Source of the DNA: a virus
Strand: one strand, 5' to 3'
DNA length: 33,636 nt
IMG/VR virus record: IMGVR_UViG_3300009502_000132
Coordinates: 1-33,636 of that record
In this document: positions 1 through 33,636 of the stretch, one piece after another
How positions within the stretch are numbered: position 1 is the stretch's first letter
Layout: each line of letters begins with the position of its first letter
The notes under the pieces: generated by a model
What the model was told of the DNA's origin: nothing
The model's database searches: none
Seen by the model: only the letters and a program-made list of their open reading frames with translations
Translations under genes and position numbers: made by a program

Positions 1-120
1 CGCCGGCCGAACCGCCGGCCGAACCGCCGGCCGAACCGCCGGCCGAACCGCCGGCCGAACCGCCGGCCGAACCGCCGGCCGAACCGCCGGCCGAACCGCC
101 GGCCGAACCGCCGGCCGAAG
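1..120. repeat. Ten perfect tandem copies of a 12-bp GC-rich repeat (PAEP-coding)
   Basis: The unit CGCCGGCCGAAC is repeated ten times without a mismatch, except that the very last base is G instead of C. The array is cut by the window edge, so the true copy number is unknown. Read in the frame of the gene that follows, it encodes a Pro-Ala-Glu-Pro repeat, and no stop lies between it and the ATG at 135. It is therefore either the tail of an upstream coding region or an amino-terminal extension of the next gene. Perfect identity at the DNA level, not just the protein level, points to recent slippage-driven expansion. An assembly artefact is possible. Confidence 0.9.
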
Positions 121-134
121 AGAAGGAGCAATTC

Positions 135-566
135 ATGGCCAACGGAAAGTGCCTTGTGATCGTCATGAGCGAAGCGAGCGACGAATGGACGCACAACGGG
201 CCCATCAGCCGCGGCCTGTGCCCGACGTGCAACTACTACGCGAAGAATAAGTCCGGCACCGAGCGGGGCAAAGCGGCCCTGGCCGTCCGGCTGCCGGACA
301 GCCGGGCCGGGCGGGAAGTGCAGCCCGCCGCCAAGCCGCCGGCGAAGTCGCCCGGGCGAAAGCCGGCCGCGGCCCCGGCCGTCATCGCCCACCCGTCCGG
401 CGAACCCGACGTGATCCGCCTGCTGCGCGAGGTGGACGTCAATGTCTCGATCTCCCGCGAGGGCGACAACTGGCTCGTCATCCGCGAGGGCAAGGTCACT
501 CGCGTGGACATCGCCGGCAAGGTCAGCGGACGCGGCCGGATCGTCTGGGAAGGGGTTGCCCCGTGA
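135..566 (+). CDS. Small protein with CxxC knuckle, Ala/Pro/Lys linker and beta-rich C-terminus
   Basis: I do not recognise this 143-residue protein. It has a lone CPTC pair (Cys29, Cys32), a low-complexity Ala/Pro/Lys/Arg linker at about residues 60-85, and a C-terminal part (about 88-143) with alternating charged and hydrophobic residues that looks like a small beta fold. The ATG at 135 has a well-placed ribosome binding site (AAGGAG, 7 bases upstream), so I chose it. However, the frame stays open back to the window edge through the PAEP repeat (residues just before the ATG would read EEKEQF), so a longer protein is possible. Its stop overlaps the next gene's GTG, indicating coupled translation. 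Confidence 0.6.
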   Translation: MANGKCLVIVMSEASDEWTHNGPISRGLCPTCNYYAKNKSGTERGKAALAVRLPDSRAGREVQPAAKPPAKSPGRKPAAAPAVIAHPSGEPDVIRLLREVDVNVSISREGDNWLVIREGKVTRVDIAGKVSGRGRIVWEGVAP

Positions 567-802
567 AAGACATCATGTGGAACTACATCGCTGGGGCGTG
601 GGTCGCCACTGCCGGCGGCTGCCAGGTCTCCATTCTGGGCCGGTTGACCGGAGGCATGCGCGAGTACGTCGTGCGCCGCGATGGGCAGATCGTGAGCATC
701 ACGCGGACGCTGGAGCAGGCCAAAGAGTACGTCAAGAAACGAACCGAAAGCGGCCTCACGCTCAAGTTGGGCGAGGCGGTTGCGACCATCGAATTCCTCT
801 AA
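563..802 (+). CDS. Small hypothetical protein (79 aa)
   Basis: This short gene starts with GTG inside the stop of the previous gene (GTGA overlap). The product shows alternating hydrophobic and charged residues (REYVVRRDGQIVSITRTLEQA), suggesting a compact beta-strand protein ending in a helix (EQAKEYVKKR). No known family is recognised. It lies directly before the exonuclease gene, whose ribosome binding site overlaps this gene's stop, so it belongs to the same operon. The frame is supported by coupling on both sides. Confidence 0.6.
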   Translation: MKDIMWNYIAGAWVATAGGCQVSILGRLTGGMREYVVRRDGQIVSITRTLEQAKEYVKKRTESGLTLKLGEAVATIEFL

Positions 803-816
803 AGGAGTCCACGACC

Positions 817-1971
817 GTGAACATTCTCTTCTTCGACACCGAGACGACGGGTAAGGCATTGTTCAAGATGCCCGTTTCTCACCCGGGCCAGCCGCACATC
901 GTGCAACTGGCGGCGATCCTGACGGACGGCACCGGCGAGCACCAGTGCGAGATGAACCAGATCGTCCGGCCGGACGGCTACGAGATCCCCATCGAGGCCA
1001 GCAACATCCACGGCATCACGACGGCCATGGCGATCGAGCAGGGTAAGCCCCTGGCCGAAGTGATGGCTGCGTTCGCCAAGATGGTCGAGATGGCGGACCT
1101 GGTGGTCGCCCACAACATCCAGTTCGACCACCTGATGGTGCAGATCGAGTGCAGCCGACGCAACGAGCCCAGCCCGCTTTCGCCCAAGGCCTGCTACTGC
1201 ACCATGAAGACGGCCACGCCGATCTGCAATCTCCCCGGCCCCTACGGCCCCAAGTGGCCGACGCTGACGGAAGCCTATTCGCACTTCTTCCACAAGGCGT
1301 TCGAGGATGCCCACGATGCGATGGGCGACGTGAAGGCGTGCAAGGCCGTCTACTTCGCGATGAACCCGCCCAAGGCCCCCTGGGTGGCCTACGTCTGCGA
1401 TTGCGGCAACTGGGACGAGGCCCCGGCCGGCAACGGTGGGAAGTTGTCCTGCAGCGACGAATGCGGGCGGATGATGCGGGAGGCCACCGCGCAGGATCTG
1501 GCTGCCAGGGATGCGAAGCGAGCGGAAAGAGCGACGTGCGGCCCGCTGTACCTGGAAGGGCTCGAAACCTACGGATGCACGAAGGACATGCACTTCGCCT
1601 TTGCTTGTGGGTTCGTCAGCGGACAGGCGGAGAAGGTCTTTCTCGGTGCCTGCCCTGCCGCGATGTTCCGGCCTTCGCCGGAGCACTTTGAGTGGCTGTA
1701 CGACGAAGTGACGAAGATCGCGGTCCGCTACGGTCTGGAGATCGCCGTCCTGCCGTCGGCGCAGTCCAAGACGCCTGACGAGATATGGATCTTCCGGGAG
1801 GGCTACGCAATCGGGCGATGGCACGACAGCCCGGTCAACAGCCCGAATTGGCACTACCATCGCGCCGCTGCCTGTGGCATCCCGAACGATCGTATCGACT
1901 ACAAGTTCCACGAACGGCAGGGCTACAACCAGGTAGTCGATGCTCCGAAGCAGGGGGTGGCCAATGGCTGA
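817..1971 (+). CDS. DnaQ-like (DEDD) 3'-5' exonuclease with C-terminal extension
   Basis: The protein (384 aa) belongs to the RNase T/DnaQ exonuclease superfamily, which removes nucleotides from 3' ends using two metal ions. All three motifs are visible: FDTETTG near the N-terminus (Asp7, Glu9), AHNIQFD (Asp104) and HDAMGD (His166, Asp171), the last defining the DEDDh subclass. After about residue 190 comes a cysteine-rich stretch (YVCDCGNW, then CSDECGRMM), probably binding zinc, and a long C-terminal region with no recognised family. I chose the GTG at 817 because AAAGGAG lies just upstream and the exonuclease motif begins at once; longer readings in this frame would run through the previous gene. 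It may serve proofreading, processing or host-DNA scavenging; no DNA polymerase is in the window. Confidence 0.85.
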   Translation: MNILFFDTETTGKALFKMPVSHPGQPHIVQLAAILTDGTGEHQCEMNQIVRPDGYEIPIEASNIHGITTAMAIEQGKPLAEVMAAFAKMVEMADLVVAHNIQFDHLMVQIECSRRNEPSPLSPKACYCTMKTATPICNLPGPYGPKWPTLTEAYSHFFHKAFEDAHDAMGDVKACKAVYFAMNPPKAPWVAYVCDCGNWDEAPAGNGGKLSCSDECGRMMREATAQDLAARDAKRAERATCGPLYLEGLETYGCTKDMHFAFACGFVSGQAEKVFLGACPAAMFRPSPEHFEWLYDEVTKIAVRYGLEIAVLPSAQSKTPDEIWIFREGYAIGRWHDSPVNSPNWHYHRAAACGIPNDRIDYKFHERQGYNQVVDAPKQGVANG

Positions 1972-2479
1972 GAACATCCTTCCCGACCCGAAGAACTGGA
2001 TTCCTACCCCAGAGAATATCAATGCTCTCCCCGAGCCGCTGCGGGGCTACATCCACGATCTGGCGACCCGATGCGATCCGGCAGGCGAGATCGCGGAACT
2101 GGCGTTGACGAAAGACCAGAACCGCCAGATGCAGGCCCTCGTTGACCAGTCGGCCACGTCCCTCCACACCGCCGCTGACCTGATCGCCATCCTGGAAAAG
2201 CACTGCGGAGAGCGGGGCCAGTCGGAAGGGGCGGTCGAAACCCTCACCCGGATCATCGCGGAGCGGGCGACGGCCGAAGCCGCGTGCAAGACGGCCGTCC
2301 AGGAGACGCTCCGCAAGCTGATCGGGATCTGGGAGGCCCGTGCAACCCAGTACGCCAAGCGGGCCGGCAGTTTCGGCATGAAGCGGGACAAGCTGTACGC
2401 GGGCTGCTACCGCGAAATGGCGGACATCATCCGGAAGTCCTTCGGGATTGTGGAGGTGACCAATGGTAGCGGCCATTGA
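1964..2479 (+). CDS. Helical phage protein, coiled-coil-like (171 aa)
   Basis: No known function. The N-terminal segment (LPEPLRGYIHDLATRCDP, then AELALTKDQNRQMQ) resembles short helical proteins common in phage and prophage replication regions. The rest is rich in Ala, Glu, Arg and Lys and is predicted by eye to be mostly helical with coiled-coil character. An upstream in-frame ATG at 1940 exists, but the ATG at 1964 has a purine-rich GGGGG ribosome binding site and gives a short overlap with the exonuclease stop, matching the style of this operon. It overlaps the next gene by 17 bases. Confidence 0.65.
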   Translation: MAENILPDPKNWIPTPENINALPEPLRGYIHDLATRCDPAGEIAELALTKDQNRQMQALVDQSATSLHTAADLIAILEKHCGERGQSEGAVETLTRIIAERATAEAACKTAVQETLRKLIGIWEARATQYAKRAGSFGMKRDKLYAGCYREMADIIRKSFGIVEVTNGSGH

Positions 2480-2909
2480 ACATACCCCGACCGTCCCGAC
2501 GCAGGCCCAGGACCTGGCCGCCCTGCAGGCCCGGCTGCCGGCGGCGCTGGCGATGGACGTCGTCATCGAAGAGTGCATCGCCGATCCTTCGCGCCGCCCG
2601 GGCGCAAACCCAAGGCACGTCTTTGACTTCCCGGACGGCATGCGCCTGATCGTCTCTTTCGACACCTGGCAGGGCCAGCCGCCGATCCTGCACGTGTCGG
2701 CCAGCTATGTTCCCGACAGTCAGGTCGATCAGATGATCCGAATGGTTCCCAACGTCGGATCAATGAGGCTGGCGGCTTTCGTCGGAGCGGCCGTCCAGCA
2801 CTTTCAGCAACTGTCCGGCGTTGCGGCCGGGCTCAAGCTCAAGGCATTCAATGGCTACGTTCCTCACTTCTTCGGCCCCACGCGGGAGCAATGGGAGGCA
2901 CAGCGATGA
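2463..2909 (+). CDS. Hypothetical protein (148 aa)
   Basis: The start is supported by a strong ribosome binding site (GGAGGTGA) lying inside the end of the previous gene. The protein has an N-terminal helical part (ALQARLPAALAMDVVIEECI), a central beta-like segment (HVFDFPDGMRLIVSFDTWQG) and a C-terminal helical part ending in FFGPTREQW. No catalytic motif or family is recognised. Its stop overlaps the ATG of the DnaJ-zinc-finger gene (ATGA), so translation is coupled. Confidence 0.6.
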   Translation: MVAAIEHTPTVPTQAQDLAALQARLPAALAMDVVIEECIADPSRRPGANPRHVFDFPDGMRLIVSFDTWQGQPPILHVSASYVPDSQVDQMIRMVPNVGSMRLAAFVGAAVQHFQQLSGVAAGLKLKAFNGYVPHFFGPTREQWEAQR

Positions 2910-3508
2910 CGATCGACCTTCAATCCTTCTGCCGTCGCAACCCGACGTCGGCTTACTACATCATCAACACGCCCTTCAACGGGGCCGGGCACACCTACGC
3001 GACAGACGCGCACTGTGTTGTCCGGGTGCAGACGACGGAGCCCGATTCCGATCCGCACATGGCCCGGCCGAACTGCAAGGCCCTTGACTGGTCGAGATGC
3101 ACCCACGCCGACACGCCGCTTCCTCCGCTGCCTGCCGAGTACTTCTCGTGCTGGTTCTGTGACGGGACGGGCAAGGAGTCGGAAGACTGCCCCAAGTGCG
3201 ACGGCTACGGCGGGAACGTCGACGCCGACGGCGAGACGCACGCGTGCCCGGACTGCAAGGGCAGCGGCATCGTCAACACCGGCCCCGCGTGCGAGCATTG
3301 CGACGGCCTGGGCAAGAACCCGCCCGACATCGAGCTTGTCGGCCTGACGGGCAACTGGCGGCTCGCGGGCTGCTATCACCGCAAGCTCGCGGCCCTGCCC
3401 AACGTCCGCTATCGCGTCTTTCCCGACAAGTACGGCCCGATGATCGCCTTCCGGTTCGACGGCGGCGAGGGGCTTGTCATGGCCTGTGAGGCGGACAGGC
3501 ACTCGTGA
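2906..3508 (+). CDS. DnaJ-type zinc-finger protein with phage-specific flanking domain
   Basis: This 200-residue protein carries four CxxCxGxG elements in its middle third (CWFCDGTG, CPKCDGYG, CPDCKGSG, CEHCDGLG). This is the four-repeat, two-zinc layout of the DnaJ/Hsp40 cysteine-rich domain, but no J domain (no HPD motif) is present, so it is not a co-chaperone in the usual sense. The flanks (YATDAHCVVRVQ before the finger, and MIAFRFDGGEGLVMA after it) read as one interrupted beta-rich domain, of a kind seen in phage proteins that recall sliding-clamp folds; that comparison is a guess. I preferred ATG 2906 over ATG 2891 because GGAGG sits at the right distance and the ATGA overlap matches the operon. 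Confidence 0.7.
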   Translation: MTIDLQSFCRRNPTSAYYIINTPFNGAGHTYATDAHCVVRVQTTEPDSDPHMARPNCKALDWSRCTHADTPLPPLPAEYFSCWFCDGTGKESEDCPKCDGYGGNVDADGETHACPDCKGSGIVNTGPACEHCDGLGKNPPDIELVGLTGNWRLAGCYHRKLAALPNVRYRVFPDKYGPMIAFRFDGGEGLVMACEADRHS

Positions 3509-3702
3509 CCATTCCCCGGATCGACATGCTCGAGGAGCTGCTCCAGCGGACCAAGGTGCTGCGGAGGGCGCACAAGGAATACCTCCGCACGCGAACGGCG
3601 ATGTCGTTTGAGGACAAGTACAACGCGGAAATCCAGGTCGATGCGATCATCAACCGGATCGAGGCGCCTTACGAAAGGACCGTTAATCGTGACAGCGTTT
3701 GA
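3505..3702 (+). CDS. Small helical protein (65 aa)
   Basis: It starts with GTG in the stop of the previous gene. The product is almost entirely helical by composition (LEELLQRTKVLRRAHKEYL), basic in its N-terminal half, with no cysteines and no known family. The tight overlap on both sides supports it as a real gene. Confidence 0.55.
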   Translation: MTIPRIDMLEELLQRTKVLRRAHKEYLRTRTAMSFEDKYNAEIQVDAIINRIEAPYERTVNRDSV

Positions 3703-3850
3703 ACCCGTCTGCATGAACAACCAGCTCCTGATCCCCCCGTTCGTCCAGAGCCCCTCGCACGCGATGTACCTGGGCATGGAGCTGCAGAAGGCCGAAGTCG
3801 CCGTGCGGCTGGGCAGGGACTACCAGCAGGACCAGTCACTATGGCGGTAA
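3689..3850 (+). CDS. Very small hypothetical protein (53 aa)
   Basis: The likely start is GTG 3689, preceded by AAAGGA about eight bases upstream and overlapping the previous gene. The stop overlaps the ATG of the ASCH gene. The product (VTAFEPVCMNNQLLIPPF, then a helical C-terminus) is not recognised. Support comes only from the close packing with its neighbours; an internal ATG at 3713 is an alternative start. Confidence 0.45.
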   Translation: MTAFEPVCMNNQLLIPPFVQSPSHAMYLGMELQKAEVAVRLGRDYQQDQSLWR

Positions 3851-4407
3851 CAACAAACATCGGAATCCCCGCCATCACGCTCTACAACCCCTGGGCGGCG
3901 TGGGTCATTGACCAGCTCAAGCCGATCGAGACGCGGACACACAACCGCTTTCGGTCGCTGGTGGGCAAGACGATCGCTATTCACGCGGGCCTTCATCTCG
4001 ACACGCTTGCGTGGTCACTGGCGCGGGAGTACTTGCCAAAGGACCGCGCCGAATCCCTGGCTTGCAGCAGCTATCCCGCCGGCGTCGTGCTGGGCCTGGC
4101 GAAGGTCAAGGACTTCGGCCAGCTTGGCCCCGAGCACTCCCGCCTTGCCATGATCGATTGCAGCCGGCAGACGCGGTGGGGCCTGTTCTTCGGCCGCGTG
4201 GAGAAGTTCGCTGAGCCGATCCCCGCCAAGGGCGGCAGGGGCATCTGGTATTGGACGCCGCCGGACGATCGCTACATCCGCGACGTCGATCACCCGTGCG
4301 GCCAGTTCGTCCGCGGCGACAACGCCGGCGACTGCCAGAGCGACGGCCACTACATGTGCAAGGAGTGCGTCCACCTAGATCCGGGCCTCGAGGAGGAAGC
4401 GGCATGA
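3841..4407 (+). CDS. ASCH (PUA-like) domain protein with cysteine-rich tail
   Basis: The first 140 residues match the ASCH domain pattern: ITLYNPWAAWVIDQLKPIETRTH at the start, then GKTIAIHAG and later GVVLGLAKV, with the aromatic and Glu-Thr-Arg positions in place. ASCH domains are PUA-like folds that bind RNA or modified nucleosides; some are amidohydrolases acting on N4-acetylcytidine, and phages often carry them. The C-terminal 50 residues add a probable zinc site (CGQFVRG, DCQSDGHYMCKECVH). The specific substrate cannot be told from the sequence. The stop overlaps the next ATG (ATGA). Confidence 0.75.
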   Translation: MAVTTNIGIPAITLYNPWAAWVIDQLKPIETRTHNRFRSLVGKTIAIHAGLHLDTLAWSLAREYLPKDRAESLACSSYPAGVVLGLAKVKDFGQLGPEHSRLAMIDCSRQTRWGLFFGRVEKFAEPIPAKGGRGIWYWTPPDDRYIRDVDHPCGQFVRGDNAGDCQSDGHYMCKECVHLDPGLEEEAA

Positions 4408-4964
4408 ACTGCCCCCAATGCAACAGCAGCAACACTGCCCGGATCATCGAACGCGGGATTCCGTTCTGGACCTGCCTGAGCTGCGGATGGCCGGGAAAGA
4501 AGGCGGAGCCGGTGGTCCATGCGTGGCCCCGCCTATCCCAGACCCTGACCTTCCACCGGCACATCGGCTTGTGCCAGTCGTGCGGCGTCAGCGGTGCGGA
4601 ACATGATGTTGTCGGCTGGCAGGAGCATGACGACAGCGATCGAGCCGAGCCGATTGTCGTGATGCTCTGCCGGCGGTGCTCCGATGCGTTGATCGAACCC
4701 CACCCCCGGCTCTACCGCCGCCTTCAGGCGTTCGAGCCGTTCCCCGGGGCGATGGAGTGCTGCATCGGTTGCGTCCACCTGGATTCGCTTGCCTGCCGGC
4801 ATCCGTCCCTGAAGGCCAACGGCGGGCCGGGATTGAACCTGACGTTCCCCAAGCCGACTACGGGCTTCTGGGACGGTCGCGACCGGAAGACAGGCAAAAG
4901 GACGGGCGGGCGGTTCGCCCATTATTGCGGACCGGTCGTTTGTGAAGGGAGAAAAGCAACGTGA
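4404..4964 (+). CDS. Zinc-ribbon protein (186 aa)
   Basis: The start ATG overlaps the ASCH stop and is preceded by GAGGAGGAAG. The N-terminus is a classical zinc ribbon (CPQC at residues 3-6, then CLSCGW). A second cysteine cluster follows (CQSCGVSG, then CRRCSD), and a third in the C-terminal part (CCIGCVHLDSLACRHP and HYCGPVVC). The repeated Cys pairs suggest several bound zinc ions and a nucleic-acid or protein-docking role. The element C-x-x-CVHLD is shared with the tail of the preceding ASCH protein (CKECVHLDP), suggesting a common small module in both. No enzymatic motif is seen. Confidence 0.65.
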   Translation: MNCPQCNSSNTARIIERGIPFWTCLSCGWPGKKAEPVVHAWPRLSQTLTFHRHIGLCQSCGVSGAEHDVVGWQEHDDSDRAEPIVVMLCRRCSDALIEPHPRLYRRLQAFEPFPGAMECCIGCVHLDSLACRHPSLKANGGPGLNLTFPKPTTGFWDGRDRKTGKRTGGRFAHYCGPVVCEGRKAT

Positions 4965-5389
4965 GCAAACAGGTCTACGTCTGCGATTATTGCGGCAAGA
5001 ACTTCACCGACGAACCGAGAGCCGCCGGCGAATTCGAGTCGCTGTGCCCGAAGTGCTTCGGCGACGACAGGTGGAAGCGGAACATTGAAGCCGGAAGAGT
5101 CTGCTATCACCTCCGGAACTTCGACGCCGGTTTCATCAACAAGGCCTTCCGCGGCCGTCCGCTTCTGATCGGCGATCCGGACCAGGTGGCGGTGATTCGT
5201 GCCCTCAACGGGGCGAACCTCTACTGTGACGTGTGCGGTCACGTCATCCCCACCAGTGCCGAGTACCCCGACGTGGAGACCGTGGGGACGGCCTGCCCGG
5301 AACTGCATTGCCCCGGCCACCTGATGCCCGGAGCGGCGATCACGCCGGCCTGGAAAGAGTACGCGGGGATTGAGGGGGTGCTCGCGTGA
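4961..5389 (+). CDS. Zinc-ribbon protein (142 aa)
   Basis: It starts with GTG in a GTGA overlap. It has an N-terminal zinc ribbon (VCDYCGKNF, then CPKCFGDDRW), a central segment without cysteines, and a second ribbon (YCDVCGHVIP, then ACPELHCPGH). The function is unknown. It is the third successive gene whose product carries zinc-binding cysteine pairs, so zinc-ribbon modules seem to be reused in this operon. Confidence 0.6.
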   Translation: MSKQVYVCDYCGKNFTDEPRAAGEFESLCPKCFGDDRWKRNIEAGRVCYHLRNFDAGFINKAFRGRPLLIGDPDQVAVIRALNGANLYCDVCGHVIPTSAEYPDVETVGTACPELHCPGHLMPGAAITPAWKEYAGIEGVLA

Positions 5390-5703
5390 ACAAGCGTCAA
5401 TGGCTGATCGCCGAAGAATGCAAGGCCCAGTTCTACACCGGATGGTGGCTGTACCTGCGCGATCGAAACGACGGCACCCCGAACAAGTGGGGCGATTGGG
5501 GCTGGCAGCGATACGAACATCAATTGGCCGCCATCGAACAGTTTCTCCGGACGGCTGGTTATCGCCCTCCGCAGGCAAAAGCGCACTCGCAAGATTTGGC
5601 TGAGTGGTTTGGGCGCATGTTCCCCAAGGGCCTCCCTGTCCTGTTGGACGAATGGCATCGGTACACGAAGATTCGGAAGATCCGTAAGGGGGCCAAGAAA
5701 TGA
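5386..5703 (+). CDS. Hypothetical protein rich in aromatic residues (105 aa)
   Basis: A GTG start overlaps the previous stop. The protein has many tryptophans and tyrosines in its first half (FYTGWWLYLRDR, KWGDWGWQRYEHQ) and a basic C-terminus (KIRKIRKGAKK). The Trp pattern might form a small DNA- or protein-binding fold, but no family is recognised. It overlaps the helix-turn-helix gene downstream (ATGA). Confidence 0.55.
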   Translation: MNKRQWLIAEECKAQFYTGWWLYLRDRNDGTPNKWGDWGWQRYEHQLAAIEQFLRTAGYRPPQAKAHSQDLAEWFGRMFPKGLPVLLDEWHRYTKIRKIRKGAKK

Positions 5704-6617
5704 GACGCCCCCGTCTAGAACTTGCCCGCATCAAGGCCGCGATCCGGCTCTGGCACTCGCGGGGCCACACCGACCGCGAGATCGGGGCCGCGATCGGAGA
5801 GGACCGGCGGCGGGTCGTGAACCTGCGCAGGCACATGGGGCTTAGGCCCCACCTTGACCCGAATCGATCCGTCTATACGTTCGCGCAGCGGCGATTCGTC
5901 ACGATCAACTACGGCAAGATGCCCACGGCACAGATTGCCCGCGTCATGGGCAAGAGCGTCGGAAGCGTTTACCGAGCGGCTGAGCGGTTCGGGCTGTCCG
6001 AGAAGAATCCCCACCATGGCCGCAACGCGAAGTTCGTCGCGTTCGTTCGCGACTGCCACGCCAAGGGCTGGTCCGACGCCGAGACGGCCGCGGCGTGGGG
6101 CTGCGAACGGCACACCGCCGAGCGGGCACGAAACCGCCTGGGCCTGCCCCACAACGCCTACAGCGAGCATCGCCGGCGACGGGTAGCGGAGAAGACTCAG
6201 CAGCAGCTCCGCAAGGCCGGGCTGCCTTCTATCGGACACCTCCGCGTCGAGGCGTTCAAGAAGTACGCCCGCGATCACGGCTGGCCGGAGGACTTGAAGC
6301 CCCGGCAGGTGCAGATTCTGGAGCTGCTCTGGGTCAACGGGCCCATGACGCGGGAGAACATCGGCCAGGCCCTGGGGATGAAGCTGAAGAAACGCCCGGA
6401 CGGCCGCTACTGGTACGCCATGATGTGCAACAATCCCCAGGGCCAGGCGTCGACGTCCTACACCGGCGACCTGCTCCGGCGGGGGCTCATCATCAGCCTG
6501 GGCCGGATCGTCAAGAACAAGCCCCAAGGGGCTCGCAATATGCAGGGGCACAACACGTGCCTCTATTCTCTCCCCCTCACCATCGAAAGGAAAGTCCATG
6601 ATCCGAAGCAATGTTGA
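5700..6617 (+). CDS. Multi-helix-turn-helix DNA-binding protein (305 aa)
   Basis: Three successive helix-turn-helix-like units are readable: residues about 7-40 (IKAAIRLWHSRGHTDREIG), about 55-95 (FVTINYGKMPTAQIARVMG, then SVGSVYRAAERFGLS) and about 110-150 (FVRDCHAKGWSDAETAAAWG). The second resembles Myb/SANT-like or homeodomain-like recognition units. The C-terminal third contains a winged-helix-like segment (QVQILELLWVNGPMTRENIG). The protein is very basic. It is probably a phage transcription or replication regulator; the operator is unknown. The ATG overlaps the previous stop, and the C-terminus overlaps the following gene by 20 bases. Confidence 0.7.
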   Translation: MRRPRLELARIKAAIRLWHSRGHTDREIGAAIGEDRRRVVNLRRHMGLRPHLDPNRSVYTFAQRRFVTINYGKMPTAQIARVMGKSVGSVYRAAERFGLSEKNPHHGRNAKFVAFVRDCHAKGWSDAETAAAWGCERHTAERARNRLGLPHNAYSEHRRRRVAEKTQQQLRKAGLPSIGHLRVEAFKKYARDHGWPEDLKPRQVQILELLWVNGPMTRENIGQALGMKLKKRPDGRYWYAMMCNNPQGQASTSYTGDLLRRGLIISLGRIVKNKPQGARNMQGHNTCLYSLPLTIERKVHDPKQC

Positions 6618-7071
6618 CCACGACCTCGCCACCGAAAGCCAGTGCTCCCAGATGGTCCCCGCCTGGATCCAGCGGATGCGGGACGCCGCCCAGAAGCACC
6701 TGACCCAGGAAGTCGTTGAATCGATCGTCACCGCCCAGATCGAGGCCGCGAAGAAGGGCGACAAGAACGCGATCCGGTTCGTCTTCGATCAGCTCATGGG
6801 CGGCGCGGCATTCAAGGGCGCGACGTTCGTTCAGAACAACTACGGCGCGGAGTTCGGCGAGCAGCACGCCAAGCCGACGCCGGCGCTTCCCGGCAGCCCC
6901 GAAAAACTGGAGGCGATGCGGAAGCGGGTCGCCAACGGCCAGCGGATCGATCAGCCCGGAGACACCCACGTGCCGGCGTGGGAGTGCGTCGAGTGCGGCG
7001 ACACCGTGAAGATCAAACCGGAGCGGTGCGCCAAGTGCGGGCACTTCACCTTCCAGCCGGCGGGCGCATGA
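6598..7071 (+). CDS. Hypothetical protein with C-terminal zinc ribbon (157 aa)
   Basis: The ATG has a good ribosome binding site (AAAGGAAA). The N-terminal half is helical, with a segment (IEAAKKGDKNAIRFVFDQL) that resembles small-terminase-like and related phage DNA-binding proteins. The C-terminal 40 residues form a zinc ribbon (WECVECGDTVKIKPERCAKCGHF). Since a better small-terminase candidate lies next to the large subunit at 16153, I leave this one unnamed. Its stop overlaps the next start. Confidence 0.55.
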   Translation: MIRSNVDHDLATESQCSQMVPAWIQRMRDAAQKHLTQEVVESIVTAQIEAAKKGDKNAIRFVFDQLMGGAAFKGATFVQNNYGAEFGEQHAKPTPALPGSPEKLEAMRKRVANGQRIDQPGDTHVPAWECVECGDTVKIKPERCAKCGHFTFQPAGA

Positions 7072-7292
7072 TGCACGACCCTAAGACACGCGACGAATGG
7101 CAGGACGCGGTGGACGGGGCCCAGGGCGCCCTGACGCTGGATGCCTGCCGGCAGTACGGCCTGGTCACCGGGGGCCCGAAGGTCAACGCGGATCGGTGTG
7201 CGGACATCCTGAAACGCGGCAAGGCGATGGGCATCGTGCCGGCGCCGGATGCCGCGGAGCGATTTGTGCAGCTCATCAATGAATCGAGATAA
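7068..7292 (+). CDS. Small hypothetical protein (74 aa)
   Basis: Two adjacent ATGs (7068, 7071) overlap the previous stop; I give the first. The product (DEWQDAVDGAQGALTLDAC, then helical DRCADILKRGKAMG) looks like a short all-helical protein. It ends three bases before the primase gene. No family is recognised. Confidence 0.5.
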   Translation: MMHDPKTRDEWQDAVDGAQGALTLDACRQYGLVTGGPKVNADRCADILKRGKAMGIVPAPDAAERFVQLINESR

Positions 7293-7295
7293 CGA

Positions 7296-9065
7296 ATGGA
7301 TTCGATTGAATTCCTGAATGCGATCTTCGGAGACGCGATCGGCGACAGCCGCAACCTGGTCCTGTGGTCCTATCCCGATCGCCACACGGAGCAGTTCACT
7401 GACGTCGCCAAGGCTGTCCAGTACGCCGGAAAGCGAGCCAAGGACACGAACATCTATTTCGGCCTGTCCCTGGTCAAGGGCGTCACCGAGGGCCGCGGCA
7501 AGTACGAGCACGCCGCTGCGATCGGATGCGTGTGGGCCGACATCGACATCGCCGGGCCCATCCACGACAAGAACAAGAAGGCCCCGCCGGATCTTCGGGC
7601 CGCGCAGGCGATCCTGGACCGCGTAGGGCTCAAGCCGTCGATCACCGTCCACAGCGGCTACGGGCTGCACTGCTACTGGCTCCTGAAGGAACCGTGGGTC
7701 TTCGAGAATGAGGGCGACAAGACCGACGCCGCGGCCCTGGCCATCCGCTGGCACGCGACAGTCTGTGCGATCGCCGGAACGATGGGCTGGCACCTGGAGA
7801 ACCTGGGCGACCTGACCCGCGTGCTGCGCGTGCCGGGCACGTTCAACCATAAGGACCCCGAGCACGTCGCCGAAGTGCGGATCCTCGAGGCGCCGGGCCT
7901 CCGCTACGCGCAGGACGATTTCGACCCGTTCCTGATCGCCCCGGAGTTCGTCGAGGACAAGGCCGGCCGCGGCAAGCTGGATTTCTCGACGGTGCAGGTC
8001 GGGGCCGTCACCCTCGACGCGGCCGCGGAGCCGCCGGCCCTGAAGCTTTTGGCGCTGCTCGAGAACGACATCAAGTTCCGCCGCGCGTGGAAACGCAACC
8101 GTCCGGACCTGCAGGACCAGTCGGCCAGCTCGTATGACATGAGCCTGGCCAACCTGGCCGTCCTGGCCGGGTGGTTGGATCAGGAGATCGCCAACCTGCT
8201 GATCGCCTGGCGCCGCGAGAACAAGGAGGACCTGGCCAAGGCGATGCGCCGCGACTACATCATGCGGACGATCGCCAAGGCCAAGGCGCCTGCCGCTGCC
8301 GGCAATACGCTGGCGGACCTGGCAAAAGAGGCGGAAGAGGCCGCGGCGATCGCGACGGCCGCGAAGAAGGCCGAAGATCCCGCCACGACTACGGAGGCGG
8401 TCGATCCAGAGCGACGGAAGAAGATCTTCGCCGAACTGTCCAAGCGGCTGGGCATCCCGATCGCGCGATGGATCCAGCACGGGGCGGAGAACGCCCGCTA
8501 CAGCCTGGAGCTGTCGGACGGCCGCACCGTCCGGATCGGCGGCGTCGACCAGGTGCTGTCGGCCGACAAGTTCCGCAACAAGGTCTACGAAGCCACCGGG
8601 CGGCTGATCCCCGCCATGAAGCGGGACACGTGGGACGATGTCGCCCGCTGTCTGTCGGCCTGCAAGGAGACCGTCGAGAACGCCGAGACCACCAGCGGGT
8701 ACCAGGCGATGCTCTGGGTCGGGTCGTACCTGAGCGATCACCCCCTGGTCGCCAACCAGGAGTGGCAGGAGGCGGCGTCGAACAGCCAGCCCTTTCTGAA
8801 GGAGGGGAAGATCCACGTGCATGCCCAGGAACTTCGCAAGCACATGCGGGTGCTGCAGCACGAGACGCAGATCAACCACACCGAGCTGTGCGATGCCCTG
8901 AGGGTCTGCGGGTACGTCCGCGAGGATATCTCGTTCCGGCATGAAGGGGAAGTGTACCGCCGATCCTTCTGGTCGATCGGCAGTGCCCTGGCGATCGCGT
9001 CGGGCATTCTCAGGGACAAGGCCAAAGCGCCCAAGGCGCCGGCAGCGGCGGAGGTGCCCGTATGA
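7296..9065 (+). CDS. Archaeo-eukaryotic-type (RepB-like) DNA primase, 589 aa
   Basis: The N-terminal part matches the catalytic domain of the archaeo-eukaryotic primase superfamily as found in phages and plasmids (RepB-like primases). A metal-binding Asp-x-Asp pair lies in VWADIDIAG (Asp82, Asp84), the SGYGLHCYW motif follows (His125), and TRVLRVPGTFNHK completes the third motif at about 172-184. These enzymes make RNA or DNA primers and may also extend them. From about residue 260 the sequence turns helical, consistent with a PriCT-like accessory region, followed by an Ala/Lys-rich linker and a C-terminal domain of about 200 residues that I cannot assign. No fused helicase is seen; a separate UvrD-type helicase lies downstream. 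The start has only a weak ribosome binding site. Confidence 0.8.
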   Translation: MDSIEFLNAIFGDAIGDSRNLVLWSYPDRHTEQFTDVAKAVQYAGKRAKDTNIYFGLSLVKGVTEGRGKYEHAAAIGCVWADIDIAGPIHDKNKKAPPDLRAAQAILDRVGLKPSITVHSGYGLHCYWLLKEPWVFENEGDKTDAAALAIRWHATVCAIAGTMGWHLENLGDLTRVLRVPGTFNHKDPEHVAEVRILEAPGLRYAQDDFDPFLIAPEFVEDKAGRGKLDFSTVQVGAVTLDAAAEPPALKLLALLENDIKFRRAWKRNRPDLQDQSASSYDMSLANLAVLAGWLDQEIANLLIAWRRENKEDLAKAMRRDYIMRTIAKAKAPAAAGNTLADLAKEAEEAAAIATAAKKAEDPATTTEAVDPERRKKIFAELSKRLGIPIARWIQHGAENARYSLELSDGRTVRIGGVDQVLSADKFRNKVYEATGRLIPAMKRDTWDDVARCLSACKETVENAETTSGYQAMLWVGSYLSDHPLVANQEWQEAASNSQPFLKEGKIHVHAQELRKHMRVLQHETQINHTELCDALRVCGYVREDISFRHEGEVYRRSFWSIGSALAIASGILRDKAKAPKAPAAAEVPV

Positions 9066-9547
9066 GCCGAAAGCGCATCAAGCCAATCAATCGCGCCCGA
9101 ACCAGCGGCATAGCAAAGGTCTGCCGGGTCTGCGGAGTGGCCTACTTCGCGCCATCCTGGAAGCCCAAGTCGAAGTATTGCTCCGCAACTTGTCGGCAGA
9201 AAGGCAATCGGCATGCACCAGCAAGAACCCATTACGACGACTCCGTTCGTGGGACAGGTTCACGCGGCTACGTGAAATGGCATGGTCGTCACCAGCATCA
9301 TCGCGTAGTGGCCGAACAGATGATCGGCAGGCTGTTGCATCCGGGTGAAATCGTTCACCACAAGAACGGCGACAAGCACGACAATCGGCCAGAGAACTTG
9401 GAGGTCAACACGCAATCGAATCACTGTCGGGGACACGCCACGAAGAACCGGCGATGCACGGTTCCTGGCTGCAACCGCAAGCACTACGGGCATGGCTTGT
9501 GTTCGATGCACCATCAGAGAAAGGCGAAGGGGGGTGATGCGGAATGA
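9062..9547 (+). CDS. Free-standing HNH homing endonuclease (161 aa)
   Basis: The central part is an HNH_3-type nuclease: HHRVVAEQMIGRLL, then IVHHKNGDKHDNRPENLEV, with the paired His residues and Asn of the beta-beta-alpha metal site. An N-terminal zinc finger (CRVCGVAYF, then YCSATCRQKG) and a C-terminal CTVPGCNRKHYGHGLCSMHH cluster probably contact DNA. Such free-standing endonucleases cut related phage genomes and spread by repair. Its ATG overlaps the primase stop, and it overlaps the helicase gene, so it sits neatly in the operon. It is less GC-rich than its neighbours, in keeping with transfer. Its modules resemble those of the HNH protein nested in the terminase intein, in a different order. 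Confidence 0.85.
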   Translation: MSRKRIKPINRARTSGIAKVCRVCGVAYFAPSWKPKSKYCSATCRQKGNRHAPARTHYDDSVRGTGSRGYVKWHGRHQHHRVVAEQMIGRLLHPGEIVHHKNGDKHDNRPENLEVNTQSNHCRGHATKNRRCTVPGCNRKHYGHGLCSMHHQRKAKGGDAE

Positions 9548-11273
9548 CGGCGGACAATACGACAGAATCAGGAACTTACGTGATCGTGGGTCCGCCGGGT
9601 TGAGCACCGGCAAGACCACAGAATTAGCCCGCAAGGTCCGGGATTTCATAACCTGGGCGCGGGTCTATCACCTCGAGGAGCACCGGCCGGTGCTGCTGTG
9701 CTCCCTGACCCGGACGGCCGCGGCGGAGATCGCGGGCAGAGACCTGCCGCTGCCGCGGGAGTGCGTGGGCACGCTCCACAGCCATGCCTACCGATCGCTG
9801 GGCTGTCCCCCGGTGGCCGAATCGCAGGTCGAGGATTTCAACAAGGCAAATCCCGCCTACCGGCTGTCGGGCGCGGAGGTCGATACCGAGAACCCCGAAT
9901 GGGACCGCCGCTGCGGGACGCCGGGCGATGAGATGGCCAACGAGTATCACCTGCTCCGGGCGCGGATGGTGGATCATCGGATATGGCCATCGGCCGTCGT
10001 TTCGTTCGCCAAGAAGTGGGAGAGCTGGAAGGCCGGCTCCGGCACGATCGATTTCACCGACATGATCGAACTGGCCCTCCGCGACGTCGAGGTGGGGCCC
10101 GGCGGGCCGCGGATCCTCATCGCGGACGAGGCGCAGGACCTGTCGGCCCTGGAGTACTCGCTGCTGAGGAAGTGGGGGACGGCCGCGGGCAATCTCATCA
10201 TCACCGGCGACCCGTATCAGGCCCTCTACACCTGGCGCGGGGCCCATCCCGAGATGTTCCTCGACCCCGACGTGCCGGCGGACCGCAAGCGGGTCCTGGG
10301 CCAGTCGTGGCGCGTGCCCCGTGCCGTCCACAAGGCGGCGATGGCGTGGGTGAGGCAGCTCAGCAACTATCAGCCGCTGGACTACCAGCCGAGGGACTTC
10401 GAAGGGCAGGTGTCGGGCTGCAACGCGACTTGGAAGGCGCCGGACGCGATGCTGGACCTGGCGGAGCGGCACCTGGCCGCCGGCAAGAGCGTGATGATCC
10501 AGGCGAGCTGCTCGTTCTTCCTCTTCCCGCTCCTGACGGCCTGCCGCAAACGCGGCCTGCCGTTCGCCAACCCGTGGCGGTACAAGCGGGGCGACTGGAA
10601 CCCCCTGGGCGGGCGGGGCGTCACCATGGCCCGGCGGATCGGCGCGTTTCTCCGGGCCGACTCGGGGACGCACGGCGCGGACGCCCGCTCCTGGACGCCG
10701 GCGGAATTGCACCATTGGGCCGATGTCTTGCAAGCCAGGGGGTTGTTCATTCACGGGGCCAAGCAATTGTTGCAGGAATGGGCGGATTCTTGCACGGCCG
10801 ATCCCGAGGCCCAGGGCCTGCCGATCGGCGACTGGGAGTGCCTGTACGACTATTTTGAACAGGCCCCGCTGTCGGATCTGTATGAAATGCTCCGCCTCCG
10901 AGAGCAGGGCGATGAGAACACGGGCATGGACCGCCTGCTGGCCTGGTGGATCTCCCGCCTGATCCCGGCCAAGGCCAAGGCGGCGGGCTTCCCGGCCGCG
11001 GTGGCGATCGCACGGGGGGCGAAGGCCCTGGAGGATCCGCCGCGATTATTCGTTGGGACTACGCACAGCTTCAAGGGCGCCGAAGCGGACGTGACCATGA
11101 TAATTCCGGACCTGTCCCCCAGCGGCTACCGCGAGTGGCTCCGGCGGGGCGAGCCGCGCGACAGCATCGTCCGCATGGGCTACGTGGCTATCACGCGGGC
11201 TCGGGAGAGCGTCATCTTTTGCCAACCGACAACGGAGCAGGCGATGCGGTTCAGCAACCTGCAGGAGAACTGA
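9544..11273 (+). CDS. UvrD/Rep-type superfamily 1 helicase with reading frame broken at the P-loop
   Basis: From 9605 onward one frame encodes a UvrD-like helicase: P-loop end TGKTTELARKV, Walker B ADEAQD, GDPYQALYTWRGA (motif III), QSWRVP (motif IV), THSFKGAEAD (motif V) and YVAITRARE (motif VI). The expected start, ATG 9544 (ATGA overlap), encodes 19 residues ending YVIVGPPG and then TGA at 9601. Without the five bases 9601-9605 the frames join as GPPGTGKTTEL, a perfect Walker A. The downstream frame is also open upstream (ATG 9537) and reads AGLSTGKT, which still fits the loose [AG]xxxxGK[ST] pattern. So the gene is a frameshift mutant, an assembly error, or a version using the alternative N-terminus. 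It probably unwinds DNA in phage replication or repair. Confidence 0.75.
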
Positions 11274-11275
11274 TC

Positions 11276-11488
11276 ATGGCCGCACGATTCAAGAAGGGCG
11301 ATCTGGCCGTCACTCGCGAGGCGATCACCGCGCCGGGCTCGCTCCTGGTCATCCCCACGGGCGTCACGGTAACAATCAAGGACGTCGTCAAGCGGGGCGG
11401 CTGGCGGTACCAGGTCCGGCACAAGGACCTCCTCCTGTGGGCGGCGGAGTGCGAGCTGTCGCTGCCTCTGGAGGCGATGTTCCAATGA
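11276..11488 (+). CDS. Small beta-rich protein (70 aa)
   Basis: It starts two bases after the helicase stop. The sequence (FKKGDLAVTREAITAPGSLLVIPTG, with later VTVTIKDVV and WRYQVRHKDLLLWAAE) is typical of a small SH3- or KOW-like beta barrel, with no cysteines or catalytic motif. The function is unknown. Its stop overlaps the next gene (ATGA). Confidence 0.6.
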   Translation: MAARFKKGDLAVTREAITAPGSLLVIPTGVTVTIKDVVKRGGWRYQVRHKDLLLWAAECELSLPLEAMFQ

Positions 11489-11754
11489 GAGCTGACCTGG
11501 AGATCTGGGCGGTGCTGGCCAACGGCGGCAGGATCGAACTGGCCCGCGCGGCCAACCGGCAGACGCTTTCGGACGCGATCCACAAGGCCAGCTACCTGCT
11601 GGGCCGCAACGACTGGTTCGGCGTCTTCATCCGCGACGTTGAAACAGGCAAGCAGGAATGGGCCGATTATCGGTCGGTCCCGTTGTTCGAGAATAAGCCT
11701 CCGAAGGCACGTCATAGAACAAAGGCCCACGCCCCCCCCCCTTATTTGCGGTGA
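11485..11754 (+). CDS. Small hypothetical protein with a poly-C tract near its 3' end (89 aa)
   Basis: The ATG overlaps the previous stop. The product is a compact mixed alpha/beta protein (EIWAVLANGGRIELARAA, then LGRNDWFGVFIRDVETG) of unknown family. The last codons run through ten consecutive C residues (11732-11741), giving the C-terminus AHAPPPYLR; slippage there would change only the tail. It is the last gene of the first operon: a gap of about 130 bases and a hairpin follow. Confidence 0.55.
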   Translation: MRADLEIWAVLANGGRIELARAANRQTLSDAIHKASYLLGRNDWFGVFIRDVETGKQEWADYRSVPLFENKPPKARHRTKAHAPPPYLR

Positions 11755-11885
11755 GTGAGGGGCGCCAGAAGGCATAGGCAGCCCGCGTGTCCGGGCATCA
11801 GGCAAGAGATCATCGGCTCGGATCGGTTTCCGGGCCGTCCGGATGGGCAGATCGCCCATCCTGGGGCATTTTATGAGAGGTGAAC
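11755..11885. terminator. Intergenic hairpin at the end of the first operon
   Basis: A perfect 8-bp stem GGATGGGC (11841-11848) / GCCCATCC (11854-11861) with a 5-base loop lies between the last early gene and the VRR-NUC gene. It is followed by CTGGGGCATTTTATG rather than a clear U-run, so it is a weak intrinsic terminator candidate or an RNA-processing signal. No convincing promoter is seen in this gap. Confidence 0.4.
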
Positions 11886-12254
11886 ATGGCAACGGAAGCG
11901 AGCATCGTCAGTACGATTTGTGCCAACCTGAAGCGGCGGGGCATCTTCCATTGGAAGACGACGGGCTCCGTCTTCGGCAAGTCGGGCCTGCCGGACCTGA
12001 TGGTGGTCATCGAAGGCCGTCTGATCGCATTGGAGGTCAAACGGCCCGGGAAGGCGGCTACGCGGCTCCAGCAGCACCGGATGGAGCAGCTGAGGAAGGC
12101 CGGTGCGGTGGCGGAGGTCGTGACGGGGTGGCCAGAGGTGGCCGCCCTGATCGTCAGCTCTCCACCAGGCAGATCGGAGCCGGGAAAGTGTCAAAGCCTG
12201 CCGGCGGACGGAAGCGTTCCTTTCTCGGATTTCATCGGCCCGATCATCCGTTAG
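11886..12254 (+). CDS. VRR-NUC domain nuclease (122 aa)
   Basis: The protein matches the virus-type replication-repair nuclease family: the catalytic core reads TTGSVFGKSGLPDLMVVIEG, then LIALEVKRPG (Gly-x-x-Asp and Glu-x-Lys of the PD-(D/E)xK fold), followed by the helix RLQQHRMEQLRKAGA. Stand-alone VRR-NUC proteins in phages are thought to be structure-specific nucleases, for example resolving branched DNA. The start ATG 11886 has a ribosome binding site GAGAGG five bases upstream; a GTG at 11880 is less suitable. The C-terminal 25 residues are low in structure and outside the core. Confidence 0.8.
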   Translation: MATEASIVSTICANLKRRGIFHWKTTGSVFGKSGLPDLMVVIEGRLIALEVKRPGKAATRLQQHRMEQLRKAGAVAEVVTGWPEVAALIVSSPPGRSEPGKCQSLPADGSVPFSDFIGPIIR

Positions 12255-12434
12255 GAAGGCCCGTCGCCCTGGCGGATGCTTTGCGGCGGACATGCGGTGA
12301 AAATCGCAAACCCCTAAGCGAATTTCTTGATCAGGTCGTTGTAAAACAATCACTTACATCCGCTTAGAACGGCTACTTTTTCTTCGAAAACGTCCGCTTT
12401 ATTGTGTCATAGGTGGTGTGGTAAAGTAGTCTTA
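12255..12434. other. Non-coding gap before the sigma-factor leader
   Basis: No gene is visible. A 7-bp inverted repeat CTAAGCG (12314-12320) / CGCTTAG (12361-12367) flanks a segment that contains the small palindrome TTGTAAAACAA (12339-12349); this could be an operator. A possible but poor promoter is TTATTG (12399-12404), a 17-base spacer and TAAAGT (12422-12427), which would start a transcript near 12434, just where the structured leader begins. The DNA here is noticeably less GC-rich than the flanking genes. Confidence 0.35.
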
Positions 12435-12594
12435 GGTCATAGGGAAGCACAGGTACCGGAAGCGATGAGGCTTACGGTAAACAAGCTGAAAAGCAGAGGC
12501 CGCACCTGACCCGGATGTTCCGGGCAGGAAAATAAGTGGCCGACGCGGTGCTGAGAACACCACGCCGGCCGGATCACAGAAAGGGCATCTTTCC
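12435..12594 (+). promoter_or_regulatory. Structured 5' leader of the sigma-factor gene, candidate RNA regulator
   Basis: The 160 bases upstream of the sigma-factor gene fold into several hairpins. One is CCTG-A-CCCGGA / TCCGGG-CAGG (12505-12528). A second is 13 base positions long with two A-C mismatches (12538-12550 with 12558-12570). A third is GAAAG / CTTTC (12579-12583 with 12589-12593), which hides the AAAGGG ribosome binding site. CAGGT (12450-12454) can pair with ACCTG (12504-12508), which excludes the base of the first hairpin, so two alternative folds exist, as in riboswitches or attenuators. No known riboswitch class is recognised. The fold is by eye, without energy calculation. 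Confidence 0.5.
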
Positions 12595-13209
12595 ATGACC
12601 ACCGCACAGGCTACTCCCGCCGCCGTCCAAACTCAAGTCTCCCCCTCAGCGTTCAGTTTCACCCATGCGATCGAGGATCACCTTCCCATGGCCAAGCGAA
12701 TGGCCAAGTCGGCGTTCTTCCGCTGGGGCTGCAGCTTCGATCTGGATGACCTCGAAGGTTACGCCAACCTGGGCCTGGTCAATGCCGCCACGCAGTACGA
12801 CGCCACGAAGGCAGCCGACTTCACCGGGTTCGCGAACGTCCATGTCCGCTGGGCACTCGCCCGCGGCCGGGACGAAATGAGCGTCCTCAAGAAGAAGGCT
12901 TACAAGAGTGCGATGGCCGGCAAGATGAAGAAGCCGACCTTCATCCACGAAGGCGGAGAAGGCAAGTTCAGCTTGGCCTCCGCACTGGTCAGCGACGACG
13001 CCCGGGAAATCGAGCAGCGGGACGCAAGCGAAGATATCTCCGCAATGCTCACGTGGCTTCAGGGTCACAACCCGCAAGCCGCGGATCTGATGCGGCTGGT
13101 GCTCAAGGGCCACTCCATCACGGAGATCGCGGCAATCCAGGCCAAGAAGATGCAGGCAGTTCACTCCCAGTATCGTCGGGCCCTGGTTCAGTGGCGCAAG
13201 CGGTTCTAG
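12595..13209 (+). CDS. Phage-encoded sigma-70-family sigma factor (204 aa)
   Basis: Residues about 25-90 match sigma region 2: the helical run HAIEDHLPMAKRMAKSAF, then DLDDLEGYANLGLVNAATQY and FTGFANVHVRWALARGRDE, the usual core-binding and -10 recognition layout. A linker with many Lys and Glu follows. Residues about 150-204 (QAADLMRLVLKGHSITEIAA, then AVHSQYRRALVQWRKRF) look like a region 4 helix-turn-helix for -35 binding. The overall length suits a short alternative sigma factor. It probably redirects host RNA polymerase to phage middle or late promoters. The gene stands alone between non-coding gaps, with a structured leader and a terminal inverted repeat, so it is likely separately controlled. 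Confidence 0.75.
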   Translation: MTTAQATPAAVQTQVSPSAFSFTHAIEDHLPMAKRMAKSAFFRWGCSFDLDDLEGYANLGLVNAATQYDATKAADFTGFANVHVRWALARGRDEMSVLKKKAYKSAMAGKMKKPTFIHEGGEGKFSLASALVSDDAREIEQRDASEDISAMLTWLQGHNPQAADLMRLVLKGHSITEIAAIQAKKMQAVHSQYRRALVQWRKRF

Positions 13210-13216
13210 TCGCACT

Positions 13217-13262
13217 TTCCGCCGGGCCGATGCCGGGCACGGGCTCATCCCCACCGGCGGAA
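13217..13262 (+). terminator. Inverted repeat after the sigma-factor gene
   Basis: A perfect 9-bp inverted repeat, TTCCGCCGG (13217-13225) and CCGGCGGAA (13254-13262), encloses 28 bases that are themselves GC-rich. It begins eight bases after the sigma-factor stop. No U-run follows, so an intrinsic terminator is possible but not typical. Confidence 0.4.
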
Positions 13263-13283
13263 TTCCAATAGTTCAACCAATAC

Positions 13284-13312
13284 TTGACGGCAAGACGATA
13301 AACGACTCTAAG
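13284..13312 (+). promoter_or_regulatory. Candidate sigma-70-type promoter for the modification genes
   Basis: TTGACG (13284-13289) is five of six to the -35 consensus; after exactly 17 bases comes TCTAAG (13307-13312), a moderate -10 match. Transcription would begin near 13320 and leave a leader of about 100 bases that contains the hairpin CCAGGC / GCCTGG (13362-13367 with 13374-13379). Confidence 0.4.
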
Positions 13313-13419
13313 GTTCTTCCAGGCAGTTTCAGTAACACGCGCCGCTGATGTAACGAGCATACCAGGCCCACCAGCCTGGAGGTCCTGGGTCACTCCCGGG
13401 GCGGCGCTTTGGAGTCAGG

Positions 13420-14715
13420 GTGTTCATCGGTTCGATCAATCGGTACATGCGTGCGGTGCTGGAGCAGGCGGCGGGCCAGTGGAAGGGCCTGCCGGTCTAC
13501 GTTGCCTGCTCGGGCAACTTCACCGTCGAGCGCATCCTGGCCCGTTGCGGCGTCGGGGCAATCCACAGCAACGACGTGTCGATCTACTCGTGCGCGCTTG
13601 GCTGGCACCTGGCCGGCACGCCCGTGCAGTACACGGTCGCGGAGCAGGCCGGCGAGTACGCCTGGCTGGGCGACTACCTCCAGCCGGGGGTGCCGACGAT
13701 CGCGACGCTGCTGCTGACCGGGGAGATGCTCAAGGTCGGCGGCGACAACGCCTACGCGCGGCGGATGCGCACGGAGTACCGCCGCCGCTGGGCCGACCTG
13801 CACGCCAAGACGGTCGAGCGGGTCGCCAAGGCCATCGGCGGATTCAAGCTCGCGTCCTACTTCGCCGGCGACTGCCGGGAGTTCCTCGCCAACGTCGATC
13901 CCCGCGGGGCCGTCTGCGTCAGCTTCCCGCCCACCTACGAGGGCGGCTACGAACGCCTGTACAAGAAGCTGGAGGCCATCTTCGACTGGCCCCGGCCGGC
14001 GTATGACGTTTTCAGCCCCGAGGATTTCGACCAGTTCAGCCAGACGGTGCGGTCCTTCCGCCACTGGATGATCTCCAGCGATGCCCCGCAACCGGCGCTG
14101 GCCCACCAGCACGTCGCCACGGTGCAGACCTCGCTGCTGTCCAAGCCGGTGTTCATGTACGCCGACGGCGCCCCGCACCGCCTGGCCACGGCCGCCCAGA
14201 ACCTCGGCCGCAACCCCTGGGCCCCGCGGACGGACGCGGTGGTCGAGCCGATCCAGGTGGTCCGGATCGAAGGCAAAGTAATGAACGCGATCCGGTCCAT
14301 GTACCTGAACCCCAAGATCATACCCGCGATGCCCACGCGGTGCTACGCGGTCCTGTCGGACAAGAAGCTTATCGGCGCCTTCGGCGTCAGCCTGCCCAGC
14401 GGCCCGTTGCCCTGCGACATCTACCTGATGGCCGACTTCCCCGTCCGCCCGACGCCGCACAAGCGGCTCTCGAAGCTGATCCTGGCCTGCCTCGTCAGCA
14501 AGGAGGTCCAGGCCGACCTGGAGCAGTGGCTGTGCAGCCGGATCAAGGTCATCGGCACGACCGCGTTCACCGACAAGCCCATCAGCATGAAGTATCGAGG
14601 TCTGTTCGAGGTCCACAGCCGCGCCGAAGGCCGGGTGAACTACCTGGGCGAGGCCGGCCGGTGGAGCCTCAGTGAGGGATACCAGCAGTGGAAGATTCAG
14701 CACTCAGCAAAGTGA
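13420..14715 (+). CDS. Methyltransferase-like plus Mom-like GNAT protein, probable DNA modification (431 aa)
   Basis: The N-terminal half looks like a divergent N6-adenine methyltransferase: VYVACSGNFTVERIL (residues 26-40, a SAM-motif-like Gly-Asn), SNDVSIYS (motif II-like), and SFPPTYEGGY (168-177) in the place of the (D/N/S)PP(Y/F) catalytic motif, altered in its first residues. The C-terminal part, about residues 280-431, resembles the GNAT-fold Mom family: CYAVLSDKKLIGAFGVSLPS, RLSKLILACLVSKEVQ and TAFTDKPISMKYRG. Mu Mom converts adenine to a carbamoylmethyl derivative that resists restriction. Family members of this combined type appear in databases as putative anti-restriction adenine methyltransferases, as I remember it. 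The GTG start follows GGAG at the right distance. The stop lies inside the following ParB-like gene. Confidence 0.65.
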   Translation: MFIGSINRYMRAVLEQAAGQWKGLPVYVACSGNFTVERILARCGVGAIHSNDVSIYSCALGWHLAGTPVQYTVAEQAGEYAWLGDYLQPGVPTIATLLLTGEMLKVGGDNAYARRMRTEYRRRWADLHAKTVERVAKAIGGFKLASYFAGDCREFLANVDPRGAVCVSFPPTYEGGYERLYKKLEAIFDWPRPAYDVFSPEDFDQFSQTVRSFRHWMISSDAPQPALAHQHVATVQTSLLSKPVFMYADGAPHRLATAAQNLGRNPWAPRTDAVVEPIQVVRIEGKVMNAIRSMYLNPKIIPAMPTRCYAVLSDKKLIGAFGVSLPSGPLPCDIYLMADFPVRPTPHKRLSKLILACLVSKEVQADLEQWLCSRIKVIGTTAFTDKPISMKYRGLFEVHSRAEGRVNYLGEAGRWSLSEGYQQWKIQHSAK

Positions 14716-15428
14716 ACGAGAAGCTCTCCCCCACGAGCGTCCGCATGGCCATCGTTCCGATCGCCAGTTGCGACTTCCTGGAGAAGAACGCCCGGTTCAT
14801 GCGCGCCGAGCAGTATCGCCTGCTGGTGGACAACATCCGCGCCGATGGCTGCCTGACCAGCGTGCCGTTTGCCATCCGCAGCGGCGAGCGGTACAAGATC
14901 CTCTCGGGCAACCATCGCGTGAAGGCCGCCCAGGATGCCGGGCTGACCGAGATTTCGATCCTCTACACCGACCAGGATCTGTCCCACCAGAAGCAGGTGG
15001 CGATCCAGCTCAGCCACAACGCCATCGCCGGCCAAGACGATCTGGCCATCCTCCGCGAGTTGTACGACGAGATCGCGGATGTCACGCTCAAGGCGTACTC
15101 GGGCATCGACGACGTGGTTCTCGGCCGGATGGAGCCGCCGGACCTGGACCCGCTCTCAGAGAAGGGCCTGGAGTATCGGATCGTCTCCATCGCCTTCCTG
15201 CCGGAGGAGGTCGAGCGGGCAGAGGCGGTATTTGCGAAGGTGCTGGAGCAGGCCACCGGCGACGTCACCTGGGTCAACCGCCGCGCCGAGTACGACCGCT
15301 TCCTCGATGCTCTGACGATCGCCAAGGCCCAGGCTGGCGTGAAGAATACGGCCACCGCGTTCGGGCTGTTGCTGGATCTTGTGGAGAAGCACCTCGAAGA
15401 AATCCCTCCGAAAGCGAAAAAATCTTAG
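14688..15428 (+). CDS. ParB/Srx-fold domain protein (246 aa)
   Basis: Residues about 15-110 match the ParB N-terminal (ParB/Srx) fold: MAIVPIASCDFLEKN, then FAIRSGERYKILSGNHRVKAAQDAG with the GNHR signature, then LSHQKQVAIQLSHNAIAGQDD. ParB domains of this type bind nucleotides (CTP in true ParB) or act as nucleases or nucleotide-handling enzymes in phage DNA-modification clusters. The C-terminal half is helical and carries no obvious helix-turn-helix. The GTG start overlaps the Mom-like gene by 28 bases, which ties the two genes into one unit. A second possible start is GTG 14712. A partition role is less likely without a ParA gene nearby. Confidence 0.7.
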   Translation: MEDSALSKVNEKLSPTSVRMAIVPIASCDFLEKNARFMRAEQYRLLVDNIRADGCLTSVPFAIRSGERYKILSGNHRVKAAQDAGLTEISILYTDQDLSHQKQVAIQLSHNAIAGQDDLAILRELYDEIADVTLKAYSGIDDVVLGRMEPPDLDPLSEKGLEYRIVSIAFLPEEVERAEAVFAKVLEQATGDVTWVNRRAEYDRFLDALTIAKAQAGVKNTATAFGLLLDLVEKHLEEIPPKAKKS

Positions 15429-15722
15429 GGGCGAAACGGCCCCTCCACCTCGCTGCCCGTCCGCTGCAAATTTCGTGCAAAATTTCCCGGCAAGATCCGC
15501 GTCGAGAAAAAACGCACGAAAAACCAAGCATGTCCGAGCCCCGTTTTTTGATGCAAAAAACTTGGCGACCATGAGGCCGGAGTTTTTTCGATCAAATTTC
15601 CGGGGAGGCGGTGTTACCCAGCTACCCCGATGCATCACTCCATTCAACATACTGTCAGCGAATAGGTTAAGCGTCGATTTCGCCCACAGAACAGCCCCGC
15701 CAGCGTCCGCTCCCCGTGGCCC

Positions 15723-15984
15723 CTCTATATAGGGGTTTGGAAAAGGGAGAATGATGAAAGTCAAAAAATGAGATTACTACTGATACACTGTTACAATCAG
15801 ACATAAGTACATAAAGAGATAGTACTTAGACAGTATCATACTACCACAGAACAACAATGATACATCTGATACAGTAGATACAAGTACTTATCACAGAGAT
15901 AGTTAAGAGTAACATCTTTTCAAGACTCGTGAACGGGGAAAAATGACTTCACTATTTTTTCTTTTTTCTCTCTCTATATAGGGG
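15723..15984. repeat. Direct repeat pair CTCTATATAGGGG flanking the AT-rich block
   Basis: The 13-bp sequence CTCTATATAGGGG occurs at 15723-15735 and again at 15972-15984. Each copy contains the TATATA core and G-run, and the first is a near-palindrome (CCCCT...AGGGG). The pair brackets the AT-rich block almost exactly, so it may mark the borders of a functional cassette or be two binding sites of one protein. Confidence 0.6.
15782..15903. repeat. GATACA iterons and companion repeats
   Basis: GATACA occurs at 15782, 15859, 15868 and 15877; the last three are spaced exactly nine bases apart, as tandem 9-mers. An inverted copy (GTATC) lies at 15833-15837. Two further words are each present twice: AGAGATAGT (15815-15823, 15895-15903) and AGTACTTA (15821-15828, 15883-15890). 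This is the texture of an iteron-type origin or of a regulator binding array. Confidence 0.55.
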
Positions 15985-16062
15985 GAGAGGAAAACTTCCG
16001 GCTGGGGGATTGCCAAGCGTGGACCATCGGGGAGCGACTTACTCCAACGTAGGCTTTTCTTG

Positions 16063-16092
16063 TTGACATTCGTGTGGAAGCTGACCCACTAT
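16063..16092 (+). promoter_or_regulatory. Candidate promoter of the packaging operon
   Basis: A perfect TTGACA (16063-16068) is followed, after 18 bases, by CACTAT (16087-16092), a weak -10 element. Initiation would fall near 16100, about 50 bases before the small-terminase start. If late transcription depends on the phage sigma factor, the true promoter may look different. Confidence 0.4.
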
Positions 16093-16152
16093 GACCGATG
16101 TCATACGAGAGCAGCCCCTGATTCCGGCAAACGATTCTAAGGGCGTCATGTT

Positions 16153-16851
16153 GTGGCCGATGGCAAAAAGAACTGGACTCCTCCGACCGACATGCCTGCT
16201 GAGCAACTCGAATCCTGCCTCAGCGGCAAGATGTGCGGGGCCCGGCTCAAGAACCCAACGACTCACCGCTACTGCCGCCAGAGGCCGATGCCGGGCCAGG
16301 TCACTGGCTTCCCGCATCGATGTCGCCGGCATGGCGGCGGCGCTTCTCCTCCGGACGGCAACAAGAACGCACTTCGGCACGGCATCTACAGCCGGGCCTT
16401 GCTCGACGGCGAAGAGGAGCTTTATTCGCAGGTCGCTGTGGGGAACCTTGAGCACGAAATCCGGATCACCAAGATCCGGCTCCGCCGCGCGCTGCTGTCG
16501 GAACGGGAGCAGTCTCTTCGGATCGCCAGCGAAGACGCGAAAGAGCGGGAGAAGTGCCTGCAGCTGGACTCGGTCACTCGGCAGATCAACGACGGCGACT
16601 CGAAGGTTTCCGGCCTGCGCGTCGAGCGGAAGGTTGTGGACTACCAGGCCGTCATTCACAACCTGGTCAGCCAGGTCGTAAAGCTGGAAATGCAGCAGTC
16701 GCTTTTGGGCGGAGGCAGTGTGGGGGCGGAAGACAAGGCCCGGATCGCCCGGGAGACGCTGGCACGGATGAACGCGGAGTTGGACGCCGATGACGGAGCT
16801 GAAGAACATTCCGACGCGGGAGCTGCTGAAGGAGCTGCTCACGCGGACTGA
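16153..16851 (+). CDS. Probable terminase small subunit (232 aa)
   Basis: The N-terminal part has a CxxC-type start (CLSGKMCGARLKN) and the segment RCRRHGGGASPPDGNKNALRHG, a His-Gly-Gly and Gly-Asn-x-Asn-Ala-x-x-His-Gly pattern often found in small terminase subunits and similar phage DNA-binding proteins. The remainder is long and helical (LEHEIRITKIRLRRALLS, then a coiled-coil-like run), suiting oligomerisation. The subunit recognises phage DNA and presents it to the large subunit. GTG 16153 is chosen, with AAGGGCG about ten bases upstream. The C-terminus overlaps the next gene by 62 bases in another frame. The assignment rests on motif and position. Confidence 0.6.
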   Translation: MADGKKNWTPPTDMPAEQLESCLSGKMCGARLKNPTTHRYCRQRPMPGQVTGFPHRCRRHGGGASPPDGNKNALRHGIYSRALLDGEEELYSQVAVGNLEHEIRITKIRLRRALLSEREQSLRIASEDAKEREKCLQLDSVTRQINDGDSKVSGLRVERKVVDYQAVIHNLVSQVVKLEMQQSLLGGGSVGAEDKARIARETLARMNAELDADDGAEEHSDAGAAEGAAHAD

Positions 16852-17095
16852 TCGAGCCGAAGGGCTGGAGGTCGCGCTCTTTTCGACCGACGCCCTGACG
16901 CACGAGCTTCTCTCCCGTTTCGACCACGCCGGCTTCATCGGCATGCGCGTGCAGGTGACTCCCGAGACCCACCAGTTCATGCGGAAGTGGAAGGGCAACA
17001 CGCACCAGGTGGTCGGGCTCCTTGCCGATCTGCAGTTCACGCTGATCGACGCTTCGAAGGAAAACGAGACCGTCGTCGAGGAGGATCCCAAGTGA
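16790..17095 (+). CDS. Hypothetical protein between the terminase genes (101 aa)
   Basis: The ATG lies inside the small-terminase gene and the stop overlaps the large-terminase GTG. The N-terminal part is helical (RELLKELLTRTDRAEGLEVA), the middle is FDHAGFIGMRVQ, and the C-terminus is acidic. It may be a terminase accessory protein; no family is recognised. The long overlap with the upstream gene is unusual but keeps both frames open. Confidence 0.55.
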   Translation: MTELKNIPTRELLKELLTRTDRAEGLEVALFSTDALTHELLSRFDHAGFIGMRVQVTPETHQFMRKWKGNTHQVVGLLADLQFTLIDASKENETVVEEDPK

Positions 17096-19437
17096 CGGAG
17101 ATCCTCACGCAACGCGATGTGGGGACTGTCCGCGGCGAACCGCCCTGGCGCCCGATCCTGAAGCAGAAGCTCCTGGAGCGATGCGACAAGCGGTTCGTCG
17201 TCGTGCCCGCGGGCCGGCGATCGGGCAAGACGAAGATCGCCAAGCGGAAGCTCGTCAAGGCCGCGATCGGGGAGACAGACTGGGCGGACGCCAAGTTCTT
17301 CGCCGCGGCCCCGACGCGCGACCAGGCCAAGAAGATCTACTGGAAAGACCTCAAGCGGATGATCCCGCGCGAGCTGCTCGCGGGCGATCCGAAAGAGGCG
17401 GAGCTGATCATCCCGCTGTACAACGGGGCGGAGATCCACGTCATCGGGATGGACAAGCCCCAGCGCATGGAGGGCACGCCCTGGAACGGCGGCGTCCTGG
17501 ACGAGTACGGCAACATGCACCCCGAGGCGTGGGAAGAGAACGTCCGCCCGGCGCTCACCGATCGTCGGGCCTGGTGCTGGTTCATCGGCGTCCCCGAGGG
17601 CCGCAATCACTACCACGGCCTGTACACCAAGGCCAACCGCCTCGAGTACGCGGATGAATGGACTACGTTCACCTGGACGGCCGCGGAGGTCCTGCCGGCG
17701 TACCTGGGCCAGGCGGGCGCCAAGCTCGAGCTGGCGGCGGCGGCGCGGGACCTGGACCCGCTGTCGTACGCGCAGGAGTACGACGCCAGATTCGTCACGT
17801 TCGAGGGCCGCGCATACTACCCGTTCAAGATGGAGCGGCACGCGGCGCGGACACTGGCCTACGATTCGGAACGGGATCTGATCCTCTGCTTCGATTTCAA
17901 CAACGCCCCGGGCGTTGCCGTTGTCGCCCAGGAATTCGATCAGCCGGCGATCCAGCCGGTCGGGTGCATCATCCGGGACTACACGGGCGTGATCGGAGAG
18001 GTCTACATCCCGAAGAACTCGAACACGCCCGCCGTCTGCCGCAAGCTGATCGAACAGTGGAAGTCGCACACTGGGCGAGTGCTCTGCTACGGCGATGCCA
18101 CCGGCGGCGCCAAGGGCACGACGGCCGTCGAGGGAAGCGACTGGGACCTGATCAAGGCGAACCTTCGGCCCGTGTTCGGCGATCGCCTGATCTTCAACGT
18201 GCCCGGCTGCAACCCGCGCGAACGCGCCCGCGTCAACGCGGTCAACAGCCGCCTGGAATCCGCCACCAACGAAGTGCGGCTGCTGGTGGACCCTTCGAAG
18301 GCCCCGATGACCGCGCACGACCTCGACAGTGTCGTGACGCTCAAGGGCGGATCGGGAGAGCTGGACAAGGACGCGGACAGCAGCCTTACACACCTTTGCT
18401 TCGCGGGCGACACGCTGGCCGACACGGACCATGGCTCCGTGGCGATGCGAGAGCTTCCGGCAAGCGGGCTGATTCGCACGTGGGACGGTTCGTTCGTCCC
18501 ATTCGCGAACCCAGGCATTCGAGGCCGGAAGAGGTCTGTGCGGATTTCGTTGTCGGATGGTACGTCTGTTGTCTGCACTCCCGATCATCGGTTCTTGACG
18601 GAAAAAGGTTGGATTGAAGCGAAGAATTTGCTTGGCTTGTCTTGTTGCACTTGGTTACTATATCAAAACCAATTGCGAAAGGGACAGGCATGGAAACAAC
18701 GGAATTCCTCGGGAAGAAGTATCACTGGGACGGCAAGTACTTCGTTCGCAACAAGAGCCGACTTCACCGCGTCGTGTGGGAACACCACAACGGGGCGATC
18801 CCTACGGGCAGCCAGATTCACCACGCCAACGGAGACCGGAGAGACAATCGCATTGAGAACCTCCAGTGCGAACAGCGATCAGACCATGCGAAGCTCCACA
18901 TGCGGAGCGACAAGCGTAAGGCGCAGTCTTCGGCGGCTCTCAAGCTTCCTCACGTTCGCAATGCCGCTGCTGCCTGGCATCACAGTGCGGCCGGCAGGAA
19001 GTGGCACCAGGAACACGCCAAGCGAACGCGGTTCGGGAAGGTCATGCCCTTCAAGCATTCCTGCCTGGTCTGCGGGAAACCTTTTGTCTCTGGGCGCAGA
19101 AGCAAGGCGGCTTTCTGCTCTCGGACATGTAAGGCAACGCATCGCCGACGAAGCGGTGTCGATAATGTCCCGGCCGTCTGTGCCTTCTGCGGGAAGCAAT
19201 TCGGCACGAACAAGTATCTGCGCCCCCAGAAATACTGCTCATGGGAGTGCTCCATTAAGGGTCGTAGCCGTAGATGACGCTGGCGTAGTTGACGTGTACT
19301 GCCCGACCGTTCCATCAACAGGCTGCTTCGCCTTGGCGAGCGGCCTGCTTGTTTGCAATTCGGACGGGCTGGGCTACTACATCGAAAAAGAGTTCCCCGT
19401 CAGCGGGGGGCACAAGACCGTTGTGCGTGCGATATGA
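17092..19437 (+). CDS. terL: Terminase large subunit precursor interrupted by an intein
   Basis: The precursor has 781 residues; removing the intein leaves 460, a normal size. It is the DNA-packaging motor ATPase and headful or cos nuclease. The ATPase shows Walker A GRRSGKT (41-47) and Walker B GGVLDEYG (Asp137, Glu138). The RNase H-like nuclease shows CFDFN (Asp268), YGDATGG (Asp335) and, across the splice, DSSLTHL plus SDGLGYYI with Asp758. The intein covers residues 436-756 and is followed by Ser757. The GTG start overlaps the previous stop (GTGA). Without splicing the protein would lack an intact nuclease site, so packaging would depend on splicing. Confidence 0.9.
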   Translation: MTEILTQRDVGTVRGEPPWRPILKQKLLERCDKRFVVVPAGRRSGKTKIAKRKLVKAAIGETDWADAKFFAAAPTRDQAKKIYWKDLKRMIPRELLAGDPKEAELIIPLYNGAEIHVIGMDKPQRMEGTPWNGGVLDEYGNMHPEAWEENVRPALTDRRAWCWFIGVPEGRNHYHGLYTKANRLEYADEWTTFTWTAAEVLPAYLGQAGAKLELAAAARDLDPLSYAQEYDARFVTFEGRAYYPFKMERHAARTLAYDSERDLILCFDFNNAPGVAVVAQEFDQPAIQPVGCIIRDYTGVIGEVYIPKNSNTPAVCRKLIEQWKSHTGRVLCYGDATGGAKGTTAVEGSDWDLIKANLRPVFGDRLIFNVPGCNPRERARVNAVNSRLESATNEVRLLVDPSKAPMTAHDLDSVVTLKGGSGELDKDADSSLTHLCFAGDTLADTDHGSVAMRELPASGLIRTWDGSFVPFANPGIRGRKRSVRISLSDGTSVVCTPDHRFLTEKGWIEAKNLLGLSCCTWLLYQNQLRKGQAWKQRNSSGRSITGTASTSFATRADFTASCGNTTTGRSLRAARFTTPTETGETIALRTSSANSDQTMRSSTCGATSVRRSLRRLSSFLTFAMPLLPGITVRPAGSGTRNTPSERGSGRSCPSSIPAWSAGNLLSLGAEARRLSALGHVRQRIADEAVSIMSRPSVPSAGSNSARTSICAPRNTAHGSAPLRVVAVDDAGVVDVYCPTVPSTGCFALASGLLVCNSDGLGYYIEKEFPVSGGHKTVVRAI
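18397..19359 (+). mobile_element. Intein in the terminase large subunit (321 aa), with an out-of-frame HNH gene inside
   Basis: The N-terminal splicing block begins with Cys1 in CFAGDTLADTDHG; block B is CTPDHRFLTEKGWIEAKNL with the Thr-x-x-His (intein positions 61-64). Block F reads VVDVYCPTVPSTGCFALASG, and the intein ends in LLVCN before the Ser of the host protein. The usual penultimate His is Cys here, and the block F His is Cys too, which is a known but uncommon variation. The middle, roughly 18610-19270 in the intein frame, is a Ser/Thr/Arg-rich low-complexity stretch with no endonuclease motif, because that DNA encodes an HNH protein in another frame. Splicing inserts nothing and restores the terminase nuclease motif. 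Confidence 0.85.
18690..19277 (+). CDS. HNH homing endonuclease nested out of frame in the intein (195 aa)
   Basis: ATG 18690 has its own ribosome binding site (AAAGGG, six bases before). The protein has an HNH_3-type core: RLHRVVWEHHNGAIPTGSQ, IHHANGDRRDNRIENLQ. Two zinc fingers follow: CLVCGKPF with FCSRTCKATHRRR, and CAFCGKQF with YCSWECSIKGRSR. It ends in the middle of intein block F, whose first residues (RVVAVDD) are encoded by the same bases. The DNA before it (18610-18690) is AT-rich compared with its surroundings, a mark of insertion. It likely cleaves intein-less terminase genes and so spreads the intein. An upstream in-frame ATG at 18642 is possible but has no ribosome binding site. 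Confidence 0.85.
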   Translation: METTEFLGKKYHWDGKYFVRNKSRLHRVVWEHHNGAIPTGSQIHHANGDRRDNRIENLQCEQRSDHAKLHMRSDKRKAQSSAALKLPHVRNAAAAWHHSAAGRKWHQEHAKRTRFGKVMPFKHSCLVCGKPFVSGRRSKAAFCSRTCKATHRRRSGVDNVPAVCAFCGKQFGTNKYLRPQKYCSWECSIKGRSRR

Positions 19438-19450
19438 CGAGGACCTGAAA

Positions 19451-19750
19451 ATGCCGGCATGGCTTGAAATTCTGTTGGCGGTGGCGGGAACACTGAACCT
19501 GGTCGGGTTCATCGTCTGGATCATCAAGACGCTGTTCGAGCTCAAGGGCAGGCTGGACCTGATCGAGGCCTCGCTCGCGGGCATCAAGAACACCTGCGAA
19601 GTGAGCATCAACCGCGTAATGGCGGAATGCAAGTTCTGCGACGCCGACAAGCGGGAGATGTTCAACACGCTCAAGCGACTGGATCGCGTGAACGTGGCCG
19701 TCGCGACGAAGATGGGCATCGACCTGAGCGAATTCAACACGGGCGTCTAG
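19451..19750 (+). CDS. Small membrane-anchored coiled-coil protein (99 aa)
   Basis: The first 28 residues form one strong membrane helix (WLEILLAVAGTLNLVGFIVW, then IIKTLFEL), followed by a helical segment (GRLDLIEASLAGIKNTCEVS) and a cysteine pair ECKFCDAD. The topology suits a holin- or anchor-like protein of a lysis region, but no family can be named. The ATG at 19451 has GAGG eight bases upstream, lying just after the terminase stop. Confidence 0.6.
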   Translation: MPAWLEILLAVAGTLNLVGFIVWIIKTLFELKGRLDLIEASLAGIKNTCEVSINRVMAECKFCDADKREMFNTLKRLDRVNVAVATKMGIDLSEFNTGV

Positions 19751-19770
19751 GCGTCCGGAAAGGAACTGCA

Positions 19771-20253
19771 ATGGGCAAAGTGAACGAGAGAGTGAGAATC
19801 CGGGTCGCGCCGATCGCGATCCTGATGCTGGGCCTGGCCGCGATCGTCGGTATCGCCCTGATGAGCGGCTGCAGCGGAGTCCAGGCCAAGGGCGACGTGT
19901 CCGCCGCGATCGATCAGCGGGCGACGGTGGCCGCGGGACAGCAGGCCTCCGCACAGGCCGGCACGCTGACGCCCGACGCCATGCGGCAGGTCCTGAAGGA
20001 GAACGCCACGGTCTACGGGGCCTGGTCCGCGGGCAAGACGGTCAGCGTTTTCAGCTACTGGTTCGGCAAGTCGACGCTCTACGTCAACGGCGACTATGCC
20101 GCGCGGATCGACAAGGACAACCTGCTGCTCCAGGAGGTCTCTTCGCGGGCCGCGACGATCGACCCGGCGAACTTAGCCGCGTTTGTGATCCGGGAGGCGA
20201 ATTGCTTCCTGGACCTTAAGCGGGCCAAGGACGGCGAGAAGACGCCGCCTTGA
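19771..20253 (+). CDS. Probable lipoprotein (160 aa)
   Basis: A basic N-terminus is followed by a hydrophobic segment (APIAILMLGLAAIVGIALMS) and then GCSG, a near-canonical lipobox with Cys35 as the likely lipidated residue. The rest is a soluble, Gln/Ala-rich and then mixed domain (VYGAWSAGKTVSVFSYWFG). Phage lipoproteins near lysis genes can be outer spanins or superinfection-exclusion proteins; neither can be shown here. The ribosome binding site AAGGA is well spaced. Confidence 0.6.
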   Translation: MGKVNERVRIRVAPIAILMLGLAAIVGIALMSGCSGVQAKGDVSAAIDQRATVAAGQQASAQAGTLTPDAMRQVLKENATVYGAWSAGKTVSVFSYWFGKSTLYVNGDYAARIDKDNLLLQEVSSRAATIDPANLAAFVIREANCFLDLKRAKDGEKTPP

Positions 20254-20299
20254 GACCGCCAAGATTCGTTGCGTGGCTTCCCGGGAGAGAGGATCGCGA

Positions 20300-20452
20300 A
20301 TGAAACAACGACTGCTGAAAATCCTGAAGACGGCCCTCACGATCCTCTACGTTCCGTTCGCCCTGATGGGCCTTGTTCTGTTGGCGATCGCGTTGGGCCT
20401 CTTGTATCCGGCCATGCGCGGTCGATGGTTCGATTTCAATTTCTTCTCTTAG
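20300..20452 (+). CDS. Small single-pass membrane protein (50 aa)
   Basis: This short gene encodes a basic start (MKQRLLKILK), one strong membrane helix (ILYVPFALMGLVLLAIALGL) and a short aromatic tail (GRWFDFNFFS). GAGAGG lies seven bases before the ATG. Together with its neighbours it forms a group of small membrane proteins, as expected for a holin/lysis or superinfection-exclusion block. No endolysin is in the group. Confidence 0.6.
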   Translation: MKQRLLKILKTALTILYVPFALMGLVLLAIALGLLYPAMRGRWFDFNFFS

Positions 20453-20461
20453 GAGACTCGC

Positions 20462-20785
20462 ATGACGATCGATGAACTGAAAGCCAAACTTCCCCCCGCG
20501 ATGCAGGACGCCGCCACGCAGTACGGCCCGGCGATCCTGAAGATGACCGCGGCCGACACGCAGTCCTGGCTGAACTACGTCTTCGTCGGCAAGTACACCG
20601 AGGCGTACGCCCTGTACCTCAAGAACGCCGGCGAGGCGGACCTGCTTGCCGAGTTCGACAAGAGCCACGCCGAATGGACCAGCCTGAACGAAGCCAACGC
20701 CGACCGGATCGCCCTGCAGAAGAAGATCGCGCAGGCGTTCGCGTCGATCATGTTGACCGTTCTGCTGGCCGCGGTGGGTCTTTAA
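20462..20785 (+). CDS. Helical protein with C-terminal membrane segment (107 aa)
   Basis: The ATG is preceded by TTAGGAG, a strong site that overlaps the previous stop. The body is helical and soluble (LPPAMQDAATQYGPAILKM), and the last 20 residues form a hydrophobic helix (FASIMLTVLLAAVGL). It is a tail-anchored type protein. Position suggests a part of the lysis or exclusion block; function unknown. Confidence 0.6.
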   Translation: MTIDELKAKLPPAMQDAATQYGPAILKMTAADTQSWLNYVFVGKYTEAYALYLKNAGEADLLAEFDKSHAEWTSLNEANADRIALQKKIAQAFASIMLTVLLAAVGL

Positions 20786-20816
20786 CGCCCTGGCCGCCTG
20801 GCAGCTCTTCGAGCGG

Positions 20817-21200
20817 ATGACCGACGCGGAGAAGGCGCAGTTCCTGATGGACCTGCTGACGAAAGCGGGAAAGGTGAGCATCGTGAAGAACGCACTGGCC
20901 TGGCTGAGCGGAAAGAAGACCTACATCGTCGCCGCCCTGACGATCGCCTTCGGGATCCTGGAGGCGACCGGCCATCCGATCCCGGCGTGGGTCTACGCCG
21001 TCCTCGCGGGCGCCGGCTTCACCGTCATGCGTCTGGGCGTGGCCAAGAGCCAGGCGGCGACAACGGCCGTGCTCGATGTGGTGAACGTCATCAAGGACCA
21101 GACGCCGGTGGACGGCAAGAGCGAAGTCGCCGCGTTGATCCAGGAAGCGGCTGCGCAGTTCAAGGACGCCGGCGGCGAGATGCCCGGCAAGGCCAACTGA
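20817..21200 (+). CDS. Holin-like membrane protein (127 aa, or 105 aa from a later start)
   Basis: The sequence LAWLSGKKTYIVAALTIAFG with a second hydrophobic segment (AWVYAVLAGAGFTVMRLGVA) is typical of small phage holin-like proteins with two membrane helices and a charged helical tail. The ATG at 20817 has only a poor ribosome binding site, while GTG 20883 (residues MKNALAWLSGKK) has AGGTG six bases upstream, so the shorter form is quite likely. The frame also reads sensibly upstream of 20817 (FNALAAWQLFER) without a start codon. Holin function is inferred from topology only. Confidence 0.6.
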   Translation: MTDAEKAQFLMDLLTKAGKVSIVKNALAWLSGKKTYIVAALTIAFGILEATGHPIPAWVYAVLAGAGFTVMRLGVAKSQAATTAVLDVVNVIKDQTPVDGKSEVAALIQEAAAQFKDAGGEMPGKAN

Positions 21201-21209
21201 GAGTAACCC

Positions 21210-22676
21210 ATGAAGCTACTGCGAATCGGTGACGTGGATGTCTGGCAGTTCGATGACCTGGTTGTCCACAAGGACGCGTCCAGAGGAAAGCTCGCGTTTA
21301 GCGTCAATCCAGGATCATTCAGGGTCGGCGGCAGTCTCATTCTCCGCACCGAAACTGCGGTTGCGCAGAGTTTGACGGACAACGCCGACAATTCGATCTA
21401 CCTGACCGCTACCGGTGTTGTCACGATCAGCACCAACGGATTCCCGAACCCATCAGCGACTCCCCATGTGCCCTTGGCGATCGTCACGACGGCCAACGGC
21501 ACGTTCTCCGAGTCGGACATCGCGGACTGCCGTGGCCGGATGCTCTTTCAGCTCGCCAGCGGCATGACGGCCGTCCAGGCCAACGCCCTCACAGGCGGCG
21601 CATCCGCTGACGCGCTGCATGGGCACTCCGTCCTGGGCTACGGCGACGGTTCGGACGGCAATGTCACCCTGACGGCCGGAACGACGACGCTGACGGCCGA
21701 CAAGTTTTACGACACCCTCACGCTGGACGCGACCGCCGGGGACGTCATCCTCGCCTGCGCGGGCTACCGCGTGTTCGCCAAGACGGCGATTGTCCGGAGC
21801 GACGCCTCCGCCAACAACGCATACCTGCGTAACAACGGCGGCAACGGAGGCAATGGCGGAAACGCCGCGGGCGGAAGCGCCGGGTCGGCCGCACCCGGCG
21901 GCACGCTGACTGCAGGAGCGGCCGGGGTAATTGGCGGCGCTTCGGCGGCCGGAAAAAACACGGCCACTTCCGCGGGCAACATCGGAGCCAGCGGCGGGTC
22001 GGCGTCGGCCCGTATCGGCTATGGCGGCGTCGGCGCGCAGGGAGGCACGGCTGGCGGTGGTGGCGGCTACGCCGGAGCGACAGGTGCGGGGACGGCCGGG
22101 TCGGCTCCCGGAGCCGGCGGGGCGATCAATACGCCCGCGACCTCGGCGGGGTGGTTGACCAAGGCGACGGCCAGCACGCTGGGCAAGGACGCATCCCTGT
22201 TGTCTTTGCCGACCATTCAGCCCGGCGGACAGAGCACCGGCGGGTCGAGCGGCGGCGGCGGCGGAAGCAACGGCGGTGGGTCGGGCGGCCCCTCGGGCAC
22301 GAGCGGCGCCGGCGGCGGCTCGGGCGGTTCGGGCGGCTGTGTATTCGTGTCGGCCCAGGCCATCGTCGGCACCATGTTCATTGAGGCCAATGGCGGCAAT
22401 GGCGGCAACGGCGGCACCGGCACCGCGTCTAGCGTCAACACGGGCGGCAATGCCGGCGGCGGCGGTGGCGGCGGCGGTGGCGGAGCCGGCGGCAGCGGCG
22501 GGCTGGTCGTAGTGGTCTGCCCAACTGTCGGCGTCGGCGTCACAGCCCGCGCCCTGGCCGGAACCAAGGGCACGAAGGGCCTGGGCGGCGCGGGCAACGG
22601 CGGCGGCGGCAACGGCGCGGACGGTTCAGACGGCAACAACGGCAACGCGGGCCTCGTCCTCACGGTCACGCCCTAG
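21210..22676 (+). CDS. Polyglycine-rich adhesin or tail-appendage protein (488 aa)
   Basis: The N-terminal 200 residues are a mixed beta domain (VDVWQFDDLVVHKDASRG, then LHGHSVLGYGDGSDGNVTLT). From about residue 205 to the end, long runs of Gly with Ala, Ser and Asn alternate with short hydrophobic beta segments (GCVFVSAQAIVGTMFIEA, LVVVVCPTVGVGV). This matches the polyglycine-II type seen in phage adhesins such as T-even gp38, where the tips of Gly-rich helices carry receptor-binding loops. It may bind the host surface. Gly-rich runs also occur in other proteins, so the function is inferred. The gene lies before the portal, away from the usual tail-tip genes. Confidence 0.55.
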   Translation: MKLLRIGDVDVWQFDDLVVHKDASRGKLAFSVNPGSFRVGGSLILRTETAVAQSLTDNADNSIYLTATGVVTISTNGFPNPSATPHVPLAIVTTANGTFSESDIADCRGRMLFQLASGMTAVQANALTGGASADALHGHSVLGYGDGSDGNVTLTAGTTTLTADKFYDTLTLDATAGDVILACAGYRVFAKTAIVRSDASANNAYLRNNGGNGGNGGNAAGGSAGSAAPGGTLTAGAAGVIGGASAAGKNTATSAGNIGASGGSASARIGYGGVGAQGGTAGGGGGYAGATGAGTAGSAPGAGGAINTPATSAGWLTKATASTLGKDASLLSLPTIQPGGQSTGGSSGGGGGSNGGGSGGPSGTSGAGGGSGGSGGCVFVSAQAIVGTMFIEANGGNGGNGGTGTASSVNTGGNAGGGGGGGGGGAGGSGGLVVVVCPTVGVGVTARALAGTKGTKGLGGAGNGGGGNGADGSDGNNGNAGLVLTVTP

Positions 22677-22684
22677 GAGCGATC

Positions 22685-22963
22685 ATGTACGACCTCAAAT
22701 GCAATACGTGCGGCGCGATTCTCGGAACCACGTCGGTTGAAAACGATGCGGGCCATGTGTGCGGCGCGTGTTATGACGCCCAAGCCCCGGCTCGAGCCCG
22801 GCAGGCGGCGCTCGCCGCGTTGGAGCAACTAGACCGCTCCATGCCCCGAAGCGTTGAAGACCTCCTGACGGCCAGCCCCGCCCTCCTGGCGGCGATGCCC
22901 GACGGAGCGAAGGCGGTCTATGCGGAACGGCTGGCGGCCCGGATGCAACTGACTGGGAGCTGA
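22685..22963 (+). CDS. Small zinc-ribbon protein (92 aa)
   Basis: The N-terminal part holds two cysteine pairs (CNTCGAIL, then VCGACYDAQ), a minimal zinc ribbon; the rest is a helical Ala/Arg/Leu-rich segment. GAGCG lies just upstream of the ATG. It is the sort of small zinc protein found repeatedly in the early operon, here placed among late genes. Function unknown. Confidence 0.6.
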   Translation: MYDLKCNTCGAILGTTSVENDAGHVCGACYDAQAPARARQAALAALEQLDRSMPRSVEDLLTASPALLAAMPDGAKAVYAERLAARMQLTGS

Positions 22964-22964
22964 C

Positions 22965-23120
22965 GTGCCGACGATCGTGCTGACATCCCGGACCCCTGAA
23001 GGCTATCGCGTCTATGACGTCGATGGGGTCAGGGTGCAGGTCAACACGGAAGAGGCGAAGGACGCGGACGTGATCGCGGAAATGGATTTGACTCAACGCA
23101 ACCCGAGGCCGACGGAATAG
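22965..23120 (+). CDS. Very small hypothetical protein (51 aa)
   Basis: It starts with GTG 22965, one base after the previous stop, with GGGAG five bases upstream. The product begins VPTIVLTSRTPEGYRVYDVD and continues with an acidic helix. No family is recognised. Its stop shares a base with the next GTG start, which supports it being translated. Confidence 0.5.
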   Translation: MPTIVLTSRTPEGYRVYDVDGVRVQVNTEEAKDADVIAEMDLTQRNPRPTE

Positions 23121-23788
23121 TGGCGATCATCTTCCAATCTGGGTTTGAAGTCGCAGGACTTGGTGACTGGGACGCTACAGTCAACAGCGGTACTTCGTCT
23201 GTTGTTAGATCTGCAACGGCAAAGAAGGTTGGTGCCTATGGGCTCCTGATAACCAAGGGCATTGCTGTAGACCTGGCGTACGTGACGAAGAACTTTGCCA
23301 CGTTCAATCCAGGAACCGATCGCTACATAGGATTCTGGGTGAACGTCCAGACCCGGCCAGCGTCCTCATCGTTTGAGATCGCATGGTCCGCGTCTTTCGC
23401 TCTGCAATTCGACCTCAATAGTGCGGGAGTTCTCAAGGCATACGTGAATGACTCCGGAGGCAACTTCCCCAGCGTCAGTGTTGGGACGTTGGCCTTGGGA
23501 ACGTGGTATTGGGTCGTGCTCCTGGTTCATCGTTCAAGCGGTGCAGGAGTAGCAGACGGTTTGGCCACCATCTGGTTGAATGGAGTCCAGAAAGCAACCG
23601 TCACCGGGAAGCAATACTACACGACCCAGACTCTAAATTATCTCAATGTTGGAGCAGACAACGAGAGCAGCAGCAGCGTGGTTTGGATAGACGGAGTGAT
23701 CGTTTCGGACACCTACCCCAGCCCAGTAACCCAGATGCCCATGGCCCTGCTGCTCCAAACGTCCCTTGCGGGAGGAGTCCGCACATGA
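23120..23788 (+). CDS. Concanavalin/LamG-like beta-sandwich protein (222 aa)
   Basis: The sequence has the layout of a lectin-like jelly roll: GFEVAGLGDWDATVNSG at the start, YIGFWVNVQTRPASSSFEI, then GTWYWVVLLVHRSS and the closing VVWIDGVIVSD. Such domains are found in phage tail or capsid decoration proteins that bind cell-surface sugars. The coding DNA is visibly lower in GC than its neighbours, and codon use is less biased, so the gene may be a recent acquisition. Its GTG start overlaps the previous stop by one base, and its end overlaps the next gene (ATGA). Confidence 0.6.
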   Translation: MAIIFQSGFEVAGLGDWDATVNSGTSSVVRSATAKKVGAYGLLITKGIAVDLAYVTKNFATFNPGTDRYIGFWVNVQTRPASSSFEIAWSASFALQFDLNSAGVLKAYVNDSGGNFPSVSVGTLALGTWYWVVLLVHRSSGAGVADGLATIWLNGVQKATVTGKQYYTTQTLNYLNVGADNESSSSVVWIDGVIVSDTYPSPVTQMPMALLLQTSLAGGVRT

Positions 23789-24453
23789 TCACGAAGAACT
23801 CCGCTTGCACCGTTACGTACATCGCCTGGGACACGGGCGCCAACACCCCCAAGACGGGCGACAACGCCAACCACACGCTGCGGATCGTCAAGGACGGCAC
23901 GGAGGCCACGCCCGCGGCCTCGCCGGCCGAGGTTGACGCGACGAACGCCCCGGGCGTCTACAAGCTGGCCCTGGCTGCCGGAGAGACGAATTGCGACGTG
24001 CTCCGGCTCGCGGGCAAGTCAAGTACTGCCGGCGTCGTGCTGATCGGCTGGGAGACACAGACGGCCCTGCCGATCGTCGTCAATCCCGTCGTTGCGTCGC
24101 AGGCCGTCGCCAACCTGGTCCCCGCGGCCCTGTCGCTCCAGATGTTCGCCAACGAGGCCAAGACGTTCAGCCTGACGGTGTTGGACGCAGCCGGAACGCC
24201 CGTCAGCCTGGCGGGCAAGACGCTTCGGCTCATCGTACAGCCCGTGTCGAACACGCCCACGGCGACGTTCAAAGTCGAGAACGCGGCGATGACGGTCAGC
24301 GGCCTGAGCAATGAGATCGCCAACGTCCCGATTTCGCACACGCAATCGGCGATCGCGCCGGATACCTACGCCTGGCGGCTGTGGGACGTGACCCCAAACG
24401 TCGTGCTGGCCAACGGAACGATCAAGATCCTTCCCTCGACGGATAACGCATAA
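23785..24453 (+). CDS. Beta-rich structural protein (222 aa)
   Basis: The ATG has GGAGGAG upstream. The product is made of alternating beta strands (CTVTYIAWDTGAN, later TFSLTVLDAAGTPVSLAGK and TYAWRLWDVTPNVVLANG), with an Ig-like or baseplate-upper-protein-like look. It could be a tail or head decoration protein. No catalytic residues are seen. The stop shares a base with the portal ATG. Confidence 0.55.
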   Translation: MITKNSACTVTYIAWDTGANTPKTGDNANHTLRIVKDGTEATPAASPAEVDATNAPGVYKLALAAGETNCDVLRLAGKSSTAGVVLIGWETQTALPIVVNPVVASQAVANLVPAALSLQMFANEAKTFSLTVLDAAGTPVSLAGKTLRLIVQPVSNTPTATFKVENAAMTVSGLSNEIANVPISHTQSAIAPDTYAWRLWDVTPNVVLANGTIKILPSTDNA

Positions 24454-25901
24454 TGGCCGAAGCCAAAGACACCGTTAACACTCAGTGCGCCGCCTACCGG
24501 CAGATGTCGGCCAAGTGGACGTTGCTTCACGACCTGCTCGGCGGAACGTCCGCGATGCGGTCCGCCGGCGAGCGATGGCTTCCGCGCGAGCAGGACGAGA
24601 AGGACCTGAACTACAAGGCCCGCCTGGGCCGGTCCATCCTGTTCGGCGGCTACGGCGACACAGTCGAGAAGCTCGCGGCCAAACCCTTCAGCAAGCCCGT
24701 CACCATCCAGGGCGAACTGCCGGAGCAGCTGGCGCCGATGTCCAACGACGTCGACGGGTCGGGCTACTCCCTCACCCAGTTCGGTCAGGATGTCTTCCGA
24801 TCGGCCCTCAAGTACGGGCTCACGCACGTGCTGGTGGACTACCCGAAGGTCGAGGGCTCCCCCGATCTGGGCACGGAGCGGCAACTGGCCCTTCGCCCCC
24901 GGTTCGTCCTGGTGGAGCCCCCGCAGCTCATCGGCTGGACGTTCGACAAGGCGGCGAACGGCCAGCCCGTCCTGACCTCCATTCGCATTCGAGAGCAGGA
25001 GTGCAGGAAGGAAGGCACGTTCGGCGACAAGATCGTCCAGCAGATCCGCGTGTACACCACGGACCATTGGGAGCTGTGGGAGCAGCCGGAGAAGGAGTGG
25101 GTGAAGGTTGGCGAAGGCGTTCACACCTTCGGCGGAATTCCGCTGGCGACGTGCTACTTCCAGCGGTCGGGACTGATGACGGCCGATCCGCCGCTGGAGG
25201 ATCTCGCCTGGCTGAACCTCGCGCACTGGCAGAGCATGTCCGATCAGCGGAACATCCTGCGTTTCGCCCGGTTCGCTCTGCTGTTCGCCAAGGGCTTCAA
25301 GGACAACGAAGTCGAGAAAGGCTTCTCCGTCGGCCCCTCGAACGTCATCAGCACGACCAACCCGGAAGCGGACCTCAAGTACGTCGAACACACGGGCTCC
25401 GCGATCGATGCCGGCGAAGAGGACATCAAGCGGCTGGAACAGCGGATGGAAGTGCTCTCGATGCAGCCGCTGATCCGTCAGTCGGGCGACGTGAAGGCCA
25501 CGGGCATGGCCATCAACGAGTCCAAGAGCCAGTCGGAGATCCAGGCGTGGATCCGCAACCTGGAGGCCGGGATTCGTCAGTCGTTCGACCTGGCCTGCCG
25601 CTGGATCGGCGCCGAACTGCCGGACGACTTCAAGGTGGACATTTTCAACGAGTTCAACCTGGTCCTTGGCGCATCGAGCGACACGGGTGAGTTGCTGAAG
25701 GTCTGGCAGGGCAATGGCATCACCCACGAGACCTATCTCCGCGAGGTCAAGCGGCGGGGTCTGCTGTCGGAGAACCTGGACGTAGATCAGGAAGTCGAGA
25801 ACGTGAAGGCACAAGGCCCAGCCCTCGCGGGCATTGGCGCCGGCGGCGGGGCTGGCGCCGGCGGGGCTGACGCCGGTAGCGAGCAACCTGTCCTGGAATA
25901 G
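24453..25901 (+). CDS. Portal protein, DUF4055 type (482 aa)
   Basis: The sequence contains portal-like segments typical of DUF4055 proteins: KARLGRSILFGGYGDTVEKL near residue 50, LKYGLTHVLVDYPKVEG near 125, LAWLNLAHWQSMSDQRNIL near 250 and IDAGEEDIKRLEQRMEVLSMQ near 320. The length is normal. The portal forms the dodecameric ring at one vertex through which DNA enters and to which the tail attaches. The C-terminus is Gly/Ala-rich. It lies directly before the MuF-like head protein, as is usual. Confidence 0.8.
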   Translation: MAEAKDTVNTQCAAYRQMSAKWTLLHDLLGGTSAMRSAGERWLPREQDEKDLNYKARLGRSILFGGYGDTVEKLAAKPFSKPVTIQGELPEQLAPMSNDVDGSGYSLTQFGQDVFRSALKYGLTHVLVDYPKVEGSPDLGTERQLALRPRFVLVEPPQLIGWTFDKAANGQPVLTSIRIREQECRKEGTFGDKIVQQIRVYTTDHWELWEQPEKEWVKVGEGVHTFGGIPLATCYFQRSGLMTADPPLEDLAWLNLAHWQSMSDQRNILRFARFALLFAKGFKDNEVEKGFSVGPSNVISTTNPEADLKYVEHTGSAIDAGEEDIKRLEQRMEVLSMQPLIRQSGDVKATGMAINESKSQSEIQAWIRNLEAGIRQSFDLACRWIGAELPDDFKVDIFNEFNLVLGASSDTGELLKVWQGNGITHETYLREVKRRGLLSENLDVDQEVENVKAQGPALAGIGAGGGAGAGGADAGSEQPVLE

Positions 25902-25905
25902 TCGA

Positions 25906-27015
25906 ATGGCGAAGGCAACGCAAAATCGAGCGATCATCAAGCCGAACCAGTCGGTGAACCTGACACTCTTTCACCGCGCCGTCCGCCGCGCCGTTGACAT
26001 CGAGCGGCTCAAGACCGGCGAGGTCCGCAGCGTGATGAGCCTGCTGAACCGATCCGTCCTGCCGGACATCGATCGCCAGATCGCCGACCGCCTGGGCCGG
26101 ATCGCCCTGGGCGAGATCAAGAACGGCTACACCGACTACCGCCTGCAGGCCCTGAAGGAGTCGATCGGCGGGATGATCAAGGGCGGGATGCACTCGGTCT
26201 CCGAAATGCTGCAAGGCCGGCTGACCCAGCTCGCGCACAGCGAATCGACGATCGAGGTCAGCGCCCTGAAGGGCGCGATCACGGTCCCGTTCGATTTCAT
26301 CGCGCCGGCGCCCAATCTCCTGAAGGCGATCGTTACGGAGCGGCCCTTCGAAGGGCGCATCCTGGGCGACTGGTTCAGCGACCTGGCCCAGAAATACCAG
26401 CGGGAGATTCCCCGCCAGATCAACATCGGGCTGGTCCAGGGCGAATCGGTCCCGGACCTGGTGCGGAGGATCCGCGGCAGTGCGGAGGCCGCGTTCGGGG
26501 ACGGCACCGCCGGCGCGATCCGCCGCGACGTGGAGGCGGTTGTGCGGACGGCGGTGGGCTCCGTCAGCAGCGCCGCCCGGGCGGAGACCTACGCGGCCAA
26601 CGCGGATGTGGTCAAGGGCGTGCAGTGGATCGCCACGCTGGATCCCCGCACCTGCGAGATCTGCATGGCCCGCGACGGGCAGGTGTTCGACCTGGACGGC
26701 AACATCCCCATGCCGCCGTCGCACTGGAACTGCCGATGCACGACGGCGCCGGTGCTGAAGTCATGGAAAGAGCTTGGAATCGACGCGAAGGAAGCGGACG
26801 CCGGCACGCGGGCCAGCATGGACGGTGAAGTGCCGGCGACAATGACGTACGGGCAATGGCTCAAGGAGCAGTCGGAGAAGGTGCAGAACGACGCCCTGGG
26901 CCCCACAAGAGCGGAAATGTTCCGGACTGGCAAGGTCGCCATCGATCGGTTCGTGGATGACCGCAGCCAGTGGCTGACGCTCGATCAGATCAGACGCCGG
27001 GAAGGCCTCAATTGA
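25906..27015 (+). CDS. MuF-like (phage Mu gpF / SPP1 gp7) head morphogenesis protein (369 aa)
   Basis: The C-terminal part carries the MuF signature: WIATLDPRTCEICMARDGQV, then PMPPSHWNCRCTTAPV, with the metal-binding cysteines and histidine. The N-terminal two thirds are helical, as in minor head proteins that sit near the portal and in some cases carry effector domains. None is fused here. The ATG at 25906 is five bases after the portal stop; its ribosome binding site is weak. Confidence 0.8.
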   Translation: MAKATQNRAIIKPNQSVNLTLFHRAVRRAVDIERLKTGEVRSVMSLLNRSVLPDIDRQIADRLGRIALGEIKNGYTDYRLQALKESIGGMIKGGMHSVSEMLQGRLTQLAHSESTIEVSALKGAITVPFDFIAPAPNLLKAIVTERPFEGRILGDWFSDLAQKYQREIPRQINIGLVQGESVPDLVRRIRGSAEAAFGDGTAGAIRRDVEAVVRTAVGSVSSAARAETYAANADVVKGVQWIATLDPRTCEICMARDGQVFDLDGNIPMPPSHWNCRCTTAPVLKSWKELGIDAKEADAGTRASMDGEVPATMTYGQWLKEQSEKVQNDALGPTRAEMFRTGKVAIDRFVDDRSQWLTLDQIRRREGLN

Positions 27016-27088
27016 TCGGGCACACGAATGCTGCAACGGGCGGGACGCCCGGTTTAGAGCGGCGGGATGCCGCAGAGGAGAAGCTGCA
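27016..27088 (+). promoter_or_regulatory. Short leader with two hairpins before the scaffold gene
   Basis: Two perfect small hairpins lie between head genes: CGGGCG / CGCCCG (27037-27042 with 27046-27051) followed by GTTTA, and GCGGC / GCCGC (27059-27063 with 27069-27073). The scaffold ribosome binding site AGGAG (27076-27080) lies in the loop of a third, GCAG / CTGC. They may set the dosage of scaffold and coat relative to portal, by processing, partial termination or translation control. Confidence 0.4.
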
Positions 27089-27886
27089 ATGGCGTTGAAG
27101 GCGTTGCTGGACAATCTGGACGGCCTGCCGGCGGACGTGGCGAAGGAATACACCAAGGGCGACGACGGGAAGTTCCGCCTGCAGGTGACTCCGGTCGGCG
27201 GGTTGGCCCTCGAGGACGTGGAAGGGCTCCGGACGGCCCTGGGCAAGGAGCGGGAGAACGTGCGCAAGGCCAGCGAGTCGCTTGCGGCGTTCAAGGACAT
27301 CGATCCGTCCAAGGCGCGGGATGCGCTGGCGAAGGTCGGGGAGATGGCCAACTGGACTCCCGAGCAGAAGGTCAAGGAGCAGATCGAGGCCGTCAAGGCC
27401 CAGATCGTCGAGGCGCACGGCAAAGAGAAGGCCACCCTCGAAAAGCGGCTGGCCGGGTACCAGAAGCAGTTGACCGGCGCCCTGATCACGGCGGCCGCCA
27501 CCGCGGCGATCGCCGGCCACAAGGGCATCCCTGAGCTGTTGCTGCCCCATGTGGAGCGGCAGACGCGGATGCGAGAGTCCGACAACGGGCAGTTCGTCGT
27601 CGAGGTCATCGACAAGGACGGCAATCCCCAGGTCGATGGCAAGGGCAACGCCATGTCGATCGAGCAGCTTGTGGAGAAGATGAAGTCTTCGGAGGTCTAC
27701 GCCCGGGCCTTCGATGGAAGCGGGGCCAAGGGAAGCGGAGCGACCAATGGCGGCGGAGGTTCCGGCGCCAAGGGCAGCGGGTCGTTCAAGATCAGCAGTA
27801 CCGATGCCAAGGACACCAGCAAATACCGAGCGGCCCGAGAAGCCGCCGAGAAGGCCGGCCAGCCGCTTGAAATTGCCGACGTGTAG
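27089..27886 (+). CDS. Capsid scaffolding protein (265 aa)
   Basis: The protein is helical and highly charged, with a central coiled-coil-like run (LRTALGKERENVRKASESLA, then EQIEAVKAQIVEAHGKEKAT) and a Gly/Ser-rich C-terminal linker, followed by a short basic tail. This composition, and its place between portal/MuF and coat, are those of phage scaffolds. It would guide coat assembly and then leave the head. No protease motif is present. Confidence 0.7.
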   Translation: MALKALLDNLDGLPADVAKEYTKGDDGKFRLQVTPVGGLALEDVEGLRTALGKERENVRKASESLAAFKDIDPSKARDALAKVGEMANWTPEQKVKEQIEAVKAQIVEAHGKEKATLEKRLAGYQKQLTGALITAAATAAIAGHKGIPELLLPHVERQTRMRESDNGQFVVEVIDKDGNPQVDGKGNAMSIEQLVEKMKSSEVYARAFDGSGAKGSGATNGGGGSGAKGSGSFKISSTDAKDTSKYRAAREAAEKAGQPLEIADV

Positions 27887-27936
27887 TCGGCGGCGGCGTC
27901 CTGGGCGCGGAACTTTCAGAAGAGGAATTCAAGACC

Positions 27937-29088
27937 ATGAGTCAGAACACCAATGCGTACAACCCGATTTTCTACGCTCAGGAAGCCCTGATCCAGTTGG
28001 AGAAGGCCCTCGGCATGGCCGGCCGCATCCACCGCGGCTATGACGAAGAGCATCGGGCCTTCGGCAAGGGCGACACGATCAACATCCGCCGGCCGTCCAC
28101 CTTCACCGCGCAGAACGCCCCCAGTGCCGCGCAGGACCTCACCCCGACCACGGTCCAGCTCACGCTGAACTACTGGCGCGAGGTGAAGTTCAAGCTGACC
28201 GACAAGGAACTGACGCTGACCACCGAGCGGATCATCCAGGAGCACATCCGCCCGGCGGCCTATGCCCTGGCCGACGACGTCGACCAGAAGCTCGCGGCCC
28301 TCGCGTTCCAGGTGCCGTGGTACTTCGACCTGACGGGTACCGCCGCCGTGCCGGTGATCTCCGACGTGACGGGCCCCTACAAGGTCCTGTTCAACAACAA
28401 CGTGCCCATGGGCGATGAGACCATGCTGCATTACATGGTCGATGGCGGCCTGCAGCAGATCCTGCAGAACCTCCCGTCGTTCAACCAGGTTGCCCAGGCG
28501 GGATCGTCCGCGGAGCAGCTCCAGATGCGCGGCACGCTGGGCCGGAAGTTCGGGATGGAGATTTTCGCCAACCAGAACGTCCAGAGCAAGGTCGCCGGCA
28601 CGCTGGCCGACACCGCCGGTGCCGTCGCGACCGAAGGCGCCGTCGGCGCGACCACGCTCGACTGCAAGAACTTCAACGCCGCCGAGACGCTGAAGGTCGG
28701 CGACACGTTCGTCATCGCCGGCAACACCCAGCGGTACGCCCTGACGGCCGACAAGACGATCGCCGGCGGCAACACGGTCACGCTGGCGTTCACCCCGCCC
28801 CTGGTGGCCACGGCCTCCGTGGACGCCGTGGTGACGGCGGAGACCGACGCCCACGTCGCGAACCTGGCCTTCCACCGCAACTTCGCGGCCCTGGCCACCG
28901 CGCCCCTGTCGGAGATCGGCAACCAGCTCGGGGCGAAGATCGCCACCGTCACGGACCCGATCACGGCCCTGGCGCTCCGCAGCCGCCTGTTCTATGACGG
29001 CGCCAACAGCGCCGTCTACGTCGCCCTGGACATCCTCTATGGGCTGACGATCCTCGACGGCAACCTCGGCTGCCGCTGCCGAGGCTAG
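27937..29088 (+). CDS. Major capsid protein, P22 coat type (383 aa)
   Basis: The sequence matches the P22 gp5-like coat family of the HK97 fold: FYAQEALIQLEKALGMAGRI at the start, then GDTINIRRPSTFTAQ, then REVKFKLTDKELTLTTERII and HIRPAAYALADDVDQKLAAL. The insertion domain is probably in the middle (VGATTLDCKNFNAAETLKVG). It is made in many copies to build the head. The ribosome binding site is GAGGAA, nine bases upstream, and a long hairpin follows the gene. Length agrees with the family. Confidence 0.85.
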   Translation: MSQNTNAYNPIFYAQEALIQLEKALGMAGRIHRGYDEEHRAFGKGDTINIRRPSTFTAQNAPSAAQDLTPTTVQLTLNYWREVKFKLTDKELTLTTERIIQEHIRPAAYALADDVDQKLAALAFQVPWYFDLTGTAAVPVISDVTGPYKVLFNNNVPMGDETMLHYMVDGGLQQILQNLPSFNQVAQAGSSAEQLQMRGTLGRKFGMEIFANQNVQSKVAGTLADTAGAVATEGAVGATTLDCKNFNAAETLKVGDTFVIAGNTQRYALTADKTIAGGNTVTLAFTPPLVATASVDAVVTAETDAHVANLAFHRNFAALATAPLSEIGNQLGAKIATVTDPITALALRSRLFYDGANSAVYVALDILYGLTILDGNLGCRCRG

Positions 29089-29102
29089 TAGTCCTAAATC
29101 CG

Positions 29103-29146
29103 GTTCCACGGCCCGCCCCTGATCGTTTCGGGGGCGGGCCTGGAAC
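29103..29146 (+). terminator. Strong hairpin after the coat gene
   Basis: GTTCC then GGCCCGCCCC (29110-29119) pairs with GGGGCGGGCC (29131-29140) and GGAAC (29142-29146), giving 15 base pairs with one small bulge and an 11-base loop. It directly follows the coat stop. No U-run follows, so it may act as a partial terminator or as a 3'-end stabiliser that keeps coat mRNA abundant. Confidence 0.55.
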
Positions 29147-29168
29147 GCTTTGAAATGAAGGAAATCGA

Positions 29169-29390
29169 ATGCTGATCACGACTGTCGTAATCTTCGGCAA
29201 GATGGGCCGGCTGGTCATCAACGAGGCCGACCTTCCCGCCTGGCGAGCTAGGGGCTACCGGACGGAGATCGAGATCAAGGTTGCCGAGGCCAACAAGCCC
29301 GCCGCCAAGGGCAAGGCCGCCGAAGCGAACAAGCCCGACGCCAAGGGCAAGGCCGCCGAAGCGAACAAGCCCGACGCTCCCAAGGAGTAG
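29169..29390 (+). CDS. Small protein with tandem Lys/Ala-rich repeats (73 aa)
   Basis: The first 35 residues form a small conventional domain (TTVVIFGKMGRLVINEADLP). The C-terminal half consists of almost three copies of a 12-residue repeat with consensus AEANKPDAKGKA, encoded by nearly identical 36-bp units (about 29284-29387). The tail is flexible and basic, like histone-tail-like extensions, and could bind DNA or the capsid lattice. Phage genes in this position often encode head fibre or decoration proteins. AAGGAAA lies upstream. Confidence 0.6.
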   Translation: MLITTVVIFGKMGRLVINEADLPAWRARGYRTEIEIKVAEANKPAAKGKAAEANKPDAKGKAAEANKPDAPKE

Positions 29391-29393
29391 TCC

Positions 29394-29942
29394 ATGGCCC
29401 TTGTGGTGGAAACCGGAAGCGGGATGGCGAACGCCGAAAGCTACGCATCGGTCGCTGAGGCCGATGCGTACCACGTCGCACATTCGGCGTCGGCGGTATG
29501 GTCCGCCGCCCTGACGGCGGACAAGGAGCGGTGCCTGCGCCTGGCGACTCAGTACCTGGACATCCGCTACGGGCTCCGGTGGGTCGGGCTCCGGGCGAAT
29601 CTGGCCCAGGCCCTGGACTGGCCGCGCAGCAGTGCCCGCGACGTCGACTCCTCCATTCTCGGAGGCATCTCCGACTGTGAAGGATTCGTCCTGCCGTCCA
29701 CCCAGATCCCGCCGGCCGTCAAGGCGGCAACCGCGGAAGCGGCGCTCCGATTCCTGTCCGGGCAGGACCTGCTGACGGACCTGTCCAACCCCGCCGGCGT
29801 CAGGGAATCGAGTGTCAATGTCGGTCCTGTCACTGAGACGACAGTGTACTTCCAGCCCAACGGCCCCACGGCGGTCTACCAGGTCATCGATGGCCTGCTG
29901 CGGAAGCTGGTCCGGACGTCGGGCGAACTTCGGAGAGCGTAA
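29394..29942 (+). CDS. Head-tail connector protein, DnaT-like family (182 aa)
   Basis: The sequence starts MALVVETGSGMANAESYASV and continues with EADAYHVAHSASAVWSA and LRLATQYLDIRYGLRWVG. This pattern is common in phage proteins labelled putative DnaT-like single-strand DNA-binding proteins, which sit right after the coat and act as head-tail adaptors. The DNA-binding label is therefore probably misleading. Its stop is directly next to the following GTG. Confidence 0.7.
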   Translation: MALVVETGSGMANAESYASVAEADAYHVAHSASAVWSAALTADKERCLRLATQYLDIRYGLRWVGLRANLAQALDWPRSSARDVDSSILGGISDCEGFVLPSTQIPPAVKAATAEAALRFLSGQDLLTDLSNPAGVRESSVNVGPVTETTVYFQPNGPTAVYQVIDGLLRKLVRTSGELRRA

Positions 29943-30311
29943 GTGACGACGCTGGATGACAGGCTGATTCCCCGAGTCCTGGAGATTGTGAAGCGTTATG
30001 GCAAAACCGTTACCTTCACGGTCCCCGGGGCGCAGGCCTATGACCCGGCTACGGGCAAGAACACCATCACGGGCGCGACGACGTACACCAAGCAGGTGAC
30101 GCCGCCGCAAGGCTACAGCCCGACGCTTGTGGACAAGGACCTGGCAGATAAGGGCGACCTGCAGGTCTTCCTTCCGGCGATGGGCCTGGAGTTCACGCCC
30201 AACACGGTGATGAAGGTGACGGTTGACGGCCAGATCTACACCATCGTGACGGTGGGGCCCATCTACACGGGCGAGCGGATCGCCCTGTACGAGCTGCAAC
30301 TGAGGAAGTAA
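29943..30311 (+). CDS. Head-tail joining (stopper-like) protein (122 aa)
   Basis: The start is GTG, immediately after the adaptor stop. The product has a helical start (LIPRVLEIVKRYGKTVTF) and a beta-rich body (VTPPQGYSPTLVDKDLADKG, then LEFTPNTVMKVTVDGQIYTI). This is the usual form of small neck or stopper proteins that seal the portal after packaging. The assignment rests on order and fold impression. Confidence 0.6.
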   Translation: MTTLDDRLIPRVLEIVKRYGKTVTFTVPGAQAYDPATGKNTITGATTYTKQVTPPQGYSPTLVDKDLADKGDLQVFLPAMGLEFTPNTVMKVTVDGQIYTIVTVGPIYTGERIALYELQLRK

Positions 30312-30778
30312 TGGACGACACGGCCCAGCGAATCAACGAGAAGGTGTGCAGCACGGCGCAGGAGTTCAACGCCCTCGTTGACGAGTTCGCGCAGGACCTG
30401 ATGCCTCAGCAAGTGACGCTGCTGCAGAAGAAGGTCGCACTGGAGCTGCTCCGTCAGGTTGTCTTTCGGACGCCGGTGGATACGGGCCGGGCCCGGGGCA
30501 ACTGGCAGACTTGCGTCGGCCAGGCCGGCGAGGCTGAAGTGATTCTTGTGCCGCTTCCGGATCATACGCCGTACGATGCGTCCCCACCGATCGACGTCGC
30601 GGGTGCCGACGCCCTGACGGCCGGCATGAACGCCCTGAAGTCGCTGGGCAACTGGCAGACCGTGTTCATCTTCAACAACGTGCCCTACATCATCTACCTC
30701 GAGGACGGGACCAGCCGGCAAGCCCCCTGGGGAATGCTCCGGTTGAGCCTGCTGTCCCTGGAAGAGATGTTCAAATGA
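30311..30778 (+). CDS. HK97 gp10-like tail completion protein (155 aa)
   Basis: A conserved pattern of this family is visible: RQVVFRTPVDTGRARGNWQT, then NNVPYIIYLEDGTSRQAPWG. The family joins the neck to the tail. Its ATG overlaps the previous stop by one base, and its end overlaps the next gene (ATGA). Confidence 0.75.
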   Translation: MDDTAQRINEKVCSTAQEFNALVDEFAQDLMPQQVTLLQKKVALELLRQVVFRTPVDTGRARGNWQTCVGQAGEAEVILVPLPDHTPYDASPPIDVAGADALTAGMNALKSLGNWQTVFIFNNVPYIIYLEDGTSRQAPWGMLRLSLLSLEEMFK

Positions 30779-31182
30779 GTTTCGAGAGCCTTGCCAACGC
30801 GATCCGCAGCCGCTTCAAGACCCTTGTGGTCGGCGCCACGTCGCTGGTAGTGGCCTACGACAATGTGCAGTGCCAGGAGCCCGAGGATGCCGTGTGGGTC
30901 CGATTCTCCGTCCTGACGGGCGACACTCTGCAAGCATCCCTGGGCGCCTCCAAGCGGTTCCGTACGGTGGGCGTGGCTGTCGCCCAGATCTTCCAGCCGA
31001 TCAACCAGGGCGACAAGGACGCCCTTGTGCTGGCCGACACGATCAAGTCCGCATTTCGCGCCACGTCGATCTCTGGCGTGACGTTTCGGACACCGTCCCT
31101 CCGCCGCGTGGGCAGGGACGCGAAGTGGTATCAACTGAACCTGAACTGTCCGTTCTACGCGGACGAAATCGAAGGAACGTAA
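30775..31182 (+). CDS. Tail terminator protein, DUF4128-like (135 aa)
   Basis: The protein has the short alpha/beta form of tail terminators (ESLANAIRSRFKTLVVGATS, then EDAVWVRFSVLTGDT and YQLNLNCPFYADE). The length and location, just before the tail tube gene, fit a DUF4128-type protein that caps the tail tube and fixes the neck side of the tail. No catalytic motif. Confidence 0.65.
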   Translation: MSFESLANAIRSRFKTLVVGATSLVVAYDNVQCQEPEDAVWVRFSVLTGDTLQASLGASKRFRTVGVAVAQIFQPINQGDKDALVLADTIKSAFRATSISGVTFRTPSLRRVGRDAKWYQLNLNCPFYADEIEGT

Positions 31183-31185
31183 GCC

Positions 31186-32586
31186 ATGTCGAACGCAGAC
31201 CAAATGCAGTTGTCGTACATCGAGGAGGCGAGCTTCGGGACGCTGAAGTCGGGCTCTCCCCTGAAGGTGCTCCGCTTCCTGTCCGAATCCCTGCATCAGC
31301 AGACGTCCACGACGCAGAGTTCGGAGATCCGTTCCGACCGGCAGGTGACCGACGTCATCCGCAACAACATCAGCGCCGCCGGCGGCGTCAACTTCGAGCT
31401 GAGCCACGCGGCCTATGACGACCTGTTCAAGGCCTCGCTGATGTCGGATGCCGATTGGTCGCTGCCCAAGAACATCGCGGCGGCGACCCTCTCCGCGGCT
31501 GCGGCGGACAACAGCTTCAATGACAGCGGCGCCGGATTCCTCACGGCCGGTTTCGCCGCCGGCATGACGGTCCGCGTGTCGGGGTTCGCCACCGCCGCCA
31601 ACAACGGGCTCTTCCGGATCACGACGGCCGCGGCCGGCAAGCTAGTGGTGACGGGCGGGACGCTGTCGATCGAGGCGGCGGGCGCCGCGGTGACGATCGC
31701 CCGGCCGGCCCAGAAGGCCGCCACGACGATCGCCGCGTCCTCCGTGGACAACAGCATCACCGACAGCGGCAACGGGTTCGTCACCGCCGGCTTCACCGTC
31801 AACGAGTGGGTGAAGCTCACGGGCTTCGCCACGGCCGTCAACAACGACTACTTCAAGATCGTCAGCGTTGTCGCCGGCAAGATCGTACTGACGGGCGGGC
31901 TGCTCACTACGGAAGCCGCGGGGGCAACCGTCACGGTGGAGCAGGGCTCTTCGATCGTCAATGGCACGACGGCGCCCAGCTACAACTTCGAGAAGAAGTT
32001 CTCGGACCTGACGACGGAACTGTCGGTGCTCACGGGCCTGACGGCCGACCAGATGCAGCTCAGCGTCACTCCCGAGGCGATCGTCACCGGTAGCTTCAGC
32101 TTCGTCGGCAAGGACGAAACGTCCAAGACGGCCACGGCCGGCAGCGGCTACACGGCCGCACCGACCAATCCCGTGATGAACGCGGTGGACAACGTACTGT
32201 CGATCGTCGAGGGCGGCGCCGACTTCTCCGCCATCGGCTTCACGGCGCAGCTCCAGAACAATCTGCGGACGCGGATGCAGATCGGGGCCCTGGGCACGAT
32301 CAGCATCGGCAAGGGCAAGGTCGCCGTCTCCGGAACGCTGCGCGCGTACTACACCAGCAAGACGATCATGGACAAGTACCTGAACATGACCGCCAGCTCG
32401 CTGGGGATCGCCCTGAAGGATTCCAGCGGCAACGCTTACATCCTGGACCTGCCGCGGCTGAAGTACACCTCCGGGCAGCGGCTCGACGGCGGGCAGAACC
32501 AGGACATCATCGCGGACATGGCGTTCACGGCCTACATGCATTCGACCGAGACCGTCACGCTGCGGATGGTCCGCTTCTTCGCGTAA
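31186..32586 (+). CDS. Major tail tube protein with two copies of an inserted domain (466 aa)
   Basis: The N- and C-terminal parts (ADQMQLSYIEEASFGTLKSG at the start; TMQ-type end QDIIADMAFTAYMHSTETVT) form a tail tube fold of the long-tailed phage type. Between them lie two similar blocks of about 70 residues: one with NSFNDSGAGFLTAGFAAGMT and VTGGTLSIEAAGAAVTI, the other with NSITDSGNGFVTAGFTVNEW and LTGGLLTTEAAGATVTV. They are a clear tandem duplication, perhaps Ig-like surface domains decorating the tail. The ATG is three bases after the terminator stop. Length is greater than the usual 200-350 because of the insertion. Confidence 0.75.
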   Translation: MSNADQMQLSYIEEASFGTLKSGSPLKVLRFLSESLHQQTSTTQSSEIRSDRQVTDVIRNNISAAGGVNFELSHAAYDDLFKASLMSDADWSLPKNIAAATLSAAAADNSFNDSGAGFLTAGFAAGMTVRVSGFATAANNGLFRITTAAAGKLVVTGGTLSIEAAGAAVTIARPAQKAATTIAASSVDNSITDSGNGFVTAGFTVNEWVKLTGFATAVNNDYFKIVSVVAGKIVLTGGLLTTEAAGATVTVEQGSSIVNGTTAPSYNFEKKFSDLTTELSVLTGLTADQMQLSVTPEAIVTGSFSFVGKDETSKTATAGSGYTAAPTNPVMNAVDNVLSIVEGGADFSAIGFTAQLQNNLRTRMQIGALGTISIGKGKVAVSGTLRAYYTSKTIMDKYLNMTASSLGIALKDSSGNAYILDLPRLKYTSGQRLDGGQNQDIIADMAFTAYMHSTETVTLRMVRFFA

Positions 32587-32685
32587 ACCCAACAAGCCAC
32601 CGGGGCACAGCCTGGGCCTGACGGCGAAAGCAGCTGTGCGAGTAGCCGACAGGCCCACCCCGGCGGGAACAGAAAGGACAGCTTT
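32587..32685 (+). promoter_or_regulatory. Pseudoknotted leader of the tail-assembly chaperone gene
   Basis: The 99 bases before the GTG form an intricate fold. Outer stem: CCGGGG (32600-32605) with CCCCGG (32658-32663). Inner stem: TGGGCCTG (32613-32620) with CAGGCCCA (32650-32657), continuing after an A-A mismatch as CGGC (32622-32625) with GCCG (32645-32648). The loop of this inner stem contains GCTGTG (32633-32638), complementary to CACAGC (32606-32611) lying outside it, which makes an H-type pseudoknot. The ribosome binding site AAAGGA (32674-32679) follows and may pair with CTTT (32682-32685). No known riboswitch or ribozyme is recognised. Confidence 0.55.
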
Positions 32686-33132
32686 GTGAAGATTTCGAAG
32701 TTCGCCACGGATTCGACGATGGAGCAGGAAGGCGTCTGGGTGGACGCCGGCGGCCTGAAGCTCCGGATCGCCCGCATGGGCAACCCGAAGTACAACGAGT
32801 ACGCCCGCCAACTGGGCAAGCCCCACGCCATGCAGATCCGCCACGGCGCCGGCGATGCGGCCAAGGTGCTGGAGGACGTGATCAAGAAGGCCATGGCCCG
32901 CCACGTGCTGCTGGGCTGGGAGAACCTGGAAGACGACGCCGGCAGCCCGATCCCGTACAGCGAGGCCAAGGCCATGGAGCTTCTGACGGGCTTCCCAGAC
33001 TTCTACCGCATGGTCCTGGAGTTTGCCCAGGAAGCCGAGCACTTCAAGCGGCAGAGCCTGGAGGATGCAAAGGGAAACTCCGAAGCTGTCTCCAGTGGCA
33101 GCTCGACTGGGGACAGCACGAAAAGTTCCTGA
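32686..33132 (+). CDS. Tail assembly chaperone, short form (lambda G analogue, 148 aa)
   Basis: It starts with GTG downstream of AAAGGA. The product (VDAGGLKLRIARMGNPKYNE, then RHVLLGWENLEDDAGSPIPY) is like the first tail chaperone found between the tail tube and tape measure genes in long-tailed phages. It has the motif LLGWENLEDD seen in many such proteins. Its C-terminus after residue 130 is low-complexity Ser-rich (SSGSSTGDSTKSS), as expected beyond a frameshift site. Confidence 0.75.
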   Translation: MKISKFATDSTMEQEGVWVDAGGLKLRIARMGNPKYNEYARQLGKPHAMQIRHGAGDAAKVLEDVIKKAMARHVLLGWENLEDDAGSPIPYSEAKAMELLTGFPDFYRMVLEFAQEAEHFKRQSLEDAKGNSEAVSSGSSTGDSTKSS

Positions 33133-33437
33133 GCAAACGAGCGGCGGACGGAAAGCCGACCCAGGCCCTCGCGAACAAGCCGGAGATGTTCGAGGACCTG
33201 GTGCCGGCCTGGAACGCCTTCACGCAGTTGCATCGGCAGAGGCCTTGTGGGTTCGCCCCGGGCCCCATCCCGATGGCGGATATGCAGGCGTGGCTTGATC
33301 TTCACGAGATCCGCGACCTGGACGATCGAATGGAACTGGTGGAGCTGATCGCCGCGATGGACGCGGAATATCTGGCCTGGGCGGCCAAGAAACGAGAAGA
33401 GGATGCCCGTTCTCCAGTGCGCAATCGACGCCAGTAA
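32686..33437 (+). CDS. Tail assembly chaperone, frameshifted long form (lambda GT analogue, about 250 aa)
   Basis: A -1 ribosomal frameshift at AAAGGGA (33069-33075) joins the first 130 residues of the short form to 120 residues in the other frame, which reads KLRSCLQWQLDWGQHEKFLS and then PEMFEDLVPAWNAFTQLHRQ, ending at 33437. The second part is open and has no good independent start; an ATG at 33186 begins only the last 83 residues. The long form would bind both tail tube and tape measure and set tail length, as in phage lambda. Coordinates are given as the outer span; one base is read twice. Confidence 0.75.
33069..33075 (+). other. Programmed -1 frameshift slippery heptamer AAAGGGA
   Basis: In the chaperone frame the codons are A AAG GGA, the standard X XXY YYZ pattern. 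After a one-base backward slip, the tRNAs re-pair with AAA and GGG, keeping Lys and Gly. It lies 57 bases before the short-form stop. No obvious strong stem just downstream was identified by eye. Confidence 0.75.
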
Positions 33438-33636
33438 GGCCAAGTCCGGCGCCCAAGAGTTTCAGCAGGCCGCGAACCAGGTGAAGAATGCCGCCAACCA
33501 GGCCGCCGGCGAAACCGGCAACCTGAACAAGGGCCTTACCGGGCTGGGCAACACCGCTACCAGCATCAAGAAGGCGATCTTGGAAGTCGGGGCAGCGATC
33601 GGCTTGACCTTCACGCTCAAGCACGTCTATGACGAA
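33403..33636 (+). CDS. Tape measure protein, N-terminal part only (cut by window end)
   Basis: The ATG overlaps the end of the long chaperone and has GAGAAGAGG directly upstream. The 78 visible residues (LQCAIDASKAKSGAQEFQQA, then NQVKNAANQAAGETGNLNKG) show the coiled-coil, Gln/Asn/Ala-rich start with the short hydrophobic segment LEVGAAIGLTFTL that is common in tape measure proteins. The position right after the frameshifted chaperone is diagnostic. The gene continues beyond the window. Confidence 0.75.
   Translation, partial: MPVLQCAIDASKAKSGAQEFQQAANQVKNAANQAAGETGNLNKGLTGLGNTATSIKKAILEVGAAIGLTFTLKHVYDE

What the first reader, a model, noticed from the sequence alone, without database searches (positions are those of the whole stretch)
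18397..19359. HNH endonuclease gene nested out of frame inside a terminase intein: one stretch of DNA read in two frames
The intein frame (continuing the terminase) is open across the whole of 18397-19359 and carries splicing blocks at both ends. In between, an HNH gene (18690-19277) with its own ribosome binding site runs in a different frame. Usual inteins fuse the endonuclease in frame. Here the frame-1 reading of the HNH stretch is Ser/Thr/Arg-rich nonsense that must nevertheless remain stop-free for the terminase to be made, and the end of the HNH gene shares bases with intein block F. It looks like an endonuclease gene that invaded a mini-intein and is expressed separately.
Basis: partly seen in the sequence, partly recalled or inferred. 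Interest (0 to 1): 0.9.

Follow-up and report, generated by a model that had tools for sequence, protein, structure and literature searches.

The report
Nuclease gene hidden inside terminase intein
In this phage, a self-splicing insert (an intein) in the DNA-packaging gene carries a DNA-cutting "homing" enzyme gene written in a different reading frame of the same DNA, and over 100 distinct viral lineages keep both readings intact, so the arrangement is a real, selected and largely overlooked design rather than a curiosity of one sequence.

Summary
The terminase (TerL) frame is open through an exact 963-bp insertion (18397-19359), whose two ends fold as one intein. An HNH_3 gene (18690-19277) fills the middle in another frame. 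A close uninserted relative (80% identical TerL) matches the joined flanks without a gap.

In this window alone the open frame could be chance (P = 0.47). In 297 related viral loci (170 clusters at 90% DNA identity) it is not. 111 clusters have the same HNH gene inside a TerL intein whose frame is HNH+1, with 0 stops against 194 expected after synonymous-codon shuffling. Two more use HNH+2, with 0 against 20. Free-standing homologues show 140 against 146. No open intein carries this HNH in frame. Only TAA, TAG and TGA are missing, and the intein-frame residues under the HNH are not conserved.

Best reading: a complete homing-endonuclease gene sits in a mini-intein, starts its own translation, and the out-of-frame nonsense linker is removed with the intein by cis protein splicing. 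27 relatives are "fractured" instead (split intein around the HNH).

Closest published case: the ShiLan methylase insertion, same phase but no intein. One 2025 preprint on actinophage inteins could not be read.

The parts
17092..18396 (+). TerL N-extein (ATPase domain and most of the nuclease domain), 435 aa, GTG start
   Evidence: Terminase_6N hit (E=2.6e-4) by Pfam; 59% and 80% identical uninterrupted TerL homologues; SD GAGGAGG upstream
18397..18681 (+). N-terminal splicing domain of the intein (Cys1, block B TPDH), about 95 aa
   Evidence: Pfam Intein_splicing E=9.4e-4 and TIGR01445 E=2.4e-4; N profile built here; pLDDT 84-98 for residues 1-90
18615..18617 (+). Stop codon (TGA) in the HNH frame upstream of the HNH start; an in-frame read from upstream into HNH is impossible
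18678..18684 (+). AAAGGGA, Shine-Dalgarno-like sequence before the HNH ATG (weak here; better in many relatives)
18690..19277 (+). Out-of-frame HNH endonuclease gene, 195 aa, HNH_3 domain and two CxxC...CxxxC zinc-finger-like motifs
   Evidence: PF13392 E=1.7e-17; homologues in 170 clusters; third codon positions diverge about twice as fast
18697..19239 (+). Same DNA in the intein frame: disordered Ser/Thr/Arg-rich linker, not conserved beyond being stop-free
   Evidence: pLDDT about 37-54; h+1 residue identity 0.30 in nested vs 0.25 in fractured relatives at equal HNH identity; 0 stops vs 194 expected over 111 relatives
19255..19359 (+). C-terminal splicing domain (block F VYCPTV, block G LLVCN), overlapping the HNH 3' end by about 22 nt
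   Evidence: C profile; pLDDT 90-98 for residues 291-321 (77 for 281-290); whole model aligned to NpuDnaE intein, Z 19.1
19360..19434 (+). TerL C-extein (Ser+1, SDGLGYYIEKEF...), end of the nuclease domain
   Evidence: joined flanks align without gap to uninserted L307

Best explanation
The 963-bp insertion is a cis-splicing mini-intein at the end of the TerL nuclease domain that has been colonised by a complete HNH homing-endonuclease gene at the usual intein endonuclease position, but out of frame. Ribosomes read terL straight through and make TerL(N)-IntN-nonsense linker-IntC-TerL(C). IntN and IntC fold together, the disordered linker loops out, and protein splicing releases it with the intein, leaving a normal 460-aa TerL. 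The HNH is made separately from its own start codon inside the intein. It cuts uninserted terL at or near the empty site, and repair copies intein and HNH together. Because the inserted gene brings its own stop codon, an in-frame insertion would kill TerL, so only out-of-frame insertions whose shadow frame can be kept stop-free survive; HNH+1 is easier to keep open than HNH+2. Shown here: anatomy, exact empty site, intein fold (predicted), selection against stops in the intein frame, recurrence, second phase. Inferred: splicing, independent translation, target cleavage and homing.
For: Exact empty allele. Hint fold made by the two ends alone, top PDB matches all inteins. 111 non-redundant nested lineages with intein frame HNH+1 and 0 stops vs 194 expected, while the unused frame has 1897 vs 1947 expected; 2 lineages with HNH+2 and 0 vs 20.4 (their HNH+1: 18 vs 19.5); free-standing 140 vs 146.5; in the four fractured classes summed, HNH+1 has 165 vs 160. 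Only stop triplets are missing: TAA/TAG/TGA 0 vs 54/76/65, while TAC/TAT/TGC/TGG/TGT are as expected or more frequent. HNH is the conserved frame and the linker is not. HNH frame closed upstream by a stop in the window and in the 53 nested loci of the first scan, mostly close to the end of IntN; SD-like motif of 4 or more bases at 35 of 53 nested HNH starts vs 81 of 529 background ATGs. Extein is TerL, same region. HNH also stands free next to intact terL. Median HNH and intein identity exceed TerL identity, and some pairs share HNH 58-62% with very different TerL, consistent with horizontal spread.
Against: No experiment shows splicing, HNH synthesis or cutting. For this window alone the open frame has P=0.47. 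Its SD is weak, and 18 of 53 nested HNH starts have no SD match of 4 bases. The penultimate intein residue is Cys, not His. 'Nested' is defined by zero stops, so the count depends on the split being bimodal (0 vs 3 to 17), which it is. Extein identities between remote TerLs come from poor alignments, so the mobility argument is soft. All searches started from this HNH, so other hosts or nucleases would be missed.
Confidence: 0.86

Rival explanations
1. The HNH is not a homing enzyme but a packaging endonuclease that works with TerL, and its place inside the intein is a way to co-express it with TerL.
For: HNH proteins next to terminase genes are a known part of packaging machines (Kala et al. 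2014, cited in PMC12613952). This HNH family stands next to intact terL in Sphaerotilus phage SN1 and Pseudomonas phage FBPa53.
Against: It lies in an intein that is present or absent between close relatives (L307 lacks it). TerL with 80% identity does without it at this place. Two zinc-finger-like motifs and the HNH_3 domain are typical of free-standing phage homing endonucleases (own knowledge). Sites cluster on one conserved terL motif.
Confidence: 0.1
2. The HNH is made by -1 ribosomal frameshifting as an IntN-HNH fusion rather than from its own start.
For: Intein frame = HNH+1, so a -1 slip leads into the HNH frame; HNH starts lie close behind IntN.
Against: In the window a TGA at 18615-18617 closes the HNH frame upstream, so a slip would have to fall within 18618-18690; no clear slippery heptamer was seen there by eye. 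Starts with SD enriched. The two HNH+2 lineages and the fractured ones could not use the same slip.
Confidence: 0.06
3. The insertion is removed as RNA (group I or II intron) and the intein resemblance and open frame are incidental.
For: HNH genes are often carried by phage group I introns, and Exiguobacterium phage vB_EauM-23 has the HNH between two terL halves without intein blocks.
Against: No Rfam match in 17000-20000 at E<=0.1, and none in 19 related loci other than a tRNA in L013. Intein fold and invariant Cys1, block B His and terminal Asn. An intron would not need a stop-free frame.
Confidence: 0.02
4. Chance or assembly artefact: a GC-rich sequence with an open shadow frame, or an indel that pushed a normal in-frame endonuclease out of frame.
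For: P=0.47 for this window taken alone.
Against: 111 clusters in the same phase with GC from 0.28 to 0.69 and 0 stops vs 194 expected, in contigs assembled independently and in annotated phage genomes such as Tetrasphaera phage TJE1 and Acinetobacter phage Highwayman.
Confidence: 0.01

Closest known systems
[quoted passage not shown] Arsenault, Gosselin and Gogarten 2025, PMC11855218)
   Same: A 195-aa HNH with zinc-finger motifs nested in another frame of a host gene whose own frame stays open. I checked ShiLan gp65 directly: host frame = HNH+1, the same phase as here.
   Different: The authors found no intein or intron splicing there and expect the nonsense to stay in the methylase; my intein profiles also find no blocks flanking that HNH (they give only weak hits at another, separate intein). 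Here the HNH lies inside a recognisable intein, so the nonsense should be spliced out of an essential protein. Different host gene and site.
Canonical large inteins with an endonuclease domain (e.g. PI-SceI type; HNH inteins)
   Same: Hint splicing domain with the endonuclease at the usual place between IntN and IntC; precise insertion into a conserved motif of an essential gene.
   Different: There the endonuclease is an in-frame domain of the intein. None of the 113 open inteins found with this HNH has it in frame.
Fractured genes: split inteins with a free-standing homing endonuclease gene between the halves (gp41-1, NrdJ-1 type; Dassa et al. 2009, known to me from memory, not read here)
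   Same: A stand-alone endonuclease gene between IntN and IntC; best Foldseek match of the model is the gp41-1 intein. 27 relatives of this very HNH have that layout, each with a start codon for the C-terminal half.
   Different: Here terL is one continuous frame through the nuclease gene, so splicing would be in cis, with the same DNA coding twice.
TerL inteins of mycobacteriophages (Kelley et al. 2016, PMC5050341)
   Same: Inteins in the large terminase subunit of phages.
   Different: Those lie in the ATPase domain; this family sits near the last acidic motif of the nuclease domain (DH|C...N|CxDAxRY).

Membership tests
Intein (class 1, cis-splicing) | Cys/Ser1, block B TxxH, terminal Asn, Cys/Ser/Thr at +1 | tested here: met
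   C1, T61-P-D-H64, N321, Ser+1; penultimate residue is Cys rather than the usual His
Intein (class 1, cis-splicing) | Hint fold | tested here: met
   AlphaFold pLDDT up to 98 in both ends; NpuDnaE intein Z 19.1, 126 residues, rmsd 1.5
Intein (class 1, cis-splicing) | Exact insertion in a host gene, with uninserted alleles | tested here: met
   L307 aligns over the joined flanks with no gap
Intein (class 1, cis-splicing) | Splices | not testable with these tools
   needs expression and mass spectrometry
Canonical endonuclease-bearing intein | Endonuclease is an in-frame domain of the intein | tested here: not met
   HNH frame is offset; it has its own start and a stop upstream in frame
HNH homing endonuclease | HNH catalytic domain with DNA-binding modules | tested here: met
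   PF13392 E=1.7e-17; invariant H, N and zinc-ligand Cys columns over relatives
HNH homing endonuclease | Cuts the uninserted allele and drives its conversion | not testable with these tools
   presence/absence (L307) and spread over divergent TerLs are consistent
Fractured gene with split intein | IntN and IntC on separate open frames | tested here: not met
   one open frame 17092-19434 in the window; met in 27 related clusters
ShiLan-type hidden HNH insertion | Out-of-frame HNH with the host frame open | tested here: met
ShiLan-type hidden HNH insertion | No splicing element in the host frame | tested here: not met
   the window's insertion has intein blocks and fold
Group I/II intron with HNH ORF | Conserved intron RNA structure | tested here: not met
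   no Rfam match at E<=0.1

The most novel reading that the evidence does not exclude
A widespread and so far undescribed class of phage inteins in which the homing endonuclease is an independent gene overlapping the intein out of frame. The intein frame is maintained only against stop codons, so a nonsense protein is made and spliced away. The class interconverts with fractured (split, trans-splicing) genes through gain and loss of stop codons in the shadow frame, giving a route between split and contiguous inteins.
Probability: 0.6. Interest if true: 0.88.

Novelty: new variant of a known kind. Interest (0 to 1): 0.82.

Why it matters
Inteins are thought to gain mobility by fusing an endonuclease in frame. 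Here over a hundred lineages solve it otherwise: a complete gene is parked inside the intein in another frame, and natural selection keeps the shadow frame free of exactly three triplets while leaving its amino acids free. That is one of the cleanest natural cases of overlapping coding in which one frame carries meaning and the other only has to be passable, and it can be measured directly. It explains how a free-standing homing endonuclease can enter an intein without killing the host protein, suggests why the insertion is never in frame and nearly always in one phase, and links contiguous inteins with fractured split inteins. It also means that intein and gene annotations of many phage terminases are likely wrong: the HNH is missed or the terminase is truncated.

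Tried and rejected
(2) Pfam Intein_splicing and TIGR01445 hit only IntN and below their curated cut-offs, so I built my own N and C profiles and used fold comparison. (4) Rfam found no intron. (5) PDB sequence search with the HNH found no informative relative. (6) Trees of the HNH show the nested state clustered but need 6 to 14 changes and have weak deep branches; I do not claim a number of origins. (7) The open frame as evidence in the window alone: rejected (P=0.47). (8) Extein identities between remote TerLs rest on poor alignments and are used only as a hint. (9) Literature: 10 full-text searches; [quoted passage not shown]

Full report
WHAT IS THERE. The window is a 33.6-kb phage contig (a virus record) with polymerase, helicase, terminase, portal, major head and tail genes. 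terL starts at GTG 17092 behind GAGGAGG and is open to TGA 19437. Inside it, 18397-19359 (963 bp) begins with Cys, has block B 'VVCTPDHRFL' and ends 'VYCPTVPSTGCFALASGLLVCN|S'. NCBIfam and Pfam intein models hit the N-terminal part below their cut-offs. In another frame, ATG 18690 to TGA 19277 encodes 195 aa with an HNH_3 domain, E=1.7e-17, and two CxxC...CxxxC motifs. The intein frame is the HNH frame +1.

EMPTY SITE. A viral contig (L307) has an 80% identical TerL without the insertion. The joined flanks of the window align to it over 378 nt without a gap, through '...ADSSLTHL|SDGLGYY...' against '...ADSSLSHLSDSVGYY...'. The insertion is therefore exact, in frame and without target duplication.

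INTEIN FOLD FROM THE TWO ENDS. AlphaFold2 on the intein-frame protein, with 39 related insertions as alignment, gives pLDDT 84-98 for residues 1-90 and 90-98 for 291-321 (77 for 281-290), and about 37-54 for 101-280, with no secondary structure there. The confident parts form one Hint domain: Foldseek ranks the gp41-1, Ssp DnaB and Mch/Msm DnaB inteins first, and the structural re-alignment spans model residues 1 to 321 with Npu DnaE (Z 19.1, 126 residues, rmsd 1.5). The disordered stretch is the DNA of the HNH gene. So the reading is a mini-intein with a disordered linker in place of an endonuclease domain.

RELATIVES. tblastn in annotated phages had already shown the same layout in Tetrasphaera phage TJE1, Acinetobacter phage Highwayman and Rhodobacteraceae phage LS06-2018-MD07. 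Four scans of IMG/VR with HNH alignments gave 297 loci, 170 clusters at 90% DNA identity. N and C intein profiles placed on three frames sorted them: 111 clusters with IntN and IntC both in frame HNH+1 and no stop between; 2 clusters (L289, L299) with both in frame HNH+2 and no stop; 27 clusters with stops between the halves or the halves in different frames; 22 without intein blocks; 8 cut or partial. No cluster has an open intein with the HNH in frame. Profiles of the sequence upstream name the host as terminase large subunit (TerL families lead the table), and the junctions are DH|C...N|CxDAxRY or a few residues away in most cases, near the last acidic motif of the nuclease domain.

IS THE OPEN FRAME SELECTED. 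Shuffling synonymous codons within each HNH keeps protein and codon usage and asks how many stops the shadow frame should have. Window alone: expected 0.6, P(0)=0.47, so nothing follows from it. The 111 nested clusters: 0 observed, 194 expected; their unused frame (HNH+2) has 1897 against 1947. The two HNH+2 clusters: 0 against 20.4 in HNH+2, and 18 against 19.5 in HNH+1. Free-standing: 140 against 146.5 in HNH+1. The four fractured classes, summed from the table: 165 against 160 in HNH+1. The constraint follows the frame that the intein uses. By triplet, TAA, TAG and TGA are 0 against 54, 76 and 65, while TAC, TAT, TGC, TGG and TGT occur as often as expected or more. In pairs of nested relatives third codon positions of the HNH frame diverge about twice as fast as first and second, and identity in the intein frame is 0.30 against 0.25 in fractured relatives of the same HNH identity. 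So HNH is the meaningful frame and the intein frame is constrained to be passable, not to have a sequence. With third positions this diverged, openness is unlikely to be merely inherited.

EXPRESSION OF THE HNH. In the window the HNH frame is closed by TGA 18615-18617, between IntN block B and the HNH start. In the 53 nested loci of the first scan the HNH frame is also closed upstream, usually close to the end of IntN; the best start has an SD-like match of 4 or more bases in 35 of 53 cases, against 81 of 529 background ATGs (the choice of the best start favours the first figure somewhat). Internal initiation is therefore the likely route; a -1 frameshift is possible in phase but would have to occur in a short interval and cannot serve the HNH+2 and fractured lineages. 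This step is inferred.

THE OTHER LAYOUTS. In all 27 fractured clusters the C-terminal half (IntC and C-extein) has its own candidate start, 26 with a 4-base or longer SD-like match, often overlapping the HNH stop (no background rate was computed for this). These look like split, trans-splicing TerL inteins with the endonuclease between the halves; Lactobacillus phage CL2 is an annotated example. In SN1 and FBPa53 the HNH stands free behind an uninterrupted terL with an intact EDHIGDAIRYR motif. One HNH family thus sits free next to terL, between the halves of a split terL intein, and nested out of frame in a contiguous terL intein. Trees of the HNH show the layouts clustered but changing several times; deep support is weak, so I do not count origins.

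WHY OUT OF FRAME. A complete gene carries its own stop; in frame, it would end TerL. Only the two other phases are viable, and free-standing relatives carry on average about 7 stops in HNH+1 and 20 in HNH+2, so HNH+1 is the easier frame to clear. This accounts for no in-frame cases and for 111 to 2, though common descent within the 111 also contributes. This argument is inference.

COMPARISON WITH THE LITERATURE. The nearest published case is the ShiLan domain (PMC11855218): an HNH hidden out of frame in a phage methylase whose frame stays open. I fetched ShiLan gp65: its phase is the same (host = HNH+1), and my intein profiles find nothing around its HNH, in line with the authors' conclusion that it is not an intein. 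The case here differs in having a real intein around the hidden gene, in an essential protein. Mycobacteriophage TerL inteins surveyed in 2016 lie in the ATPase domain (PMC5050341). A 2025 preprint from the same group as ShiLan, whose title mentions non-canonical architecture, could not be read; it may contain similar inteins, which limits the novelty claim.

VERDICT. Splicing, separate HNH synthesis and homing are strongly suggested but not shown.

Noticed in passing
L086, L014, L035, L040, L191, L186, L286 and 20 other clusters; annotated example NC_028835 (L005: 506-1954, 1967-2590, about 2613-2770): 27 clusters have TerL broken into TerL-N/IntN, a free HNH gene, and IntC/TerL-C with its own start: likely trans-splicing TerL split inteins of the 'fractured gene' kind, a possible source of new split inteins.
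   Followed up: partly
L289: 2751-3593 and L299: 2730-3602: Two lineages carry the same HNH family nested in the other phase (intein frame = HNH+2), stop-free there while HNH+1 has 8-10 stops; their HNH lacks the last zinc-finger motif.
   Followed up: yes
L004 (Brochothrix phage BL3): 1936-2523: TerL intein with two stops in its frame and only the zinc-finger tail of an HNH left in the other frame: apparently a decaying member; the annotated TerL is truncated.
   Followed up: no
L306 (Exiguobacterium phage vB_EauM-23): 568-2750: TerL ends at ...DKNNH, then HNH, then ...CDATRYAMEMD: interrupted at the same codon without intein blocks and without an Rfam intron match. Unexplained.
   Followed up: partly
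window 9062-9547: A second HNH_3 gene (E=1.9e-11), weakly related to the first (30%), overlapping the start of the helicase frame 9345-11273 by about 200 nt.
   Followed up: partly
L003 (MW202478): about 2501-2900: A TerL mini-intein of about 140 aa with no endonuclease at the same TerL site: the likely empty state of the element.
   Followed up: partly
L319: 4786-7668 (ShiLan gp65): The ShiLan hidden HNH has the same phase as here (host = HNH+1), in a methylase that also holds a separate in-frame intein.
   Followed up: yes

Follow-up and report, generated by a model that had tools for sequence, protein, structure and literature searches.

It has long been asked how tailed phages, from genes that lie side by side, make a great many tail tube subunits but only few chaperones. 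Several described RNAs offer comparisons for an element at this junction. In IncI-type plasmids, the leader of repZ forms a hairpin whose loop pairs beside the Shine-Dalgarno (SD) sequence; this pairing activates translation, and an antisense RNA controls it. IBV-type frameshift pseudoknots have a first stem of 11-12 bp, a second of about 6 bp, a short first loop and a longer last loop. We know of no leader pseudoknot at a lambda-type G/GT locus. In T4, the leader of gene 32 folds into a pseudoknot 5' of the SD that is bound by the gene's own product (PMC535899). Here we analyse the junction of tail genes in a viral DNA of 33,636 nucleotides (IMG/VR record IMGVR_UViG_3300009502_000132; hereafter the window) and compare it with related phages.

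The tail tube/chaperone junction of the window

A sequence-only reading of the window had described three helices with a single mismatch just before the start of the chaperone gene. We recovered all of them (Table 1): an outer stem, an inner stem (P1) and a pairing of the P1 loop with an upstream segment (U), all held in the 99-base gap from the tail tube stop (32584-32586) to the chaperone GTG (32686). P1 comprises 12 pairs over 13 positions, with an A-A mismatch, and its 3' end plus the next bases reads CCCACCCC, resembling the CACC that stands after P1 in relatives. The loop-U helix (7 bp) and the outer stem have one G in common. A second partner of the loop (D), missed in the earlier reading, sits between the SD and the GTG start. 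P1 is followed by CCCCGGCGGGAACAG, and the immediate T run of an intrinsic terminator is absent. The flanking genes proved to be what had been proposed, with phrog_290 and Phage_tube_2 matches to the tail tube protein upstream and a phrog_313 match to the tail chaperone downstream.

Table 1. Features around the junction, numbered from the first base of the window
Feature	Position	Strand	Basis or detail
Gene for the tail tube protein, 5' of the RNA	31186-32586	+	phrog_290 E 4e-55; Pfam PF18906 Phage_tube_2 E 6e-38
Outer stem, 5' strand, CCGGGG	32600-32605	+	sequence, RNA fold
Upstream loop partner U, GCACAGC	32605-32611	+	pairs with loop over 7 bp; duplex energy -13.8 kcal/mol
Inner stem P1, 5' strand, UGGGCCUG-A-CGGC	32613-32625	+	
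Loop, 19 nt; pairing core GCUGUGC at 32633-32639	32626-32644	+	loop-shuffle p 0.011
Inner stem P1, 3' strand, GCCG-A-CAGGCCCA	32645-32657	+	
Outer stem, 3' strand, CCCCGG	32658-32663	+	RNA fold
SD-like AAAGGA of the chaperone gene	32673-32678	+	sequence
Downstream loop partner D, ACAGCU	32678-32683	+	pairs with AGCUGU of the loop over 6 bp; duplex energy -10.7 kcal/mol
Tail assembly chaperone gene, G of G/GT type	32686-33132	+	phrog_313 E 6e-30; BLASTP to Pan1 chaperone E 9e-14
Slippery heptamer GGGAAAC, in frame near the chaperone ORF end, for -1 frameshift to GT	33072-33078	+	

After the slippery heptamer, the -1 frame continues to about 33437, as in lambda G/GT. The tail tube protein carries an internal repeat (31470-31950; AADNSFND and VDNSITD stretches) that is present in single copy in aligned relatives. 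No Rfam family scored above its gathering threshold in the window or in the loci of 12 relatives. HDV-like and hammerhead ribozymes were considered from the order of the helices, and by inspection their core sequences were not seen.

The order of these helices had been held not to be expected by chance, a claim that survives only in a mild form. The minimum free energy is -43.8, compared with -32.7 on average for shuffled sequences (z -3.4), and the pairing of loop and flank gives p=0.011 when the loop is shuffled. A window-wide scan of the + strand found one hairpin of such kind where Markov resamples lead one to expect 0.2, and the D pairing is weak alone (flank-shuffle p 0.07). From its own sequence the element is suggestive and only moderately unusual, and it is the comparative evidence that carries the case.

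Conservation and covariation in relatives

The tube/chaperone gap was gathered from about 45 other phages and viral contigs. In many of them the fold, its place, the RNA strand that pairs and the complementarity of U and D to the loop are conserved. The common architecture is a P1 stem of 10-14 bp whose loop has a complementary stretch in the flank. The main form occurs at about 37 distinct phage loci (our own count of the hand-collected set plus loci from an IMG/VR motif search), in the tail tube/tail assembly chaperone gap of roseophages, Caulobacter/Brevundimonas jumbo phages, Nanhaivirus and uncultivated phages; cultured carriers of the element include CcrKarma, DSS3P8, RcXuper and R5C. 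In the main form the loop is usually GUCGGG and CCCGAC stands just 5' of the chaperone SD, often with a second CCCGAC upstream. This upstream copy lies immediately 3' of the tube stop codon in Pan1, L061, L065 and L072 and is more distant from it in roseophages and Caulobacter phages; a U partner is absent in several family members.

Other lineages use other loop/partner pairs: GUCGAG/CUCGAC (L069), AUCGGG/CCCGAU (Karma, Gurke), GCGAGU/ACUCGC (MW202657), GGUGCUUU/AAAGCACC (L005, L034), GUGGUAGG/CCUACCAC (L080), GCCGACAC/GUGUCGGC (EBPR siphovirus 3), UCCCGU/ACGGGA (L068) and AUUCGCCUG/CAGGCGGAU (L073). Some of these single-lineage pairs are weak individually (p 0.05-0.15); automatic loop shuffles at 18 loci, not all of them independent, combine to a Fisher p of 1e-9. 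Many tightly spaced tube/chaperone pairs (Pseudomonas, Stenotrophomonas, Xp15, L003, L006-L008, L036) lack the RNA, which is therefore dispensable for tail assembly in general.

Several loci show further structure. In L068, the UCCCGU loop pairs with an ACGGGA in the loop of an upstream hairpin, likely a kissing-loop version. A short self-complementary hairpin of GCGC type (CTCTGCGCAGAG, GTAGTGCGCACTGC) regularly occurs between U and P1 in L065, L072, Pan1 and others. An extra strong terminator-like hairpin lies immediately 3' of the tube stop in roseophage and Caulobacter/Brevundimonas phage loci (L022, L050-L053, L076-L079, L084-L087). R5C-like loci (L018, L056, L058, L060, L063, L066) have 55-59 nt between P1 and D, a spacer in which a promoter-like TTGCA...TATCTT was seen by eye; a consensus scan of L060 made no call. 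If this promoter is real, two chaperone transcripts would be made, one without P1.

Covariation, which the sequence-only reading had named as a check on its pseudoknot, is present both in P1 and in the pseudoknot among 25 distinct main-form sequences. P1 is paired at 98.9% and the loop-D helix at 100%. Since the P1 arms and the partner strings were picked with pairing in view (the strings by eye), the pairing percentage is inflated, but the variety of the stems is not. Both sides change at 11 of the 12 P1 pairs and at two loop-D pairs. The loop-U helix has a both-side change at one pair, and in Karma and Gurke the loop AUCGGG is accompanied by CCCGAU in both U and D. In the main form, all shuffles score lower for covariation than the observed alignment, and slid registers collapse. 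A symmetric score served to choose P1, and within it G-U exceed A-C mismatches 16:1 (p=0.0003); selection thus acts on RNA of the coding strand rather than on the DNA or the opposite strand.

These patterns bear on two readings other than a base-paired leader. The CCCGAC/GTCGGG/CCCGAC segments are inverted repeats, and together with the promoter-like sequence between P1 and D in R5C-like loci they could suggest a DNA-level site for a transcription factor, packaging or recombination. We consider this highly improbable: the repeat copies are located in the loop of a long covarying stem, the mismatch ratio in P1 points to RNA, D is CCCUGAC in some members with pairing kept through G-U, and other lineages use unrelated sequences. 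It is unlikely that the RNA is bound by a phage protein, either the chaperone or the tail tube protein, that regulates its own synthesis. The RNA is attached to one gene throughout, as such a site would be, and gp32 of T4, which binds a pseudoknot 5' of the SD of its own gene, is a precedent (PMC535899). However, loop and flank sequences are swapped wholesale between lineages with complementarity kept, which speaks for base pairing and not for sequence reading; the same free variation leaves the ligand or phage-protein binding raised from the sequence alone without support. The tail assembly chaperone is not known to bind RNA.

MAFFT alignments A5, A7 and A8 gave poor models because loop lengths vary (R1 retained 3 pairs), and alignment A1 was too divergent for scanning. 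Model R2, built from trimmed arms, detects the main subfamily. It also picks up V10-like loci, though weakly, and at least one of its matches (L014) is likely false.

The window RNA is a divergent member of this family, or an analogue, outside the main subfamily. It lies in the chaperone leader after the tail tube gene, its P1 is GC-rich and of family length (10-14 bp) with a CACC-like 3' end, and its loop finds complements in both flanks (U 7 bp; D 6 bp, weak alone). Its loop is GCUGUGC, not part of a GUCGGG/CCCGAC pair, and R2 finds no match in the window. The kin found for it comprise the L002 contig, with an identical protein, and relatives below 50% protein identity. It could be argued that in the window alone a GC-rich hairpin pairs with its flanks by chance and has nothing to do with the conserved family, given the 0.2 such hairpins expected, a loop that neither reads GUCGGG nor matches R2, and close relatives that were not found. 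We judge this quite unlikely, since the sole such hairpin of the + strand falls exactly at the conserved junction and combines a family-length stem, a CACC-like stretch next to it and complements at both U and D. The pairings predicted for the window itself rest on the family pattern.

Attachment to the chaperone gene and geometry of the loop pairings

A search independent of gene context used the pattern GTCGGG-N(7-12)-CCCACC-N(3-6)-CCCGAC, which does not require the stem, on 2.9 million viral contigs of IMG/VR. It returned 58 loci, with a stem score of at least 27.5 in 24 and at most 13.5 in all others. The 24 high-stem loci and one V10-like locus with an interrupted stem form a set of 25 that includes several near-identical copies. 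A tail tube HMM match lies upstream in 22 of the 25 (of the others, L105 has a major tail protein of phrog_158 and one contig is truncated). A chaperone match lies downstream in 21, to which the gene of L117 was added by similarity to one of these. Among 385 cellular genomes of one class the pattern matched once, roughly as often as the reversed-pattern controls did. Genome scans for prophage relatives gave none with A2, and P0001 gave two uninformative loci.

In L133 and L094 a 65-aa gene lies between the tube gene and the RNA, and in L117 an HNH endonuclease (L117:5274-5864) and a 78-aa gene separate the two; in all three the RNA is still at the chaperone start. As the RNA keeps to this start despite intervening genes, the element belongs to the chaperone leader. 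This weighs against a 3'-end element of the tail tube message, in which P1 and the pseudoknot would act as an exonuclease barrier or weak terminator and leave more tube mRNA than downstream mRNA. Such a role would suit the tail tube gene immediately 5' of the RNA in most loci, the plain terminator-like hairpins in the equivalent gap of L004, L009, L083 and RcRudolph, the extra terminator-like hairpin in V10-like loci and the terminator-like score of P1 in L060. We nevertheless find it rather unlikely, as P1 is followed by CACC and not by a T run, and D beside the chaperone SD would be left without a role.

The 3' end of D is 2-21 nt upstream of the start codon in almost every member, and D adjoins the SD, which is overlapped by a second D copy in XM05 and by D in L073 and is itself unpaired in most members. 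Idealised A-form geometry with stems of 11-13 bp sets a minimum of 7 nt between P1 and D for a loop-D knot, with about 1 nt required on the opposite side; the observed distances are 5-15 nt, mostly 6-12 (short-gap members), and mostly 0-2 nt. By this model, loop-D pairing would be a good fit to an H-type knot with near minimal loops. U pairing with P1 intact would be hard in the main form, where 0-3 nt are present and 4 needed by the same geometry. The earlier picture of three helices fitting one another holds for the window in that each helix is present; with linkers of 0-1 nt, simultaneous formation of the full outer stem, full P1 and full U pairing is sterically doubtful in idealised A-form. 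Since the geometry disfavours U with an intact P1 or outer stem, U and D are best read as competitors for one loop, and the loop probably forms the crossing helix as an alternative to its pairing with D, not within a compact three-helix fold.

Proposed role and comparison with known systems

We think it somewhat probable, from sequence comparison, that the element acts in cis, as a leader RNA of the gene for the tail assembly chaperone, to limit chaperone translation. The strong hairpin P1 would present its loop, which would pair with D beside the chaperone SD to give an H-type pseudoknot; by abutting or covering the ribosome-binding site, the knot would limit initiation. U, in some phages immediately after the preceding stop codon, would compete for the loop and free the site. 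The sequence-only reading had suggested that a pseudoknot sets the chaperone level relative to the tube. The conserved place, the covariation, the tracking of the chaperone start and a downstream pairing that abuts or overlaps the ribosome-binding site all argue for this; that the D-paired state lowers translation, and that U and D form a switch, we infer. As the SD itself is unpaired in most members, the loop-D pairing may instead act as a standby site or in activation rather than as a block. More speculatively, and with low probability, these RNAs could be an undescribed, widespread phage class of two-state leaders. The single loop would then pair either at the tube stop or at the chaperone ribosome-binding site, and strong translation of the tube gene, by masking U, would push the loop onto the chaperone site and so keep the tube-to-chaperone ratio high.

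A conserved, covarying RNA at this junction, from Caulobacter jumbo phages to roseophages, is a concrete and testable candidate for control of the tube/chaperone ratio. Its architecture is conserved while its sequence is replaced, and sequence-based RNA searches miss base-paired elements of this sort. Searching the literature for pseudoknots in connection with tail genes brought up no description of it; the search covered few subscription journals or bioRxiv preprints, so novelty is provisional. The frameshift of the chaperone is mentioned in the phiCbK genome paper, where a search for hairpin and terminator brought up no such element.

The window locus resembles a lambda-type G/GT locus in its order of tube, G/GT with slippery GGGAAAC, and tape measure. 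IBV-type H pseudoknots share the proportions of stems and loops; the chaperone RNA is instead an intergenic leader, outside the reading frame and with no adjoining slippery site. In the repZ leader, too, translation is set by base pairing of a hairpin loop next to the SD, but repZ is plasmid-borne and the chaperone leader phage-borne. By analogy, the nearest case in function would be the autogenous translational operator in the T4/RB69 gene 32 leader, likewise a pseudoknot in phage mRNA that lies 5' of a single gene's SD. That pseudoknot is about 28 nt and is followed by UUAAA repeats coated by gp32 (PMC535899), whereas the chaperone leader has a stem of 11-14 bp, a pairing of loop to SD flank and an alternative upstream partner, and belongs to a different gene.
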